64,000 bases of DNA from Sphingobacteriales bacterium 44-15 (GTDB taxonomy: Bacteria > Bacteroidota > Bacteroidia > Chitinophagales > Chitinophagaceae), in NCBI GenBank assembly GCA_001899685.1, contig MKWG01000013.1, forward strand, positions 75,638-139,637. The letters are read 5' to 3'. Below the pieces are notes generated by a model that did no database searches, was not told the DNA's origin, and was given only the letters and a program-made list of their open reading frames with translations. The position numbers and the translations under genes were made by a program. Below are positions 1 to 64,000 of the stretch, piece by piece (position 1 is the first letter of the stretch; each line of letters begins with the position of its first letter).

Positions 1-300
1 GCCGGAGAAAGCGGTAAGAAAACCGGTAGCTCCATACCGCTGTATATTGATCACTTTGTCATACCTGTTTTTCCTGATTTGCCGGAGAAGCTTCCACAAC
101 GATTTGTATTTGCCGTTTTTTTTATCCCATATCATTACTTCATGTATGAAAGGATGGGCTTTCAGCAGGTTTTCATTTCCTTTCCGCAACAGGAAATCTA
201 TTTGGGCTTCCGGGTAAAAGGCGTGCAATTTTTCTACCAGTGCTGTTGCCAGTACCACATCCCCGATAAAAGCTGTTTGTATGATAAGGAATTTTTGCAT
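1..300 (-). CDS. Glycosyltransferase family 9 (heptosyltransferase-like), partial
   Basis: This gene runs off the left edge. The 100 visible residues are the N-terminus, beginning MQKFLIIQTAFIGDVVLATA. That opening, a beta strand followed by a Gly-Asp-x2-x2-(T/A) loop, is characteristic of GT9 ADP-heptose:LPS heptosyltransferases, which add sugars to the lipopolysaccharide core on the inner face of the cytoplasmic membrane. Further matches are the FYPEAQIDFLLRKGNE and NRYDKVINIQRY segments, the usual second and third strands of the N-terminal Rossmann-like lobe. The start is the only ATG consistent with this N-terminus. The exact acceptor cannot be told from this fragment. The family call is secure; a heptose donor is an inference. 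Confidence 0.85.
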   Translation of the reverse strand, partial: MQKFLIIQTAFIGDVVLATALVEKLHAFYPEAQIDFLLRKGNENLLKAHPFIHEVMIWDKKNGKYKSLWKLLRQIRKNRYDKVINIQRYGATGFLTAFSG

Positions 301-350
301 AATGATCCGGTAACAAGTTAAACTTTCTGTAATACAGTTCATTGAAGCGT

Positions 351-454
351 GGGCGCATTTCAAATTTTCGCTGCATATCTTTCCCTAACCCCTGCAATCC
401 CCTCGCCGCGCAGCGGCGAGGGGAGAAAATGATGCGAAAATTTGGAATACGCCC
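351..454. repeat. 104-bp imperfect palindrome with GC-rich core hairpin
   Basis: The arms GGGCGCATTTCAAATTTTCGC (shown here in part as 351-371) and their near-exact inverse at 434-454 frame a perfect core hairpin with 11-bp arms CCCCTCGCCGC at 399-409 and 413-423 around loop GCA. It lies between the stop of tsaC and the start of the GT9 gene, both on the minus strand. It looks like a REP or MITE-like element, or a strong transcript-end structure. Confidence 0.7.
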
Positions 455-470
455 CTTGAACGCCACAGCA

Positions 471-1040
471 TTATCCGCGCAGCATTTTAACCGTTCCGTC
501 GTTATTCCACAGGACCACTGCAGACGGCTGATGTATAGTAGTATCCTCCCGGCGATAGCGCACTACGTAGTCTGCTTTGCTGATGATCTCTTCAGATATT
601 TCGGAAAATACTGCCGGTGCGGGTTGGCCAGATACATTAGCGGAGGTGGATACAAGAGGTTTGCGAAAACGTTTTATAAGATGTCTGCAAAATTCATCCT
701 GCACCAGCCTTATGCCAATGCTGCCGTCTGCTGCTATGAGGTTATCAGCCATGCCTATTGCGCCATGATAGATCACCGTAGTTGGCCGGGATGTTTGCTG
801 CAGGTAGTCAAAAACGCGCAGATCGGGTTGTGCCACATACCGGATGATATCTCTTTCTTCGGCCAGCAGAACGATCAACGCTTTTGATTCCAGTCTCTGC
901 TTGATAGCATATATTTTTTGTACCGCTTCAGCATTGGTAGCATCGCAACCTAGTCCCCATACTGTGTCGGTAGGGTACAATATCACCCCCCCCGCCCTGA
1001 GCACACGAAGGCATTCCTCCACATCTTCTGAAAAATTCAT
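471..1040 (-). CDS. tsaC: L-threonylcarbamoyladenylate synthase (TsaC/YrdC family)
   Basis: The 189-residue product is a single YrdC domain. It makes threonylcarbamoyl-AMP from threonine, bicarbonate and ATP, the first step of the t6A37 tRNA modification, in the cytoplasm. Diagnostic segments are ILYPTDTVWGLGCDA (about 20-34), the KxR region at 48-50, SRPTTVIYHG (84-93), SIGIRLV (107-113) and PLVSTSANVSGQ (128-139). The length fits the short TsaC type, without the extra Sua5 C-terminal domain. It is divergent from dapD, with only 66 bp between the starts. A good promoter ends five bases before the ATG. The family assignment is firm; tsaC rather than another YrdC paralogue is an inference. Confidence 0.9.
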   Translation of the reverse strand: MNFSEDVEECLRVLRAGGVILYPTDTVWGLGCDATNAEAVQKIYAIKQRLESKALIVLLAEERDIIRYVAQPDLRVFDYLQQTSRPTTVIYHGAIGMADNLIAADGSIGIRLVQDEFCRHLIKRFRKPLVSTSANVSGQPAPAVFSEISEEIISKADYVVRYRREDTTIHQPSAVVLWNNDGTVKMLRG

Positions 1041-1044
1041 GCTG

Positions 1045-1073
1045 CAAAAATAGTGATGCGTGGCATAAGCAAA
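1045..1073 (-). promoter_or_regulatory. Promoter of tsaC, Bacteroidota type
   Basis: Read on the minus strand this is TTTG (1073-1070), 17 bases, then TATTTTTG (1052-1045), matching the TTTG/TAnnTTTG consensus of the primary sigma factor. The -7 box ends only five bases from the ATG, so the transcript may be leaderless or nearly so. Confidence 0.5.
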
Positions 1074-1078
1074 CTGAT

Positions 1079-1086
1079 TATGTTTG
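1079..1086 (+). promoter_or_regulatory. Candidate -7 box of dapD
   Basis: TATGTTTG fits TAnnTTTG and lies 20 bases before the dapD ATG. I see no convincing -33 TTTG at the right distance, so this is weaker than the opposing tsaC promoter with which it shares the gap. Confidence 0.4.
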
Positions 1087-1106
1087 CAGAAATAATTGTT
1101 TAAGCA

Positions 1107-1919
1107 ATGGACTTACAAAATTTGATTGCAGAAGCCTGGGCAAACAGGGAACTGCTAAAGGAAGAAGAATATAAAGAGGCTGTAAAATCAGTTATTGAAG
1201 ATATTGATAAGGGGCGCCTTCGTACCGCAGCCCCCACGGAAAACGGGTGGGTGGTGAATGAATGGGTAAAGCAGGCTATCCTGCTGTATTTTGGCATACA
1301 AACCATGCAAACCTGGAGCGTAGGCCCGATGGAGTTTAATGATAAAATGATTTTGAAAAGCGGGTACCGGGATCTTGGGGTAAGAGTGGTGCCGCACGCT
1401 ATTGCCCGCTATGGCGCGTATATATCTAAAAATGTGGTGCTGATGCCGAGCTATGTAAATATCGGCGCTTATGTAGATGAAGGTACAATGGTAGATACCT
1501 GGGCTACTGTAGGAAGCTGCGCCCAGATAGGGAAAAACGTGCACCTCAGCGGCGGAGTAGGTATCGGCGGCGTGCTGGAGCCTTTGCAGGCAAGCCCTGT
1601 GATCATTGAGGATGGCTGTTTTATCGGCAGCCGCTGTATAGTGGTAGAAGGGGTGATAGTGGAAAAAGAAGCTGTGCTGGGAGCAAATGTAGTGCTTACC
1701 AAAAGCACCAAGATCATTGATGTGAGCGGGCAGGAACCGGTGGAGTACAAAGGAAGAATACCCTCGCGCAGCGTGGTTATTCCCGGCACTTATAATAAAA
1801 AATTCCCTGCCGGGGAATATGGGGTGAGCTGCGCGCTGATCATAGGCCAGCGTAAAGCCAGTACCGACCTTAAGACAAGCCTCAATGATGCCCTGCGAGA
1901 TTTTGCGGTGAGCATATAA
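1107..1919 (+). CDS. dapD: 2,3,4,5-tetrahydropyridine-2,6-dicarboxylate N-succinyltransferase
   Basis: This 270-residue enzyme transfers succinyl from succinyl-CoA to tetrahydrodipicolinate in the succinylase branch of lysine and meso-diaminopimelate synthesis (cytoplasm). An N-terminal helical domain (about 1-95) is followed by a left-handed beta helix of hexapeptide repeats (about 100-225), with segments such as VVLMPSYVNIGAYVDEG, GVGIGGVLEPLQ and ENGCFIGSR-like IIEDGCFIGSRCIVVEG. Length and architecture are those of the trimeric DapD family. The ATG at 1107 gives the canonical N-terminus MDLQNLIAEAWANRE. It is apparently monocistronic, divergent from tsaC, and followed by a tRNA gene. Confidence 0.95.
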   Translation: MDLQNLIAEAWANRELLKEEEYKEAVKSVIEDIDKGRLRTAAPTENGWVVNEWVKQAILLYFGIQTMQTWSVGPMEFNDKMILKSGYRDLGVRVVPHAIARYGAYISKNVVLMPSYVNIGAYVDEGTMVDTWATVGSCAQIGKNVHLSGGVGIGGVLEPLQASPVIIEDGCFIGSRCIVVEGVIVEKEAVLGANVVLTKSTKIIDVSGQEPVEYKGRIPSRSVVIPGTYNKKFPAGEYGVSCALIIGQRKASTDLKTSLNDALRDFAVSI

Positions 1920-2006
1920 GGGATAATTTTTATCCGGGGAGAAATTTAGATCAGAAATAATTATTCCCCTTATATTTGCACCCCGCATTGAAAACCGGAT
2001 GCGCAT

Positions 2007-2088
2007 GCCCGGGTGGCGAAATTGGTAGACGCACCGTCTTCAGGTGGCGGCGCCGCGAGGTGTGCTGGTTCGAATCCAGTCCCGGGCA
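2007..2088 (+). tRNA. tRNA-Leu (anticodon CAG)
   Basis: The 7-bp acceptor stem GCCCGGG/CCCGGGC (2007-2013 with 2081-2087), a D arm, an anticodon stem CCGTC/GGCGG around loop TTCAGGT, a long type II variable arm (CGCC..GGTG) and a T arm with loop TTCGAAT all fold. The anticodon at 2041-2043 is CAG, reading CUG. No CCA is encoded. The long variable arm fits leucine. Confidence 0.95.
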
Positions 2089-2094
2089 CTTAGG

Positions 2095-2126
2095 AGGGCA
2101 ATGTTTTAAAGCATTGCCCTTTTTTA
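2095..2126 (+). terminator. Rho-independent terminator after tRNA-Leu
   Basis: A 9-bp perfect stem AGGGCAATG / CATTGCCCT with an 8-base loop is followed by a run of six T, starting seven bases after the tRNA. Confidence 0.9.
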
Positions 2127-2286
2127 TTTATATCTCCTGAAATCTGCCCCCACTCTATATTTTATTGCAAAATAGCATTGAATTAGCCCACGGAAAGTCC
2201 GCTTCGTCATTCACTGTGAATACTTTAAATGTCGATTCTTAACCTGTTTTTCAGCATAACAAACTTTTGTTACATCCGATATAAGA

Positions 2287-3162
2287 TCAATTATTCAGGG
2301 ACTTATTTCTAGAAATAAGCGATTGCAGAATAACGGAAGCTGCTACAAAGAACAGTCCCACGTAAAAAGACAGGTTTACCTGTCTGCCTTCGTCGAAAAA
2401 AAGAAATGCAATGATAATTGCATAGATTGGTTCCAGGTTGAAGGTAAGGTTGACTGTAAAAGCTGGTATCCGCTTTAAGGATTCTGCAAACAAAATATAT
2501 AAGCCCACAGTACAGAATAAAGATAAGAGCAGCAGGTATATCGTATCGTTCAGTCCCGGAATAAGCTTTTCCACCGGAAAATAATAAAGATATAAAGGCA
2601 TCAAAAGTCCGAGACCTGCCGTTCCTCCGATCATTTGATAGTAGTTGATCAGCTTACTGTCATAAGTATTGACGAGGCGCTCATTATAAATGGTGTAAAG
2701 CGCTGCAAAGGCAGCCGAAATCACTCCCAGTGTTATGCCTGACTGGTAAGAGGCATCAAAATGGAAGATCAGCGCAATGCCGAGCAATGTAAGCGTGCTT
2801 AATAAGAGTTCCGATAGGGCAAACTTTTTTTTATTAATGACCGGTTCAAAAATCGCGGTAAAGAAACTGGTCAGGCTGTAGCAAACGACACCAATGGAAA
2901 TATTTGAATATTTGATGCTCCCATAAAAGAATACCCAGTGTGTTGTGATCAGCATTCCGGTTTTTGCAATACCGGCTTTTTCCGTCAGCGTTATGGCGGT
3001 GCTGATCTTAAAGAGCCTTACAATGAAAAACAGCCAGATAAACGAGAAAAATACCCTGTACCAGACTAAAAGCCCCTCATTGAGAGTGATGAGCTTGCCA
3101 AAAATGCCTGTGAAGCCGGCAAGGACGACTGCTATATGGAGCAATACGTATGATCTTTTCAT
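2287..3162 (-). CDS. EamA/DMT-family transporter
   Basis: The 291-residue product is almost entirely hydrophobic, with about ten predicted membrane segments arranged as two EamA-like repeats of five, the standard drug/metabolite transporter layout. Typical features are the GFTGIFGKLITLNEGLLVWYR opening, shown in part by GIFGKLI, the THWVFFYGSIKYSN segment ending the first repeat region, and the LEPIYAIIIAFLFFDEG motif near residue 245, which is a strong EamA signature. It sits in the cytoplasmic membrane. The substrate cannot be read from sequence. It is divergent from the next gene with about 70 bp between them. Confidence 0.88.
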   Translation of the reverse strand: MKRSYVLLHIAVVLAGFTGIFGKLITLNEGLLVWYRVFFSFIWLFFIVRLFKISTAITLTEKAGIAKTGMLITTHWVFFYGSIKYSNISIGVVCYSLTSFFTAIFEPVINKKKFALSELLLSTLTLLGIALIFHFDASYQSGITLGVISAAFAALYTIYNERLVNTYDSKLINYYQMIGGTAGLGLLMPLYLYYFPVEKLIPGLNDTIYLLLLSLFCTVGLYILFAESLKRIPAFTVNLTFNLEPIYAIIIAFLFFDEGRQVNLSFYVGLFFVAASVILQSLISRNKSLNN

Positions 3163-3231
3163 AAAAGCGGGAAGTTATACAGGTTTTGCTATAACTTCCG
3201 CTCTTACCAATAAAATTATATAACCTCCTTA

Positions 3232-4581
3232 ATGAATATAATGAAAGTTGTTAAGCTTTTGCTGATTGCTATATTGTTTGTTTCTTCATCCGGGTATGCT
3301 CAGCATATTGAACAACGATCAGTTATCCCGCAGGAAGATTTTTTGTTCCTTGAAAATATAACTAAAGATGTACTGGAGGCTTCCCGTATATACCCCGGAC
3401 AGTTTGTTTCAAAAGAATCCGGTTCCAATAAAACAGGCGGAACTTTGATCAGACCCGGCGGAAGAAATGCTTATCCGGCCTTTTGGATAAGGGATTATGC
3501 TATGTCTCTTGAAACAGGATTGGTATCTGAAGAAGAGCAGAGGCACATGCTGCTGCTTACAGCGTCTACCCAGTGTGACCAGTCACGGATGACAAAGGGC
3601 GGGAGCCTGATCCCGTTTGGCGCTGTTGCCGATCATATCCGTATTGACGATGGTAAGCCAATCTACTTTCCAGGCACATACGATTATGAGCAACAGGGAA
3701 TACCTCAATGGGGATCATTGCCGCCATTTTGCGATCAGTTTTATTTTATTCACATGGCCTATTGCTATGTAAAACAAACACGTGATCCTAAAATACTATT
3801 GAAAGAAATAAATGGCATACGATTAATTGACAGACTGAAAACAGCCTTTCATGTTCCGCCTTCAAACGATAGCAATCATATTGTATATACTACTGAAGCT
3901 ATGCGAGGCGTTGATTTTGGCTTCAGAGATGCCCAAACTATCACCGGTGATCTTTGTTTTGTATCTGTTTTAAAATATAATGCTGCTCATGAACTGGCTG
4001 CCTTGCTGCAGATGCTTAAAAGCAACAATGCAAACCAATATCTCTGCATAGCGGAAAAGATCAAACAAAGCATATCCGGTATTTTCATGGATGAAAGAGG
4101 GATGTTACTTGCTTCTACAGGTAAAAGCAGGCAGCCGGATGTATGGGCAACTGCGTTTGCTGTTTACTCAGGGATACTTGAAGGCAATGAGCTTAAAAAA
4201 GCATGTAAGGTGCTCGCCGGCGCTTACAAGGCCGGCACATTAAGTTATGAGGGTAATATCAGGCACCTTCTTACAACAGATGATTTTAATGACAAAACCG
4301 CCTGGGAAATTTCTCTTTCTGCTAAAAATACCTATCAAAACGGAGCTTACTGGGGCACACCTCTCGGTTGGGTTTGTTATGCGATCAACCTGGAAGATAC
4401 TTATTCTGCATCCCAACTTGCAGAGGAATATATTAATGAGCTAAGAGAGAACGACTTTAGGAAAGGTGATGCATTTGGCGCACCGTATGAATGTTTTAAT
4501 AAATCTGGCTACAATCAAAATCCTGTATACCTGACTTCTGTTGCATGCCCGCTGATCGCTTTCAGAAAGCTGGTCAGGTAA
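3232..4581 (+). CDS. Secreted six-hairpin glycosidase-like protein
   Basis: The 449-residue product has a signal peptide (about 1-23, ending GYAQ). The motif RNAYPAFWIRDYAMSLE (about 78-94) resembles the W-x-RD element of (alpha/alpha)6-barrel glycoside hydrolases such as GH15, and the regular spacing of helices with aromatic-rich loops (GTYDYEQQGIPQWG, NGAYWGTPLGW) fits that fold. It is probably periplasmic or outside the cell and acts on a glycan, but I cannot name a family or substrate. An in-frame ATG at 3241 is an alternative start. It is monocistronic. Confidence 0.6.
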   Translation: MNIMKVVKLLLIAILFVSSSGYAQHIEQRSVIPQEDFLFLENITKDVLEASRIYPGQFVSKESGSNKTGGTLIRPGGRNAYPAFWIRDYAMSLETGLVSEEEQRHMLLLTASTQCDQSRMTKGGSLIPFGAVADHIRIDDGKPIYFPGTYDYEQQGIPQWGSLPPFCDQFYFIHMAYCYVKQTRDPKILLKEINGIRLIDRLKTAFHVPPSNDSNHIVYTTEAMRGVDFGFRDAQTITGDLCFVSVLKYNAAHELAALLQMLKSNNANQYLCIAEKIKQSISGIFMDERGMLLASTGKSRQPDVWATAFAVYSGILEGNELKKACKVLAGAYKAGTLSYEGNIRHLLTTDDFNDKTAWEISLSAKNTYQNGAYWGTPLGWVCYAINLEDTYSASQLAEEYINELRENDFRKGDAFGAPYECFNKSGYNQNPVYLTSVACPLIAFRKLVR

Positions 4582-4765
4582 GATTGCATGTTGTCTTTTC
4601 GCAGTTCAAATTTTCAGCCTGTTATGGGAAGTATGATTGAGATTAACTATTCTCCGTAATCAGATACCTTTCGATTCGGCAAAAATTGCAGGTGAGCCTT
4701 ATGTTTTTTCGGTAAAGTTTTGAGTATTTTTACCCTTTTGAACTCATTTTACTTAAACCGACTTG

Positions 4766-7216
4766 ATGAAATTTTTATCTTCCCATGTTGTTGTATGTAA
4801 AGAAAAACTATACTGTACTGCCGTCGCTTTTCTATTGCTCATCTCTGTTTTGCACACATTTGCCCAAAAAAATAATTTCTGTACTGTCACGGGAAAGCTG
4901 GTGGATGCCGAGCATAATACAGCGCTGGGATTTGCTACGGTAAGCTTATTTGCCACCGGGGACAGTGTTGCTGTCAGCACCATTAATACTGCGGAGGACG
5001 GAAGTTTTTCGATCAGTGCATCTCCCGGCAGCTACCGGGTTGAAATTGATTTCATCGGGTATGAATCCTACCGGTCGTCCCTCCTCCAGCTTTCGACAGG
5101 CCACCCGCTTCATAAGCTGGGAACGATCAAACTGAAAGCCTCTACCAAAACACTTGATGAAGTATTGGTGCGTGCTGAAAAAAGCAGCATGACATTATCT
5201 CTTGATAAAAGGATATTCAACGTTGGAAAAGATCTTGCTAATGCAGGAGGAAATGCAGCAGATATATTGAGCAATATTCCTTCGGTAGCTGTGGATGCTG
5301 ATGGCAATGTGAGCCTGCGGGGCAGCAGTGTCCGTATTTTGATTGATGGCAAGCCTTCCGGTCTGGTCAGCATTAAAGGCGGTGCAGGTCTTCAGCAGTT
5401 GCAGGGCAGCATGGTAGACCGGGTGGAGATCATCACCAACCCTTCTGCACGCTATGAAGCCGAAGGGATGGGCGGTATTATCAATATTGTTCTGAAAAAA
5501 GAAAAAAGAGAAGGCTTTAACGGGTCTTTTGATCTTATTGCAGGATATCCTGAAAATTTTGGCGTGGCTGCCAATGTTAATTACCGGAAGAAAAACCTGA
5601 ACTTCTTTATTAACTATACCACTTCTTATCGTAATGCGCCCGGAAAGAACAGCCAGTACCAGGAGTTTTACAGGAATGATACCACATTCATCAGCACCAA
5701 AGATATGGAGCATCATTTAAAGGGACTTTACAATACGGCGAGGGCAGGTCTGGATTATTATTTTGACGACAGGAATATTCTCACCGCAGCCTATACCTAC
5801 CGTATCAGCAAAGGAAAACGCTATTCGGATATCGTATATCATGATTATCTCAATTCCCTGAAAAACCCTGTTGATATCAGCTACCGCACCCAGGATGAGA
5901 CTGAAACAGAGCCTAATTCAGAATATGCGCTGACCTATAAGCGCAATTTCAAGAGGGAAGGGCAGGAACTGACAGCCGATGTAAGGTATCTCGACAACTG
6001 GGAGGATTCGGACCAGTTCTTTGGTGAGGATATCTATAACCCGGATGGCAGCCATTCCGGCATTCCTTACCTCCTGCAGCGGGCTGTAAATTATGAGACC
6101 GAAAAGCAATACCTGGTGCAGGTGGATTATGTGCATCCCTTTGGTGAAAAGGCAAAGTTTGAGACCGGTCTGAGAAGCAGCTTCAGGGATATGACCAATA
6201 ATTATACCGTCACCCAGCAAAACGAAGATGAGAGCTGGTTTGAAGTGCCCGGGCTTACCAATGATTTTGTATATAATGAAAAGATCAGTGCCCTGTATGC
6301 CATAATGAGCAATAAAGTGAAGAAGTTTTCCTACCAGGCGGGACTGCGTGCTGAGCTGACCGATGTTACCACCACGCTTAAGCAGACCAATGAAGTAAAT
6401 CCCAGGAAGTATACTAATCTTTTCCCCAGTGTGCATGTTACTTACGACCTGCCCAAAGGGCATGCTGTGCAGGTAAGCTATAGCAGGCGTATACGCAGAC
6501 CTGCCTATAACGATCTAAGTCCCTTTATGACCTATAGCGACAACCGCAATTACTGGAGCGGCAATCCCGATCTCAACCCGGAGTTCACCAATTCATTCGA
6601 AGCGGGGCATATCAAATACCTGAGTGGCGCTTCTATAAGCACTTCTTTTTATTACAGGTATACCAAAGGCAAGATAATGCAGGTGCGCAAAGTGGATGCA
6701 TCCGGTAATTCCGTAACGCTTCCTCAAAACCTGGCTACCGAAAATTCGTTTGGCGCAGAGCTTACAGGCTCTTATTCCCCCTGGCAGTGGTGGAAGATGG
6801 ACGGAAGCTTTAACTTCTTCCGCGCTATTACGGATGGCAGTAATCTTGATGAATCTTTTAAAAGCGATACTTATAGCTGGTTGTTCCGTTTTCTTTCGCG
6901 GATCACTGTATGGAAGAATACGGACATACAGTTGCGCGGCAACTATGAAGCGCCGCAAAAAACGCCGCAGGGCAGAAGAAAATCCCTTGCCACCATGGAC
7001 TTTGCGGTAAGCAAGGATATACTGAAAAACAATGCTACTATTACGCTCAATGTGGTGGACATTTTTAATTCAAGGAAATACCGCTCCGTTATAGAGGGAG
7101 ATGATTTCTATATTGTAACCAACTCGCAGGGAAGGATGCGCCAGGCAAATCTTACGTTCAATTACCGTTTGAGGCAGGCGAAGAAGAAGGAAAAAGTGTC
7201 GCTTGAAGGGGAGTAG
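4766..7216 (+). CDS. TonB-dependent outer-membrane beta-barrel receptor
   Basis: The 816-residue product has a signal peptide (about 1-33), a CarboxypepD_reg-like beta-sandwich (about 37-115, with LVDAEHNTALGFATVSL and GYESYR), a plug domain (about 120-225; LDEVLVRAEKS, GGNAADILSNIPSV, VRILIDGKPSG, VDRVEIITNPSARYEAEGMG) and an outer-membrane barrel of the OMP_b-brl_3 type to the C-terminus. It belongs to the receptors lacking SusD partners. It imports or binds an unknown ligand using TonB energy. Translation should begin at the ATG at 4766 and not at the TTG just before it. No regulator is adjacent. Confidence 0.88.
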   Translation: MKFLSSHVVVCKEKLYCTAVAFLLLISVLHTFAQKNNFCTVTGKLVDAEHNTALGFATVSLFATGDSVAVSTINTAEDGSFSISASPGSYRVEIDFIGYESYRSSLLQLSTGHPLHKLGTIKLKASTKTLDEVLVRAEKSSMTLSLDKRIFNVGKDLANAGGNAADILSNIPSVAVDADGNVSLRGSSVRILIDGKPSGLVSIKGGAGLQQLQGSMVDRVEIITNPSARYEAEGMGGIINIVLKKEKREGFNGSFDLIAGYPENFGVAANVNYRKKNLNFFINYTTSYRNAPGKNSQYQEFYRNDTTFISTKDMEHHLKGLYNTARAGLDYYFDDRNILTAAYTYRISKGKRYSDIVYHDYLNSLKNPVDISYRTQDETETEPNSEYALTYKRNFKREGQELTADVRYLDNWEDSDQFFGEDIYNPDGSHSGIPYLLQRAVNYETEKQYLVQVDYVHPFGEKAKFETGLRSSFRDMTNNYTVTQQNEDESWFEVPGLTNDFVYNEKISALYAIMSNKVKKFSYQAGLRAELTDVTTTLKQTNEVNPRKYTNLFPSVHVTYDLPKGHAVQVSYSRRIRRPAYNDLSPFMTYSDNRNYWSGNPDLNPEFTNSFEAGHIKYLSGASISTSFYYRYTKGKIMQVRKVDASGNSVTLPQNLATENSFGAELTGSYSPWQWWKMDGSFNFFRAITDGSNLDESFKSDTYSWLFRFLSRITVWKNTDIQLRGNYEAPQKTPQGRRKSLATMDFAVSKDILKNNATITLNVVDIFNSRKYRSVIEGDDFYIVTNSQGRMRQANLTFNYRLRQAKKKEKVSLEGE

Positions 7217-7224
7217 GGGAGCGG

Positions 7225-7436
7225 GTTACGGGTTTCAAGTTTCTGGTTACAGGTTTCAGGCTTCACAAGTTGTAACTTACTTCTTACCACTTACGCTCAA
7301 CAAGAGCTGTAAACCCAGTTGTATTTTGTTGAACGATTCTATGATAGATAAAAAGTGGTAAGTGGTAAGTCGTAAGTGGTGTAAAACGCTACCGGTGAGA
7401 GGCGCAACCTGAAACTTGAAACCTGCCACTTCCTCA
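7225..7436. repeat. Nested palindromic word repeats after the receptor gene
   Basis: The outer arms contain GTTTCAAGTTTC and GGTTTCAGG, answered near 7410-7430 by CCTGAAACTTGAAACCTG. The inner arms contain CTTACCACTTACG, answered by AAGTGGTAAGTGGTAAG and CGTAAGTGG near 7350-7380. It can fold into one long cruciform between two convergent genes and probably ends transcription on both sides. Confidence 0.6.
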
Positions 7437-7679
7437 CTATTTCCCACCGCCATTATCATAATAATAAGTCAGCGCTCCGCTGGGGCATTTTTTTACCTGT
7501 GCTTCTATTTCAGCAGAAGAGGCTTCCGTTGGTTTTATCCAGGGACGTTCTTTGGAGTTAAAGACGGCTGGCAGGCCGGTTGCCTGTTTCCAGCAGATAG
7601 TGGAATGAATGCATACTGATGGCTGCCATACTATAGTTATTTCTCTGTTTGTATATTTTGGGGTGATATTTTTCTCCAT
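7437..7679 (-). CDS. YjdI-type (4Fe-4S)-binding small protein
   Basis: The 80-residue protein matches the divergent ferredoxin-like mono-cluster family (Fer4_19/YjdI). The cysteines are C23, C29 and C65 in CIHSTICW and the hallmark KKCPSGALTYY; between them is the family PAVFN...RPWIKP segment. These small cytoplasmic proteins probably bind one Fe-S cluster and are often beside GNAT acetyltransferases, which is not the case here. It is convergent with the TonB receptor. Function is unknown beyond the presumed redox or sensing role. Confidence 0.8.
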   Translation of the reverse strand: MEKNITPKYTNREITIVWQPSVCIHSTICWKQATGLPAVFNSKERPWIKPTEASSAEIEAQVKKCPSGALTYYYDNGGGK

Positions 7680-7788
7680 CCTGCAATATTGTTGCTAAAA
7701 GGTACGAAAATTATCAGTATGATTTTCTTCAATTCTTCTTGGATATATATCAAATTTGCGGACAGTACTTAAAAAGAAAAATTATTTT

Positions 7789-8364
7789 ATGAAACAGTAT
7801 CTCTTCTCCCGTTTTTCCTTATTTATCCTCCTGTTAGCGGGGATTATGACCATAGCTTATTCCTGCAAAAAAGATAATGGCTCAACAGGCGATGGCTCCG
7901 GCTATTACATGCGTTTCAAGATCAATGGTACGCTTGTGGAATATAAAGGACAGGTGGAAGGTACTTTTAATAAGGTTACTTCCTTACAGCACAATACTTC
8001 ACTGGCAGGACTAAAAGAGGCGCTTGTGGCCAATAAAAACAATATGACGCTCCTGCTTGCTACAGAGGATGACACCCAGACAGGGCTTTCTTATACGAGC
8101 TATACTACCAGCGCATCCGGCATGCAAAAGGCCAAGCTGGCTAATATTGTATATAAGGATGAAAGCGGAACCGATTATCTATCCTGGATGGAGGAATTTG
8201 CGACAGGCCTGCCTTCCGGTACAGAAACGAATGCGGTAATAAAAGTTACGGAGGCGGCTTCGGGCTATATTAAAGGTAATTTTTCCGGGGTAATGTATAA
8301 TGCTGATTATTCAAAGAAGCTGAATGTTACGGAGGGCGAGTTTTATGCCCGGCGGTTCAACTGA
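7789..8364 (+). CDS. Putative lipoprotein of unknown function
   Basis: The 191-residue product begins with a lipoprotein signal ending in a lipobox-like AYSC with lipidated C26, followed by KKDNGSTGDGSG. The mature part is about 165 residues of mixed beta strands (YYMRFKINGTLVEYKG, SGYIKGNFSGVMYN, VTEGEFYARRF), resembling the many Bacteroidota lipoproteins with a beta-sandwich that ends in a 'G-x-F-x-(A/G)' strand. I do not recognise a named family. The ATG at 7789 is chosen because it places the signal peptide at the N-terminus. The next gene follows after 89 bp with its own promoter. Confidence 0.7.
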   Translation: MKQYLFSRFSLFILLLAGIMTIAYSCKKDNGSTGDGSGYYMRFKINGTLVEYKGQVEGTFNKVTSLQHNTSLAGLKEALVANKNNMTLLLATEDDTQTGLSYTSYTTSASGMQKAKLANIVYKDESGTDYLSWMEEFATGLPSGTETNAVIKVTEAASGYIKGNFSGVMYNADYSKKLNVTEGEFYARRFN

Positions 8365-8393
8365 GCCGGTTAATAATAAATTGTCCTTACCTA

Positions 8394-8423
8394 TTGCATT
8401 ACCTATTTGTTGTAATATTTTTG
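8394..8423 (+). promoter_or_regulatory. Promoter of the small beta-barrel gene at 8454
   Basis: TTG (8394-8396), 19 bases, then TATTTTTG (8416-8423) match the Bacteroidota consensus; the ATG is 30 bases downstream of the -7 box. Confidence 0.6.
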
Positions 8424-8453
8424 TACAATATTTTTTGTCAAAAAAAATCATTT

Positions 8454-9005
8454 ATGAAAAAGTTACTAATTGTTCCGGCTGCTTTATTCGTTTTAAGTTT
8501 TTCTGCCACTTCATTGCAGGCCCAGGATGGCAGCAGCTATAAGAGTGGGATAGGGTTGCGTGCAGGGGGAGGTTATTATGACATCATTGCCGCATCCTAT
8601 AAAACATTTATTACTGCTCCCGGGGCGCTGGAGCTTAACCTTGGTTTCAGACCGTATGCAAGTGTATACTCGAGCTACAACCAATTTAATCTTTCATTCT
8701 CGGCATCTTATCAGCATCATTTTCCAATAGGGAGTATTGAAGGATTTAAGTGGTTTGTTGGTGGCGGAGTAACAGCATTCAATACTTTTTCGAGCAATAA
8801 AGACTTTGCCGGTTTTGGATTGGGACTGTTCCCTACAGGAGGTGTTGATTACAAGTTTAATAATATCCCATTAAATGTCAGCGCTGATTTTCGTCCGACA
8901 TTTGCAATCGTGCGACCTGACTATTACGGATACAGTTATTTCAATACATACTCCCGGTTCTATGCAGGTAATATAGGCGCATCTGTGCGCTATACTTTTA
9001 GATAA
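8454..9005 (+). CDS. Small outer-membrane beta-barrel protein
   Basis: The 183-residue product has a signal peptide (1-24, ending LQAQ). The mature protein shows alternating amphipathic strands typical of an eight-stranded barrel: GIGLRAGGGYYDII, LELNLGFRPY, FNLSFSASYQHHFP, WFVGGGVTAF, GLGLFPTGGVDYKF, NVSADFRPTFAI and a final strand ending in VRYTFR with the expected C-terminal aromatic pattern. It probably lies in the outer membrane. The function is unknown. It has a clear promoter before it and a strong terminator after it, so it is a single-gene unit. Confidence 0.75.
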   Translation: MKKLLIVPAALFVLSFSATSLQAQDGSSYKSGIGLRAGGGYYDIIAASYKTFITAPGALELNLGFRPYASVYSSYNQFNLSFSASYQHHFPIGSIEGFKWFVGGGVTAFNTFSSNKDFAGFGLGLFPTGGVDYKFNNIPLNVSADFRPTFAIVRPDYYGYSYFNTYSRFYAGNIGASVRYTFR

Positions 9006-9030
9006 TAGCAATAAAATAATAGACTGATAA

Positions 9031-9063
9031 AGGAGGGTTCATATTGAAGCCCTCCTTTTTTTA
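9031..9063 (+). terminator. Rho-independent terminator
   Basis: AGGAGGGTT pairs with AAGCCCTCCT (9047-9056) across a short loop, followed by seven or more T. Confidence 0.9.
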
Positions 9064-9203
9064 TATCATAATTTCTGCTATTTTTTTTGTAAGAATTAAC
9101 ATTGGCTGTTTTTTAAAATTGGGATAATCTTGAACCCTGAAATGAACGCCGTAATAATAACCGGGAAACCCAACTAAACTGCAACTTTAAACCGACGATA
9201 TTT

Positions 9204-9761
9204 ATGCCGGAATGTATGTTTCACAATGATGCTGCCTGCTGGAGAGAATTAAAAGAAGGTAATCCCGATGCCCTGGGTTACCTGTACGACACCTATATAG
9301 ACAGGTTATTCAGCACTGCCATCAAAATGACTGATAACAGGGAGCTTGCCAAAGATGCCCTCCAGGAAGTATTTATTGAGATCTGGCATTACCGCAACAG
9401 CATAGGTGATGTCAATTATTCTTACAGCTATCTTGCCAAGGTGCTGAAAAGTATTATACTGAAGAAAATAAAAGCAAAAATTGTCATCAGTGCGCTTGCG
9501 GATAGCGACCAGCGTGCCGATGAAGAGAAAAATATAGAGGAAGCCCTTGTTTTATCCGATATTGCCCGGGAGCAGACCAGCATGCTCAATAATGCACTGT
9601 CCAATCTCACTTCCCGGCAAAAGCAGGTAGTAAAGCTGCGTTTTTTTGAAGGACTTACCTACGAACAGATCGCTGCAAAGCTGAGCATGAACTACCAGTC
9701 GGTCAATAATCTTGCATTTCGCGCTATGCTCAACCTGCGCAAGCAGATGAATTTGAGCTAG
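9204..9761 (+). CDS. ECF RNA polymerase sigma factor (orphan)
   Basis: The 185-residue protein has sigma region 2 (about 18-85; GYLYDTYIDRLFSTA, AKDALQEVFIEIW) and sigma region 4 (about 125-180; LTSRQKQVVKLRFFEGLTYE, QIAAKLSMNYQSVNNLAFRA). It belongs to the Bacteroidota sigma-70 factors that normally pair with a FecR anti-sigma gene. No FecR gene follows; the next gene on this strand, after 463 bp, is a lipoprotein before a SusC/SusD pair. It may control that locus, but this is inference. A -7-like TAATCTTG lies upstream, without a good -33 partner. Confidence 0.88.
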   Translation: MPECMFHNDAACWRELKEGNPDALGYLYDTYIDRLFSTAIKMTDNRELAKDALQEVFIEIWHYRNSIGDVNYSYSYLAKVLKSIILKKIKAKIVISALADSDQRADEEKNIEEALVLSDIAREQTSMLNNALSNLTSRQKQVVKLRFFEGLTYEQIAAKLSMNYQSVNNLAFRAMLNLRKQMNLS

Positions 9762-9797
9762 CGCCAGACCAGGTACCCCTGATCCTTACAGTATAAT

Positions 9798-9833
9798 AAA
9801 ACCTCTGTGGCAGTTTAGCCCGGGGGTTTTTGT
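9798..9833 (+). terminator. Probable terminator of the sigma gene
   Basis: AAAACCTC (9798-9805) can pair with GGGGTTTT (9823-9830) with one wobble, followed by T-rich sequence. Confidence 0.45.
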
Positions 9834-10224
9834 TGTATGGGGGAGGGGCGAGACGCGAAAGGTGAGACGTGAACCTGCAACCTAAAACCTCTCTTGATAG
9901 CAATCATTATTATTTAAGCCAAACTTATAATAATTTAAGCTATCCTTTTTATAATAATTAACATTTGTTAGTTTGCGCATTTTGAATAAAATTGGGTTTT
10001 ATTTCATTAAACGATTGCGGCATTGTAAAGGGATTAATAAAATGACGGAGGTCATTATTAAATGTACGGAGTGGATATTAGAGTAACAGCTATTCGTTTT
10101 ATCTTATTTGTGTTAACCTTGCATGAAATTCACTAACATGAATACTTTTATTTAATTGATCGTGCATTTTTGTAATTAGAAAATAAATACCTCAAACATT
10201 AAATTAAACCCAAACCGTGTGCTC
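9834..10224. other. 391-bp gap: word repeats, then AT-rich leader
   Basis: The first 60 bases carry the recurring words GAGACGCGAAAGGTGAGACGTG and AACCTAAAACCTCTC (cited in part). The rest is AT-rich and includes two TAATAATT-rich blocks near 9910-9965. No convincing gene is visible. It probably contains the promoter of the lipoprotein-SusC-SusD operon. Confidence 0.5.
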
Positions 10225-10782
10225 ATGAAAAGAAATTCCAAAGCGCATTTTGTAACACTGCTTATTGCGTCAATATTTTTTATTGCTTCCTGTAAAAAAG
10301 ATGAAGCTCCCAAAACAGATCTTGCTGCAGCCAAAAGAGAATGGGTAACCGGCAGTTGGAAACAGAAAGATATTCAACTCGGAGTATCTACTTCAGTAAA
10401 GGTTGGCGGTACCAAGATCCCGCTTCTTGCCGGTAGCAGCATGCTGGATGATCCTACGATCAATTACCTGCTGGTAGCTATGGCAGGAGCGAATCCGTTT
10501 GGATTTACCCGCAACAACGTATATACTTTCGCTGCTGACGGCACTTATACAGTAGATGGCGCTAACGATTATTCGATAGCTTTTTCCTTGCCCGTAGCGG
10601 GAAAATCGGGTACCTGGGATACGGAAGTGTACAGCTCCGTGCTGGCGTTATTTCCTTCAAAAGACGTGAGAGACCCGCACTGGATCAATGATATCACAGC
10701 TTCAACACTGAATCTTGCAATCACCATTACTATTCCTGGTTTAGGTGATGTCCCAATGAATCTTTTGCTTGAAAAAAAGTGA
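10225..10782 (+). CDS. Putative lipoprotein upstream of SusC
   Basis: The 185-residue product has a lipoprotein signal with lipidated C23 (FFIASCKKDEAPK). The mature part has ITGSWKQKDI-like TGSWKQKDIQLGV, YTFAADGTYTVDGAND and a strand ending MNLLLEKK, the layout of lipocalin-like or DUF5004-like Bacteroidota lipoproteins ('W-x-G...F..dG'). The ATG at 10225 is preferred to the GTG two codons earlier. It lies 58 bp before the SusC gene, on the same strand, so it may be the first gene of that operon. The function is unknown. Confidence 0.65.
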   Translation: MKRNSKAHFVTLLIASIFFIASCKKDEAPKTDLAAAKREWVTGSWKQKDIQLGVSTSVKVGGTKIPLLAGSSMLDDPTINYLLVAMAGANPFGFTRNNVYTFAADGTYTVDGANDYSIAFSLPVAGKSGTWDTEVYSSVLALFPSKDVRDPHWINDITASTLNLAITITIPGLGDVPMNLLLEKK

Positions 10783-10840
10783 CCGGAGCATATAATCTTA
10801 ACTTGAAAACAAATTCTTTTTATTAAACCAATCAATTGTT

Positions 10841-13800
10841 ATGAGGAATTGCCGCTTTATGGCCAGGTTATTCTTTTTCAGCCTGGTATTCTTTTTAAAT
10901 ATGGCTGCTGTTGCAGCCGACTTTCCGGTGCGTGGATCGGTAAAGGATGAAAACGGCCCTGTTGCAGGGGTAACCGTTACAGAGAAAGGTACATCGAATG
11001 CAACCACTACCGACAATAACGGTCATTATGCTATTACCGTTAAAAACGCCAATAGTGTGCTGGTATTTACTTCTGTAGGGTATAAAACGGTGGAAGTAGC
11101 CATATCGGGCCGCTCTGTGGTGAATACTACTATTGAAAGCACGGCACAGGAACTTTCCGGCGTGGTGGTAACGGCGCTGGGTATTACCAGGGAAAAGAAA
11201 TCACTGGGTTATTCAGTGGAAGAAGTAGCCGGCAAAGAAATGAACCGGGTGGCCCAGGAAAATGTGCTGAATGCAATGTCGGGAAAAGTAGCCGGGGTTA
11301 CTATTAATCAAACCGGGGCTGCGGGATCATCCGTGAGCATGGTTATTCGCGGGGCTACCTCTCTCAGCAGCGATAACCAGCCTTTGTTCGTGATAGATGG
11401 CGTGCCCATTGCCAATACACTTAATAATATAAGCCAGGTAGGTAATGATAACCGGGTGGACTACGGTAATTCTATTGGCGGGATTAATCCTGATGATATT
11501 GAAAGTGTGTCCATTCTTAAAGGTCCGAGCGCTGCCGCATTATATGGCTCCCGCGCCGGCAATGGCGTGGTGCTGATCACTACCAAAAGCGGTAAGGGCG
11601 TTAATAAAACGACAGTTAATTTTATTTCCAATAACGTGTTCGAAAAGCCATATAAATTTTTAAAATGGCAGACAAAATACGCAAGCGGTATTTTCCCGGC
11701 TATTCCGGTAAGCATATCGGGTAATCTGTTTACAGATCCTCTCGGGATATCGGACCCGCGTTTTAACCCGGATTATGTAATTATAGATGAATCGGGTGGT
11801 GCAGGCGGTCCCGAATTGGACAGAGGATATAATGCCATACAATGGAACAGCCCGTTGGATGAAAACGGTAAGCAAATCGCTACTCCTCTGGTTTCTCATC
11901 CCAATAATGTCAAGAATTTTGTGCAAACAGGTATTACAAGCACCAATGGTGTATCCGTTGCCAATAATACGGAAAAGATGAATTACCGTATTTCCCTTTC
12001 GGATATGCGCAACAGGGGGATCGTACCTAATGCAGACCTTTTCCGTAATACACTGGATATTAATTCTTCATTCAAAGTAACCAAAAACTTCCGGCTGAGC
12101 ACCAACATTGATTTCAGCAGGAACAGATCGAATAACCGGCCTGCCGGCGAAAGAGGTGCCAATCCCTTACAATGGGCGTATGCCGTTTCTCCAAATAATG
12201 ATATCCGGGATTTGAAAAATTACTGGGTACCGGGACAGGAAGGGCTTGCAGTAGTATCTACACATCCTTCGGCTGATAACCCTTATTTTTTAGCCTATGA
12301 GGTAAATAATTCATTTGTGAGAGACAGGGTGTATGGCAATTTAAAGGCAGACTGGCAGATCACCCGTGATCTCAGCCTGATGCTCCGCTACGGCCTGGAT
12401 AATCTTAATGAAAAGAGAGAAACAAAGATGTCGAACGGCTATACCGAAGATCCTCTTGGCGCTTACGGTATAATCAACCTGAGGAATTTTGAAAGTAACG
12501 CGGATTTTCTTCTTACTTATAAGAAGAACCTTAATGCATTCCATGTTTCCGTTTCGGCCGGGGGAAATGCACGCTATCTGAATGGTTCTTCTGAAAATAT
12601 AGGTACTAAAAATGGTACAGGTCTGATCGTTCCGGGTGTATTCACCATCCAGAATATCCTCCCGGCCAATCTTAATTATGGCAACAGCCGTTTTGAAAAA
12701 GGTGTAAACAGCCTGTATGGAATGGCAACAGTTGGGTTTAAGGATATGATCTATCTTGATGTAAGCGGACGTAATGACTGGTCAAGTACCCTGCCGGGCG
12801 CCAAGCCTTATTTTTATCCGTCAGCTTCTTTGAGCGTGCTGGCAAATGAAATATTAGGTGTTACCTCGGAGAATATCAATCTTATCAAGCTGAGAGGTGG
12901 TTATGCCCAGGCGGGTAATGATGCCAGCCCTTATATGTTATATAGCGTTTTAGGCAATGCAGGTACCTGGGGAAGTGTGCCCAGGCTGTCTACATCAGGA
13001 ACCCTGCTCAATGAAAATCTTAAACCGGAGCAGGCTACTTCTTATGAAGCAGGTATTGATGTTAACCTGTTCAGGAACAGGTTCCGGCTGGCGGCTACCT
13101 ACTACTCGGTAGATAATAAGAACCAGATATTCAATACAGGTTTACCATCTTCTACCGGATATAGTTCAAAAAATATCAATGCCGGTCTGCTCCGTAGCTA
13201 TGGCTATGAGCTTACTGTAGGAGGTACACCTTTTCAGACCCGGAACTGGCGCTGGGATATCAGCGCTAATCTTACCCGCAACCGTACGAAGGTAATGGAG
13301 CTGGCTGATGAAATGCCTTATTTTACCTATTGGGAAGATGCCAAGGGAGGCGCTTATACATTTTTGGGAGAAGAGGTGGGAGATATCTACGGACCTAAAC
13401 TAAGGGTAGTGGAAGATAAATCATCACCTTATTACGGATGGCCTTTATTGGATGCAAAAAATGAGGATGGCGCCAAATGGGTAGCGTTGGATGGTCTTCA
13501 AACCAAAAATAAGATTGGCAATTTTAATCCCCGTTTCATATTAGGTGTACAAACTTCCATTAGCTGGAAAAGCTGGACCCTGAGCGCCACGCTTGACTGG
13601 AGGAATGGCGGACAGTTCGTTTCTCAAACCTATCGCTATGGCGTTGAGGATGGCAGGGCTTCACTGCAATTTGATAATTTCTGGGATCCGGGTACCATGA
13701 GCGGTAAAGAATTGAGAGATTACCTGGTTGCCCATGCAGATGAATTGATAATACCCCATGATCAAAGATTTATAAGAATAGGTTGGCCTTCACCCGAAAG

Positions 13801-14299
13801 AGCTAGCTACCCGGTATCTATAGCGGGATATAATCTGCCTTATGGTGGTTTGATTGCCCCGGGAGTATATGCGTCAGGGTATGATGCTAACGGCAATCCT
13901 ACAGGGTATATAGAAAACCTGGGAGAAAATATACTTAAAAAGGATGCTGATGGTAATTATATAGGAACTGTTCCGTTATTGTATGCGGTAAGTAATGGAT
14001 GGGATTTTATGGAGCCCACTTTATTCTCTGCTTCCTATATTAAGTTAAGAGAATTATCGCTTACCTATGGCTTGCCGCAGTCGTTGGTAAAATCATTGAG
14101 AATGCAGGATGTCAGTTTTGGCGTGTACACCAGGAATGTGATCTTATGGACCAAGGCCAAGATTGGTATTGACCCGGAGAATGCATTTCAGCCCACAACA
14201 GGTGTTCAGGGTGGAATACAATTTAAACAGGGTATCGAACGATACAATGTAACACCATGGACTATACCGGTAGGGGTGAAACTTAATATAACATTCTAA
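10841..14299 (+). CDS. SusC/RagA-family TonB-linked outer-membrane transporter
   Basis: The 1152-residue protein has a signal peptide (about 1-26), a CarboxypepD_reg-like domain (about 28-105; GSVKDENGPVAGVTV and SVGYKTVEV), a plug domain (about 115-235; VVVTALGITREKKSLGYSV, the SusC-type VIRGATSLSSDNQPLFVIDG and DIESVSILKGPSAAALYGSR) and a long barrel ending in VGVKLNITF. No STN domain precedes it, so it is not the signal-transducing type. It forms the outer-membrane channel capped by the SusD-like lipoprotein encoded 20 bp downstream. The substrate is unknown; the amidase-like neighbours suggest a lipid or amide-containing ligand. Confidence 0.95.
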   Translation: MRNCRFMARLFFFSLVFFLNMAAVAADFPVRGSVKDENGPVAGVTVTEKGTSNATTTDNNGHYAITVKNANSVLVFTSVGYKTVEVAISGRSVVNTTIESTAQELSGVVVTALGITREKKSLGYSVEEVAGKEMNRVAQENVLNAMSGKVAGVTINQTGAAGSSVSMVIRGATSLSSDNQPLFVIDGVPIANTLNNISQVGNDNRVDYGNSIGGINPDDIESVSILKGPSAAALYGSRAGNGVVLITTKSGKGVNKTTVNFISNNVFEKPYKFLKWQTKYASGIFPAIPVSISGNLFTDPLGISDPRFNPDYVIIDESGGAGGPELDRGYNAIQWNSPLDENGKQIATPLVSHPNNVKNFVQTGITSTNGVSVANNTEKMNYRISLSDMRNRGIVPNADLFRNTLDINSSFKVTKNFRLSTNIDFSRNRSNNRPAGERGANPLQWAYAVSPNNDIRDLKNYWVPGQEGLAVVSTHPSADNPYFLAYEVNNSFVRDRVYGNLKADWQITRDLSLMLRYGLDNLNEKRETKMSNGYTEDPLGAYGIINLRNFESNADFLLTYKKNLNAFHVSVSAGGNARYLNGSSENIGTKNGTGLIVPGVFTIQNILPANLNYGNSRFEKGVNSLYGMATVGFKDMIYLDVSGRNDWSSTLPGAKPYFYPSASLSVLANEILGVTSENINLIKLRGGYAQAGNDASPYMLYSVLGNAGTWGSVPRLSTSGTLLNENLKPEQATSYEAGIDVNLFRNRFRLAATYYSVDNKNQIFNTGLPSSTGYSSKNINAGLLRSYGYELTVGGTPFQTRNWRWDISANLTRNRTKVMELADEMPYFTYWEDAKGGAYTFLGEEVGDIYGPKLRVVEDKSSPYYGWPLLDAKNEDGAKWVALDGLQTKNKIGNFNPRFILGVQTSISWKSWTLSATLDWRNGGQFVSQTYRYGVEDGRASLQFDNFWDPGTMSGKELRDYLVAHADELIIPHDQRFIRIGWPSPERASYPVSIAGYNLPYGGLIAPGVYASGYDANGNPTGYIENLGENILKKDADGNYIGTVPLLYAVSNGWDFMEPTLFSASYIKLRELSLTYGLPQSLVKSLRMQDVSFGVYTRNVILWTKAKIGIDPENAFQPTTGVQGGIQFKQGIERYNVTPWTIPVGVKLNITF

Positions 14300-14319
14300 G
14301 ACATTTATACCTTTTTGAT

Positions 14320-16017
14320 ATGAAAAAGATTTATATAATATTATTGACGATAGTATCGGTGGTTGCAGGACTATCTTGTCAGAAACACCTTGTGGAACTT
14401 AACGAGAACCCTAATGGTGCGGATCCTTCCACCGTTAACCCGAATTTAGTGCTGTCTACCGTATTGACAGAATCGGGAAAGGCATTTGTTAATCTGGGCT
14501 ATCTTGATATAGCAGGTGTAATGCAACATACACAGAAAGACGGCTGGGCAGGCGGGCACAATAACTATGACTGGGGAAATTCTAATGATTGGGGTGGTTA
14601 TTACGATATCTTAAGAAATAATCAGTTTGTATACGACAAGGCCGTCGAGCTCAATTATCCCCTGCACCAGGGCATCGCACTGGTAATGAAAAGTCTTGTT
14701 TTTGGTTTGATAACTGATTTATGGGGTGATGTTCCCTACAGTGGTGCATTAAAGGGAAACCTGGGAGGCGCTGAGAACACCTTTCCAAAATTCGACGCCC
14801 AGCAAAGCATATACGACAGTATCCTGTCTAATCTCGAAAAAGCTAATACGCTTTTAGACGGATCCTCCTTTAACAGTTCAACCGGGCCGGCAGATATTTA
14901 TTTTCAAGGAAGTGAAGGAAGTGCACTTAAATGGAGAATGTTTGCCAATTCCCTTGCTTTGCGGTATTATATGCGACTTTCGGAAAAGCTTCCTTCGGTT
15001 GCACAGCAGGGAATTGAAAAAATAGTGGGAGATCCGTCAAAATATCCGATCATCACTGCTGTGGCAGATGAGCCGGCAATGAGTTTCCCGGGGAACAGCG
15101 ATATGGATTCATGGCCTGCTTTTGCCGTTCCGCAGTCAGACAGCACCAATTATATAAGGATCAAAATGTGCAACACCCTGGTAAAGGAACTGTTGAGTAA
15201 AAATGATCCAAGGATCAAGGCATGGGCTGAACCTGTTACGGAATCCATATATGTTGATCCGGATCTTTCCGGGAATGTAAGCAAAGTGGTATATGATACT
15301 ACTATTAATGGTGTACTCAGACCAAGAGTATTGATCATAACCAATGATTTTCTTGCTGCAAAAGGAATGACCACAAATGATATCAACCAGGATCCTTATT
15401 ATGTGGGGTTGCCGGTAGCATTAAGTGTACCGCAAACCTATAACCTGAGCCCTGATGCACAACAGGCATCTCACAATACGCATGTATCATGGGTGAACAA
15501 AAATTTTGCTAAAGGAAATGCAGGAGGTACTAAAGTGAGGCTGATAACCGCGGCAGAAGTTCATTTTATTCTGGCAGAAGCAGCGGCAAAGGGATGGAAC
15601 GCAGGCGATGCGGAAACACACTATAAAAAAGGAATTGAGGCTTCTTTCTTGGTATGGGGATTTAGTAGTGCTGAGGCGTCGGTTTATAGCGCCCAGCCTG
15701 CTGTTGCTTATGACGGGACTATTAAACAGATCATTACCCAGAAGTGGATAGCAAGCTGGAGCAGGGCAACAGAAGCCTGGTTCGACTGGCGCAGAACAGG
15801 TTATCCTGAATTACACGGAACCTTGCTTACCAAAGCGCCGGAGCTCCCTCTGCGTTTTTACTACCCGCTTGGAGAGAGAAACCTGAACGGAGCCAATGTA
15901 GAAGCTGCAAATAATAATCTTAAAACTACCCCGTATTCCAGCTTAGGCGGTAATGGAGCCAAGAACAGTCCCTGGTCCCAGCCCTGGATTGTGCAGGAAA
16001 CGGGGAAACCGTGGTAA
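14320..16017 (+). CDS. SusD/RagB-like lipoprotein (SusD_2 type)
   Basis: The 565-residue lipoprotein has lipidated C20 (AGLSCQKHLVELNENPNG). The motif NENPN, the W-rich stretch HNNYDWGNSNDWGGYYDIL and the C-terminal FDWRRTGYPEL (about 490) mark the SusD-like_2 family. It is the surface-exposed ligand-binding partner of the SusC gene just upstream, with 20 bp between them, hence co-transcribed. TPR-like helical units fill the middle. It is longer than the SusD at 46518-47858 and belongs to a different subfamily. Confidence 0.92.
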   Translation: MKKIYIILLTIVSVVAGLSCQKHLVELNENPNGADPSTVNPNLVLSTVLTESGKAFVNLGYLDIAGVMQHTQKDGWAGGHNNYDWGNSNDWGGYYDILRNNQFVYDKAVELNYPLHQGIALVMKSLVFGLITDLWGDVPYSGALKGNLGGAENTFPKFDAQQSIYDSILSNLEKANTLLDGSSFNSSTGPADIYFQGSEGSALKWRMFANSLALRYYMRLSEKLPSVAQQGIEKIVGDPSKYPIITAVADEPAMSFPGNSDMDSWPAFAVPQSDSTNYIRIKMCNTLVKELLSKNDPRIKAWAEPVTESIYVDPDLSGNVSKVVYDTTINGVLRPRVLIITNDFLAAKGMTTNDINQDPYYVGLPVALSVPQTYNLSPDAQQASHNTHVSWVNKNFAKGNAGGTKVRLITAAEVHFILAEAAAKGWNAGDAETHYKKGIEASFLVWGFSSAEASVYSAQPAVAYDGTIKQIITQKWIASWSRATEAWFDWRRTGYPELHGTLLTKAPELPLRFYYPLGERNLNGANVEAANNNLKTTPYSSLGGNGAKNSPWSQPWIVQETGKPW

Positions 16018-16106
16018 GGGAGAAGGCGTAAGGATATAAGGTATAGGGTGTAAGACCAAATCACTTCTGCCTTCTGCCTTACACCTTACCCCCTCTGCCT
16101 TACACC
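16018..16106. repeat. Palindromic word repeats after SusD
   Basis: Arms AAGGCGTAAGG and AGGGTGTAAG are answered by CTTACACCTTACC and GCCTTACACC. They immediately follow the stop codon and may form the 3' structure of the SusCD transcript. Confidence 0.55.
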
Positions 16107-16140
16107 GATATTTTAAACCGGAGAGATAATCGTTTGGAAG

Positions 16141-17418
16141 ATGTATATAAGAATATTCATTTTTTTTCTTTGTTTAATTAGTTTCAATCCTGATACCTAC
16201 ACCCAGACCTTTAAAGCCGGGGCAGCAGTGAGGGTTATTACACCCGATCCGCTGCTGCCGGTATCTGGCGGGATAGGCACGCCAAAGCCCGCTTCTGTTA
16301 AGCAGGGAGAGCTGTATGCGCGGGCGCTTGTGCTGGAAAAAGGAGGCACCCGTATTGCTATTGTAAATGTAGATAACTTAGGGTGGCCGTCGGCGTTAGG
16401 CAACCGCTCAAGAGCCCTGATCAAAGGCATTCCCCCGGAAAATATTTTAATTGGCGCCACACATACGCACAGCGGACCCGATGCGTATGGTTTCCCCGAC
16501 GAGAAGGGAGTGTCGTATGCCGATCTGAAATACCTCGACTGGTGTGTGCACCAGATAGCTGATGCGGTAAACGAAGCTGTCAGCAAACTGGAACCCGCTT
16601 CATTGAAAATAGCTTTTGATGAAGTGAAAGGAAAGATCTCTTATAATTATTATGCCCCCCAGTTGTACGATCCTCGGTGTGGAGTGATACAGGCAATTGC
16701 TGCTTCTGGTAGCCGGAAAGGTAAGCCGATAGCTACGCTTGTCAACTATGCCGTGCATCCTGAGATCATCGGTTCCAAACAGGGTATATGTAGCCCCGAT
16801 CTGTGTGGACCGTTGTACAGCCGCATTGAGTCTAAAGGGGGAGGCATCGCCTTGTTTATGAATGGCGCCCAGGGCGGCATGGTTACTGCGGATAACAGGC
16901 TGCCTAATGGCGGCGAAGCCAACGACTGGCAGGAATGCATCCGTATTGGTGAGCTGCTGGCAGATGAAGCGCTTCGCATTGTAGCTGATGCGCCTGTGCA
17001 AACCAGTCCCGCACTGTATTGTACTGCCAGGAAGATCAGCTTCCCTATAGATGCTGATATTATGAAGTATATCCTGGCGCATTCCCCGGTAAATCTTTCT
17101 GCAGGCAACCCGGATACAGATCATGCTGTCACACAACTGAACCTCCTCAATATCGGAACGGCACAGGTGCTTTCCATACCCGGAGAAGCGCTGCCGAATA
17201 TCGGTTATTATGTAAAAAGAAAAATGCATACCAAACAACCTTTTTTGTTTGGCCTGACAAATGATGCTTTTGGTTATATGCTCACCAAAGTAGATTTTAA
17301 CAGCTTCCAGCGGTATCACTATGTAAGCCAGACCAGCCTCGGCGAGATGACAGGCGAAATATATATCGATCAAGCGTTGAAGCTGGTGAAAGACAGCCCT
17401 TCGCCGGATGGGCAGTAA
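16141..17418 (+). CDS. Neutral/alkaline ceramidase N-terminal-domain protein, exported
   Basis: The 425-residue product has a signal peptide (about 1-22) and then a domain of the neutral non-lysosomal ceramidase family. FKAGAAVRVITP at the mature N-terminus, NVDNLGWPS, the metal-binding GATHTHSGPDAYG (about 100-112), NYAVHPEIIG (about 200-210) and NGAQGGM are family signatures; the His residues of HTHSGP and AVHPE are the expected zinc ligands. The protein lacks the C-terminal immunoglobulin-like domain of full ceramidases, as is common in Bacteroidota. Expected activity is amide hydrolysis, possibly of N-acyl lipids, in the periplasm or outside the cell. It follows the SusCD genes in the same direction. 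Confidence 0.85.
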   Translation: MYIRIFIFFLCLISFNPDTYTQTFKAGAAVRVITPDPLLPVSGGIGTPKPASVKQGELYARALVLEKGGTRIAIVNVDNLGWPSALGNRSRALIKGIPPENILIGATHTHSGPDAYGFPDEKGVSYADLKYLDWCVHQIADAVNEAVSKLEPASLKIAFDEVKGKISYNYYAPQLYDPRCGVIQAIAASGSRKGKPIATLVNYAVHPEIIGSKQGICSPDLCGPLYSRIESKGGGIALFMNGAQGGMVTADNRLPNGGEANDWQECIRIGELLADEALRIVADAPVQTSPALYCTARKISFPIDADIMKYILAHSPVNLSAGNPDTDHAVTQLNLLNIGTAQVLSIPGEALPNIGYYVKRKMHTKQPFLFGLTNDAFGYMLTKVDFNSFQRYHYVSQTSLGEMTGEIYIDQALKLVKDSPSPDGQ

Positions 17419-17600
17419 GGCTGGGGGCGACGGGCTGTGAGCAATGAGCAGTGGGCTTTGGGCGATGGGCTTTCAGCAGTGAGCGATGGGCAGTGGGAGT
17501 TTCACGTTTGTCTTCTCACCTTTCATCATGTTGGTAGTGAGACGTGAAACGTCAGACGACAAACGTGCGAGGTCAAACATTGGTTATTCATTATTTACCT
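17419..17600. repeat. Word-repeat palindromes between amidase and PqaA-like gene
   Basis: GAGCAGTGGGC, GGGCGATGGGC and CAGTGAGCGATGGGCAG alternate in the first half. In the second, TTCACGTTTGTCTTCTCAC is answered by GTGAGACGTGAAACG and GACGACAAACGTG. It is non-coding. Confidence 0.55.
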
Positions 17601-17668
17601 TAAAATAAATTCTAACAACTCAGGCTTAGAGCTGATAGCTCAATGCCGATAGCTTAAAACAAATACAG

Positions 17669-19009
17669 ATGAGGAAATTATTATTAGCAGGATTAATAGT
17701 TGTATACAGCCAGTTGGCGCTGGCACAGGCTACAGTAACACCCGCAACGGCATTGCAAAGTTATCTTCATAATGGAGATGCAACTTTTAGCTGGGAAGTA
17801 AAAGATACTTACGACATAGGCGATGTGAAGGCTTATGCATTGTTGCTGACTTCTCAAAAATGGAGAGAATTTGTGTGGACGCATCAGCTTACGGTGCTGG
17901 TACCTAAAGAAAACAAGCATGATGGTGCACTACTTTTTATCACGGGCGGTTCTGTAAAAAACGGGTTGCCCAACTGGAATGGCCGGGATGATAAGTTTAA
18001 TAAAGGAATGGCGGATATAGCTGCCACCAACAATGCTATTGTTGCGGTGCTGCGCCAGGTTCCCAACCAGCCGCTGTTTGATAACTTAACAGAAGATGCG
18101 CTGATATCATTTACCCTGCACAATTTTAAAAAAGATGGCGATTATAGCTGGCCGCTTTTGTTCCCGATGGTAAAAAGTGCCGTGCGTGCCATGGATGCCG
18201 TTCAGCAGTTTTCCAAACAACAGCTCCACCACGATGTAAACCGTTTTGTGATCTCCGGTGCCTCCAAGCGTGGATGGACCACCTGGCTTACCGGCGCCAG
18301 CGATAAGCGCGCCCAGGCTATCGGGCCGATGGTAATTGATGTGCTGAACATGCCGGTAAGTCTCGACTACCAGATAAAAGCACTGGGAGATTACAGTGTC
18401 CAGATCGAAGATTATGTAAAGCTTGGTATACCGCAGGGCTCCAGGACAGAAAGCGGTATGGCTGTGACTACAATGGTGGATCCCTATTCTTACCGTAAAT
18501 TGCTTACCATGCCCAAAATGATCTTCATGGGCACTAACGATGAATACTGGGTGGTAGATAATATTAAAAATTATCTCGACAGTATTCCCGGCAAAAACCT
18601 GCTGCATTATGTGCCTAATGCCGGCCATGGGCTGGGTGATGGTAAAAGTGCATTCGAAGCTTTGAGCGCGTTTTTCGGCACCACCATGACGAATTCTGCT
18701 TACCCCGACTGTGCATGGACTACCTCCGTTACGAAGAAAGGAGTGAAAGTGAATATCAAAGCTACCAAAGATGAGCTCACCGATGTAATTGTATGGCATG
18801 CTGATTCTCCCGATACTGACTTCAGGAATGACAACTGGACCAGCGATGATACCCGCATGGCTAAAAAAGGAAAGATAAAGATCGTAGAGCCGCTCCCCCA
18901 ATCGGGATACCGGGCCTTCTACGTGGATCTTAAATATAAAGATGTGCATGGTAATTCGTATACCGTGAGCACAAGGGTGTTTATGACGGATAGTAAGAAG
19001 GTATTGTAG
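17669..19009 (+). CDS. PhoPQ-activated pathogenicity-related (PqaA-like) alpha/beta hydrolase
   Basis: The 446-residue exported protein (signal peptide 1-20, ending ALAQ) matches the PhoPQ_related family. Diagnostic parts are FSWEV at the mature N-terminus, GGSVKNGLPNWNGRDD, the nucleophile elbow VISGASKRGWTTWLTGASD (Ser at about 194), WVVDNIKNYLDSIPG, and VPNAGHGLGDGKSA with the likely catalytic His near 320. The family contains alpha/beta hydrolases of uncertain substrate. It is the last gene of the SusCD-ceramidase run, separated by a 250-bp gap, and may share the substrate of that locus. Confidence 0.88.
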   Translation: MRKLLLAGLIVVYSQLALAQATVTPATALQSYLHNGDATFSWEVKDTYDIGDVKAYALLLTSQKWREFVWTHQLTVLVPKENKHDGALLFITGGSVKNGLPNWNGRDDKFNKGMADIAATNNAIVAVLRQVPNQPLFDNLTEDALISFTLHNFKKDGDYSWPLLFPMVKSAVRAMDAVQQFSKQQLHHDVNRFVISGASKRGWTTWLTGASDKRAQAIGPMVIDVLNMPVSLDYQIKALGDYSVQIEDYVKLGIPQGSRTESGMAVTTMVDPYSYRKLLTMPKMIFMGTNDEYWVVDNIKNYLDSIPGKNLLHYVPNAGHGLGDGKSAFEALSAFFGTTMTNSAYPDCAWTTSVTKKGVKVNIKATKDELTDVIVWHADSPDTDFRNDNWTSDDTRMAKKGKIKIVEPLPQSGYRAFYVDLKYKDVHGNSYTVSTRVFMTDSKKVL

Positions 19010-19011
19010 GT

Positions 19012-19090
19012 ATGAGCTGTGAGCTATGGGCTATCAGTGTCACTGATGGCTCATAGCCCATAGCCCATAGCCCATAGCTTATAGCTAATA
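19012..19090. repeat. Palindrome of GAGCTATGGGCTATCAGTG type
   Basis: GAGCTATGGGCTATCAGTG is answered after TCACTGATGG by repeated CTCATAGCCCATAGCC words. The hairpin starts three bases after the stop of the PqaA-like gene and ends before the rhomboid promoter region. Confidence 0.65.
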
Positions 19091-19120
19091 TTCACTATCT
19101 TCCCCTCCTAAATATCCGCT

Positions 19121-19894
19121 ATGCTTTTACCTATAGGAGACGACAATTCCGATCGTTCGGTTACGCCGTATATCAATTATCTGTTGATCGCGGTCAATGT
19201 GCTTGTATTTGTTTTCCTGCAGGGCGCCGGGCATAATCTTTTTTTCACCTATGCTTTTTCAACCATTCCGGCGGAGATCATCACCGGCAACGATATTATT
19301 ACCCAATCCCAGGTTATTGTAGATCCGTATACCGGTCAGCAGTTTGAAATGCCGGGACTGCAGCCTACGCCCGTATCTGTATATTTTACATTGTTCACTT
19401 CTATGTTTATGCATGGCGGCTGGCTGCATCTTGCGGGCAATATGCTCTATCTGTGGATATTTGGCGATAATATTGAAAACAGGATCGGTCATTTCCGCTA
19501 TCTTGTTTTCTACCTGCTTTGCGGCGTGATCGCTTCATTGAGCCATGTTTTTTCTACCATACTGCTGAACCAGAATTCGCTTACGCCAAGTCTTGGCGCC
19601 TCCGGGGCAATATCCGGTGTGCTGGGCGCTTATTTATTATTGTTTCCCACCCGCAGGGTACATGCATTCTTTTTTATTTTCAGGGTGTCCATTCCTGCAG
19701 TGCTGGCGCTGGGTTTGTGGATCGCTTTCCAGGTGAGCAGCGGGTTAGGTATGCTGGGCGGCAATGATAGCGGAGGGGTCGCTTATGCAGCGCATATTGG
19801 CGGCTTTCTTGCCGGCTTTTTGCTCATTAAGTTCTTTGATCCTGTGCGGAACTCCGATCCAGGAGAGCGTTATATTACCCGTGTCAGGCGGTGA
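19121..19894 (+). CDS. Rhomboid-family intramembrane serine protease
   Basis: The 257-residue membrane protein has six predicted membrane segments. The catalytic dyad is visible as S161 in GASGAISG and H225 in AAHIGGFLAG; the loop HGGWLHLAGNMLYLWIFGDN (98-117) holds the conserved His and Asn of the oxyanion region, and the family GxxxG-type contacts surround H225. It cleaves membrane-embedded helices in the cytoplasmic membrane; substrates are unknown. The N-terminal MLLPIGDDN is typical of Bacteroidota rhomboids, supporting the start at 19121. Confidence 0.93.
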   Translation: MLLPIGDDNSDRSVTPYINYLLIAVNVLVFVFLQGAGHNLFFTYAFSTIPAEIITGNDIITQSQVIVDPYTGQQFEMPGLQPTPVSVYFTLFTSMFMHGGWLHLAGNMLYLWIFGDNIENRIGHFRYLVFYLLCGVIASLSHVFSTILLNQNSLTPSLGASGAISGVLGAYLLLFPTRRVHAFFFIFRVSIPAVLALGLWIAFQVSSGLGMLGGNDSGGVAYAAHIGGFLAGFLLIKFFDPVRNSDPGERYITRVRR

Positions 19895-20220
19895 TGGCGG
19901 GGGACATTAATGGTAATGTTGCGGCGTCATCGTGAGACGTGAGAAGTGAAATGACAGTGCATCTTGTCTTGTACCGTACGACGGATTGAAATCCGTTGGA
20001 ACAAAATGCGACCGGGGCTGACCAAAAAGGTCGCCAAATGATTAATTTATTCTGGCAGGTGATGGAGACTAATAGTTGTTTATGCGATTCTCAAAGCCTT
20101 CATTTACTTTTTTGGTCAGCCCCTTGTTGATATAAGAGGAAGACCTTACCACTTACTACTTATCACTTACCACTTACTACTATCCCGGTTTTTTTTCCGA
20201 ACTTGTCGCAAAATCTACTC
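19895..20220. other. 326-bp gap with a 14-bp inverted repeat and word repeats
   Basis: GGGGCTGACCAAAAA (20014-20028) is answered by TTTTTTGGTCAGCCCC at 20108-20123, a near-perfect inverted repeat with about 80 bases between. Before it is the small palindrome ACGGATTGAAATCCGT; after it, a run of CTTACCACTTACTAC words to 20185. No gene is visible. The paired ends could be the remains of a small mobile repeat. Confidence 0.5.
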
Positions 20221-21360
20221 GTGAAGAAATCCGGATTGTTTTTTGTTTTTAGCATACTGTTTTTCAACCTCTACAGCCAGACTGATTCTTCTCATTTGCG
20301 TATTTCGCTGATCACCTGCAGCCCCGGGGCTGAATTGTATTCTACGTTCGGGCATAGCGCTGTCCGCGTTACGGATAGCGCTGTATTTACGGATAAAGTA
20401 TATAACTATGGCACCTTTGAGTTTGATGATGATTTTTACATGAACTTCGTAAAAGGCAGGCTGCTGTATTATCTTTCTGTAGAAAACTACCGCGATTTCG
20501 TTGCGTTCTACCAGGAGGAAGGAAGGAGCATATCAGAGCAGGTATTGGATTTAACAGACGCTGAAAAATTGAGGCTGCAAAAAGCGCTCATTACAAACGC
20601 CGCTTATCAGAACCGTTACTATAAGTACCAGTTCCTCTTTGATAATTGTGCCACACGTATACGTGATATCGTAAAATCAAATACGGATGAGCAGGTAACA
20701 TTCAAAAAAATATTACCCGCCGATGATATCACCTTCCGCAAAATGATACATAGCTATCTTCATAAAACCGGTAATGACTGGAGCGGTGTGGGTATTGATA
20801 TTTTGCTCGGGATGAGCCTCGACAGGAAAGTAAAGAACGAAGAGGCAATGTTCCTTCCTGATTTTTTAGCAAAAGGATTTGACAGCGCTTATAATGGTTC
20901 CCGGAAGCTGGTATCGTCTGTGCATACTGTTTATACTGCGCCCGAACCTGCGGGACAGGGAAGTGCCCTGTTTTCTCCATTCGGAGTGTTTACCATTGTA
21001 TTTGTTGTGTATATGCTTATCAGCTTTTGGAGCAGAAAGGCAGGTGTTATTCTTGATAGTATCCTTTTTTTTGTGACGGGTTTGCTGGGCGTATTGCTGG
21101 TGTTTATGTGGACCGGGACAGATCATGCGGATTGTAAAAATAACTTCAATCTTTTATGGGCTTTTCCCCCTCATCTTATTGCCGCATTTTTTGTAGCAGG
21201 CAAAAAAAAACGGATAAGCAAATACTGGTGGTATACCGCCCTGCTGCAGATAATATTGCTCTTACTTTGGTTTTTTCTTCCCCAGCAACTCAACAACGGA
21301 CTTATACCTGTTGTAGCCTTGCTTGCCTGCCGTAGTTGGGTATTGAGCCGGCGGACCTGA
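20221..21360 (+). CDS. lnb: Lnb-type lipoprotein N-acyltransferase (DUF4105 domain)
   Basis: The 379-residue protein has a signal sequence, a periplasmic DUF4105 domain (about 25-240) and three or four C-terminal membrane segments (about 255-375). Diagnostic parts are LITCSPGAELYSTFGHSAVRV, YNYGTFEFDDDFYMNFVKGR and FLFDNCATRIRDIV, with a likely catalytic His in the FGHSA segment and Cys in FDNCATR. Bacteroidota lack Lnt, and this family was recently shown to N-acylate lipoproteins. I choose the GTG at 20221 because it gives MKKSGLFFVFSILFFN as a clean signal; a TTG 18 bases upstream is possible. It is monocistronic and followed by recA. Confidence 0.82.
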   Translation: MKKSGLFFVFSILFFNLYSQTDSSHLRISLITCSPGAELYSTFGHSAVRVTDSAVFTDKVYNYGTFEFDDDFYMNFVKGRLLYYLSVENYRDFVAFYQEEGRSISEQVLDLTDAEKLRLQKALITNAAYQNRYYKYQFLFDNCATRIRDIVKSNTDEQVTFKKILPADDITFRKMIHSYLHKTGNDWSGVGIDILLGMSLDRKVKNEEAMFLPDFLAKGFDSAYNGSRKLVSSVHTVYTAPEPAGQGSALFSPFGVFTIVFVVYMLISFWSRKAGVILDSILFFVTGLLGVLLVFMWTGTDHADCKNNFNLLWAFPPHLIAAFFVAGKKKRISKYWWYTALLQIILLLLWFFLPQQLNNGLIPVVALLACRSWVLSRRT

Positions 21361-21456
21361 AATTTTTAGCTTTTTTACTAAAAATATTAGTGTTGATAAA
21401 GTTTATCCCTATCTTTACAACCAACAGTTAATTTTACTCTATAAACTCTTTAATTT

Positions 21457-22467
21457 ATGTCAGCAACTACAAGCAATGAAAAATTAAAAGCGCTTAAGCT
21501 AACCATGGACAAGATCGAAAAGGATTTTGGTAAAGGAAGTGTGATGATGATGAACGAGCGAACCGACCAGGATCTGGAAGTAATTTCTACCGGCTCTATC
21601 GGCCTGGATACTGCCCTGGGGGTGGGCGGTGTGCCCAAAGGAAGGATAGTGGAGATATACGGGCCGGAATCTACCGGTAAGACAACGATTGCCATTCATA
21701 TTATTGCTGAAGCACAGAAAAAAGGCGGTGTATGCGCCATAATAGATGCGGAACACGCTTTTGACAGCGCGTATGCGCGGAAGCTGGGTGTGGATATTGA
21801 CAACCTGCTCATTTCACAGCCCGATTATGGGGAGCAGGGGCTGGAGATAGCCGACCGGCTTATTTTATCCGGTGCGCTGGATGTGGTGGTGATTGATTCT
21901 GTAGCAGCGCTGGTGCCCAAAGGCGAGCTGGAGGGAGAAATGGGAGACAGCAAAATGGGATTGCAGGCGCGTCTGATGTCGCAGGCGTTGCGCAAGCTTA
22001 CTGCCACCATCAGCAAAACGCATACCGTATGTATTTTTATCAACCAGCTTCGGGAAAAGATAGGGGTAATGTTTGGAAACCCCGAAACCACTACCGGCGG
22101 CAATGCGCTTAAGTTCTATGCCTCCGTTCGCCTTGATATCCGTCGTATGGCGCAGATCAAAGATGGCGATGAGGCAGTGGGCAACCGGGTGAAAGTGAAA
22201 GTTGTGAAGAACAAGGTAGCTCCTCCGTTCCGTGCGGCTGAGTTCGATATCATATTCGGTGAAGGCATTTCAAAAGTGGGAGAGATCATAGATATGGGTG
22301 TGGAGATGAATATTATCCAGAAAAGCGGAAGCTGGTACAGTTATAATAATGACAGGCTTGGCCAGGGGCGCGATGCCGTAAAGCAACTGCTGCTGGATAA
22401 TCCCGGACTTTCTAATGAAATTGAGGCTAAGATCAGGGAGAAGATCAAAGAATTACAGGAAGCTTAG
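21457..22467 (+). CDS. recA: Recombinase RecA
   Basis: The 336-residue protein is a full-length RecA: Walker A GPESTGKT (69-76), the Walker B strand [15 protein letters not shown], loop 1 [16 protein letters not shown], the [19 protein letters not shown] segment and loop 2 [17 protein letters not shown]. It catalyses strand exchange and promotes LexA-type self-cleavage. It ends at GQEA-like KIKELQEA, so the C-terminal acidic tail is short, as usual in this phylum. A TATCTTTA element at 21410-21417 could be its -7 box. No recX or LexA gene is adjacent. Confidence 0.98.
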
Positions 22468-22499
22468 GTTGGTTGAATTGTTTAAAATGTTGTATTTCC

Positions 22500-22577
22500 G
22501 GGTGAACAGTGAATGGGCAATGGTGAATCCGTCATTCACTATTCACCTTTCACTATTGCCTATTCACCATTCACTAC
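22500..22577. repeat. Palindromic word repeats between recA and mgsA
   Basis: AACAGTGAATGGGCAATGGTG and ATTCACTATTCACC-type words (GTGAATGG, CATTCACTATTCACC, TATTCACCATTCAC) form a stem that ends one base before the mgsA ATG. An ATG further upstream reads through this palindrome and is therefore not the real start. Confidence 0.6.
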
Positions 22578-22578
22578 T

Positions 22579-23031
22579 ATGGTATCATCCCGCGTTTTAA
22601 AAATCAGGAAGCGTATTGCATTGGTAGCCCATGACCATAAAAAGAAAGATCTTATGGAATGGGCGGAATTTAATAAAGCCGCGCTGGCGAGGCATGAGCT
22701 GATAGCTACCGGCACTACCGGAAGGCTGCTTGAAGAAAGCCTGGACAGACCGGTGCGGCAGGTGCTTAGCGGTCCTCTTGGCGGCGATCAGCAGATTGGC
22801 GCAATGATCGCACAGGGCGAAATAGATGTGCTCATTTTCTTCTGGGATCCCATGGAAGCCCAGCCGCATGACCCGGATGTGAAAGCGCTGCTTCGCCTTG
22901 CAACAGTATGGAATATTCCTGTGGCCATGGACAGATCCAGCTCCGATTTCCTGATGACCTCACCCCTGATGCATACCGAGTATGAAGCTACTATACCTGA
23001 TTACAGCGATTATGTAAAGAGGAAAGTATAG
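22579..23031 (+). CDS. mgsA: Methylglyoxal synthase
   Basis: The 150-residue enzyme converts dihydroxyacetone phosphate to methylglyoxal and phosphate, a bypass of lower glycolysis in the cytoplasm. Family hallmarks are IALVAHDHKKKDLMEW near the N-terminus, LIATGTTGRLLEE, the phosphate and catalytic region SGPLGGDQQIGAMIAQGEID (with the catalytic Asp in GGDQQ), and FFWDPMEAQPHDPDVKALLR. The start at 22579 gives the usual length; the longer reading frame would translate the intergenic palindrome. The gene follows recA in the same direction with about 110 bp between. Confidence 0.96.
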   Translation: MVSSRVLKIRKRIALVAHDHKKKDLMEWAEFNKAALARHELIATGTTGRLLEESLDRPVRQVLSGPLGGDQQIGAMIAQGEIDVLIFFWDPMEAQPHDPDVKALLRLATVWNIPVAMDRSSSDFLMTSPLMHTEYEATIPDYSDYVKRKV

Positions 23032-23097
23032 GTTTACTTTGGGAATTGACCGGCAAAAAGATACTATTGCTATATCAACAATAATTTTTCGTATTTC

Positions 23098-23208
23098 TTT
23101 GTGAGAAGTGAGACGATAAAAGTGAGAATCCCACATTTATCGTCTGCCTGCCATGCCTACGGCAGGTAAACCGGTAGGCAAGTCTCCCGTTTCACGTTTA
23201 ACACAACA
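23098..23208. repeat. Palindromic word repeats before the GNAT gene
   Basis: GTGAGAAGTGAGACGATAAA is answered by TTTATCGTCTG and GTCTCCCGTTTCACG, with the nested CTGCCATGCCTACGGCAGG and ACCGGTAGGC hairpins in the middle. Confidence 0.6.
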
Positions 23209-23210
23209 GT

Positions 23211-23711
23211 ATGAGGATCAGCTTGAAACCATGGCAAAAGCCGGACAGGTATATACTTGTCGAATTGGCAAATAATATCCGGATATGGAATAACGTAAGA
23301 GATCGTTTACCTCATCCGTATACATTGCAGCATGCCGATACCTTTATTGCCTATTGCGCCGCCCAAAAGCCGCCGCATGTGCTGGCGGTAACGATGGATG
23401 ATCATATTGCAGGATGTATTGGTCTGGAGATGCAAACAGATATTTCCCGGTTGAGCGCCGAGCTTGGCTACTGGATAGGCGAGCCTTTCTGGAATAAAGG
23501 TATTGCTACAGAAGCTGTAAAGCAGATGCTCGAATATACTTCTCAACATTTTCCTTCACTGGTAAGGATCTATGCAGGCGTATTTGAAAAAAATACAGCT
23601 TCTATGCGGGTGCTGGAGAAAGTGGGGTTTTATCTTGAAGGTATCCAACGGCAGGCAGTGATTAAAAACGGGGCTGTAATGGATTACTATATGTGGGTAA
23701 AGCTGGGGTAG
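23211..23711 (+). CDS. GNAT-family N-acetyltransferase (RimJ/RimL type)
   Basis: The 166-residue protein follows the RimJ/RimL acetyltransferase layout: LKPWQKPDRYILVELANNIRIWNNVRDRLPHPY at the N-terminus (cited in pieces), DHIAGCIGLEM, LGYWIGEPFWNKGIATEAV with the acetyl-CoA pyrophosphate loop around 98-110, and NTASMRVLEKVGFYLEG near 137-153. It transfers acetyl from acetyl-CoA to an amine, possibly a protein N-terminus or a small amine; the substrate is unknown. Confidence 0.9.
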   Translation: MRISLKPWQKPDRYILVELANNIRIWNNVRDRLPHPYTLQHADTFIAYCAAQKPPHVLAVTMDDHIAGCIGLEMQTDISRLSAELGYWIGEPFWNKGIATEAVKQMLEYTSQHFPSLVRIYAGVFEKNTASMRVLEKVGFYLEGIQRQAVIKNGAVMDYYMWVKLG

Positions 23712-23766
23712 GATAGTGGACTATAATGCCAACAGGCTTATTTCTTCGGAAAGGCGGCCTTCCTGA

Positions 23767-24354
23767 TCACATTGTTCTGGTAATCCTTACGTAGAGTATA
23801 TTGTTATCACCGGAAGTGGTGAAACTGATCCCCCTTGGGCTCCCAAATTCTGCTTTATCACCGGGCCCATCTACATATCCTTCTTCCCCGTTGCCTGCAA
23901 TGGTAGTAACCAACCCGTTCAACTCACCGGTCGTGTTGGCGATTTTTGCTTTTCCGCACCCATCATCGCCTATATAGATTTGCATGTCTTTGCCAATCCA
24001 CAGGTTTTCAGGAAAAGTAAGAGAAGGTGTACCTGATCCAAATGGATCATCAACGCACCCCGGATCGTTGAAGTCTCCGGCGAAATGATCTACCGTCTGT
24101 AACAGCGGATCAACTTTTATAACCACCTTATGCCCCGTCTCGGCAATGTACCCGTTTTCATCGAGGCAGAGTGAGCCGGGCCCGTTAATGGAATTGACGA
24201 TGGTTTTACCTGCATAAGTTTTCACGGTAACTTTTGATGGGGGAGGACCTATTCCGGTATTATTATCATTATTGGAAAGGTCATTGTTTTTGCTGCATAC
24301 AGCAAAAAACAGTACGGCGATGGCCAACAAGGCGTGAAGAATGCGATGAGTCAT
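23767..24354 (-). pseudogene. NHL-repeat lipoprotein, frameshifted near its 3' end
   Basis: The reading frame gives 195 residues: a lipoprotein signal with C20 (LFFAVCSKNND), then a short beta-propeller-like part with NHL-type pieces VKTYAGK, GPGSLCLDENGYI, FPENLWIGKDMQIYIGD and GFGSPRGISFTT-like FGSPRGISFTTSGDNNILYV. After NNILYV (23788) the frame reads RITRTM and stops. One base later the other frame reads DYQNNVIRKAAFPKK and stops at 23738, just the sequence expected at an NHL repeat end. So one base is missing around 23782-23788, either real or a sequence error. Only one or two NHL repeats remain, fewer than usual, so the protein may already have been a short relic. Confidence 0.7.
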
Positions 24355-25065
24355 AATAACAGGATTAATATGATCAGATAATTAAAGCACGTTGCTAAAA
24401 TAACATGACCTTTTCCCTGTATCGCCGTAAATCGACAGGAATATGATTAAAATCGACAAAAGAAAAATGAATATCCGCCATGACGAATGCTTCCTGCATT
24501 TCTCGCAGCTGGTACAGATCTGTAACGCAGGCGTAGCGTGATAGCAGAGCTGCTGCCCGGGTGTTACTTGTTTTGCAATAGCAGAGGAGTGTAAATTCGT
24601 GGCTGTATCATTTGTGCCCTGTTCGTTAAGAAATTCAGATAAATAAAAGAGAGGTGGTAAGCCTGGGCGAAGCTACCAAGTCTGTGCCAGGGCGGAAATT
24701 TTAAAATATTAGTGTACGAAACTTATAGAAACTAGTTAAAAGATCCGGTTTCATCGGTTTTGAAAAGATATATTTGATCATACTCAGAAGCACTGTTATA
24801 TACTCCTGCTTTTTGGCAATTGACCTGAAAACAGGAATACAGCTAAGAAGGAATAGGCGATCAGCCGCTTATACATAAAGGGAAACATTGTACGCATAAT
24901 TTAAGAGAGGTAGTTATTAAATTATTTTGAGATAGTCGTCATATAGTTATACGTTGGCGATATTTTACAGCCTTTTAGTAACTAATTTAATTTTTTAAAT
25001 TAGTTAGGATAACTAACTATATTTGTCTTAGCAATATTGCTGCAGGACGAATTAATCACTACAAA
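24355..25065. other. 711-bp gap; possible gene remnant on minus strand
   Basis: The last 100 bases hold the thioredoxin-like gene's control region. On the minus strand 24607-24395 is an open stretch of 70 codons without a start: it contains TLLCYCKTSNTRAAALL, then DLYQLREMQEAF and FVDFNHIPVDLRRYREK. The first segment recalls the active-site strand and loop of rhodanese-like domains, but this is weak, and a competing frame on the same strand is also open. I see no complete gene. Confidence 0.3.
24980..25015 (+). promoter_or_regulatory. Operator-like palindromes before the thioredoxin-like gene
   Basis: Two elements abut. The first is a perfect inverted repeat, AACTAATTTAA (24980-24990), TTTT, TTAAATTAGTT (24995-25005). 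The second is TAGTTAGGATAACTA (25001-25015), arms TAGTTA and TAACTA around GGA, lying just before the -7 box TATATTTG (25018-25025). The core GTTAGGATAACTA recurs before the MarR gene. Confidence 0.6.
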
Positions 25066-25299
25066 ATGGAAAAATCAGTTTTTTATCATGCAGGTTGCCC
25101 TGTATGTATCAGCGCAGAGCACGACATTGTTGACCTTATAGGCGCCGGCAATGTGGAAGTGGTGCATATCGGAGAAGATCGTAACCGCATCGCAGAAGCA
25201 GAAAACGCAGGTGTAAGATCTGTTCCTGCCCTGGTAACACCCAACGGGAATGTGCTCCATATCAACTTTGGCGCTTCTATTGCTGATGTAAAAGGCTAA
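25066..25299 (+). CDS. Small thioredoxin-fold protein (CPVC)
   Basis: The 77-residue protein reads MEKSVFYHAGCPVCISAEHD, with a CPVC redox motif at 11-14 after a first beta strand, and then VEVVHIGEDRNRIAEAE and GVRSVPALVTPNG, the cis-Pro (VPAL) region of the thioredoxin fold. It is cytoplasmic and shorter than glutaredoxin or thioredoxin. It probably reduces or senses a thiol target. It is followed after 76 bp by a MarR regulator with a cysteine-rich tail, and both genes share a 13-bp operator-like sequence, which suggests one thiol-responsive unit. Confidence 0.8.
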   Translation: MEKSVFYHAGCPVCISAEHDIVDLIGAGNVEVVHIGEDRNRIAEAENAGVRSVPALVTPNGNVLHINFGASIADVKG

Positions 25300-25302
25300 A
25301 AA

Positions 25303-25334
25303 TTTGCCCCACATTGTTAGGATAACTACCTTTG
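25303..25334 (+). promoter_or_regulatory. Promoter and operator of the MarR gene
   Basis: TTTG (25303-25306), 20 bases, then TACCTTTG (25327-25334) match the Bacteroidota consensus. The 13-bp GTTAGGATAACTA (25316-25328) lies between and overlaps the -7 box; it is identical to the copy at 25003-25015, suggesting repression by the regulator itself. Confidence 0.65.
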
Positions 25335-25375
25335 TGGGGCATTTCACACAGTGGTGTAAAGCAATGCAAAGGAAT

Positions 25376-25990
25376 ATGGATAAATCTGATTTCGACCTGA
25401 CAGCACAAAACCAACAGACCGGGAGCAAGATCGTGGCATCCCTGGAAAGAATAGCGCAGGCGTTCCGCGTTTTGCTATGGGAAGAAAGCAAAATGTTCTC
25501 ATTAAGCCCTATCCAGGTACAGGTGCTTATTTTTTTGCTGCATCATAGTGAAGAAAAAAGGAAAGTTAGCTATCTGGCAGAAGAATTTAATATGACCAAA
25601 GCCACTATCAGCGACACCGTTAAAACGCTTGAGCAGAAAAAGCTTATTACCAAAGCATATGAACAACACGACACAAGAAGCTATATTATACACCTGACGA
25701 AAAAGGGTGAAGACATAGCCGCTAAAACATCCTTTTTCACTAAGGAAATAAGAACACCTGTTGATAAATTACATCCTGACGATAAAGAAAACCTGCTGTT
25801 AAGCCTGATAAGCATCATACGACATTTAAACCGCTCAGGAGTAATTACCATTCAACGGATGTGCATGACCTGTTCCTATTACCAATCATCAGGAAAAGGG
25901 CAAAAACATTTTTGCAAATTGCTTAATCAAAATTTGCATGCTGCAGACCTTCGGGTAGATTGTCCCGAACACCAAATGAAATATGAGTGA
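25376..25990 (+). CDS. MarR-family regulator with four-cysteine C-terminal tail
   Basis: The 204-residue protein has a MarR winged-helix domain (about 20-150): LSPIQVQVLIFLLHHSEE, KVSYLAEEFNMTKATISDTV with recognition helix, and the wing EQHDTRSYIIHLTKKG. An added tail (about 160-204) has CX2C at 163-166, C180 preceded by H178, and C196 with H199 (sequence CMTCSYY, HFCKLLN, DCPEHQ). Four cysteines plus histidines suggest a bound metal or Fe-S cluster and a redox or metal signal. The start at 25376 is chosen for a normal MarR N-terminus; an ATG four codons earlier is possible. Its end overlaps yggS by 8 bp. Confidence 0.85.
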   Translation: MDKSDFDLTAQNQQTGSKIVASLERIAQAFRVLLWEESKMFSLSPIQVQVLIFLLHHSEEKRKVSYLAEEFNMTKATISDTVKTLEQKKLITKAYEQHDTRSYIIHLTKKGEDIAAKTSFFTKEIRTPVDKLHPDDKENLLLSLISIIRHLNRSGVITIQRMCMTCSYYQSSGKGQKHFCKLLNQNLHAADLRVDCPEHQMKYE

Positions 25991-26717
25991 ACAAATTCTA
26001 CAAAACATTACCGCTATCAGGGAACGGATAAATAATGCCTGCAAAAAGGCTGGTAGGAACGAAAGCGAAGTAAAATTGCTGCTGGCTACCAAGACCGTTC
26101 CGGCCGAACGTATCAAAATGGCATTGCAGGCGGGACAAACACTGATAGCCGAAAACAAAGTACAGGAACTTAAAGAAAAGTACGAAGCCTTACGGGAAAT
26201 TCCCCATACCAATCATTTTATCGGGCATTTGCAAACCAATAAGATAAAAGATCTGCTGAGGTGCAATGTGTCCTGTATTCAGTCGCTCAACCGTTTGGAA
26301 CTGGCTGAAAAACTACATCATCGGTTACAGCCTGACAACAAAACTATGGAAGTGCTGATACAGGTAAATACTTCTTTTGAGGAAAGCAAATTTGGCGTTA
26401 GCCCCAGTGATACCATTGAGCTGATAAAACGGGTTGCACAACTGGAAACTCTGAAAATAAAAGGGCTGATGACTATAGGTCTATTAAGTGCGGAAGCTGA
26501 AAGAGTGCGTAAATGTTTCCGGCTGCTCAAAGACATTCAGCAACAGGTCATCGCTTTGAAAATCCCCGGAGTGGAAATGCAGGAGCTGTCAATGGGCATG
26601 AGCGGCGACCTGGAAACGGCTGTTGAGGAGGGCGCAACAATGGTAAGGGTAGGCACTGCCATTTTTGGACAAAGGTCAACTCCGGACAGCTATTACTGGA
26701 ATGAAAACAAAGGGTAA
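25983..26717 (+). CDS. YggS/PROSC-family PLP homeostasis protein
   Basis: The 244-residue protein is a fold-type III PLP-binding barrel. Signatures are LLLATKTVPAERI with the PLP lysine K37, LIAENKVQELKEKYE, HFIGHLQTNKIK, VLIQVNTSFEESKFGV, LMTIG, LSMGMSGDLETAVEEGATMVRVGTAIFG (cited in pieces). It buffers free PLP in the cytoplasm. Its ATG overlaps the stop of the MarR gene, so the two are translationally coupled; that placement outside the usual cell-division neighbourhood is unusual. The same frame stays open for 48 codons after the TAA, but the protein has its full family length already. Confidence 0.93.
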   Translation: MSEQILQNITAIRERINNACKKAGRNESEVKLLLATKTVPAERIKMALQAGQTLIAENKVQELKEKYEALREIPHTNHFIGHLQTNKIKDLLRCNVSCIQSLNRLELAEKLHHRLQPDNKTMEVLIQVNTSFEESKFGVSPSDTIELIKRVAQLETLKIKGLMTIGLLSAEAERVRKCFRLLKDIQQQVIALKIPGVEMQELSMGMSGDLETAVEEGATMVRVGTAIFGQRSTPDSYYWNENKG

Positions 26718-26865
26718 ACTTTTTGCTCAAAGAAAGAACACCGTTATGGCAGTCGCACATGCATCATTGATTTGAAACCGGGTAATTTTTACGTTAGCTG
26801 GGACAGGCGCATTAGTCATTACATCTTTTACGACCGGAGAGTAGTGCATGGAGTGAAAATATAAT

Positions 26866-26907
26866 AATAAAAAGCCCATGACAGCAAATATATTTGCCGC
26901 CATGGGC
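26866..26907 (-). terminator. Terminator of the RND efflux operon
   Basis: On the minus strand GCCCATG pairs with CATGGGC across about 20 bases that themselves pair partly (GGCAAATATATTTGCTG), followed by TTTTTATTATTAT. It sits 28 bases after the permease stop. Confidence 0.85.
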
Positions 26908-26935
26908 GCTCTGAACCTTCTCTTATGTGTTGTTA

Positions 26936-29900
26936 TTAATTATTGGAAAAATCAATTACTTCAGCTAACTCTCCTTTATGATTATGATGCTCTAGTGGTA
27001 TGTATTCAGCCTGCATCTCCTTTGCATAGTCAACCTTCTTCTTTTTACCGAATCTCCTCTGGATACTATCAAAAATAGAGTACACTACAGGCACCACCAC
27101 CAATGTAAGGAAGAGTGAAGACAATAAGCCGCCGATAATAACAATCGCTAACCCCCTGTTCATATCTGCACCGTCACCCTGCGCAAGTGCAATAGGTACC
27201 ATGCCGATCACCATTGCAATGGTAGTCATAAGAATGGGGCGCAAACGGGCATGGTTGGCCGAGACGAGGGCGTCAAATGTGCTATCCCCTTCCTGCTTCC
27301 TGTGATTGGCAAAGTCAACAAGCAATATCGCGTTCTTGGTTACCAGCCCGATCAGCATGATGATCCCCAGGATGGTAAATATATTCAATGACTGATTGGT
27401 TAAAGCCAGGAACAATAAGGCCCCGATGAATGATAACGGCACTGAGAATATTACAATAAACGGTGTAGAGAAACTGTCATACAAAGCTACCATCACAAGG
27501 TATACCAGAAGGACTGACGCGATCAATGCAACGCCTAATGTGCCAAACCCTTCTTTCTGATTTTCCATATTGCCGCCCCATATATACGACACCCCGGGCT
27601 TACGCTGTAATTTCGAAAATTCACTTTCCCATTCCTGCGCCACTGATCCCAGCGGTCTTCCTATTACCTGGCCCTGGATGGATACCGACGGTGACTTATC
27701 CCTGCGCTCCAGCAAAGTGGGGCCTGAACTGTATTCAACATCCGCAAACTGGCTCAACAAAATCGGCGTTCCATTGTTACTCATGAATTTCAGGTTCCTG
27801 ATATCATCAATACCGGCGCGCCCTGCTTCGTTGAACTTAATGTTGATGTCATACTCGTTTTCACCTGCACGGTATTTATTGTCGGTATTGCCGGAGAAAG
27901 CAGTCTGCATCATAGCGCCTACAGCAGCGATGTTCAGCCCTAATGAGGTCATCTTATCACGATCGACTTTTACGCTGATCTCAGGATTACCTGCTTCAGA
28001 AGTCAGCTTAACCCCTGTAGCTCCCGGGATCTTTCTCAACTCTGCAGCCGCCTCTTCCGCAAAAGCCTGCGCCTCTTCCACATTTGCTCCGATCACCGTT
28101 AATTGCAATGGTGATTGTTCAGCGCCCATCATACCCATATTCACTGTTTTGATCTTGGCGTCTACCAGTATATTCTCCAGTTCTCTTTTTAAAACCGCGG
28201 AATAAATCTTAGAGCTTTTTTTATAATCTTTTTTCAGCTTAACCAGTATCTCGGCTTTGTATCTTGATCCGCCGACAGATATCAAACCATCCGATGCCTG
28301 TCCCACGGTGGTGATCATGTCTTTCACTTCAGGCTTGGCGGCAATATAGGTTTCGGCTCTCTGGGTTACTTCATTGGTTCTTTCGAGGGAAGCATCTTTA
28401 GGCAATTCAAGCTGCACATAAAATTCACCCCTGTCTATACCCGGGAAAAAGTCTGACCCGATATATCCTTTTCCTATCAGGGAAAACGAAGCAAACAACA
28501 TCACTATCGCAACAAGCAGGGTAAGCACTTTATTGAGCCTTGAACGCAATGACCATTTCAGTAAATTAGATATCCAGTTGGTAAACCGCGTTAACCCTTT
28601 CTCAAATCCATAGATCAGCCTGCCGAAAACAGATTCCGGGCTGATCAGCTGCAGCTTCCCAAATCGTGAATACAACCAGGGCACTACGGTAAAGGATACC
28701 AGCAATGATAATAATGTAGATATGATAACGGTTACGCAAAACTGTGCAAGGATATTCGCCACCAGCCCTGTTGACATGGCGATAGGCAGAAACACCACCA
28801 CAATTACAAGCGTAATAGCCGAAACGGTAAAGCCGATTTCCTTTGCACCGTCAAAAGCCGCCCGTACTTTGTTTTTACCCATCTCCATGTGCCTGTGAAT
28901 GTTTTCTATTACCACAATGGCATCATCCACCAATATACCTACCACCAGCGACAATCCCAGCAGCGACATCAGGTTGAGGGTATACCCCATCAGCAACAAA
29001 CCTGTAAATGTTGCGATCAGCGAAAGCGGGATAGCTATCATGGTAATAGCAGCATTGCGCAGGCTGTGCAGGAAGAACAACATGATCAATCCCACCAGCA
29101 CAATAGCGATCATCAGGTCGTGGATCACATTATCGGCTGCATTCAATGTAAACAAAGAGGAGTCATTGGCAACAGCCAGTTGCACATTATTACTTTTGTA
29201 ATCTGTTTGCACCTGCTCTATGGTTGCCCTTACCTGCTTGGATACTTCAACCGCGTTGGCATCAGACTGTTTAAATACCTGCAGCAGGATGGTATTTTGC
29301 TGATCCACCCTCGCTATCTTCTCTATCTCCTTAATGCCATCCTGCACATCTGCAACATCTTTCAGAAACACGGTTGCTCCTGATGGCGTGGTAAGCGGCA
29401 GGTTTCTTAACTGGTCAATAGAGGTTACTTTACCTGCCAGGCGAATGGTAGTACGGTTATCCCTCGTGCTGATATTACCTGTAGGAAAATCAAGATTTGA
29501 AGCAGCCACCACCTGCTGCACCTGCGTAATGGACAAGCCATATCCCTGCAGCTTCAGAGGATCCACGCTGATCTGGATCTCTTTTTCTTCACCGCCGATC
29601 ATATCCACTTTTGCCACACCATTGATACGGGCAAAAACGGGCTGTATTTTTTTATCCAGCAGATCGTACAGCTCTTTTTCAGTAAGGTTAGAGGTAACGG
29701 CCAAGCTCATGATCGCCACGTCATCCAGCGAAAACTTCGACAGGCTGGGTGTTTTCACATCTTCAGGAAGATCGTTCAACACCGCGTTTATTTTACGCTG
29801 GGCGTCTGTTAAAAGAAAATTTACATCGGCTCCAGTATTCAATGTGATCATGATCAATGAAACATTCTCCATTGATTTGGATTCCATTTTCTTAATGCTT

Positions 29901-30124
29901 TCCAGTGACGACACCGCATCTTCTAATTTCTTAGTAACGGAGTTTTCCACTTCCGAGGGAGACGCCCCGGGATATATGGTTTGAATGGTAAGCACATTTA
30001 CCTCAAACCGCGGTACCAGCTCGTACCCCAGCCGGGTGTAGGAAAAGATACCGCCCAGCGTAAGTATAATGAACAATACGATTATTATACTGGGTCGCTT
30101 AATTGATATTTCAGTTATTTTCAT
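26936..30124 (-). CDS. RND efflux transporter permease (HAE1/AcrB type)
   Basis: The 1062-residue inner-membrane protein has the RND layout of 12 membrane segments with two large periplasmic loops. Signs are the N-terminal ISIKRPSIIIVLFIILTLGG, GASPSEVENSVTKKLEDAV, the TM4 proton-relay acidic pair in VGILVDDAIVVIENIHRHME, and the TM10 lysine in IGLVTKNAILLVDFANHR. It is the pump of a tripartite system exporting drugs or other hydrophobic molecules, third gene after the TolC-like and adaptor genes. The adaptor ends six bases upstream of its start. Confidence 0.95.
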   Translation of the reverse strand: MKITEISIKRPSIIIVLFIILTLGGIFSYTRLGYELVPRFEVNVLTIQTIYPGASPSEVENSVTKKLEDAVSSLESIKKMESKSMENVSLIMITLNTGADVNFLLTDAQRKINAVLNDLPEDVKTPSLSKFSLDDVAIMSLAVTSNLTEKELYDLLDKKIQPVFARINGVAKVDMIGGEEKEIQISVDPLKLQGYGLSITQVQQVVAASNLDFPTGNISTRDNRTTIRLAGKVTSIDQLRNLPLTTPSGATVFLKDVADVQDGIKEIEKIARVDQQNTILLQVFKQSDANAVEVSKQVRATIEQVQTDYKSNNVQLAVANDSSLFTLNAADNVIHDLMIAIVLVGLIMLFFLHSLRNAAITMIAIPLSLIATFTGLLLMGYTLNLMSLLGLSLVVGILVDDAIVVIENIHRHMEMGKNKVRAAFDGAKEIGFTVSAITLVIVVVFLPIAMSTGLVANILAQFCVTVIISTLLSLLVSFTVVPWLYSRFGKLQLISPESVFGRLIYGFEKGLTRFTNWISNLLKWSLRSRLNKVLTLLVAIVMLFASFSLIGKGYIGSDFFPGIDRGEFYVQLELPKDASLERTNEVTQRAETYIAAKPEVKDMITTVGQASDGLISVGGSRYKAEILVKLKKDYKKSSKIYSAVLKRELENILVDAKIKTVNMGMMGAEQSPLQLTVIGANVEEAQAFAEEAAAELRKIPGATGVKLTSEAGNPEISVKVDRDKMTSLGLNIAAVGAMMQTAFSGNTDNKYRAGENEYDINIKFNEAGRAGIDDIRNLKFMSNNGTPILLSQFADVEYSSGPTLLERRDKSPSVSIQGQVIGRPLGSVAQEWESEFSKLQRKPGVSYIWGGNMENQKEGFGTLGVALIASVLLVYLVMVALYDSFSTPFIVIFSVPLSFIGALLFLALTNQSLNIFTILGIIMLIGLVTKNAILLVDFANHRKQEGDSTFDALVSANHARLRPILMTTIAMVIGMVPIALAQGDGADMNRGLAIVIIGGLLSSLFLTLVVVPVVYSIFDSIQRRFGKKKKVDYAKEMQAEYIPLEHHNHKGELAEVIDFSNN

Positions 30125-30130
30125 TACTGT

Positions 30131-31207
30131 TTATTTAATCACCTGTACGGGTGTTTGATCAAATAAGTTTATTTGCCCGGAAGTGATCACTTCATCGCCG
30201 GCATTCAAACCGGATAATACTTCTATATTATCGCCAAAGCTTCTGCCACTCTGTACTTTCTTCTCAACAGCTTTGCCATCTTTTACCACAAATATTTTAT
30301 TATCACTCACGCTGCCTACAAAGGCCGGGCGCGGTACCACCAGGGCCTTTACCGCAGATCCTTCTCCGAATTTGGCCGTACCGTACATACCGGCACGCAA
30401 TTCATTTTGCGGGTTTGGAATTTCTACTTCTACAGAAAAATTCAAATTAGCATCCGCCTTAGGTGCAATGAATGTAATTTTCCCGCTGAACTTTTTGTCG
30501 GGCATTACACTTACCAGTACATCCACGGTTTGCCCCACTTTAAGCACTCCCACATTTTTCTCGTCCACGTTTACTTTCAATTTCAGCGTGCTGATGTTCA
30601 CCACATCAAATGCTGCCGTACCTGCGCTTACATAACTGCCCGGCTCTATTTTTTTGGCATTTACAATACCTGCCACTGACGTTTTGATAGACACATCACC
30701 TGCGGCGATCTGCGCAGTTCTTAAATTATTTTTAGCAGTTTCATATTGCAGGCGGGCGCCGTCTAATTGTTGCCTGGTAACGCCCCCTGTGGTAAATGCA
30801 TTCTCAAATCTTTCAAGATCCATTTTTGCATTATTCAAATTAGCTTCCGCATTTGATACAGATACATTTTGCTTATCACCTACCACAACGGCCAAAGTTT
30901 GCCCTGGACGAACAAAATCACCTTCCTTTACCAGTACCGAAGCTACCCTGCCGGCAACTTCAGCGCCTACCACCACTTCCTGCCGGGGAATAAATGTACC
31001 GTTGGCTGCATAACTTAGGTCAAGATCTTTTACCCTGGCAGTGTCAATACGCACAGCCACTGCGGTATTTTTCTTTGCCACTTCGTCGGTGGCCGCTTTG
31101 TTGGCAGCGGCGTTTTTGTTCAGCTGAAACCGGATACTTGCCAGCACTGCTACAATTATTGCCACTGTAACAATGATGCGCACAAGAGAAGTTTTCTTAT
31201 TTTTCAT
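30131..31207 (-). CDS. RND efflux periplasmic adaptor (membrane fusion protein)
   Basis: The 358-residue protein has an N-terminal membrane anchor (about 8-28) and the lipoyl/barrel-sandwich part split around a helical hairpin: FIPRQEVVVGAEVAGRVASV, VKEGDFVRPGQTLAVV and SVAGIVNAKKIEPGSYVSAG. A beta-barrel domain with VKVGQTVDV-like LKVGQTVDVLVSVMPDKKFSG follows. It links the pump to the TolC-like channel across the periplasm. It lies six bases after the TolC-like gene, in one operon. Confidence 0.93.
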   Translation of the reverse strand: MKNKKTSLVRIIVTVAIIVAVLASIRFQLNKNAAANKAATDEVAKKNTAVAVRIDTARVKDLDLSYAANGTFIPRQEVVVGAEVAGRVASVLVKEGDFVRPGQTLAVVVGDKQNVSVSNAEANLNNAKMDLERFENAFTTGGVTRQQLDGARLQYETAKNNLRTAQIAAGDVSIKTSVAGIVNAKKIEPGSYVSAGTAAFDVVNISTLKLKVNVDEKNVGVLKVGQTVDVLVSVMPDKKFSGKITFIAPKADANLNFSVEVEIPNPQNELRAGMYGTAKFGEGSAVKALVVPRPAFVGSVSDNKIFVVKDGKAVEKKVQSGRSFGDNIEVLSGLNAGDEVITSGQINLFDQTPVQVIK

Positions 31208-31213
31208 TTTAAT

Positions 31214-32557
31214 TTATTTTGTGAGTAATGATTTCAAATTCCCGTTTGCTTTTATCAATTGAATTTCGGCCACTTTATAATTAAGCAATGAGATCGTTAA
31301 ATTGTTTTGAGCTTCTGCATAAGCTTTTTCGGCATCTAACAGATCGGTTAATGTAGCCAGCCCGTTTTTGTAATTATTCTGGGTATTATCCAGCACATCT
31401 TTTGCGAGGGAGATATTACGCTTATTGGTATCAACGGTAAGCAGGCTGTTTTTAATTTGCGCCCTTGCGTTATCGCTTGCCAGCGCTAACCCTAAGCGGG
31501 TGTCCTCAATTTCTGATTTCAGCTTTTTAATATCAATTTCCGCCTGGTTGATCTTTGCGCGGGTGGTGCCGCCATTGAAAATAGGTATGCTCAGGTTCAG
31601 ACCCAATGCGGAAAAGCCTGACCAGTTTACCTTGCTGCTGCTGTTAAAAACAGGCATATAAGGCCCCATTCCCAAATAGCCCAGGTTCCCGGAAAAAGAC
31701 AATGTGGGATAATAAGCCGCAGTTATGGCCTTTTTGTTTAAGCTGAGCAGGTCCGACTGAACATTCAGTAATTTTAATTCAGTCCTGTTTGAAAGGTCAG
31801 GCTGGTCATCCAGTATCGCTGCATCTACTTCAAATGATTCTGCGGGCAATACCAACTGCCTGCCTATTTCCATACCGATAGCAAACTTCAGTGCGTTTTC
31901 AGAAAGCTGTAATGAATTTACCATTTGCTGCCTTGCTGCTTCGAGGTTGTTTACGGCAACCACGATCCTGTCAAGGTCAATTTTTTTTGCGAGGCCAGCG
32001 TCTACCAGACCGGCGATAACCTTTTGCGTTTTAACTGTGTTATCCAAATTGGTCTGAATGGTTTGCAGCTGTTGCTGCAATTGAAAAACCTGGTAGTATG
32101 CATTGGCAACCTTTTCTATCAGTTGCTCATCCGTAAGAGTATTGTTGACCTGGTAAAACTCACGGGTTGTCCGGGCCGCCTTTAAACCGGTGAATATGGC
32201 CTGGTTAAAGATCTGCTGATTTACATTTAAAGTGGCGGTAGACTGCCAGGGCTGGCTCATGGAAACCATCAGGGTTTTTCCCGGGGAGCCGAGCAACTCG
32301 CCGGGCAATGCTACTTTTTGAAGCATAGCATTGTAGGTAAGGTTACCTGAACCGCTTACCTGTGGCAGGGCGCTGCCCCTCACTTCATCAATAAGGTATT
32401 GTGCATTCTCCTGTTCCAGTCTCGCTTTCTGCGCTTCAGCCTTATGCTCAATAGCAAATTCGAGGGCATGTTGCAGGGTTAATGTTTCCTGCGCGGCAGC
32501 CATATCCATCGTTAATATTCCGGCACAGGCAGCTACCAGCAATTTTAGTTTTTTCAT
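31214..32557 (-). CDS. TolC-family outer-membrane efflux protein
   Basis: The 447-residue exported protein (signal peptide 1-22) has the two repeated outer_efflux units of long alpha hairpins. Examples are LTLQHALEFAIEHKAEAQKA near the N-terminus and LDNTQNNYKNGLATLTDLLDAEKAYAEAQNN near 390-420 (cited as landmarks); the latter is the classic C-terminal hairpin. It forms the trimeric channel of the tripartite system. It is the first structural gene, 60 bp after the TetR gene, with an operator-like sequence in that gap. Confidence 0.93.
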   Translation of the reverse strand: MKKLKLLVAACAGILTMDMAAAQETLTLQHALEFAIEHKAEAQKARLEQENAQYLIDEVRGSALPQVSGSGNLTYNAMLQKVALPGELLGSPGKTLMVSMSQPWQSTATLNVNQQIFNQAIFTGLKAARTTREFYQVNNTLTDEQLIEKVANAYYQVFQLQQQLQTIQTNLDNTVKTQKVIAGLVDAGLAKKIDLDRIVVAVNNLEAARQQMVNSLQLSENALKFAIGMEIGRQLVLPAESFEVDAAILDDQPDLSNRTELKLLNVQSDLLSLNKKAITAAYYPTLSFSGNLGYLGMGPYMPVFNSSSKVNWSGFSALGLNLSIPIFNGGTTRAKINQAEIDIKKLKSEIEDTRLGLALASDNARAQIKNSLLTVDTNKRNISLAKDVLDNTQNNYKNGLATLTDLLDAEKAYAEAQNNLTISLLNYKVAEIQLIKANGNLKSLLTK

Positions 32558-32580
32558 TCACATTATTATTTAAAATAAAA

Positions 32581-32601
32581 GTTTAACAAATTTGTCAATA
32601 C
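32581..32601 (-). promoter_or_regulatory. Second TetR operator-like site, before the TolC-like gene
   Basis: GTTTAACAAATTTGTCAATA differs at few positions from the perfect palindrome before the tetR gene (33232-33251) and occupies the gap between tetR and the efflux genes. Confidence 0.5.
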
Positions 32602-32617
32602 ACGGTCAAAAAAAATC

Positions 32618-33220
32618 CTATTTTAAAAGTGTTTTTAAAATAATTTCTTTGCGTTCTTTAAGCAAATGCTGGTACTGGCGATCGGTTACCTGCAATACTT
32701 TTTTAAATAACGGCTGGATGATCACGGGGTAAATAAGCAATGACATAAGGCTCAGTAAAAATTGTACAGGTTCCATTTTTTCTATGTTTCCCTTGTTCAT
32801 TTCCCCTTCTATCATTTTTAAAAACATTTTCAGATCTTCATTCTTCTTAATATTTGCTATAATATCACTCTCATGGTTAAAATCATCATTCATCCGCGAT
32901 ACTATATAGATGTCCATGTAAGGGTAAGTTAAAGAGTGTTCCATCACTACATCAATAAAGCTTTCTATGCGTACCCGGAATGGGATATCTTCCTGCCCTA
33001 CAGAAGTTTTCAGGCGGTTGGTCATTGCTTCCCTTGCATCTTTCAATACCTCGTCAAACAATACATCTCTCGAGCGGAAATAATAATTCACCAGGGTCCT
33101 GTTCACTCCCGCGGCATCTGCAATTTCCTGTGTGGTGGCTTTAAACCTCCCTTCTTTGAAAAAAAGACGTTTGGCCGCTTCTTTGATTTGTTGTTCTGTA
33201 TGACTGTCCTTTATTGCCAT
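32618..33220 (-). CDS. TetR/AcrR-family regulator of the efflux operon
   Basis: The 200-residue protein has the N-terminal helix-turn-helix of the family (about 9-55): IKEAAKRLFFKEGRFKATTQ, EIADAAGVNRTLVNYYFRSR, DVLFDEVLKD. The C-terminal part is a helical ligand-binding domain. It is expected to repress itself and the TolC-adaptor-RND genes until an efflux substrate binds. A perfect palindrome just before its start supports autoregulation. Confidence 0.92.
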   Translation of the reverse strand: MAIKDSHTEQQIKEAAKRLFFKEGRFKATTQEIADAAGVNRTLVNYYFRSRDVLFDEVLKDAREAMTNRLKTSVGQEDIPFRVRIESFIDVVMEHSLTYPYMDIYIVSRMNDDFNHESDIIANIKKNEDLKMFLKMIEGEMNKGNIEKMEPVQFLLSLMSLLIYPVIIQPLFKKVLQVTDRQYQHLLKERKEIILKTLLK

Positions 33221-33231
33221 TTAACTATTGT

Positions 33232-33281
33232 GTTTAACAAAATTGTTAAACAAAGATACACTGCAGTAGTATATCTGCAAA
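33232..33281 (-). promoter_or_regulatory. Promoter and palindromic operator of the tetR-efflux operon
   Basis: On the minus strand TTTG (33281-33278), 19 bases, TATCTTTG (33258-33251), then immediately the palindrome GTTTAACAAAATTGTTAAAC (33251-33232; arms GTTTAACAA and TTGTTAAAC). The operator covers the likely transcription start, 12 bases before the tetR ATG. Confidence 0.75.
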
Positions 33282-33383
33282 TATTTTTCTTTATTTTTTG
33301 GGAGATTGACCTCTCTTACTTTTAAATCGGGCCGTAATGGATTGATTTACAAGGAATATAATTACAGGTAGCAGTTACTTTGC

Positions 33384-33827
33384 TCACCGGTTTGAAACCG
33401 GGTAATGCTTATCAATCCAGTCTGTCTTAAGATTATGCGGCAGGTCGAGCAGGAAATAATTGGTGAATTTCATTTCTTTCAGCACATTGATAGCCGGACG
33501 CACATTGGGGCAGTGCTCAAAAGGACAGCAGCCGCAATAGATCACAAGCTTCGTGTCTTTTTGCAGCTTACTCAATTCAGCTTTCAGTTTATCTATTCCT
33601 TCTTTCTTGCCGGTCATGCCCACCTCGATGGAATTGGGGATAGCGGCGCCGGGCCCTACGCTGATGATAACAGGAACATTATCTTTGAATGTGATGGAGT
33701 TTGAGAGTTCTTTAGGCGCCATAAGCTGTTTTGCCGTCCAGTTGTTAGCCTGTTGGGCGGAGACATGCATACAGAGAAACAGTGTTGCGGTTAAGGTAAG
33801 CAACTTCATGGTTACATGTTTTTTCAT
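33384..33827 (-). CDS. Exported rhodanese-like domain protein
   Basis: The 147-residue product has a signal peptide (to about VSAQ, residue 25) and a rhodanese-like body: WTAKQLMAPKELSNSI, PVIISVGPGAAIPNSIEVG, and the active-site strand VIYCGCCPFEHCPNVRPAINVLKEM followed by NYFLLDLPHNLKTDW. The active-site loop is cysteine-rich, CGCCPFEHC in place of the usual CxxGxR, so ordinary sulfur transfer is doubtful; it may bind a metal or act in disulfide chemistry in the periplasm. A second ATG at residue 7 is an alternative start. Confidence 0.8.
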   Translation of the reverse strand: MKKHVTMKLLTLTATLFLCMHVSAQQANNWTAKQLMAPKELSNSITFKDNVPVIISVGPGAAIPNSIEVGMTGKKEGIDKLKAELSKLQKDTKLVIYCGCCPFEHCPNVRPAINVLKEMKFTNYFLLDLPHNLKTDWIDKHYPVSNR

Positions 33828-33944
33828 GCTTCAAAGATAAAATATTTTCACGCAGCCTCACAAAGGGGCAACGACGCAAAGAAGAGTATTGCTGCGTACG
33901 CTGCCCCACTGTGCCCGCTGCGAGAAACTCGCTCTATCGTAAAC

Positions 33945-34817
33945 TTAATCTTCAAGATAGCCGAATTTGCCCTGGTTAAATTCGTCAAATGCTTCTACGA
34001 GCTCCTGCCTGGTATTCATTACAAAAGGACCGTGGGCGGCAATAGGCTCTTGCAATGGCTCCCCGCTCAATACCAATACTACAGCATCCTCAACAGCTTC
34101 TATGGTGAACGTTTCTCCATCGCGGTTGAACATGGCAAAATGATCCTGCGGCACAATATCTGTACCATTCACTTTTGCACTGCCTTCTACCAGCAGTATG
34201 GCTGTGGTATAATGAGCCGGGAAATTAAATGTTGCTTCTGCTCCTTTCTTTAATTTAGCATTGAATACATTTATTGGCGAAAAGGTGGAGGCGCTGCCTT
34301 TATGCCCGTTATATTCTCCCGCAATGATCTCTATTTCGCCACCGTTTCCGGGCAATGCAACCTTCTGCATATCTGTATTACGGAGGTTTTGATATTTCGG
34401 GTCACTTTTTTTGTACCGGGCAGGAAGGTTTACCCAAAGCTGCACCATCTGGAAATCGCCACCTTTTTTGCTCCATTCTTTTTCATGGAATTCCTTGTGC
34501 AGTATGCCTTTTGCCGCCGTCATCCATTGCACATCCCCTTCATTGATCACGCCACCGCTGCCGGTGCTGTCTGCATGCTCTACCTTTCCCCTATAGGCAA
34601 TGGTTACTGTTTCAAAACCCTTATGCGGATGAACACCCACACCACGGGGGATCTCGCTTGGAGCAAAGCTGTACCGGCTGTTGTAATCCAGCATGATAAA
34701 AGGGTCCATCTCCTGCATGGTGGAAGTGCCGGGGATAAAATTATGTACCCTGAAGCCGTCGCCTACAAAATGAGGTGTGCCCGGCCTGCTTATTCCGGCA
34801 ATTGTTTTTGTGCTCAT
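33945..34817 (-). CDS. Pirin-family protein
   Basis: The 290-residue bicupin has the pirin signature GVGVHPHKGFETVTIAYRGK (about 60-79) followed by HADSTGSGG and WMTAAKGILHKEFHE, giving the expected three His and one Glu metal ligands. The C-terminal pirin_C domain starts near FSPINVFNAKLKKGAE. Relatives include quercetinase and regulators; the role here is unknown. It is divergent from nothing close; the Crp/Fnr gene lies upstream on the same strand with 82 bp between. Confidence 0.93.
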   Translation of the reverse strand: MSTKTIAGISRPGTPHFVGDGFRVHNFIPGTSTMQEMDPFIMLDYNSRYSFAPSEIPRGVGVHPHKGFETVTIAYRGKVEHADSTGSGGVINEGDVQWMTAAKGILHKEFHEKEWSKKGGDFQMVQLWVNLPARYKKSDPKYQNLRNTDMQKVALPGNGGEIEIIAGEYNGHKGSASTFSPINVFNAKLKKGAEATFNFPAHYTTAILLVEGSAKVNGTDIVPQDHFAMFNRDGETFTIEAVEDAVVLVLSGEPLQEPIAAHGPFVMNTRQELVEAFDEFNQGKFGYLED

Positions 34818-34899
34818 AATATTGGTCTCCTTGTTTTAAAATTGTTATACACAAAATTATTACCCGGAGGAGGCCCTTCCATTGACCTATGATAAGAAG

Positions 34900-35493
34900 T
34901 CAGGATTTGAAATGCCTTTGCGCGAGGTCTTTTCTCACCCTGCTCAGGCTTTCGGGAGTGATCCCCAGGTAAGAAGCTACCATTGCCTGCGGCACGCGAA
35001 GCAGGATGTCCGGGTATATTTTTATGAAATCCAGGTATCGCTCTTCAGCAGTGGCGCTTAATAATTGGGTGATCCTTTTTTGCAGATGGCGTATGTGGTT
35101 GTGGAGCAGCCTGTTGTTGAAGGTTAAAAATGAGGGATTGTGCTCAGCAAGATTATTGATAAAGCTTTGGTCAGCTATGGTTACTTTACTGTCTTCCAGC
35201 GCCTGGATGAAATAGCTGCCGGGCTCATTAAAAAATATGCTTTCCCGGTCTGCAACCAGCCAGTTTTCGGGAGCAAAGTACAGTATGTGTTCTTTTCCTT
35301 TTTCGTCAATGGAATATTGCCGTAATAATCCCTGCTCTACAAAAAATACCTGCCTGCATATATCGCCCTGTCGTAGCAGGAACTCATTTTTTTTATACCA
35401 GACAGATCTGCAGTTTTCTGTAATGCTTCGGATGAGATCATCATCTAACTCAGTATTGGCATAGAGGTATGTGGAGAAACCCGCCTGCTTCAT
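34900..35493 (-). CDS. Crp/Fnr-family transcriptional regulator
   Basis: The 197-residue protein has a cyclic-nucleotide-binding-like cupin (about 20-120; KKNEFLLRQGDICRQVFFV, GLLRQYSIDEKGKEHILYF) and a C-terminal helix-turn-helix (about 145-190; RVPQAMVASYLGITPESLSR VRKDL in pieces). The cysteine ligands of Fnr are absent. The YLGITPESLSRVR helix is typical of the Bacteroidota members. It may control the pirin gene downstream, but that is inference. Confidence 0.9.
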   Translation of the reverse strand: MKQAGFSTYLYANTELDDDLIRSITENCRSVWYKKNEFLLRQGDICRQVFFVEQGLLRQYSIDEKGKEHILYFAPENWLVADRESIFFNEPGSYFIQALEDSKVTIADQSFINNLAEHNPSFLTFNNRLLHNHIRHLQKRITQLLSATAEERYLDFIKIYPDILLRVPQAMVASYLGITPESLSRVRKDLAQRHFKS

Positions 35494-35521
35494 TATTCAA
35501 AGATATAGCACAGGATAGCAT

Positions 35522-35777
35522 TTAGAAAAAGATATCCACGAATTCCAGCAGTCCGCAAGTGGATTGATTTATGAATACAACAAAGCCACGAATGCACGAA
35601 TAAATTATAATAAAATACATTAGTGTATTCGTAGCTTTGTTCCCTTTTGTTGTACAGAATGCACGAATAAAATTATCAAGATACATTCGTGCATCCGTGG
35701 CTATATCTTCTTCACTTGCCCACGGCATGACACTGATAGCTCATAGCCGATACCTGACTGCTGATAGCTCCCTCCTT
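35522..35777. repeat. Long palindrome and word repeats
   Basis: AGCCACGAATGCACGAATA near 35583 is answered by TTCGTGCATCCGTGGCT near 35685-35702, with inner GTGTATTCGTAGC. Then GATAGCTCATAGCCG and CTGATAGCTCC words and TTTCACTTCTCACGTTTGAC follow. It is non-coding and lies between two minus-strand genes. Confidence 0.6.
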
Positions 35778-36716
35778 TCACTTCTCACGTTTGACATCTG
35801 ACGTAGTATTAACCGGCTTAAGTGTTTGCAGGTAATTAAAAATTGCGGTCAGCTCGTCGTCTGTCATCCGCCCGTATGAATTCCAGGGCATAGGGCTGGC
35901 AGGGATCAGCCTGCCCATACGGAAACGGTCAATGAACATCTGTTTTGACCAGTGGAATATTCTTCCGCCGGGGTCGGGAGTAAGGTTGGGCGTAATGAAT
36001 CCGTCTACTTCACCGCCTCCCGCAAAAGGCTCTCCTGTGAATTTTCCTGAGATATTGCGTTTGGTGTGGCATCCGTTGCATTCTGCTATGCTCAGGGCAA
36101 GATAGCGGCCATATGCTGCCGTAGTATCCTGCTTTACTTTTCCTGGCACTTCTTCCGAAGGACCTACCGGTTGCACCAGCAATGCTTTTACTATTTTTCC
36201 CATAATATTTAATTCGTGTTGGGGCACGGCATTCCTCACAGGCTTTTGGGTTCTCAGGTAAGAAATAATGGCAGTAAGGTCCTCATCACTGGCATTGTGA
36301 AAAGGCATGAAGTCGTATACTACCGTTCCGTCGGGGTGAACACCGTATCTTAATGCCCGGGCAATAGCTGCATCGGTGTATTTCCCGATGCCTGTAGCTG
36401 TATCGCCGGTGAGATTTTTTGAATAGATATTGCCCAGGGGAAGCTTAAAGACCACTCCTCCCGACAAAGGCACTTCCTGCCCAAGACCGATCAGTGAATC
36501 TGCATTTGTACGACTATGGCAGTCTATGCAATGCGCTCCTCCGTATACCAGGTGCCTTCCCCTTGCGACTACAGCGCTGTCTGCAGATGCCTGTATAGCG
36601 GGAAATGGAGCATCGTATTTTATATTTTGCCTTGAAAGGACAATAACTGCCAGCCCGCCCGCTAATACGAGCAGGACTATTGCTGTCCACTTTATTATTT
36701 TTTTGATCCTGCGCAT
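35778..36716 (-). CDS. Membrane-anchored diheme c-type cytochrome
   Basis: The 312-residue protein has one N-terminal membrane anchor (about 8-28) and two cytochrome c domains. The haem sites are CIDCH (63-67) and CNGCH (about 214-218); probable axial methionines lie in FMPFHN and SPMPWNSYG. The layout is that of the membrane-bound cytochromes associated with periplasmic dehydrogenases, though no dehydrogenase gene is adjacent. It carries electrons on the periplasmic side of the inner membrane. Confidence 0.9.
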   Translation of the reverse strand: MRRIKKIIKWTAIVLLVLAGGLAVIVLSRQNIKYDAPFPAIQASADSAVVARGRHLVYGGAHCIDCHSRTNADSLIGLGQEVPLSGGVVFKLPLGNIYSKNLTGDTATGIGKYTDAAIARALRYGVHPDGTVVYDFMPFHNASDEDLTAIISYLRTQKPVRNAVPQHELNIMGKIVKALLVQPVGPSEEVPGKVKQDTTAAYGRYLALSIAECNGCHTKRNISGKFTGEPFAGGGEVDGFITPNLTPDPGGRIFHWSKQMFIDRFRMGRLIPASPMPWNSYGRMTDDELTAIFNYLQTLKPVNTTSDVKREK

Positions 36717-37058
36717 ATAATTTTTTTTGCGACTGCAAATTATCTGCGCGGTAATGAGAGCGCAAGGCGGTGTGGTGTGAACTGCTAATAGTGTGTGGTG
36801 AATTGGTGAATAGAGACGTGAGCGGTGAAATGTGAGAGGTGAAACGTGAGAAGGTTTTAGCTTACACCTTATGCCCTACACCCTATCCTGCTATGGCCCG
36901 TGCCTCAAGAAACATTCCGGGGTTTGGTTTTGAACCACGAAGGCACAGAGACACAAAGATGCACAAAGGGCCCATGAAAAAGGTAATGATCCGGAAAAAA
37001 TCCTTACCTTAATAAGAGCTTGTATTGATCAATATTTCATTATTTAAACCTGTCTGCC
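36717..37058. other. 342-bp gap with word repeats
   Basis: It contains GTGAATTGGTGAATAG, GAGACGTGAGCGGTGAAATG, GTGAGAGGTGAAACGTGAG, TTACACCTTATGCCC and the phrase GAACCACGAAGGCAC..GAGACACAAAG, which recurs at 38214-38240. No gene is visible. Confidence 0.55.
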
Positions 37059-38210
37059 ATGCTGCTGTATATTTTAGTCAAGCTGTTTTTGCAAATATTT
37101 TGTACCGGAACAGCTTCATTTCAAGAACAGGTCATTGATAATAATATTTCCATCGGCTACGGTATCGCGCTGGGTGATGTAGACGGTGATGGTAAGCCTG
37201 ATATCCTGCTCGCTGATAAAAAACAGTTCGTATGGTATCGCAATGGCGACTGGAAAAGATTTGTGATGGTGGATAATCTTACAGGGCATGATAACGTATG
37301 TATTGCCGCTGCCGATATTACAGGCGATGGTATGGTGGAAGTAGCAGTTGGCGCTCAATGGAATCCCGGGGAAACAAGCGACGCTGCACAATCCGGGTCG
37401 GTGCATTACCTGGTACGTCCCAACGACCCTACTCAATTGTGGCAGCCGGTGGAGCTGCATCATGAAACAACCATCCACCGTATGAAATGGGTAAAATTTT
37501 CTGATGGCAAATATTATCTCGTTGTTGTTCCTTTACATGGTAAAGACAATAAAGATGGTGCGGGACAGGGCGTAAAGATACTTGCATACCAGTTCCCGGG
37601 AGATGTAAGGGGCTCGTGGAAGATCACAGCGCTCGACACCACGCTTCATCTCACACATAATTTTGAGAATGTTATTGCCGGCGATACCAGGCAAAACGGG
37701 TTATATGTCGCTTCGAAAGAAGGTATAAAATTTATACATAGAGATATATCCCGTGCCACCGTGGCGGCGAAGGATATACCGGGAACAGGCAACAGCGCCG
37801 GGGAAGTGAGGGCAGGATATTTTGCTTCCGGCAAACAACTGATCGCCACCATTGAGCCTATGCACGGAACGGCTGTAGTAGCCTATTTACGGGATGATAA
37901 AGCGACCCAAAGGGTAGTACTTGACGATAAGGTAAAGGAAGGGCATGCACTGGCAGTGGCAGATTTTTCGGGGGACGGGCAACCGGAGATAGTAGCGGGC
38001 TGGCGGTCGCCGGACGTTAACGGAGAAGTGGGAATAAAGCTGTACACCTGCAGGGATGGGGAGGGAAAAGCATGGTACCCGGAATGGATAGACCGCAATG
38101 GCATGGCATGCGAAGATCTGCAGGTAATGGATATGAACGGCGACGGTAAACCTGATATAGTTGCCTCGGGAAGAGCTACAAAAAACCTGAAGATTTACTG
38201 GAAGTTATAA
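37059..38210 (+). CDS. FG-GAP/VCBS-repeat secreted protein
   Basis: The 383-residue exported protein is a beta-propeller built of FG-GAP repeats with calcium-loop motifs: DVDGDGKPDILLAD (about 40-53), ADITGDGMVEVAVGA (about 87-101), ADFSGDGQPEIVAG (about 302-315) and MDMNGDGKPDIVASG (about 362-376). Such proteins act at the cell surface or outside; here no catalytic domain is attached. The substrate or partner is unknown. It is a single-gene unit with word repeats on each side. Confidence 0.85.
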   Translation: MLLYILVKLFLQIFCTGTASFQEQVIDNNISIGYGIALGDVDGDGKPDILLADKKQFVWYRNGDWKRFVMVDNLTGHDNVCIAAADITGDGMVEVAVGAQWNPGETSDAAQSGSVHYLVRPNDPTQLWQPVELHHETTIHRMKWVKFSDGKYYLVVVPLHGKDNKDGAGQGVKILAYQFPGDVRGSWKITALDTTLHLTHNFENVIAGDTRQNGLYVASKEGIKFIHRDISRATVAAKDIPGTGNSAGEVRAGYFASGKQLIATIEPMHGTAVVAYLRDDKATQRVVLDDKVKEGHALAVADFSGDGQPEIVAGWRSPDVNGEVGIKLYTCRDGEGKAWYPEWIDRNGMACEDLQVMDMNGDGKPDIVASGRATKNLKIYWKL

Positions 38211-38370
38211 TTTGAACCACGAAGGCACTGAGACACAAAGTTTCACAAAGAAAGTGTTGTATGCTTTGTACCTCCTTCCGGGACTTTGGTTATAGTGTGA
38301 CTGGCATGAATTGGCAACCTTTCTGCTAAGCCTTATCTTTGTGCTCCTGATTAACAGATAAAGCGCAGTT

Positions 38371-39552
38371 ATGCCAGAGAGAGCATTGATAGCCGAAGCA
38401 TTACTTTCCCAGCCGTCCTTATTACCTGAGTTACGCATTGCAGGAGAAAAAGTGTTGAACAAAGAGCGCCTTACCGAAGAAGACGGCGTCGTGCTTTTTG
38501 AGAAGGCCAGCCTTCCTTTTGTGGGCATCCTGGCCAATCTTGTGCGGGAGCGGTTGCATGGCGATACAACTTATTTCAACCGCAATTTTCATATAGAGCC
38601 TACTAATGTCTGTGTGTTTTCCTGCAAGTTTTGCTCTTATTCACGGCTATATGCCAAAAGAGAAGAGGGGTGGGAGCTAAGCACTGAGCAGATGATGCAT
38701 ATTGTGCGCAGCTATGATGGCAAACCGGTAACGGAGGTGCACATAGTAGGAGGAGTACATCCCCGGATGACCATGCAGTTTTTTATGGACCTGATGCGAC
38801 AGATCAAGGCGCACCGCCCGGAGCTGCATATTAAGGGCTATACACCGGTAGAGCTGGACTATATGTTCCGTAAGGCAAAGGTTAGTCCGGAAGAAGGCAT
38901 GAAGCTGATGCATGAGGCGGGGCTCGATTCATTGCCCGGGGGCGGTGCAGAAATATTTCATCCTGAGATCCGCCAGCAGATTTGTGCCGATAAGGTAGAC
39001 GCCGAAGGCTGGCTGCGCATACACGAAGCTGCGCACAATCTTGGAATGCACACTAATGCTACCATGCTGTACGGGCATATTGAAAAATACTGGCACAGGA
39101 TAGATCACATGAAACGGCTCCGCGACCTGCAGGATAAAACAGGCGGCTTTAATACTTTTATACCATTGAAGTTCCGCAATCATGATAATGAAATGAGCAA
39201 TGTGCCCGAATCGTCGGTAATAGAAGATATGAAGATGTACGCGGTGGCGCGTTTGTTCATGGATAATTTCCCTCACCTTAAGGCGTACTGGCCAATGCTT
39301 GGAAGGCAGAACGCGCAGCTTACCCTGTCTTTTGGCGTAAACGATATTGACGGTACTATTGATGATACCACCAAAATTTATTCGATGGCTGGCAGCGAGG
39401 AACAGAATCCTGCGATGAGCACCACCGAGCTGGTTGCCTTGATAAAGCAGGTGAACAGGAAACCCGTGGAAAGAGATACTCTGTATAATGTGATAAAGGA
39501 TTACACAGATACGGCTCCGGGATCAGAAGTTTTGACTGAAGTATTACATTAG
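38371..39552 (+). CDS. mqnE: Aminofutalosine synthase MqnE (radical SAM)
   Basis: The 393-residue radical SAM enzyme joins 3-[(1-carboxyvinyl)oxy]benzoate and SAM to form aminodeoxyfutalosine, in the futalosine route to menaquinone. The Fe-S site is CX3CX2C at C81, C85 and C88 (EPTNVCVFSCKFCSYSR). Further marks are VHIVGGVHPRMTMQFFMDLM, LPGGGAEIFHPEIR and FNTFIPLKFRNHDNEMSNV. Length and motifs match MqnE rather than MqnC. The rest of the pathway is not in this window. The gene overlaps the convergent GIN-domain gene by 4 bp. Confidence 0.93.
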   Translation: MPERALIAEALLSQPSLLPELRIAGEKVLNKERLTEEDGVVLFEKASLPFVGILANLVRERLHGDTTYFNRNFHIEPTNVCVFSCKFCSYSRLYAKREEGWELSTEQMMHIVRSYDGKPVTEVHIVGGVHPRMTMQFFMDLMRQIKAHRPELHIKGYTPVELDYMFRKAKVSPEEGMKLMHEAGLDSLPGGGAEIFHPEIRQQICADKVDAEGWLRIHEAAHNLGMHTNATMLYGHIEKYWHRIDHMKRLRDLQDKTGGFNTFIPLKFRNHDNEMSNVPESSVIEDMKMYAVARLFMDNFPHLKAYWPMLGRQNAQLTLSFGVNDIDGTIDDTTKIYSMAGSEEQNPAMSTTELVALIKQVNRKPVERDTLYNVIKDYTDTAPGSEVLTEVLH

Positions 39553-40259
39553 TCGGCAGCGCTGATACTGCCACTCCCGTGGGTAACCGAAGAAACGGAA
39601 CCGCCTCCGCTATACCTGATATTTCCGCTGCCATTAATGGTGGCATCTATTTTTATACTTGCAAATACTTTAATATCTCCGCTGCCCAAAGTGGTTGCTT
39701 TTGCATTTTCAGATTTGAGCTCCCCGGCGTCAATGTTCCCGCTGCCCATAGTGTTGCAGGAAATGTTTTTAGTATTCCCCGAAAGGTAAATGCTGCCTGA
39801 GCCTGTTGTCTTGGCTTTTATTTTAGGCGCATCCACTTCCAGCCTGATATTACCCGACCCCATTACGCCGATCTCCATTTCGTCGTTATTTACAAACCTG
39901 CCTTCACCTGTAATGTCGCCGGAGCCGAGAATTTCCACATCTTCGAGCGAGGCGGTGGTGATATATACATTAAGATCCTCGTGGGTATTGATATTGACAT
40001 TGTTTTTGTATTTGACTACCAGGTTGCCATCGTCAATATAGGTCTCTACATACGGAAGAATGTTTTCTTCTCCTTTTATTTCCACTGATTGCTTATCTCC
40101 GGCTTTTACATCAATATTCATACCCCCCATGAGCTTAATTCCCCTGAACGATCCTGTGTTTCTTGATTCGGAAACCACATTGCCGTTTCCGTTCACGGTT
40201 TCGTGATTACAGGAAAATATACATACAGCTAATGTGCATAACAGAAGTAAACGCTTCAT
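39549..40259 (-). CDS. Head GIN-domain lipoprotein (DUF2807)
   Basis: The 236-residue product has a lipoprotein signal with C17 (CIFSCNHETVNGNGN). The body is a right-handed beta-helix-like DUF2807 domain with repeated short rungs: MGGMNIDVKAGDKQSVEIKG, EDVEILGSGDITGEGRF, MGVMGSGNIRLEV-like IGVMGSGNIRLEVDA, TTGSGSIYLSG and a last GSGNIRYSGGGSVSSVTHGS. It is probably at the outer membrane. The function is unknown. I choose the ATG at 40259 rather than the codon three earlier, as it puts the signal at the N-terminus. It overlaps the 3' end of mqnE. Confidence 0.85.
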   Translation of the reverse strand: MKRLLLLCTLAVCIFSCNHETVNGNGNVVSESRNTGSFRGIKLMGGMNIDVKAGDKQSVEIKGEENILPYVETYIDDGNLVVKYKNNVNINTHEDLNVYITTASLEDVEILGSGDITGEGRFVNNDEMEIGVMGSGNIRLEVDAPKIKAKTTGSGSIYLSGNTKNISCNTMGSGNIDAGELKSENAKATTLGSGDIKVFASIKIDATINGSGNIRYSGGGSVSSVTHGSGSISAAD

Positions 40260-40454
40260 GACATACATTTTAGGATATCAAACCTACATAAAAATCCGGT
40301 GGGGGAGGAGAAAAAGGGATAAAAGGCAGTATTCGGGGTTCAGTGTTAAGGTATCAAAAAGCAGGCCGCAAAAAAGTGAAATTTTTATGGTTCCGTCCAC
40401 AGTATCGCTATCAGGCTGCTGTTGCCACGCCCGCCTGTACCATTCGGGCAGACC

Positions 40455-40488
40455 CGCTTGTACTGCAGGTACAATATTGAGCAGCGAT
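40455..40488. repeat. 34-bp exact repeat, copy 1
   Basis: This sequence (starting CGCTTGTACTGCAGGTACAA, ending GAGCAGCGAT) is identical to 57934-57967. Here it is followed by GCTGCGGCGCAGTATTGT, which pairs with ACAATATTG to make a hairpin. It lies just past the end of a truncated secreted-protein gene. Confidence 0.7.
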
Positions 40489-40505
40489 GCTGCGGCGCAG
40501 TATTG

Positions 40506-40721
40506 TCATAGAATAGTACCAATAAAAGCATTGTTTTTTTGTCCAGCCGGAAATAAGAGCTTTACATGGCTTTCAACTCCCCAAAGCGGATATCCTTCAT
40601 TTAATGCAAAATCTATAGAACCGGTTACTTCCAACTGAGATTTTTTTGCCTGCTGTGCATTTAAAGAATAACTATAAACAAGTAAGCAAAACAGAATAAA
40701 GGCTGAAGGTTTAAGTAACAT
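40506..40721 (-). CDS. Short secreted protein, probably truncated
   Basis: The 71 residues comprise a signal peptide (1-22, ending LNAQ) and about 49 residues beginning QAKKSQLEVTGSIDFALNEG, reading like the first strands of a beta-barrel or beta-sandwich envelope protein. The frame stops at FIGTIL, 18 bases from a repeat shared with 57934-57967, so the 3' part of the gene has probably been replaced by that element. I recognise no family. Confidence 0.45.
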   Translation of the reverse strand: MLLKPSAFILFCLLVYSYSLNAQQAKKSQLEVTGSIDFALNEGYPLWGVESHVKLLFPAGQKNNAFIGTIL

Positions 40722-40763
40722 GGATAAAAAAAATACAGCTGACGTTAAGCTGTCTGCCGGTTT

Positions 40764-41852
40764 TTATCTCTCATTCAGCAGCCGCTCAAGTATTATACAA
40801 AATATGTCTGCGTTTTGCGCCATTTGTAATGTTGGACTTTTGCCTGTTTCCCTGCCAATTGCTACACCATCTGTATGAGGTGTAAAGTCTAAAATTTTGT
40901 CAATACGGATGTTAGCGTTCTTCTTCATTCCCGTAAAGATTATTCTTTTGTTTGTCAGGTATAGCGTTCCCGTGTCAATGAGCTTCATGGTGTCTACACT
41001 ATAACTTTGAGGCTGGTAGCTTCCTGAGCGTAAATAAAACCCTTTCGCTAATTTAAAGCTTGTTGAATAACCACTATAGCTTACCCGTTGCCTTACGCTG
41101 CGAAGCTCATGCCAATTCACGTTTGATATTTTAACATGACAAACCTCGGACTTTTGAATAGCTATATCCGGCTGAATGACCGGCAAATCCAAATTTTCTA
41201 ATGCCCAGTATAGCTTTAGCTTTCCAAGCTGCTCTTTTGTTTGGTCATTAAGCTGAATGTTTACGTTCAGGCTGCAGGCAATAGCCTGCAGCTCTTGTTC
41301 TTCGGCTGGCGAAAGGCGCTGGTCTGCCACCATCTGAGCCACGTAATTTTCAACAAATGCTGTTCTTGTTTCTGATGAAATTTTGTCGGCAAGCTGTTTT
41401 GGAAGCCGTAGCGTGGTTTCCAGTTTTGCTAAAAAATCTTCCTCCGCTTTTGTCAGCCTTCCGTCTGCTACTGCTTCCCGGAATGATTTTTTGTAAATGA
41501 TCTCCCCAAGTTTTGTGTGTAGTTTATCAATAGTCTTATCATCCAAATAAAGTACCTGCTTTAAATGATTGAGCTCTTTTAGTTCATCGTCATTGATCAC
41601 CTTGTCTGCAAGGCAATGATTCAGGTAAACAGCATAAAACTCTTCAAGGTTCAGTTTAAATTCTTTGCGAAGATTAAGCCGGTATTTACCCTCAATTGCT
41701 TCAATATCCCTTTGCGAAATGTTCAATACAGGTTTTGCAGCTAAAAGATTATTGAGCTCAATTACTGCATTTTCCTGCGGGACTTGTTTGAAGAGCTTTT
41801 GAAAAAAACTCGTATCCGATAAAGGTCGCTGCTGGTATAAATTTCCGTTCAT
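40764..41852 (-). CDS. TerB-like / GRAM-like domain protein of unknown function
   Basis: The 362-residue protein has no signal or membrane segment. The middle (about 75-215) contains two helical, acidic segments like TerB tellurite-resistance domains: YLNHCLADKVINDDELKEL and NYVAQMVADQRLSPAEEQEL. The C-terminal 85 residues (MKLIDTGTLYLTNKRIIFTG, then IDKILDFTPHTDGVAI and FCIILERLL) follow the GRAM/PH-like pattern seen in small membrane-associated sensors. It is four bases downstream of a membrane TPR protein gene, so the two are co-expressed and probably work together at the inner membrane. The function is unknown. Confidence 0.7.
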   Translation of the reverse strand: MNGNLYQQRPLSDTSFFQKLFKQVPQENAVIELNNLLAAKPVLNISQRDIEAIEGKYRLNLRKEFKLNLEEFYAVYLNHCLADKVINDDELKELNHLKQVLYLDDKTIDKLHTKLGEIIYKKSFREAVADGRLTKAEEDFLAKLETTLRLPKQLADKISSETRTAFVENYVAQMVADQRLSPAEEQELQAIACSLNVNIQLNDQTKEQLGKLKLYWALENLDLPVIQPDIAIQKSEVCHVKISNVNWHELRSVRQRVSYSGYSTSFKLAKGFYLRSGSYQPQSYSVDTMKLIDTGTLYLTNKRIIFTGMKKNANIRIDKILDFTPHTDGVAIGRETGKSPTLQMAQNADIFCIILERLLNER

Positions 41853-41855
41853 TGC

Positions 41856-42791
41856 TTATTCATATTTTCTGTATTCTTCATAAACAGGTTCATTCCAGTT
41901 ACATACACCGCCGTGATTAGAACAGGCGCCTCTGCCGGTAGCATCTGAAGTAGTTCCATCGCAGCATCGTGTTACATGGTATGCCACCCGTTTTCGTATT
42001 GGATTTATTTTGTCGTGAAGCTTTTCTGCTTCAGTATTTCCTGATTGCACTAATAATTTCAGGTCGGTTACAGCCTCCTGTATCCTGCCTGTTTTGCTGT
42101 AGCAAATTGCGCGGTTGTATAAGAGTTCCGGGTTTGAAGGGTCTGAAGGTAAGAGCGTATTGATCTCGGACAAGGCGGACTCGTATTTTCCCGTTTCTAC
42201 TAAATCAAATGTTTTGATAGCTGCAATGCTTATTTTCTCTTTCTCAATTTGTTCTTTATCAGCCGGCAGAGCAGCAAAAGCTGTTGCATATTGAAGCTGC
42301 TTATTTGCTTCGTCAATTTTATGTTCTTTGGCTAAACGATTGCCCTGGTGTATATAAAAAGCTAAACTGTCTTTCCGTTGTTGTTCCTTTTCGTCAGCAA
42401 TTGCTTTCTCTTTTGCAGCTTTCTCAACGGTAAGTTTTTGTTGACGGGAAATTTGCTGGTCAACATCGTTGTAGTGGCTTGTCAACGGCATAGAACCAAT
42501 AAACAAAGCCGACGCTGTAATAGCTTTGATTGTAGGGGTAAGCCTGAATTTTAGTTTTCGTTCAATAAATTGATGTCCCGGTGGAATAAGGATCAAGCCT
42601 GTAAGTCCAAATATTAAAGTCATTAAAGGATGCCTGACGGCAGCTAATGCACCGGCAAGGAAAAATACTCCTGTTATCCAAAGAATGCTATCACGCAAGA
42701 AGTTTTTCTTTGCCGACCTGTAAAGGTTACCTTTAAAATAGCCAGGTAAAACCTTTGAGCTTTCAGGGATCAGGTTTGGAATATATCTCAT
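41856..42791 (-). CDS. Membrane TPR protein with C-terminal DUF3761-like cysteine motif
   Basis: The 311-residue protein has two or three membrane segments in its first 100 residues (WITGVFFLAGALAAV, LMTLIFGLTGLILIP, AITASALFIGSMPL), a charged coiled-coil-like stretch (about 110-150) and TPR-like helices (about 150-260; YESALSEINTLLPSDPSNPE). The end holds RCCDGTTSDATGRGACSNHG and GVCNW, with the pattern CCDG..S...GRGACS.HGGVC of DUF3761-like modules, which may bind metal or form disulfides. It is the first gene of a two-gene unit with the TerB-like gene four bases downstream. Confidence 0.7.
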   Translation of the reverse strand: MRYIPNLIPESSKVLPGYFKGNLYRSAKKNFLRDSILWITGVFFLAGALAAVRHPLMTLIFGLTGLILIPPGHQFIERKLKFRLTPTIKAITASALFIGSMPLTSHYNDVDQQISRQQKLTVEKAAKEKAIADEKEQQRKDSLAFYIHQGNRLAKEHKIDEANKQLQYATAFAALPADKEQIEKEKISIAAIKTFDLVETGKYESALSEINTLLPSDPSNPELLYNRAICYSKTGRIQEAVTDLKLLVQSGNTEAEKLHDKINPIRKRVAYHVTRCCDGTTSDATGRGACSNHGGVCNWNEPVYEEYRKYE

Positions 42792-43310
42792 ATTTGGGTT
42801 GTACTGTTTGTCTTTTCAGGGGGTGTCGTTAGATAGGCATAACGCTTAAATACAAGCGTAAAAGCGGATAACCAGGATATAGCTTTGCCACCTTTAGCTC
42901 CACACTGTATTCCTGTGATTACCTGCAAAATCAAGCATTACAACAACATAACGCCGGTAAAACCTGTATATTGAAAAAGCCATTAAAATTTTTTTAAATA
43001 CGGGTTTGGCTAGTGGCAGGCCCGCCTAAACGGACGGACAGGCAGTCAAAAGATTGAAAGACTTAAAGTGTATTCCAGTAGGTTCCAGGATAAGATGTTT
43101 TTTGATAATATCAAATATTAGGTCTTTATTTTGGTGATTTAATTAATCCCAAATAATGACCGTATCTGTATAGTAGTGCAGTATGATATTGCAGTTCCGT
43201 CTATCCTTGACTTTCGTGTTGTTATGGTTATAAGTAGCAGAAGTTTAGAGTACAAATATTGACCAAATGTAATTTGATGAATGATCACTTCAGTAGGAAA
43301 ATACAGATGA
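42792..43310. other. 519-bp gap, no gene seen
   Basis: The sequence is AT-rich with a small inverted repeat AACGCTTAAATACAAGCGT near 42842. A GGCAGGCCCGCC-type GC-rich block lies near 43013. I find no frame with protein character on either strand. Confidence 0.5.
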
Positions 43311-44618
43311 TCATTTCCCTCTTTTTATAAAAGCCGTTTGCGCCGGTGGCGAACTGTTTTTCTTTGCTGGGTCGCAAAAGCTGATGCCACCTCCCTTTTC
43401 ATATACCATGATGCCCGCTCTGCGGATCTCCGAATATACCTGTTGCCTGGAAGCCCGGTAACAGATAGTAGTATTGATGCGCAACTGCTCAGGGATGCAG
43501 TTAAGGCTCTCCACCTCAAACCCGCACCACCGGCTCATATCCACTACAAACTGCCGCAACGAAACGTTTTGGTAGTTCCGGGTCGCTTTTGTCCAGATCA
43601 GCGCTTCCCCAACATCATTATTGTGTTTAAAAAATATGGAATCCACTGTAGTGTCGTTGGTTTTATCGTAACTTTTAACAATGGTTTGATCTCCGGGGCA
43701 GTCCAGCTCTTTGCTGTGAATGCCCTGCCTGCTTAATATTGCAGCCCCACCGCTGATGAGTGTGGCCTTGGTATAACCGGGGAGTGCAAGTATGGCAAAA
43801 TTGCCACCGACGGTTTGCAACTGGCTGTTGGAGGTTTCCACTATCAGCTTTTCATGACTTCCTTTCCCCTGCGCTTCGATATAGGCTTCCCCGCTGATCT
43901 GCACATAACAGGTGTCCCGCCCCGGGCTGATAAAGAGGAGCTTCAGGGAAGAGCCTGCATCCAGGTGGATGCTAACGTTGCCCGGCAACTTAATGATATA
44001 TTGCCGGCGTGCCGGTGTAATCATTTCCACGAACCGGTCTCGTGCTGTATCCACGGGCATTATTCCCGGTAAAATGGTCACTGCCAGTACGCCCGTCACT
44101 TCCTGGCGGATGTCAAAGTTGTTGATCCGTGTAACCAGCCCGGTAGTACTGCTGTCAACGGCTAAAACGGCAGTATCGCCCCACCGGACGGTGCAGGCAA
44201 ACTCAGATCTCGGTATTTCTCCCGGGGAGGATATATCTCCGCAACTGCCTGTTGCATTGCTGCCTGGCCATTTTTCTAATATAAAATGATTGACTGTTAT
44301 CACCAGCAGCAGTAATAGGCAGACAGTTCCCGCCACCTTACCATATAACAATATTTTTTTGTTACGCCGTATGCGCTGTGCGTCGCTGATGATCTTTGCA
44401 AAATCAGGCTCCCAGCCTTTTAAAGCACTGACCGGCTCCTGCTTTCCCATAGCATACAATACTTCTGCGGTCATGTCAAGCAGTTCATCTTCTTCATATA
44501 TTTTCCAGCAGGCTTTCAGCCGCTCAAGCTCACCCCCCGTTATAGCGCCTTCTATATATTTTTTGATCAGTTCTTTAACGTAACCAGATTGGTGGATCAT
44601 TGTAATTGCTTTTGACAT
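43311..44618 (-). CDS. FecR-family anti-sigma factor (DUF4880/FecR/DUF4974)
   Basis: The 435-residue protein has a cytoplasmic N-terminal helical part (about 1-90, binding sigma), one membrane segment (about 88-110; GTVCLLLLLVITVNHF), a FecR beta domain (about 195-300; RRQYIIKLPGNVSIHLDAGS, VQISGEAYIEAQGKGSHEKL, VGGNFAILALPGY) and a C-terminal DUF4974 module (about 355-420; VVDMSRWCGFEVESLN). It binds and controls the sigma factor encoded just upstream, receiving a signal from an outer-membrane transducer. The ATG at 44618 follows the sigma stop by two bases. The SusC here lacks an STN domain, so its signal source is unclear. Confidence 0.92.
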   Translation of the reverse strand: MSKAITMIHQSGYVKELIKKYIEGAITGGELERLKACWKIYEEDELLDMTAEVLYAMGKQEPVSALKGWEPDFAKIISDAQRIRRNKKILLYGKVAGTVCLLLLLVITVNHFILEKWPGSNATGSCGDISSPGEIPRSEFACTVRWGDTAVLAVDSSTTGLVTRINNFDIRQEVTGVLAVTILPGIMPVDTARDRFVEMITPARRQYIIKLPGNVSIHLDAGSSLKLLFISPGRDTCYVQISGEAYIEAQGKGSHEKLIVETSNSQLQTVGGNFAILALPGYTKATLISGGAAILSRQGIHSKELDCPGDQTIVKSYDKTNDTTVDSIFFKHNNDVGEALIWTKATRNYQNVSLRQFVVDMSRWCGFEVESLNCIPEQLRINTTICYRASRQQVYSEIRRAGIMVYEKGGGISFCDPAKKNSSPPAQTAFIKRGK

Positions 44619-44620
44619 CC

Positions 44621-45199
44621 TCAAATAAAAAAGCTGCTTAAGGTATTTCTCATATAGCGCTTGATTTTTTTCAAAGCCCGGCTCAACTGGTTTTTTACGG
44701 TTTGTACGGATACCCTGAATTGTAAAGCGATCTGTTTATGCGGCACTTCTTCTATTTTGCTCAGCAGCAATATATTTTTCTCCTGCGGAGGCAGCTTTTC
44801 CGCAGCTTCCCTGAAAAGAGCCTCCAGGTCTTTACGCTCTGTTTCTCTTGCTGTATAGTCGTTCCCGGGCAGGGAAGAATGGTCTTCCAATGGTTCTGTA
44901 TAATATTTCTTTTTTGCTCTTATTTTATCTATAGCGATATGATGGGCGATGGTCAGCAGCCAGGATAAAGGTTTTTCTTTCCGGGCTGCTTCCTCCCGTT
45001 GTATCCACAGTGCCAGCATGGTCTCTGCAATAATATCTTTGATAAGTTCATCGTCATCACGGATGTATTTTTTAATATACAGCACAAGCACGGATTTGAA
45101 AGCTTTGTAAATAGCTGCCAGCGCCGCTTCAGCCGATCCGGAATTTGTTCCTAACTGCCTGAAAAGATCGAATCCGTCATATGTAAACATTTCCTCCAT
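44621..45199 (-). CDS. ECF RNA polymerase sigma factor
   Basis: The 192-residue protein has sigma region 2 (about 28-92; FKSVLVLYIKKYIRDDDELI, DIIAETMLALWIQREEA) and region 4 (about 130-188; LPPQEKNILLLSKIEEVPHK, QIALQFRVSVQTVKNQLSRA). It is co-transcribed with the FecR gene directly downstream, the usual Bacteroidota surface-signalling pair. The likely targets are the divergent MauE-like unit and the TlpA-SusC-SusD operon nearby, which is inference. Confidence 0.92.
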   Translation of the reverse strand: MEEMFTYDGFDLFRQLGTNSGSAEAALAAIYKAFKSVLVLYIKKYIRDDDELIKDIIAETMLALWIQREEAARKEKPLSWLLTIAHHIAIDKIRAKKKYYTEPLEDHSSLPGNDYTARETERKDLEALFREAAEKLPPQEKNILLLSKIEEVPHKQIALQFRVSVQTVKNQLSRALKKIKRYMRNTLSSFFI

Positions 45200-45589
45200 A
45201 ACATACTGTTAGCCGGTGATAGCCTGCGAGAAAAAACTCAATTGAAATTCAATTGAGGATACGTTACCCCGAAAAGTCCAAAAAAAGTTGCACTCCGGAT
45301 GGTACGAAACCTGTTTTTTTTCGAGTCTATATACAGGAGGATGATAGAAGAGCAGTAAACCGTAGCAGGTGCTGCCAAAATAGAAAGAATGTTTTAAAAA
45401 ACAAAGTAATTCACTGAAAATGCCAAAATAAAAAATGACGTGGCATTACGGAGGTCTATTGGCTAATAATTGTTTGTCACTACTATCAGTAGCAAATACC
45501 ATTTTATGACTGTTCCTTAAGCAACTGAAAATTTCATAAGGATAAAATTAGAAGGGAATCCAGTCCGGAATCTTTTTATTCATTGATTT
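45200..45589. other. 390-bp divergent control region with a 21-bp palindrome
   Basis: This lies between the divergent sigma and MauE-like genes. At 45237-45257 is CTCAATTGAAATTCAATTGA followed by G, a palindrome with arms CTCAATTGA and TCAATTGAG, a possible operator 38 bases before the sigma start. No coding frame is seen, and no clear Bacteroidota promoter before the MauE-like gene. Confidence 0.5.
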
Positions 45590-46024
45590 ATGAAGAAAAC
45601 TTTGATCATAGAAATTATTTCAGCAATATTGATTTTACTGTTTACCTATACGTCGCTGGGAAAACTTTTAAATCACAAAGGTTTTGCAGTTGCGCTGGAA
45701 TCAATTCCTGCTCTAAAGAATCATACGGAAACCATTGCATGGCTACTACCTGTTTGCGAACTATTAATTGCATTCCTGCTTTTTATCCCGGCGACTCGTA
45801 TATTGGGTTTGTATGCTTCGCTTCTCGCATTGGTAATGCTCACCGGTTACCTGATCTGCATGGTCTCTTTTATGCGTGAACTTCCCTGCAATTGCGGTGG
45901 TGTGATAAACAGGCTTAGCTGGAAACAGCATATAATGTTCAATATGTTTTTTCTGATTATTAATATTTTTGTTTTAAGAGTCAATAAAAGAGTGGTAACC
46001 GAACTTAAAAGAACCCCGCCATAG
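45590..46024 (+). CDS. MauE/DoxX-type redox-associated membrane protein
   Basis: The 144-residue inner-membrane protein has four predicted membrane segments: IIEIISAILILLFTYTSLGK, TIAWLLPVCELLIAFLLFIP, ILGLYASLLALVMLTGYLIC and IMFNMFFLIINIFVLR. Between the third and fourth is MRELPCNCGGVINRLSWKQH, with C100 and C102 in the CNCGG motif that marks MauE-like proteins; these are thought to move electrons or thiols across the membrane for disulfide formation. It is followed after 69 bp by a small exported protein with two cysteines and faces a TlpA-SusC-SusD operon, so a shared thiol pathway is likely. Confidence 0.85.
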   Translation: MKKTLIIEIISAILILLFTYTSLGKLLNHKGFAVALESIPALKNHTETIAWLLPVCELLIAFLLFIPATRILGLYASLLALVMLTGYLICMVSFMRELPCNCGGVINRLSWKQHIMFNMFFLIINIFVLRVNKRVVTELKRTPP

Positions 46025-46093
46025 TTCCCTGCGGGGAACACAATCTTATCCGGTAACAGTGTATCTATTGAGTAAAACTCTTTAAAAATAAAA

Positions 46094-46456
46094 ATGAATC
46101 ATATGAAACATTATCTTCTTGGTATAATAGCAGTCATCGCTGCCATAGGGGCTGTGGCTTTTAAGGCACACAAGGATCAATCGATGGTATATTTTACATT
46201 TAATGGCAGCACAACGAATGCCACGGCAGTTGCTAACGGGGCTAACTGGAAAGAAGCTCCGGAGGATGAAAATTGCAGCTCAAACAATAAGGCATGTCAG
46301 ATAGCAGTAGCAGCATCCAATGTCAGTGCCGGTTCCGGGCGGACGCTGGCAGGTAATACTAATGTGCAAATCAGTGCGATCCCGGGTTCTCCCTCAGGGC
46401 ATTATAAGCCAGCATATGTTAGTGGCAGTGCCATCACTATATTAAATAAGCCATGA
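46094..46456 (+). CDS. Small exported DUF6520-like protein with a cysteine pair
   Basis: The 120-residue product has an N-terminal signal (about 4-24; HYLLGIIAVIAAIGAVAFK). The mature part is rich in small and polar residues and contains exactly two cysteines, C61 and C68, in DENCSSNNKACQIAVAAS, followed by a Gly/Ser-rich end. It resembles the DUF6520 group of Bacteroidota exported proteins. The neighbours are a MauE-like thiol protein upstream and the TlpA-SusC-SusD operon downstream, suggesting the C61-C68 disulfide is a substrate of that machinery. The function is unknown. Confidence 0.65.
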   Translation: MNHMKHYLLGIIAVIAAIGAVAFKAHKDQSMVYFTFNGSTTNATAVANGANWKEAPEDENCSSNNKACQIAVAASNVSAGSGRTLAGNTNVQISAIPGSPSGHYKPAYVSGSAITILNKP

Positions 46457-46479
46457 CAGCTTATTCAATCGTGTTAATT

Positions 46480-46520
46480 GCATTTAGGTTAGGTGTATAC
46501 TAACCTAAATGCATATTTTA
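46480..46520. terminator. Bidirectional terminator
   Basis: A 13-bp perfect stem GCATTTAGGTTAG / CTAACCTAAATGC with a 7-base loop lies between the convergent DUF6520-like and SusD genes, with T-rich sequence (ATATTTTAATT) after it on the plus strand. Confidence 0.85.
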
Positions 46521-47858
46521 ATTCTGCGGCATCCCGGTAATCTTTATAATATCGTCAGGCAGTTGCAAAGCATACCTGTCATCATTAGGGGGCAGGTTAT
46601 AGGAATTGCCTGCCACTTCCCTGTAAAGATGAATATCCCGGCCTTCCTTATTCAGTCGTTTTATATCACTCCACCTGATACCCCGCATCAATAATTCCTT
46701 TCTTCGTTCTAAAAGAATTTTGTTAACCGCGTCCTCTGCATCAGCAGCCGTCACAGGAGAAAACGATCCCGTTTCATACCTGTTTATCAAAAGTGTATTC
46801 AAACTATTCATTGCTTCATTTGCTTTGCCGTTTCGTGCCTCACATTCTGATTTTATCAGTAACATTTCATCTGTAGCCAGTCCTGTGAACAGTGAAGTGG
46901 TGTGTGCTGCATAGCTCCCTTTAAATCTTTGATAACCGTTATTGGGTCTGAAGAAAATTTCTTTTCTTTTATCTGCATCACTGTATTCTTTATAAAGTAT
47001 AGTATCTATCAATGCCCTGTTAGGAGCTTTAAAAGAAAAGCTATTGCTCATAACTGAATAAAAAATAACCTCCTGATTATAAGGGTATGATGCAAAAGGA
47101 ATATTCCCCGAATTTATTTCGCCACTGTTATAATCCAGTATGTCGTTATGCAGTTCCAGGCAGAGCGATACATATTTATATGCGCTGTCGTACTCCCGCA
47201 TTGATAAGAAAGCCCTGGCAAGCATACCATACGCTGCCGTTTTTGAAGGCCTTGTCGGTAATGCCGGCTGATCCGGCAAATAAGCTGCAGATTGCCTCAG
47301 ATCTTCCACCGCTGCCTGGTATCCTTCAAAGGCGCTGGACCTTATGGAGGGAATATTAAGGTCTGTTTGTTCCCGTATGGCTATTCCTAAATCCGCTTTT
47401 GATTGTTCGGGATCATAAGCTTTTGCAAATGTCCAGCACAGGTTAAGGAATGAATATCCCCTGAAGAACAAAGCACTCCCGACAACATTGTTCAATTTAT
47501 CAGTGTTATAATTATCTTTTCGGATCGCTGCCGACCTTTCCAGGCATAAATTGGCATTATATATTACATTATAGGTCCGCGACCAATCATTCTCATAATT
47601 ATACACTATTCTGTTCCACGTGTATACATCCTGTTCGTTTGGTATTGATGCAAACATTTCATCAGTTATAAAATAGTCGTCGGCTGATACTTCTGTCATA
47701 GAGGGTGTTTGAAGGTTCATTACGGAATTATCATCCAGAATGGACTGAAGGTCTTCCAGGGCAGCCGGGGTAAACATTGATTCATCACTTCTTACATCTA
47801 AAAATTTTTTGCACGACAGCATTGAGAGCATACAGAAACATAATAATATTTTTTTCAT
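46518..47858 (-). CDS. SusD/RagB-like outer-membrane lipoprotein
   Basis: The 446-residue lipoprotein (C16 in MLSCKKFLDVRSDESMF) has the RagB/SusD helical fold: LDVRSDE at the mature N-terminus, the ANLCLERSAAIRKD and GSALFFRGYSFLNLCWTFAK TPR segments, and the C-terminal NKILLERRKELLMRGIRWSD IKRLNKEG region. It is the ligand-binding partner of SusC 20 bp upstream. It is smaller than, and in a different subfamily from, the SusD at 14320. It is the last gene of the TlpA-SusC-SusD operon. Confidence 0.93.
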   Translation of the reverse strand: MKKILLCFCMLSMLSCKKFLDVRSDESMFTPAALEDLQSILDDNSVMNLQTPSMTEVSADDYFITDEMFASIPNEQDVYTWNRIVYNYENDWSRTYNVIYNANLCLERSAAIRKDNYNTDKLNNVVGSALFFRGYSFLNLCWTFAKAYDPEQSKADLGIAIREQTDLNIPSIRSSAFEGYQAAVEDLRQSAAYLPDQPALPTRPSKTAAYGMLARAFLSMREYDSAYKYVSLCLELHNDILDYNSGEINSGNIPFASYPYNQEVIFYSVMSNSFSFKAPNRALIDTILYKEYSDADKRKEIFFRPNNGYQRFKGSYAAHTTSLFTGLATDEMLLIKSECEARNGKANEAMNSLNTLLINRYETGSFSPVTAADAEDAVNKILLERRKELLMRGIRWSDIKRLNKEGRDIHLYREVAGNSYNLPPNDDRYALQLPDDIIKITGMPQN

Positions 47859-47877
47859 AAACTAATATAGTTGGTGG

Positions 47878-50800
47878 TCAAAAATTATATTTAATGCCAA
47901 GCGTATACACTTTCTGTGGTGGAATTGAACCGGGATAGTCAGGGTCGATCCGCGCCTTGTTAGCCATCCAGATTATACCAAGATTTGCCAGGTTGAGGTA
48001 CACACTACACTGGTGGCGCAATTGTTTTTGGGAGGGCTGAAAGTGATAATCCAGGTTGATGTACCTGAGCCTGATATGACTTGCACTCATAATATTTATT
48101 TCCGCGTTTGAGTAGAAGGCATCCCGCTCGGGTAATTCGGGGTAGTCATAGATAAACGAAGGCACATTGGTCTTAACCTCATCTCCCGGCGATTGCCATC
48201 TCCTGGCAAATTCTGCATCACCTGTACCGTAGTTGATGAGTTGGTAATAATTGAGAGTGGGTTTTCTGAAAAAGTAGCCAAGTTTATAGGAAATATTAAA
48301 AGAAAGCTGGAAGTTTTTAAACCCCATAGTATTGATCAGCGAACCAAAAAAAACAGGCGTTGCAGGTCCAATATATTTTATATTTCCTTCCACACCTTTT
48401 GACGATGCTTCATCTATAATGGCATAATAATCTGTGCTCTTTTGTCCATCAACATAGCCCTGTGGATTACCATCACCATCCAGCCCTCCCCAGTGGTAAG
48501 CAGCAATCGCATATAACGGTTTTCCTACTACGGGGGTGATACCACTGCCACCGCCGAAAAATGAGCTTACCATTTGCGCACCATCGCCATAGTATTTGGT
48601 GGTTTTATTGGTATTGTAATTAAAAATAAAATCAGTGTACCACCTGAAGGACCTGTCGATATTTTTAGTTCTTAATTGCAGGTCAATACCCCGCCCTTTC
48701 ATAGCAGCAACATTTTTCACGATCATCGGGTTGCCCATTCCTCCCCATGTTGTATAATCGTATGGCGTAGGACCGTACAAGTCCGTTCCATTTTTGAAAT
48801 AAAGATCAAGCGAGCCGCTCACAATATTGTTTTTAAAGTTAAAATCCGTACCTATGTTCATCTGAGATACCTGTTCCCAACGTAAAGACGGGTTGTTGAT
48901 GGCTGTAATAACTCCATAAGGCACATTGGTAAGCGGGTTGTTGTCGATTTGTGCCACGGGCAATGCTGTTTTACGCGGATCAAGGTTGCCGCTTTTGCCT
49001 ATTGTCATTCTTAGCCTCAACATTGGGAGCAGTTCGCTATTGTAAAAGCCCTCTTTGGAAATATGCCAGGAAATGCCTGTTGTCCACAATGGTTTCCATT
49101 TGTTATTAGTAGTTGCACCAAAAATATTGGCGCCATCCTGCCGGAAGCTCCCGGTAAGTGTATATTTCCCTTTATAGGTATACGCCAGATTACCATAAAA
49201 CGAGAGATACCGTTGTGTACGCTTAAAAAAGGATGGTGCACCATAAATATTGGAATAGCCACCTGTGACATAAGTGGGATAAAAGTTGCGGAAGTCTACA
49301 CTGGATGAAGTCAGCGGATTGTCCCTGTATCCGTATGTTGTAAACGAATAGCCTTCCATATATATGTCTCTTGCTTCCGTTCCCACTATAGCGCTGATAT
49401 TGTGCCGGCCGTATTCCCTGTTAATATTGAATTGTCCTCTTATGTTTTGCGAGCCGGTTACAGATGTATTGTTGTATATAATGCTCCCGGGAGGAATAAT
49501 GTAATTGATAGCATCATTATCCCGATCAATCTGGGTAAATAAATTAATGAGGTTGCGTGCATTAAAACTTTCCGGAGCCGATTCCCTGCGGGAATCCGTA
49601 TTTTGTTTTTGATATTGATATTTCAGGTCAAAATCAATGCCTTTTGCAAGTGTAGCCGTAACGCCAATATTACCGATAAGCTCTTCTGTGTTTATTTTAG
49701 TAGCATCATACAAATAATCGTTCATAGGATAGTATTTCCAGTCATACAATTTACCGGCGCCTGCAGTATCTGTATAGAAATTACTGTATTGGACCGGTAC
49801 CGACGCATATTCTCCACTTTGATTTACCAGTTCCAGGTATGGCACGTCCCTGCCTGATACTATAATAGAATTGTAGGCAGGCTTGCCTGATACAGATCTG
49901 CTGTTCGTATAATAAAAGCCTGCATCTATTTTAATATTCTTTACCGGCTGGTAGGTTGTGCTGCTTTTCAGGTTCAGCTTGTTGAATGTAGCGCTCAAAT
50001 TATCCATAGTATTATCCAGGCTTGCTGAAACATACCAGGCCATGTTGTTGGTACCCCCTCTCAGATTCAGGGCGTATTGCCTGGTAATACCTTTTTTATA
50101 CATGTACTTTCTGTACTGATCCCTGGTGTCTATCCCTTTCAGGTAATCAATTTGTTGTCTTGCTTCTTCTTCTGACAACAAACCATTATCTTTTTTTACC
50201 ATTACTTCAACAAGCGGTGTAAGTGCAGGATGCTGAAAGTCATTAATGGCATTATCATAATATCCTTTCGTATACAGGAATTGTTCAACATCTATATAAT
50301 CTGCTGAAGAAATTTTAGGAAACGCCTTCAGGTCAGGTTTTTCTGTAACCAATACATCTGCGTTGAACTCTACCTGCATTGGTTGATTATTTTTCCCTTT
50401 TTTAGAAGTGAGCACAATTACACCGTTGCCTCCTTTTACTCCATAGATGGCAGTAGCGGCGGCATCCTTCAGCACTGTTACATTTTCAATATCATTAGGA
50501 TTAATATTGTCGATAGAACCTTCATAAATAAAATTATCGAGAACAATTACGGGATCAAGAGGGCCATTAATAGTGCTAAGCCCGCGTATGGATAACCCCA
50601 GTTTGCGGTTGTTGTCTGTTTTATTGGTGACAAAATCCACGCCGGCGATCACACCATCCAGCCTTTTCAGGATATTGGTCCCTGTTTGCTGATTAAGTGT
50701 TGCATTATTTATTATACCGAATGCACCGGTAAGGCTTACCTGCTTCTGACTGTTATATCCTGTTTGTATAATTACGTCCGGCAATTGGTCGGCGCTGCGT

Positions 50801-51093
50801 TCAAGGGCTATGGACAGGTCGCTTACTGCTGCGTGCAGCGGAATTTTCTGGCTGCTATAGCCGATATGTGAGATCAATAATGTATCAGGCAACAGAATAT
50901 TACTGACAATAAATCTTCCCATATTGTCAATAATAGCAACTTTCCCCGAAGCAGTGGTAATCGTAGCCTGGGGCAATGGTATTTTGTTTTCTTTTGAGGT
51001 GATGGTGCCGGTTATTGTTACCCGGTCTGCCTGGGCATAGCTTCGACAGGTAAGCAGAAGACTAAAAACTAATACAGTTGTTTTGATATTCAT
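47878..51093 (-). CDS. SusC/RagA-family TonB-linked transporter
   Basis: The 1071-residue protein has a signal peptide (1-20), a CarboxypepD_reg-like domain (about 23-95; GTITSKENKIPLPQATITT), a plug (about 100-215; VIIQTGYNSQKQVSLTGAF, LGLSIRGLSTINGPLDPVIV, NDIENVTVLKDAAATAIYG) and a barrel ending KVYTLGIKYNF. There is no STN domain. It imports a ligand through the outer membrane with its SusD. It starts two bases after the TlpA gene's stop, so the three genes are one operon. The association with a TlpA gene suggests a thiol-linked substrate. Confidence 0.95.
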   Translation of the reverse strand: MNIKTTVLVFSLLLTCRSYAQADRVTITGTITSKENKIPLPQATITTASGKVAIIDNMGRFIVSNILLPDTLLISHIGYSSQKIPLHAAVSDLSIALERSADQLPDVIIQTGYNSQKQVSLTGAFGIINNATLNQQTGTNILKRLDGVIAGVDFVTNKTDNNRKLGLSIRGLSTINGPLDPVIVLDNFIYEGSIDNINPNDIENVTVLKDAAATAIYGVKGGNGVIVLTSKKGKNNQPMQVEFNADVLVTEKPDLKAFPKISSADYIDVEQFLYTKGYYDNAINDFQHPALTPLVEVMVKKDNGLLSEEEARQQIDYLKGIDTRDQYRKYMYKKGITRQYALNLRGGTNNMAWYVSASLDNTMDNLSATFNKLNLKSSTTYQPVKNIKIDAGFYYTNSRSVSGKPAYNSIIVSGRDVPYLELVNQSGEYASVPVQYSNFYTDTAGAGKLYDWKYYPMNDYLYDATKINTEELIGNIGVTATLAKGIDFDLKYQYQKQNTDSRRESAPESFNARNLINLFTQIDRDNDAINYIIPPGSIIYNNTSVTGSQNIRGQFNINREYGRHNISAIVGTEARDIYMEGYSFTTYGYRDNPLTSSSVDFRNFYPTYVTGGYSNIYGAPSFFKRTQRYLSFYGNLAYTYKGKYTLTGSFRQDGANIFGATTNNKWKPLWTTGISWHISKEGFYNSELLPMLRLRMTIGKSGNLDPRKTALPVAQIDNNPLTNVPYGVITAINNPSLRWEQVSQMNIGTDFNFKNNIVSGSLDLYFKNGTDLYGPTPYDYTTWGGMGNPMIVKNVAAMKGRGIDLQLRTKNIDRSFRWYTDFIFNYNTNKTTKYYGDGAQMVSSFFGGGSGITPVVGKPLYAIAAYHWGGLDGDGNPQGYVDGQKSTDYYAIIDEASSKGVEGNIKYIGPATPVFFGSLINTMGFKNFQLSFNISYKLGYFFRKPTLNYYQLINYGTGDAEFARRWQSPGDEVKTNVPSFIYDYPELPERDAFYSNAEINIMSASHIRLRYINLDYHFQPSQKQLRHQCSVYLNLANLGIIWMANKARIDPDYPGSIPPQKVYTLGIKYNF

Positions 51094-51095
51094 TT

Positions 51096-52343
51096 TTACG
51101 GTTTGTAGTTATGAACAATATTTTCTCCCCTGCTGAAAACGAAAACATCCAGTGTTTCCCTGCGCTCAACAACCTGTAATCCTTTCCCAAAAAGAAAGCG
51201 TTCAATTTCCTGCAGACTCATATCGTAAAAATCTGCAGGTAGCCTGATGAAGATCCCTTCAAGCGTTTTGTCCATGGTGAAAGGCAATTCCGAAAGATCG
51301 TTGAGCCGGCGAAGGACGACATTGAAAGATGTTCCATCAGGCGGGGACTGATATTCTTTGTTTCCTGCAGCCATGATGTGCTTTACCGGTATAAGACGGC
51401 TTTGCTGCTGTACGGTAATACCGAAATAATCTTCCAGGTCAATGCGCATCCGCCGTTTTGCGGATGGCAGGCCATTTACACCCATTACCTCGTAGCAATA
51501 CGCTTTATTGTACTTATCTGTTTCTGCATCAGTTATAGTGAAAAGATCCTGGACATTACTATCAAATACCAGACGGTTCACCGGAACCTCTGCAAGATCA
51601 AAAGCTTCTGTGAAAAGCGTTAATGCAGGATAATTTATGATGCAATAGCGGAGCTTTCCGGGTGCATAGTCCTGCAGTACCATCCAATATCCGGCTCCTT
51701 CTATGTAAGGAGTGATAGTTGATCTTCTGCCAATCAAGCTATCAGGGTTCAGCGTTCCGGCTGTAAACAGCGGCTTCCAGGGATTAAAATCCAGGTTGTC
51801 ATTTTTGAGATGAAAGGATATATCGCCCTTTAAGGCTTTGCGGATGTTGGCTGCCGTTACTTCATCTTTTGAGGTGGTAGCGATGATCCTGCCTTCCTGG
51901 TTTATCCATACATAATGCGGTACAAAGCGAAATGGAAAATATTTCTGGAAAACAGCCTGCTGAATAGCTACCGGAACGTTTTGGGGCATGCTGATACGGG
52001 GATGCAATTTTTCAAAAGCTTTTTTTACCCGGACAGTATCATCTCTTACAAAAGGATTGATCAATAACGTTTGCAAGCTGCCGGCAAACTCTTTTTGCAA
52101 AGTCTCTATTTTGGGAAATACTTCCAGGCATGCACTGCACCATGTAGCCCAGAAGTCCAGTATCACCAGCTTGCCTTTCAGATCGGATAACCGGATCTCA
52201 GAAACGGGGGAGTTAAGCACATTGGTAAGCACCAGGCCGGCGGGAAGGGTATCCCCGATGCTGAGAGGCTTTATATTATTATTGGTTTGGGCATGGGCTA
52301 TGGAAAGGCATAGCAAAGCCAATAAGCAAAAGATCCATTTCAT
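51096..52343 (-). CDS. TlpA-family thiol-disulfide protein with extra C-terminal domain
   Basis: The 415-residue exported protein has a signal peptide (1-18), a TlpA/AhpC-like redox domain (about 24-165) with the WCSAC active site (C69, C72; ILDFWATWCSACLEVFPK) and a 250-residue C-terminal part with no cysteine pair motif. That part contains LPADFYDMSLQEIERFLFGK and resembles the DUF3738-like end of other Bacteroidota fusions. It is expected in the periplasm, exchanging disulfides. It is the first gene of the TlpA-SusC-SusD operon. Its partner may be the MauE-like protein. Confidence 0.85.
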   Translation of the reverse strand: MKWIFCLLALLCLSIAHAQTNNNIKPLSIGDTLPAGLVLTNVLNSPVSEIRLSDLKGKLVILDFWATWCSACLEVFPKIETLQKEFAGSLQTLLINPFVRDDTVRVKKAFEKLHPRISMPQNVPVAIQQAVFQKYFPFRFVPHYVWINQEGRIIATTSKDEVTAANIRKALKGDISFHLKNDNLDFNPWKPLFTAGTLNPDSLIGRRSTITPYIEGAGYWMVLQDYAPGKLRYCIINYPALTLFTEAFDLAEVPVNRLVFDSNVQDLFTITDAETDKYNKAYCYEVMGVNGLPSAKRRMRIDLEDYFGITVQQQSRLIPVKHIMAAGNKEYQSPPDGTSFNVVLRRLNDLSELPFTMDKTLEGIFIRLPADFYDMSLQEIERFLFGKGLQVVERRETLDVFVFSRGENIVHNYKP

Positions 52344-53003
52344 TTTGCAGTGGATTGAGCGTACATAAAACAGCCGCTGTTAATCCGCAGGCGGGATATA
52401 CAGCAGACCAACTATTATATGGAGAAGAGTGGCAAAGGGCAGGAGCCGGTGGAAAGTATAATAAAACATGAGAAAAACTGCATAAAAACCAAGCCACCGC
52501 TCCCTATCCCCTTGCCTGGTGATTACACCGGGTTTTTCGGCTTGCAGGCGAAGAGAATACGAGAGGAGTGGAAAAAAGGTAATAAATGAGCATACCCGTG
52601 CTGAATGCCATGGCGGGCATTAAAGACACGTGCAGTTTTGGTAACACAGTTTTCCATCCTTGTGAGTGTTGGATGAGCCAGGCTGGTTCCCTGAATTCTT
52701 AATAAGCCGGAAATGGGATATTCCACCAAATTAAGAAGCGTGGGACTCAACTTACCGCTTTGAGGCCCTCGGAGAGCCAACCACAAATAAGCAAGTACCC
52801 ACGCCTAGGACGTGGGCATTACACTTATCATCCCGTGGTTGTTTGAAATTTCCGAGGTTTCAAAGCGAGACTCAAAGCGAATGCTTCAGTAATATTTTAT
52901 GAAGACTTCGCAAAAACAATTTTCATTAAGCAATGATAATAAAAATAATTCATATTACGGTATACCGTAATGAAAAAATATTTTTTTTCTTGTTGCTTAC
53001 AAC
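52344..53003. other. 660-bp gap with a GC-rich hairpin; possible mobile-element remnant
   Basis: CCCACG pairs with CGTGGG (52798-52803 with 52811-52816) around CCTAGGA, followed by CATTACACTTATC; this resembles the end hairpins of IS200/IS605 elements, but no tnpA or tnpB frame is recognisable. Otherwise there is only an unconvincing 87-codon frame on the minus strand (52523-52786). The 3' part is AT-rich and ends in the XRE operator. Confidence 0.4.
52954..52971 (+). promoter_or_regulatory. Perfect 18-bp palindrome before the XRE regulator gene
   Basis: ATTACGGTATACCGTAAT is its own reverse complement and lies 32 bases before the ATG of the helix-turn-helix gene. It is a likely autoregulatory operator. 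Confidence 0.7.
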
Positions 53004-53357
53004 ATGGGAAAAAATGACGGGAATGATTTTGCCAAATTTAAAGTAGCATACGCGCTGAATAAACTTCTGCAAAAAAATAAGAAGATTTATGAGCGTAACA
53101 GGAAGCAGGGAATTGAAGACCTGCTTTTAGATCACAGCTTTGACAGGATAGCTTCGAGGACCGGACTGCGAATAGCAACCATTTCTGAAGTTTTTAATGG
53201 AAAAGCGGACCCGAAATTTTCTACGATCAGTTTAATACTCCAATCTCTCAGGGTTAATTATTCCGGATTTGGCAGGCTATTGGATAATGTGACTGATGCC
53301 GAAGCCAAAGCATATATGGATGCTAAATTACCTTCAAAGAAAATAAGGACCAGGTAA
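53004..53357 (+). CDS. XRE-family helix-turn-helix regulator
   Basis: The 117-residue protein has the helix-turn-helix of the Cro/C1 family in its centre: LDHSFDRIASRTGLRIATIS and EVFNGKADPKFSTISLILQS (about 48-88), with the RIA..TGL..ATISEVFNGK pattern of repressor-type recognition helices. The N-terminus is helical and basic. It is likely to bind the perfect palindrome just upstream and repress itself. No toxin or phage partner follows within 480 bp. Confidence 0.8.
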   Translation: MGKNDGNDFAKFKVAYALNKLLQKNKKIYERNRKQGIEDLLLDHSFDRIASRTGLRIATISEVFNGKADPKFSTISLILQSLRVNYSGFGRLLDNVTDAEAKAYMDAKLPSKKIRTR

Positions 53358-53841
53358 GCTATTCCCGCCGCGTTCAGCTATACTACCCTGTTTTCAATAT
53401 TATAATTTAAAAAAGCAACCAAAAGCTTGTTCCGGGCGACTGTAAGATTCTATGGGATATTAGCTCTTTTCAATGGGGAGACACCGTCTCCTGAGAACAT
53501 AGCTGACACGAAGTCCGGAGACTTCGTGCAGCAGGTTATAAAGAGCCGGGGCACTTTGATCAGCCAAATCTTATCCTGTCCGTAAGGCAAAACCGTATTT
53601 AATTTTATTGTTCAGCTATAGTTTTCACAGCTATTTATTTCCCGGGAATTTTATAGCCCATCCTGATAGCGAATGTGTGGAAATGATTCCCGTTTGAAAA
53701 ATAATTTCTTGTAATTTTCTACTGGTATGTGTCTTCACATATCAGCATAAAAGAGTGAGTATTTCGGTATGTGAAGACACATACCGATAGGAAATAGTGA
53801 AAAGTATCTGTGACTCCAAGTGCCTGTAAAACAAAAATACA
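53358..53841. other. 484-bp gap with hairpins and a MITE-like repeat
   Basis: Hairpins include GGGGAGACACCGTCTCC-type (53476-53491) and CACGAAGTC / GACTTCGTG (53509-53531). A copy of the 75-bp MITE-like family follows at 53719. No gene is visible. Confidence 0.5.
53719..53800. mobile_element. MITE-like repeat, copy 1 (diverged)
   Basis: It starts CTACTGGTATGTGTCTTCA like the copies at 57799 and 58955, but ends in CGGTATGTGAAGACACATAC, the reverse-complement form of the same core. Confidence 0.6.
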
Positions 53842-55410
53842 CTATTCATTCAGTCTCGTGATCCTTATAACGAGATCGCCGCGGAATCCGGGCACACCAT
53901 ACTGCAGGTTTTTAGCGCCGCTGATTGTAATGGCGGGTGAGTACAACCCCGTTTCGGGGGCGTAACAACGAAGCTGATACAGGCCCGCAGGCAGATCGAA
54001 GCCGATATTGCCATGAATGGGCTGGCCGGCATTGTTGTCTGTGAGCTCCCGTTCGTCTGCAAGGTAGATATTGTAATCTTTGCCGGCTACTGCAAAAACA
54101 GCTTCGAGTGTATGGGCGGGCTTTTCCCTGAGCCAGCCGGCGAGGGGTCTGGCTTTCACAATATCTACCGTATGCATATAAGCCGACAAATGCTTAAACC
54201 AGGTACGCAGGTATTTTTGTGAGCTGTCGGTACCCGTTTCGGCATAGTTGGTAATGCTAAAATCTATGATGTCGTAATGCGCGCCGGACAACAGGGTTAC
54301 CCATGCCCGCTTCCGGTCGATGGTCCATGCTTCGTAATCCTTATAGGCGCTGGCTACATTGTCTTCATCAAAATTCAATGGTTTGGCTTCATGGTAGGTG
54401 TCGAGGCAATAGTCGCGGATGGCCCTTAACCTTAATTGCTTAGACATAAAGTCGCCCATGTGGTAGGTCCTGCCACGGTAAGCAGCATTTGGCAACGGAT
54501 GTATGTTGACAATATCGAATGGCATTCCTGCAAAAGAGCTGTCGCAAGGCTGCTGAGCGGGAGCATCGTTATAGGCTTCCTGGCCGGCTATGAGGTGCTT
54601 ATAGGGCATGTCTTTTTCAGCATCGCGGATAATAGCGGCGAGTTGCATCTGCCACTGGTTCACTTCGGGCGGCTGCGCATTACTGCTATTGTTCTGGAGA
54701 TTGCCGCCAGGCTCATTACAAATTTCATAGAACACATTATCGTACCGTTTGGTGAACTCCACAATTTTGCGCACATATCTTTTCTGTATGTCAAATAGTT
54801 TGGGATGGCGTGCAGTGATAAAATCAGGCCATTCTATTTTTTCTGTTCCGCTGATATTATTGGCTGCATGCAGGGGATTGAGCTCCCACACCAGCGGCTC
54901 ATACATGTTGCTGAGCAGGGTCAGTTCAACCACAATGCCATAGTGCGCAGCGAGGTCGAGAAATTGTTGCAGCCTGGAAAAGAACTCGGGGTTCCATTGA
55001 TTGAGGTCGTACTTTAATTCGCCATCAAGCGCTTTGCCGGGGCCGGTGCGCAGAAAGGGGGAGATATAATCGGGCGATTCGGGCTTGCAGGTGGAGTAGG
55101 GGTTCTGGGCGCTTTGTAATTCTCGGAAAAGGAGGAACAACCGGGTGTAGGCGATGCCTTTGCCGGCTGCATCGGCGAGGTAGCGTTCAAAGCGGAATGG
55201 CCTGTTCATTACGGAGCCGTAGTGTTCGGTTGCGGTTAAAAATACCATGGGTTTACCACGGAAGAGAAAACATTTCGGGTTGTCGGGATGCACACTCACG
55301 GGGATGACTATACTGTCTTTATGGATTGATGGCTGCGCCGGCACCAATGCGGGTGCAAAAAGCAGGATGATATAGAGAAAGCAGCTTTTAGCTGATGGGG
55401 CTATTGGCAT
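53842..55410 (-). CDS. Exported GH5-like glycoside hydrolase
   Basis: The 522-residue protein has a signal peptide (about 1-25), a (beta/alpha)8-barrel part (about 45-420) and a short beta C-terminus (about 430-522). The sequence RYDNVFYEICNEPGGN (about 224-239) contains the NEP acid/base motif of GH clan A, after LFRGKPMVFLTATEHYG and RFERYLADAAGKGIAYTRLF. A nucleophile Glu is not obvious; KPLNFDEDNVAS (about 333) may be the equivalent. Such 'cellulase-like' proteins degrade plant or microbial glycans outside the cell. No SusCD or other hydrolase is adjacent. Confidence 0.75.
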   Translation of the reverse strand: MPIAPSAKSCFLYIILLFAPALVPAQPSIHKDSIVIPVSVHPDNPKCFLFRGKPMVFLTATEHYGSVMNRPFRFERYLADAAGKGIAYTRLFLLFRELQSAQNPYSTCKPESPDYISPFLRTGPGKALDGELKYDLNQWNPEFFSRLQQFLDLAAHYGIVVELTLLSNMYEPLVWELNPLHAANNISGTEKIEWPDFITARHPKLFDIQKRYVRKIVEFTKRYDNVFYEICNEPGGNLQNNSSNAQPPEVNQWQMQLAAIIRDAEKDMPYKHLIAGQEAYNDAPAQQPCDSSFAGMPFDIVNIHPLPNAAYRGRTYHMGDFMSKQLRLRAIRDYCLDTYHEAKPLNFDEDNVASAYKDYEAWTIDRKRAWVTLLSGAHYDIIDFSITNYAETGTDSSQKYLRTWFKHLSAYMHTVDIVKARPLAGWLREKPAHTLEAVFAVAGKDYNIYLADERELTDNNAGQPIHGNIGFDLPAGLYQLRCYAPETGLYSPAITISGAKNLQYGVPGFRGDLVIRITRLNE

Positions 55411-55620
55411 GGAAGCTTTTATGGGTTTGGTTGAGAGTATTGTTGAGCTAAAGATACATTGCTTGGCTGTGCAGGTATTCGTCTTTTGTCACTTTTTTAC
55501 AGGAAAAAAGTAATTACCTGCCTGCCGGCAGGAAAAGACCCCACCCGATTTGAACGTCGTTCAGGCAGGCGCCGGGAAGGTATTACCCTCCCCATGTTTT
55601 ACCCAGTAAGGAATAATGCT

Positions 55621-56322
55621 TTATCTATTTTGATACATTATTAACCTTGCTAATTCTTCATCTTCTATTTCAGTTATTGAAATGCCGCCAATGCCAATTG
55701 CAATTCCTCCACCGATTGAATTTCCGCTGGTTTGTTTTGATACCTGATAATATCTTGATCTTCCATTAAGCTTAATTTCATGATTTTTCCCGTTAAGTGA
55801 GATGGTAACCGTCTCATTGCAATCATGGAATTTTTTTTCGATAACATCTTTTTTGGATAGGTTATTGTAAGTCGTTTCATTAATTTTTACATTAATTGTA
55901 AAAGCTGATCCCATAGGACTTTCTAAACTATTCCGGGCTATAAATACGCTGCAATTATTGTTGCTTTCCGAAACCTGGTTAAATTGCTCAACATAATACA
56001 GGCTTCCGTCAGCATAAAATCCATTTCCTTTCTTTCCCCAACCAATTGTTTTAATTGTAATGAGATTCGCCCCTTTTTTCCTGGCAAATTCTATCATTTT
56101 CTTCTTCATGCTTTCCCAATCATTTTTCCAATCTTCCCTTAGCACAAAATCTCCGATTACCTGCCCATTATGAGAAATGCTTTCGTTTACACCAATGATC
56201 TTTACGTTTTCTATCGCTGTATCCGGTTTAAAGTTAGTTACCCCATTTTTTAGTTTAATTGAACTGCAGGAAAACAGGAAAATCGTTATGATATACAAAA
56301 AAGGAAAGGGCTGCTTTGTCAT
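55621..56322 (-). CDS. Putative lipoprotein of unknown function
   Basis: The 233-residue product has a lipoprotein signal with C19 (FLFSCSSIKLKNGV). Then follow VKIIGVNESISHNGQVIGDF, WESMKKKMIEFARKKGANLI and a C-terminal beta part with CNETVTISLNGKNHEIKLNG and a glycine run GGGIAIGIGGISI. The KGANLITIKTIGWG stretch recalls lipoproteins that carry a small alpha/beta 'heavy-metal-binding-like' fold, but I cannot name the family. It is isolated from its neighbours. Confidence 0.6.
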   Translation of the reverse strand: MTKQPFPFLYIITIFLFSCSSIKLKNGVTNFKPDTAIENVKIIGVNESISHNGQVIGDFVLREDWKNDWESMKKKMIEFARKKGANLITIKTIGWGKKGNGFYADGSLYYVEQFNQVSESNNNCSVFIARNSLESPMGSAFTINVKINETTYNNLSKKDVIEKKFHDCNETVTISLNGKNHEIKLNGRSRYYQVSKQTSGNSIGGGIAIGIGGISITEIEDEELARLIMYQNR

Positions 56323-56646
56323 GGAATGTATCGTTCGTTTATATTGAGTGAAGTTCGTATTTATGCTATAATGTGATGCGGATAAATTAAAGATTGAAGG
56401 ATTAAAAAAGCACCTTTAAGATAAGGTGTTTTTTGATAAGCTAAATATTTTTTCTACTGGTATGTGAAGACACATACCGATAGGAAAGATTATAACAATC
56501 TATTTCCCTGCCAACATTTCTGCCTTCGTTTTGAACTGTTCGGGTTTCCCGGGCAGTTGATCCTCTTTCTAATGCTTTATTTTCGAATAAGCGAAGTCAT
56601 ACAGCATTTATTTGAAGGATAATTTCCTGTATTCGATATAGCAGGG
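56323..56646. other. 324-bp gap with MITE-like fragment
   Basis: AAGGTGTTTTTTG and CACCTTTAAG form a hairpin near 56410. The MITE-like fragment CTACTGGTATGTGAAGACAC lies at 56454-56489. The rest has no gene character. Confidence 0.5.
56454..56489. mobile_element. MITE-like repeat, copy 2 (short)
   Basis: CTACTGG followed by TATGTGAAGACACATACCG: the left terminus and core of the family, with the core in inverted orientation, and no right terminus. Confidence 0.55.
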
Positions 56647-57654
56647 TTATTCATTAAGCGTTTCTTCTATCGCTGCCCGTAGTTCCTCTTTGTTGGGCAG
56701 GTACAGTTGATATTTGCTTACAAATAATTGCGAAGAAACATTGTGCATAGCATATTGTATCAGCAGGTCATCTTTCTCTCTTGCCAGCACAATACCGATA
56801 GGCGGGTTATCTCCCTCCGTTTTTTCTTCGTTCTCAAAATACCCGAGATACATATTCATTTGTCCCACATCTTCGTATCCGGCTTCACTTTTCTTGAGGT
56901 CTATTAAAATAAAGCACTTGAGGATCCTGTGGTAAAAAACCAGGTCAACATAATGATGCCTGTTGCCCAGCGTAACCCGGTATTGTCTGCCAATAAAAGC
57001 AAAACCCTTGCCCAGCTCAAGCAAAAAATGCTGAAGATGCTCAATGATCCGGCCCTCCAGCTCGGTTTCGCTATAATGGTACAGCTCCGGTATTTTCAGG
57101 AAATCCAGTATATAAGGGTCGCGGATAACATCTTCGGGCCTGGAAACAGACTGCCCCTGCTTTGCCAGGTGTAAAATGCCTTCTTTATCTTTAGAAGCAG
57201 CCAGGCGGAGGAATAGAGATGCTTTTTTCTGTCGTTTTAGTTCCGGGATAGACCATTTTTCAAGAATGGACTGCTTTTCATAAAAGCTACGTTCAAGCTT
57301 ATCTTCAATTTTTAATAATTCCACGTAATGCGACCAGCTCAATAAGTGAGAAGCCTTCTCACTTATTGGATACTCCAGGTAAAAAAGCCTCATATAGATG
57401 AGGTTGCTCCTGCTAAATCCTTTACCGTGAAGCCGGCTTAGGTCTGTAGCAAGATTATTAATCAAAGACTTACCATATACTGCACGTTCCAGACCACCCT
57501 GTTCAAATTCAACAATATAGCGGCCTATCTCCCAGTAAGTAGTTACCAACTGTATGTTTACGGTCTGGATGGCTTGTTGCCTTCCCTGGTTGTAAGTGGC
57601 AGAGATCTGGCTGACAAGCTCGTTATAATCCTTTTGGTTGGTCAGGTTGTTCAT
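56647..57654 (-). CDS. YhcG-family PDDEXK nuclease (DUF1016)
   Basis: The 335-residue protein has the DUF1016 N-terminal part (about 1-160; NIQLVTTYWEIGRYIVEFEQ, FSRSNLIYMRLFYLEYP, LSWSHYVELLKIEDKLERSF) and the C-terminal nuclease domain (about 185-320; LEGRIIEHLQHFLLELGKGF, VDLVFYHRILKCFILIDLKK, GQMNMYLGYFENEEK). The core Asp in VDLVFY and the Lys and Gln of IDLKK and GQMNMYLGYF are present, but the usual Glu before the Lys (ELK) is Asp (DLK). These proteins occur in mobile and defence-related regions. The ATG at 57654 is preferred to the TTG before it. Confidence 0.9.
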   Translation of the reverse strand: MNNLTNQKDYNELVSQISATYNQGRQQAIQTVNIQLVTTYWEIGRYIVEFEQGGLERAVYGKSLINNLATDLSRLHGKGFSRSNLIYMRLFYLEYPISEKASHLLSWSHYVELLKIEDKLERSFYEKQSILEKWSIPELKRQKKASLFLRLAASKDKEGILHLAKQGQSVSRPEDVIRDPYILDFLKIPELYHYSETELEGRIIEHLQHFLLELGKGFAFIGRQYRVTLGNRHHYVDLVFYHRILKCFILIDLKKSEAGYEDVGQMNMYLGYFENEEKTEGDNPPIGIVLAREKDDLLIQYAMHNVSSQLFVSKYQLYLPNKEELRAAIEETLNE

Positions 57655-57798
57655 AAGCAGCAAAATTTTTTATAAGCGAAATGTTGATCAAACGTACATG
57701 AAATTTTTCATTCATAAAACCTGTCCGTTCCGGCAGGCGGGGATACAAAGGATGAATGAATCCCGAATGATTTCGGGATATGGGAGTTCCTCTTTTTT

Positions 57799-57872
57799 CT
57801 ACTGGTATGTGTCTTCACATACCAGCATAAATATCAAAGTTTATTTGACGTATCAAAACGTAATGCCAGTAG
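57799..57872. mobile_element. MITE-like repeat, copy 3 (complete, 74 bp)
   Basis: Terminal inverted repeats CTACTGG and CCAGTAG bound a hairpin CTGGTATGTG / CACATACCAG and AT-rich middle ATCAAAGTTTATTTGACGTA. It is about 95 per cent identical by eye to the copy at 58955-59029. No transposase is nearby, so it would need a helper. Confidence 0.7.
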
Positions 57873-57933
57873 TGAATAAGGCAGGAGTATGAAGAACACA
57901 CCAGTAGGGATAGTGTAAGGGAATAGTCATTCT

Positions 57934-57967
57934 CGCTTGTACTGCAGGTACAATATTGAGCAGCGAT
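57934..57967. repeat. 34-bp exact repeat, copy 2
   Basis: It is identical to 40455-40488. Here it is not followed by the hairpin partner seen at the first site. Confidence 0.7.
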
Positions 57968-58044
57968 CAAACATTTACACCTTATTTAAGGGATCCCTGT
58001 AACATATTTTATAAATAAACAAAAAAAAGTAATTTTGTAACGTT

Positions 58045-58404
58045 ATGAATTTGGAGTTTCTTATAACGGAATCATTTGATAACGACATAAAAAGACTTCC
58101 TGAAGCACAGCAAAACAGGATTAAGGATGAAATTAATCATGTTTCAGGTTCATTGCTAAACGGAAGGAGCTTTTTTATGGAAAAAGCTTCTATGCCATAT
58201 ATCTTTAACCTGAAAGGCGGACTTGACAGTTCCCTGTATGTTGTGAAGGTAGATGAAGATAAAAAAATGGTGGTGGCTGTAGATGATGATCCTGTTTTTG
58301 ACAAGGTGTCTTTAACCATGTACAGACTGGTAGATGGAAACGATGCAGATCAGGTTTACAAAGAAGTGGGCGAACAACTGTACAAAAGCGTCGGTGTATT
58401 GTAA
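58045..58404 (+). CDS. RelE/HigB-like toxin-family protein
   Basis: The 119-residue protein begins MNLEFLITESFDNDIKRLPEAQQNR and continues IKDEINHVSGSLLNG, ASMPYIFNLKGGLDSSLYVV and KVDEDKKMVVAVDDDPVFDK. The N-terminal 'F-x-x-D-I-K-x-L-P' helix and following strands fit RelE-fold toxins, which cleave ribosome-bound mRNA, though catalytic residues cannot be named. A -7-like TAATTTTG (58030-58037) lies just upstream. The next gene, nine bases downstream, is probably its partner but carries an internal stop. Confidence 0.7.
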   Translation: MNLEFLITESFDNDIKRLPEAQQNRIKDEINHVSGSLLNGRSFFMEKASMPYIFNLKGGLDSSLYVVKVDEDKKMVVAVDDDPVFDKVSLTMYRLVDGNDADQVYKEVGEQLYKSVGVL

Positions 58405-58412
58405 ATTAACCT

Positions 58413-58748
58413 ATGGCTGAAATAAAAACACTGCTTGATGAATATGGTATTATTCATGAAGCCAACAAAACTCTTCCAGGTGATGATCTAAAACTAAAAT
58501 TCCTGGAGTCGCTTGCGGAGCTGGAAGATAATATTGCCCACAGAACCGGCAGTTTCCCCAAAACACGATTACATAAAGTATCAGGCATTAAACAAAAAAT
58601 TTATCGTGCAGATATTGATAAAATATCCGGTTGGCGCATTCATATATAATACACAGATGGCCAACTGCATTTGAAAGATATTATTGACGGGCAACATCAT
58701 GATGATGTAATAAAAGTGATCCGGGCAAAAAAGGATCGTTACAATTAG
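58413..58748 (+). pseudogene. Partner of the RelE-like gene, interrupted by an in-frame TAA
   Basis: The frame starts MAEIKTLLDEYGIIHEAN and reaches DKISGWRIHI, then TAA at 58647-58649. Beyond it the same frame continues YTDGQLHLKDIIDGQHHDDV and IKVIRAKKDRYN to TAG at 58746. The continuation reads as natural protein, so the TAA replaces a sense codon (probably CAA). The full protein would be about 111 residues. It is either an antitoxin or a second small protein of the module; I do not recognise the family. Confidence 0.75.
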
Positions 58749-58954
58749 CCATTTTGCTATTGATGAGCCGGCTTCCCTGTTTCAGGCGCTCATCGTTCAG
58801 CGCAAAGCCTTTTACCAGGTATTCTCTTAAAACAGATGTCGCCCATTTTCTGAATTGTGTGGCTTGGAGGGAATTAACGCGGTAGCCTACAGATATGATC
58901 GCGTCCAGATTATAATATTCAATTTCCCGGTTTACTTTCCTCCCACCTTTTTTT
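58681..58954 (-). pseudogene. Fragment of a RhuM-family gene
   Basis: Residues KVNREIEYYNLDAIISVG, YRVNSLQATQFRKWATSVL and REYLVKGFALNDERLKQG are the well-conserved centre of RhuM (virulence-associated, COG3943) proteins of about 330 residues. Only about 57 residues of homology remain (58938-58770). The 5' side ends exactly at a MITE-like element (58955), and the 3' side runs into the interrupted antitoxin-like gene on the other strand. Confidence 0.75.
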
Positions 58955-59029
58955 CTACTGGTATGTGTCTTCACATACCAGCATAAAATATCAAAGTTTA
59001 TTTGACGTATCAAAGCGTAATGCCAGTAG
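58955..59029. mobile_element. MITE-like repeat, copy 4 (complete, 75 bp)
   Basis: The same termini CTACTGG and CCAGTAG, hairpin CTGGTATGTG / CACATACCAG and AT-rich middle as copy 3. It lies exactly between a RhuM gene fragment (minus strand) and a winged-helix gene fragment (plus strand). Confidence 0.75.
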
Positions 59030-59033
59030 TGAT

Positions 59034-59138
59034 TTGCAGGTTTTGGTTGAAAATGGCATAATTGAAAAAACCGGCACTACCGGAAAAGGAACATCCTATT
59101 TCTTAAGCGGCAATATAGGGGCGAAAGGGGCAATATAA
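59034..59138 (+). pseudogene. C-terminal winged-helix fragment (Fic/AlbA-2 type)
   Basis: The 34-codon end LQVLVENGIIEKTGTTGKGT then SYFLSGNIGAKGAI is the pattern of the winged-helix terminus of Fic or RecG-like AlbA_2 proteins ('L..LVE.GIIEKTG.TGKGT.Y.L'). The 5' part of that gene is absent; the fragment begins five bases after the MITE-like element. The gap from here to 59340 holds further AT-rich sequence and no gene. Confidence 0.6.
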
Positions 59139-59340
59139 GGGCGAGCATTGCTAATCCCGGTATGTGCAATTTTTGCACTAACTGATTTTTTATCTAACTC
59201 ATTAGTTTCAAATATATTAGATAAGTGCCGGGTTACGCGTAAAACAGCCGCAAACAAGGTGTAAAATACACCCTTAATTGTGTAAATTTATTATAGCCTG
59301 GATGCTAAATAATAGCAGTAACTGAAATAAATGAATTACT

Positions 59341-59553
59341 ATGGAGCTTATAATTGATTTTGATAACATCAAAGATCCTTCAAAAAGAGAATGGTTAATC
59401 CGTACGCTCAAGCTGATGGGTATTGGCTTCCATACCAAAGAAGTGCCCCTAACATTGGAGGAATATAACGAGGATCTTGAAAGAGGGAATGCTGAAATTG
59501 AGAAAGGTAATTTTATAACTGCCGAAGATTTAAAAAAGGAAGCTCAGAAATAA
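59341..59553 (+). CDS. Small Phd/YefM-like or AbrB-like antitoxin, apparently orphan
   Basis: The 70-residue acidic protein (MELIIDFDNIKDPSKREWLI ... LTLEEYNEDLERGNAEIEKG) has a C-terminus NFITAEDLKKEAQK typical of antitoxins paired with ParE/RelE toxins in Bacteroidota. Immediately downstream, where the toxin gene is expected, a short non-homologous frame and then a repeat follow. So the toxin has been lost. It may be a free antitoxin. Confidence 0.7.
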   Translation: MELIIDFDNIKDPSKREWLIRTLKLMGIGFHTKEVPLTLEEYNEDLERGNAEIEKGNFITAEDLKKEAQK

Positions 59554-59633
59554 TGGAAGCTGGAGAGCATTTGAGCTTCACCGGTACAGGATATCCTATC
59601 GCGTTATGAAGAATGAAATACGCATTGTTCGCT

Positions 59634-59785
59634 TTCACCCACATGCGTTACCTCCCTTACATCCACCAGGTGCGCAGCTTTATCAAATAGATTGCATTAC
59701 ACAGCATTTTGTAAATTAAGTGAGTTATGAATCACCAGGAAAAACACCGGGAGCTGTATATCCGCATTGGTGAAATATATTTTTG
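59634..59785. repeat. Copy 1 of repeated 3' end of the 202-residue gene
   Basis: It matches 60673-60834 closely, with a 10-base deletion (GGCTTCTACC lost) and a few substitutions. The minus strand would encode part of the LVEAAHLVDVREVTHVGE end. It contains a short plus-strand frame MNHQEKHRELYIRIGEIYF. Confidence 0.75.
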
Positions 59786-59795
59786 GGCGGTAGTT

Positions 59796-60095
59796 TTATT
59801 CGTCAATTCTGTTTTTTAAGTCCATTCGTTCGTGTAGAATTCTGATGATTTCAATTTCATCTTCCGCAATTTGTTGATAGAATATTATGTGTTTCCCGGT
59901 TCTTAGCCCGAGTAAGTTACTGTTTATTCCATCGTATTGTTTTCCAAGTTCTGGGTTTTCTCCAATTTGCATGCAGGCAAACTTCAATGTCAAATAATAT
60001 CTGTCAGCCTGCTTTTCAGACCATTTTTCAAAAGTATAATCCCAAATATCATTTAAGTCGTCAATGGCTTCCTGTCTTAAAATAACTTTAGCCAT
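59796..60095 (-). CDS. parE: RelE/ParE-family toxin
   Basis: The 99-residue toxin begins MAKVILRQEAIDDLNDIWDY and has the family end IIFYQQIAEDEIEIIRILHE RMDL. The pattern 'A..DL.dIW.Y...kW.e.qA..Y...l', residues 8-40, and the final 'I.RILH.RMDL' define the ParE branch, whose members inhibit DNA gyrase. It overlaps the ParD antitoxin gene by 8 bp and is translated after it. Confidence 0.93.
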   Translation of the reverse strand: MAKVILRQEAIDDLNDIWDYTFEKWSEKQADRYYLTLKFACMQIGENPELGKQYDGINSNLLGLRTGKHIIFYQQIAEDEIEIIRILHERMDLKNRIDE

Positions 60096-60336
60096 TTTTA
60101 CTTTTTTCAGATTTTAATCTTTTCAAATTTTCGTCAAAGTCAAAATTTTCAACTCGTGGGCTGTTCAAGCCTTTCTGAATTGCAGCTCTCAATGCAGTAA
60201 TTTTGCTTTCTTCATCTTCTAAAAGCCGAAGCCCGGCACGAATAACTTCACTCACGTTCTTATACCGTCCTGCTGATACCTGGCTACTTACAAACTGGTC
60301 AAAATAGTTTCCGAGTGATATTGATGTATTTTTCAT
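60088..60336 (-). CDS. parD: ParD-family antitoxin
   Basis: The 82-residue antitoxin reads MKNTSISLGNYFDQFVSSQV, then SAGRYKNVSEVIRAGLRLLE: the ribbon-helix-helix DNA-binding half of CopG/ParD. The C-terminal half (LRAAIQKGLNSPRVENFDFD) binds ParE. It represses its own operon through a palindrome just upstream. It is complete, in contrast to most neighbouring modules. Confidence 0.93.
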   Translation of the reverse strand: MKNTSISLGNYFDQFVSSQVSAGRYKNVSEVIRAGLRLLEDEESKITALRAAIQKGLNSPRVENFDFDENLKRLKSEKSKNG

Positions 60337-60352
60337 TTTATCAAACTTTCCC

Positions 60353-60382
60353 CAAAGTTACCAAAAATTGGTAACTGTGCAA
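60353..60382 (-). promoter_or_regulatory. parDE promoter and operator
   Basis: On the minus strand TTG (60382-60380), 19 bases, TAACTTTG (60360-60353) form a promoter. GTTACCAAAAATTGGTAAC (60357-60375) is a perfect inverted repeat, arms GTTACCAA and TTGGTAAC around AAA, lying between the boxes and overlapping the -7 box. It is the expected target of ParD repression. Confidence 0.75.
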
Positions 60383-60540
60383 GTGTTTTAGTCACACCTT
60401 TTAGGTTTTTCTTTTTCAGTTCACCAAATTTGAAATTTGTTTCCATAAAAAACTTCATCAATTCTCCCCATTTTTAAGTCTCGTGAGACACGAGCCCTGG
60501 CGACAGATCCTACCTCGCCGTGTTACTATCTCCCGTCTCC

Positions 60541-60834
60541 CCGGCACGTGTCTCACGTGCCGGAAAGAAGAAAAGGTGAAGACATACACCAGTACGGAAA
60601 ATAGTGTAAAGCAGAACCATCCCCCTTGCAGCAGTGCCATTATAATGATACCGGCCTGCCGTTCTTCAAGTATTCACCCACATGCGTTACCTCTCTTACA
60701 TCCACCAGGTGCGCGGCTTCTACCAGCTTTATCAAATAGATTGCATTACACAGCATTTTGTAAATTAAGTGAGTTATGGATCACCAGGAAGAATACCGGG
60801 AGCTGTATATCCGCATTGGTGAAACATATTTTTG
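60541..60834. repeat. Copy 2 of repeated 3' end of the 202-residue gene
   Basis: 60541-60740 matches 62767-62970 and 60673-60834 matches 59634-59785. It includes the hairpin GGCACGTG-TCT-CACGTGCC, the phrase CACCAGTACGGAAAATAGTG and a minus-strand fragment encoding LIKLVEAAHLVDVREVTHVG then EYLKNGRPVSL and a stop. That is a clear remnant of the gene now intact at 62873-63481. Confidence 0.8.
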
Positions 60835-60878
60835 AACGGCGAGATGACGGTTACGGTTTCCGTATAGCGACAAATAAT

Positions 60879-61040
60879 TTATAATTTAGGTAGACCTACT
60901 GTTTTCAGAATACGGTTTGCCCTTTCAGCCTTATCTTTAAAAAATGGCTGCTCATCATATTTCCCATTCAGGGTATTATCAATACTAAAGCCTTTGGGAA
61001 GCTTTAGCTTTGCTGATTTTATTTGTTTTTTGGGTTTCAT
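60879..61040 (-). CDS. Short hypothetical protein (53 residues)
   Basis: This short frame starts MKPKKQIKSAKLKLPKGFSI and runs DNTLNGKYDEQPFFKDKAER then ANRILKTVGLPKL. The sequence has the character of a real, charged small protein and is closely followed by nothing on its strand. It could be an antitoxin-like or regulatory protein of the region. It has no recognisable family. Confidence 0.5.
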   Translation of the reverse strand: MKPKKQIKSAKLKLPKGFSIDNTLNGKYDEQPFFKDKAERANRILKTVGLPKL

Positions 61041-61124
61041 GGCAAATCAAATTTATGATTTTCTACGTACTAAAAGCTTTCCTCAACGATGTAGGGATTC
61101 AACAAAGCAATGTAAATTTGAACT

Positions 61125-61343
61125 ATGAAAATTGCACTTCAATATGTTAACGACATGAATGGCAGAACAAATGCTGTTCAGCTACCCCTGACAGAATGGG
61201 AAAAAGTACTGAATAAGCTAAAAAAGTATGAACGAGCTTTAAAGCTGAAATCAGACCTTAAAGAGGCATTTGAACAAGTCGCTAGTCTTAAAAAAGCAAA
61301 AGAGCATAAGCAGACACTAAACGAATTTTTAAATGAGCTTTAG
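61125..61343 (+). CDS. Antitoxin of a broken RelE-type module
   Basis: The 72-residue protein (MKIALQYVNDMNGRTNAVQL, LTEWEKVLNKLKKYERALKL, KEHKQTLNEFLNEL) has the helical layout of RelB/Phd-type antitoxins. A -7 box TAAATTTG (61113-61120) is only four bases from the ATG, as is often seen in this region. The toxin gene overlaps its last 11 bases but is truncated after about 28 residues of homology. Confidence 0.75.
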   Translation: MKIALQYVNDMNGRTNAVQLPLTEWEKVLNKLKKYERALKLKSDLKEAFEQVASLKKAKEHKQTLNEFLNEL

Positions 61344-61455
61344 TATTATTCCCAGCGACAAGTTTAAGCGGGAAGCGAAACGGCTTATCAGGAAATTTCC
61401 ATCTCTCAAATCTGAATCACCTGACGATCATTTGTTTTACCCAATAGTTATCTAA
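61333..61455 (+). pseudogene. Truncated RelE-type toxin
   Basis: The frame reads MSFSIIPSDKFKREAKRLIR then KFPSLKSE, the standard N-terminus of RelE toxins, and then loses homology (SPDDHLFYPIVI, stop). A complete toxin has about 90-100 residues. The ATG overlaps the antitoxin gene in another frame, as in intact modules. About 60 residues including the catalytic end are missing. Confidence 0.75.
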
Positions 61456-61538
61456 TAAAGCATGAACATCCCCCCAAATCTTCTTTTTTCTCGCAGCGTT
61501 TCATGAGCTTCTCCGGAGAGCCTAAAGGCAGGCGATTT

Positions 61539-61886
61539 TTACTCTTGCTTTGATTCCAATAATTGAGTAATGTCTGTGAGCAAATGAGGAATGTTATGCT
61601 GGATAATATCCCAAACAATATTACTGTCTATTCCAAAATAATCGTGAACTATTATGTTGCGAAAGTCCTTTATCTGCCGCCAGTTTATATGCGGGTGCTG
61701 TGCTTTATAACTATCGGGTATTCTTGCCACAGCTTCGCCGATTATCATAAAATTATGCTGTACAGCATGTACTGTTTTTATGTCTGTACTGTATTGTTCA
61801 AATGTAAGCCCTTCGGTAAAGGATATTATATTGTCTATTGATTCCTTTATATCTCCTAATAAAAAAAAGACACTTCTTTCAGACAT
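61539..61886 (-). CDS. HepT-like ribonuclease toxin (DUF86, HEPN)
   Basis: The 115-residue protein is a HEPN toxin of the HepT/DUF86 type. The RX4-6HXY motif is R76-NIIV-H81-D-Y83 in DFRNIIVHDYFG, required for RNA cleavage; the tyrosine is the AMPylation target of the partner. The gene follows the nucleotidyltransferase gene with an 8-bp overlap. Confidence 0.93.
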   Translation of the reverse strand: MSERSVFFLLGDIKESIDNIISFTEGLTFEQYSTDIKTVHAVQHNFMIIGEAVARIPDSYKAQHPHINWRQIKDFRNIIVHDYFGIDSNIVWDIIQHNIPHLLTDITQLLESKQE

Positions 61887-62169
61887 GGATCAGGTGTTTT
61901 TCCACAAACGGCAGGTATTTTTCCTTAATTCCTTTACGGGATACAAGGTCAATCTTTGTATGAAAAATATCTTCCAGTTCATGTGCCAGAGAAATAAATT
62001 CAATTCCTACCCTGCCATTAAAATCAACAAGGATATCTATGTCACTGTTTTCATTAAAATCGCCCCGTGCATAAGAACCAAACAAACCTAATTCAGAAAT
62101 GGGATAGCGTGTTTGGAGTTCAGGCTTTTTGTCCTTTAATATTTTGATTATCTGGATAGTGCTGTACAT
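61879..62169 (-). CDS. MntA-like nucleotidyltransferase antitoxin
   Basis: The 96-residue protein has the minimal nucleotidyltransferase motif GSX10DXD: GSYARGDFNENSDIDILVDF with G31-S32, D43 and D45. Such proteins neutralise HepT by adding AMP units to its tyrosine. Translation is coupled to the HepT gene by overlap. A -7 box TACTTTTG (62181-62174) ends five bases before the ATG. Confidence 0.93.
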   Translation of the reverse strand: MYSTIQIIKILKDKKPELQTRYPISELGLFGSYARGDFNENSDIDILVDFNGRVGIEFISLAHELEDIFHTKIDLVSRKGIKEKYLPFVEKHLIHV

Positions 62170-62241
62170 GTATCAAAAGTAATAAAAAACAGTAAGAAAA
62201 AGAGTGAGTTCGGGACACCTTACCCTTTTCCTCGCAGCGTT

Positions 62242-62457
62242 TCATAAGCTTCTCACAGCATCTGCCTCTCTCCCACTACAACATGCATTTAATTCAATAC
62301 AACCTGCTGGCGGTATTATAAACTCACTACGCTTTTCCATAAAAAGTTTATCCCCATCAAAAACCGGGTGCTGTTGTATATGTTCCGGGAGATAATCAGG
62401 ACCTACTGTAGATTTTCCTGCTCCGTTGGAGCCTGTTATAATATAAAGTTCAGGCAT
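62242..62457 (-). pseudogene. Truncated zeta-toxin-like kinase
   Basis: The frame reads MPELYIITGSNGAGKSTVGP with a P-loop at 9-17, then YLPEHIQQHPVFDGDKLFME KRSEF, then unrelated sequence to a stop. Zeta-like proteins of this phylum have about 190-200 residues; here only about 49 remain in homology. The gene starts four bases after the stop of its presumed antitoxin. Confidence 0.75.
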
Positions 62458-62460
62458 TCC

Positions 62461-62715
62461 CTATCCTGACAATTTATACTTTTGTCGCAGCATATCAGCT
62501 TCCACAGGAGAAAGTTGCCTGATAACGCTGAAATCCCTTGCGGAAGGAGTAACAGACACAAGTTTAATGATGCCATCAGGATATTCAAGGTAGCATTGAT
62601 TGCGCTTTAGATCGCTCGAATTGATCATAAAAGGATGGCCACTTTTAAGCTTTTGCAGCCGTAATCGTTTTACGGCCCGGGTTCCTTTTCTTTCCATTAA
62701 ATTCAACTGCGTCAT
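62461..62715 (-). CDS. Antitoxin-like partner of the zeta-like toxin
   Basis: The 84-residue protein (MTQLNLMERKGTRAVKRLRL, then QKLKSGHPFMINSSDLKRNQ, YLEYPDGIIKLVSVTPSARD) matches the small basic proteins found before zeta-like genes in Bacteroidota. The start at 62715 is used because the frame upstream reads through a repeat. The toxin gene after it is truncated, so it is now an orphan. Confidence 0.7.
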   Translation of the reverse strand: MTQLNLMERKGTRAVKRLRLQKLKSGHPFMINSSDLKRNQCYLEYPDGIIKLVSVTPSARDFSVIRQLSPVEADMLRQKYKLSG

Positions 62716-62766
62716 AACATCAAAATTTACAAAAAGAAATTCGTATTTTATAAGGTCTTCCTCCTG

Positions 62767-62970
62767 TCCAGGCACGCGTCTCACATGCCGGAAAGATGAA
62801 CCAGGGTGGGGTAAGGACACACCAGTACGGAAAATAGTGTAAAGCAGAGCCATTCCCCTTGCAGCAGTGCCATTATAATGATAACTGCCTGCCCTTCTTT
62901 ACACATTCACCCACATGCGTTACCTCCCTTACATCCACCAGGTGCGCGGCTTCTACCAGCTTTATTAAAT
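62767..62970. repeat. Copy 3 of the repeated segment, overlapping the intact gene
   Basis: It matches 60541-60740 over about 200 bases, including CACCAGTACGGAAAATAGTG and CACCCACATGCGTTACCTC. The part from 62873 is the end of the intact 202-residue gene. Confidence 0.75.
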
Positions 62971-63481
62971 GGATGCATACGGTTAGCGGGTCTGCTATAG
63001 AAGTGCTGTCACTGCAAAAAGCATTTTCCACTACCTGCTCCCAGCACTGCATCCAGTTGCTGAGCGACTGGTAGCTGAAAAACTGTTGAAATGCCCGGTA
63101 GGGATCGCTATATTCTTTTTCTGACAGGCAGCGCGGAAGCTCCTTCCACACATCGGCGCTAACATAATGGCTGCAATAGTATTTTTTATGGAAGAGGTCT
63201 TCTTTTTTAATGGTAACCGCGCTGTGCTTTTTATGCCTCAAAGCATAGGCGGCTTTTATAAGCGAGCGGATGAGCTTGCTGTATAAAAGTATATCGGCAG
63301 GTGAATCTCCTTTGTACACACCTGCCCCGCTGGCATGGCACACCAGTTTTTTGATGAGCCTGCGAAAGTGGTGCACGTGCGCTTCGGCAAAGAAGTGGGC
63401 AATTACCTGGTAAGGGTCTGTAATGCATTCGTACAGCCAGCATTGGGTGTTGAACGGGTCTTTGTGGTGTTTGGTTTTCAT
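62873..63481 (-). CDS. Conserved protein of unknown function, source of the local repeats
   Basis: The 202-residue protein is soluble and largely helical, with the landmarks MKTKHHKDPFNTQCWLYECI, VHHFRRLIKKLVCHASGA, LFHKKYYCSHYVSADVWKEL, SYQSLSNWMQCWEQVVENAF and the end LVEAAHLVDVREVTHVGE. I recognise no Pfam family. Two truncated copies of its 3' end lie at 60541-60834 and 59634-59785. It follows a toxin-like gene by 50 bases on the same strand, so a role as its partner or immunity protein is possible but unproven. Confidence 0.6.
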   Translation of the reverse strand: MKTKHHKDPFNTQCWLYECITDPYQVIAHFFAEAHVHHFRRLIKKLVCHASGAGVYKGDSPADILLYSKLIRSLIKAAYALRHKKHSAVTIKKEDLFHKKYYCSHYVSADVWKELPRCLSEKEYSDPYRAFQQFFSYQSLSNWMQCWEQVVENAFCSDSTSIADPLTVCIHLIKLVEAAHLVDVREVTHVGECVKKGRQLSL

Positions 63482-63531
63482 CTTTTTATTTTTAGGTGAG
63501 GCTTAGATAGACCTGTAAGGTTTTGAAAACA

Positions 63532-64000
63532 TTATAGGTCTTGCTGTTGCGGTGGCAGTATGCCGGGGAAGGCGGTGATGATCTCCCCGCCGGTGCTGGT
63601 AATGACCGTAATGGTGGTTACGGTATTGCCCGAAGGATCGTGACCGAGCGGCGTGCCGGTATCCAGTACCCGCTGCAGGTGAGGGCTGTGCGGAACAGTC
63701 TCTGGCGGTTGCTGGCAGGCATCTCTTATACAGGCCACAATTTGGGGTATGGGTATGGTAAACTTGCCGGTAAGCGGGTGGCGCGGCACTTTGTAGTAAT
63801 GGCGCTCTAAAATATGCGCCAGCGCTTTGCTGCTTAGGTACGAACCTTTGCGCAGCAGCTTTTTACGGTGCTTTATGGGCAGTTGCCATATAAGCCCCTC
63901 CTGCAATTGCTGCAGCCAGCTTTGAGTATCTGCCAGCAGGAACAGGGCCTGCAGCCATTGGGTTTCGTTGAAATGGATGTTGGTGCTTTGTGCAGGTGTG
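63532..64000 (-). CDS. Partial protein with toxin-like C-terminal domain
   Basis: The gene enters from the right edge; 155 residues are visible. They read TPAQSTNIHFNETQWLQALF ... RKGSYLSSKALAHILERHYY KV ... GKFTIPIPQIVACIRDA ... and end GNTVTTITVITSTGGEIITA FPG. The 'ILERH..., kF.ip...I...I, ...t.vIts.GeiiTaFP' layout resembles small RNase domains of the BECR/PBECR kind found at the ends of phage and polymorphic toxins. This is pattern matching only; no catalytic residue is certain. The next gene downstream encodes the 202-residue protein. Confidence 0.5.
   Translation of the reverse strand, partial: TPAQSTNIHFNETQWLQALFLLADTQSWLQQLQEGLIWQLPIKHRKKLLRKGSYLSSKALAHILERHYYKVPRHPLTGKFTIPIPQIVACIRDACQQPPETVPHSPHLQRVLDTGTPLGHDPSGNTVTTITVITSTGGEIITAFPGILPPQQQDL

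Follow-up and report, generated by a model that had tools for sequence, protein, structure and literature searches.

A predicted MarR operator shared by a thioredoxin-like gene and a MarR-YggS operon, and its conservation in Bacteroidota

Autorepression by MarR-family proteins is of a known kind. In Staphylococcus aureus, MepR (mepRA) represses its own gene and its target through promoter sites in which it recognises GTTAG (PMC3617543, PMC8044140), an arrangement like the one we propose for the locus described here. The two proteins nevertheless share only about 25% identity, confined to the MarR domain, and MepR lacks a C-terminal Cys4 domain, whereas the MarR protein studied here carries such an extension of about 50 residues. 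The genomic setting differs as well: MepR is encoded beside a MATE efflux gene and has drug efflux targets, while the neighbours here are a thioredoxin-like gene and a YggS gene. We know of no terminator hairpin around a MepR operator. OhrR-ohr and other thiol-sensing MarR pairs likewise place the regulator beside the redox protein that it is thought to control, but OhrR has its reactive cysteine near the N-terminus and acts on Ohr, while this MarR has no N-terminal cysteine, has four invariant ones in its C-terminal extension and neighbours a thioredoxin-like protein. CioR of Chromobacterium violaceum is reported to be a MarR repressor of the cytochrome bd genes cioAB linked to NO, sulfide and cyanide (PMC11837568). 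It resembles this locus in that a MarR repressor and proteins of respiration or NO stress are encoded in one operon, and differs from it in genes and phylum. For the target protein itself, the comparison is with the thioredoxin 2k8s, a whole-length homologue. The genes concerned are:

25066..25299, + strand: thioredoxin-like protein, 77 aa, CPVC motif, assigned from structure and homologue matches
25376..25990, + strand: MarR-family regulator of 204 aa, counted from the start codon that agrees best with relatives (a further in-frame ATG lies upstream at 25364)
25983..26717, + strand: YggS-family PLP protein (TIGR00044, E=5e-59)

A rare repeat and its register in relatives

The 64-kb window, by which we mean the whole 64,000-nucleotide stretch analysed, contains GTTAGGATAACTA exactly at 25003-25015 and 25316-25328, and our re-scan reproduced both coordinates of the initial annotation to the base. 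Allowing up to 2 mismatches added one further window match, at 6024, with 1.4 expected, and the 16-mer GTTAGGATAACTAACT has its second copy, with one mismatch, at the other site. Few window 13-mers have an exact second copy within 400 bases, and the others resemble short tandem or local repeats. Frequent occurrence elsewhere in the genome had been named as the finding that would speak against an operator; the core 11-mer GTTAGGATAAC has 2 copies in the 6,006,143-base genome, both at this locus, and its backward-read control has 6 copies in the same 6.0 Mb. Of the two -7 boxes, TACCTTTG (25327-25334) overlaps the second 13-mer by two bases, and TATATTTG (25018-25025) lies two bases past the first.

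The MarR operons of relatives yield the operator consensus AGTTAGGAnTCCTAACT, a 17-bp palindrome with half-sites AGTTAGGA-n-TCCTAACT, in which the GTTAG half-site is nearly invariant. A palindrome of 17 bp at the regulator's own operon is in keeping with the MarR family, whose operators span about 16-20 bp near their own promoter, and in relatives the operator mostly stands at the operon head with ATATTTG directly after it. Two copies occur here:

25002..25018, + strand: operator 1 (O1), AGTTAGGATAACTAACT, 17-bp palindrome with axis 25010, 2 mismatches to the consensus
25315..25331, + strand: operator 2 (O2), TGTTAGGATAACTACCT, same register as O1, axis 25323, 4 mismatches to the consensus

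O1, with the letters AGTTAGGA-T-AACTAACT, is a degenerate version of the consensus, and its sequence is identical in two relatives (L038 and L105). O2, which reads TGTTAGGA-T-AACTACCT, is the weaker copy in this genome; in 33 named loci, a site of its class (type 2) begins 18-22 nt past the final codon of the thioredoxin-like gene. The palindrome first proposed, TAGTTAGGATAACTA with axis 25008, turned out to be a local reading only, and we dropped that axis because relatives conserve axis 25010. Searching the whole genome with the strict palindrome TTAGTTAnnnTAACTAA revealed no wider regulon, the sole perfect copy being the one here; with 2 mismatches it matched 19 other places, and the backward control gave more. 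Fuller operator patterns had no genome matches beyond these sites.

Several features of the surrounding DNA may be recorded separately. Upstream of O1, 24908-25006 holds more TAGTTA/TAACTA words that are not obviously conserved in relatives, among them AGGTAGTTAT at 24908-24917, which matches the right part of O2 in reverse complement, and ATATAGTTA at 24941-24949. A perfect 12-bp inverted repeat at 24979-25006, likewise not obviously conserved, overlaps the left arm of O1. The roughly 640 bases at 24355-25000 contain no convincing gene; a short minus-strand open reading frame near 24805-24900 with a secreted-like start (MYKRLIAYSFLAVFLFSG) and an immediate stop is perhaps a gene remnant.

Conservation was scored in two sets: 299 genomes of the family searched for the MarR gene (47 positive), and a named set drawn from a large collection with each species represented by a single genome, from which the best 80 MarR loci were kept. 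At 3 or fewer mismatches, the operator preceded the MarR operon at 75 of these best 80 named loci, where the reversed pattern was found once, and with the MarR gene at 30/40 family loci (reversed control, 0/40). Divergent family loci without an operator at fewer than 5 mismatches numbered 8/40, indicating that distant MarR relatives changed specificity or lost the operator. Operator plus -7 box (at most 2 mismatches) occurred in 25 of the 299 family genomes, all within the 47 that carry the MarR gene (Fisher p = 8e-24), and the pairing recurs across Bacteroidota and in a few other phyla. The comparison of upstream regions in related genomes that the initial annotation had suggested gave the result it predicted, with the operator kept alongside the MarR gene. 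Matches with 3 mismatches in five MarR-less genomes (G028, G068, G089, G195 and G241) were taken as chance; four such matches (L084, L086, L093 and L095) have unrelated sequence downstream, G028 lying outside that comparison. Two loci from Pyrinomonadaceae and Acidobacteria records (L162 and L163) have the same order of MarR, operator and thioredoxin-like/DUF2024 genes and are about 70% identical, which suggests transfer between phyla or mis-binned contigs.

Promoter boxes and the hairpin around O2

Both operators lie at predicted promoters, P1 and P2, and two further palindromic elements accompany them:

25018..25025, + strand: -7 box TATATTTG of P1 (thioredoxin-like gene), sigma-A consensus
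25030..25041, + strand: mini-palindrome AGCAATATTGCT, beginning at the predicted P1 +1, arms covary
25303..25306, + strand: -33 box TTTG of P2, at the spacing of most type-2 sites
25327..25334, + strand: -7 box TACCTTTG of P2 (MarR-YggS operon), predicted +1 about 25339
25305..25341, + strand: hairpin UGCCCCACA...UGUGGGGCA around O2, terminator-like, on the same axis as O2 (25323)

The Flavobacterium sigma-A box TAnnTTTG sits at -12 to -5 (PMC9723704), from which transcription is predicted to start at 25030 for P1 and at about 25339 for P2. The P1 -7 box directly adjoins O1, and the exact TATATTTG box is present in 57 of the 89 distinct type-1 (P1-class) sites of relatives. This -7 box is clear and the -33 region looser, a strict TTTG at -33 often being absent from P1-class sites. 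P2 has both Bacteroidota sigma-A boxes (TAnnTTTG at -7, TTTG or TTG at -33), separated by 20 bp; among type-2 sites, TTG stands at exactly that spacing in 28/35 and a TAnCTTT(G/A) box is found in 33/35. O2 fills the P2 spacer between the two boxes and overlaps the -7 box. In this phylum a sigma-70 style promoter scan is uninformative.

In P1 promoters the arms of the mini-palindrome change together (GGC/GCC, AGC/GCT, GAC/GTC), with 2.38 of 4 outer pairs formed as against 1.83 (sd 0.08) when the right halves were re-dealt and 0.5-1.6 pairs in the off-register control. Its counterparts in relatives (GGCAATATTGCC, GACAATAATGTC and others) belong mostly to thioredoxin-headed operons, and AGCAATATTGCT may be a 5'-terminal mRNA hairpin or a second operator.

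The hairpin around O2 has a predicted RNA fold of -21 kcal/mol (z -4.6), a stability reached by 0 of 200 shuffles, and its stem is GC-rich, as in intrinsic terminators. Outside the operator, the stem covaries in 35 distinct relatives (CCCC/GGGG, CCTC/GAGG, CTTC/GAAG, CTCC/GGAG), with compensatory double changes in 43 cells, where shuffles gave 13.1 (sd 2.6) and slid controls 10-18. Kinship among sequences can push covariation above shuffles, and the slid and type-1 controls therefore matter; flanks of type-1 sites showed no extra pairing (2.36 pairs of 8, re-dealt 2.40). As a protein that reads letters would not tolerate drifting ones, we take the outer stem to be an RNA feature. The U-run after the hairpin is short in this genome (AUUUC), a mechanical terminator scan does not list the hairpin, and Rfam had no match at this locus; in many relatives an A-tract precedes the hairpin and a T-rich stretch follows it. 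Given the short U-run and the result of the scan, termination is an inference, and the hairpin is probably the terminator of the thioredoxin-like gene. Within 40 bp, site 2 looks like both that terminator and a repressible promoter for the MarR operon. The earlier view of site 2 as an operator is supported by the relatives; the terminator-like hairpin, the conserved axis and the wider regulon were absent from it.

The Cys4 MarR protein and the genes behind the operator

The regulator matches Pfam MarR_2 above the cut-off (E=3e-11). Its AF2 model (pLDDT 83) shows a winged helix, which matches solved MarR structures, and a small C-terminal beta domain that holds the cysteines and is modelled at lower confidence (about 65-71). 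The nearest solved relative is MepR, in the profile comparison (4ld5, E=7e-11) as well as in the fold comparison (4l9t/4lln, E=5e-7); that this relative reads GTTAG gives independent support for a GTTAG half-site read by the present MarR. Solved MarR proteins align only up to about residue 153, leaving the extension without a solved sequence match there. In the 204-aa form the only cysteines are at 163, 166, 180 and 196, a C-x2-C-x13-C-x15-C pattern whose middle spacing is shorter in some relatives, and all four are invariant in 38/38 family sequences and 54/54 aligned sequences. By analogy and gene content, we tentatively suggest that the Cys4 motif could sense a redox or NO signal through a bound metal or Fe-S cluster.

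The thioredoxin-like protein has 2k8s ('Thioredoxin') as its closest PDB entry over its full length (E=2e-31), and matches Pfam Thioredoxin_3 below the cut-off only. Its AF2 model (pLDDT 92) follows the thioredoxin-type beta-alpha-beta-alpha-beta-beta-alpha order, and C11, C14 and P54, within the motifs CPVC and SVPAL, are invariant across 64 loci; the element order, CxxC and cis-Pro site of the thioredoxin fold are thus all present. The YggS gene overlaps the MarR stop by 8 bases, from which the two are probably one operon, and in many relatives it adjoins the MarR gene or shares its cluster.

Across relatives, the operator heads operons before a varying gene, encoding the thioredoxin-like protein, a protoglobin (PF11563, E=2e-33), DUF2024 (PF09630), the secreted-looking c10 protein or YggS. 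MarR is what these operons have in common; their other genes differ from one genome to the next. In one genome (G282) a detached thioredoxin-like gene keeps the operator 40 kb from MarR, and in another (G216) a second operator lies on a different contig from MarR, before a decayed thioredoxin-like copy and c10. At these detached operators, regulation would be in trans. In the open literature we found no text on MarR with protoglobin in Bacteroidetes, and one incidental paper on DUF2024.

Some details of these operons are worth noting. The G216 site (L081, G216:C31) runs from 1501 through the operator and the decayed thioredoxin-like copy to an intact c10 gene. The c10 family comprises secreted-looking proteins of 245-260 aa without a Pfam match, often directly behind the operator (with MarR turned to the + strand: L044 6435-7172, L055 5854-6636, L068 5355-6128). 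A second family without assigned function, c19 (about 82 aa, e.g. L056 7495-7743), shares operons with DUF2024 and c10. Three operators per operon, before the thioredoxin-like gene, c10 and the DUF2024/MarR part, are seen in L036/L110, L105, L151 and L136; in L036 a different hairpin could form at the middle operator, through pairing of its core GGATTCC with GGAATCC a short way downstream.

Proposed repression and its alternatives

Together, these data argue that the MarR protein very probably represses its own operon and the thioredoxin-like gene, acting on P2 and P1 through O2 and O1. A MarR dimer would bind the palindrome AGTTAGGA-n-TCCTAACT at both predicted operators. At O1 it would abut the P1 -7 box and block the thioredoxin-like gene; at O2 it would fill the P2 spacer and block its own MarR-YggS operon. 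The placement of both sites against or between promoter boxes fits repression. The hairpin around O2 would end the P1 transcript and yield mainly a short thioredoxin-like mRNA, and the P2 transcript, starting past the left arm of the hairpin, would allow MarR and YggS to be made separately. At lower confidence, a redox, NO or metal signal might relieve repression by acting on the invariant Cys4 site, whether this holds an Fe-S cluster or zinc or serves as free thiols, which we propose because the alternative first genes encode protoglobin and the thioredoxin-like protein. The initial annotation had already suggested that MarR represses itself and the thiol protein, and operator conservation, the tracking of operator with MarR, the detached copy and the promoter placement all favour this at the level of sequence.

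Another regulator could in principle bind the palindrome and count MarR among its targets, since the site of any regulator could head the operon in this way. We consider this improbable, since the palindrome tracks this MarR in 25/25 genomes, MarR is the common operon member while other genes vary, and GTTAG is the signature of MepR, its nearest solved relative. Slightly less probable still is that MarR activates, perhaps through a bend that it puts into a long spacer: some MarR proteins do activate, and in P1 a strict TTTG is often missing at -33, but the sites abut or overlap the -7 box and occupy the stretch between -33 and -7, where a dimer, once bound, keeps polymerase out, and autoregulated MarR genes of such layout are mostly repressed.

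The clear covariation of the stem, with the A-tract before and T-rich stretch after it common in relatives, might come from a site 2 that is an intrinsic terminator alone, with operator likeness at the apex incidental and the MarR operon expressed by read-through from P1. This we rate as improbable as activation, given that the apex GTTAGGA...CTAnCTTT is nearly invariant while the stem drifts and that TTG keeps the -33 spacing in 28/35 sites; a terminator needs neither such an apex nor such a box. Chance recurrence of an AT-rich word has a negligible claim even in an AT-rich region with several TAGTTA/TAACTA words, and is refuted by a core unique to the locus genome-wide and an operator conserved over many families. 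Within the repression that we favour, a more ambitious version seems to us rather doubtful: P2 could unite a repressible promoter, an operator and the terminator for the gene before it, all about a common axis within 40 bp, and MarR bound there would also act on polymerase arriving from P1 and set both initiation and the transcript ratio, with MarR representing a new Cys4 class of metal- or Fe-S-dependent sensor for protoglobin and thioredoxin-like genes.

We found no description of this operator or regulon in the open literature. What is likely new is the operator with its regulon, a Cys4 MarR subfamily that probably regulates protoglobin and thioredoxin-like genes, and the composite of promoter, operator and terminator. 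The regulon is sharp and phylogenetically wide, extending over Bacteroidota and records labelled Ignavibacterium, Chlorobi, Balneolaceae and Acidobacteria, and its MarR subfamily has no solved member or, in the open literature searched, described member. The composite is compact, its operator being preserved at the tip of an RNA stem whose letters drift. The part played by DUF2024 and other target families of unassigned function becomes testable under the regulator's inducer, and a stress-type regulon is now directly testable.
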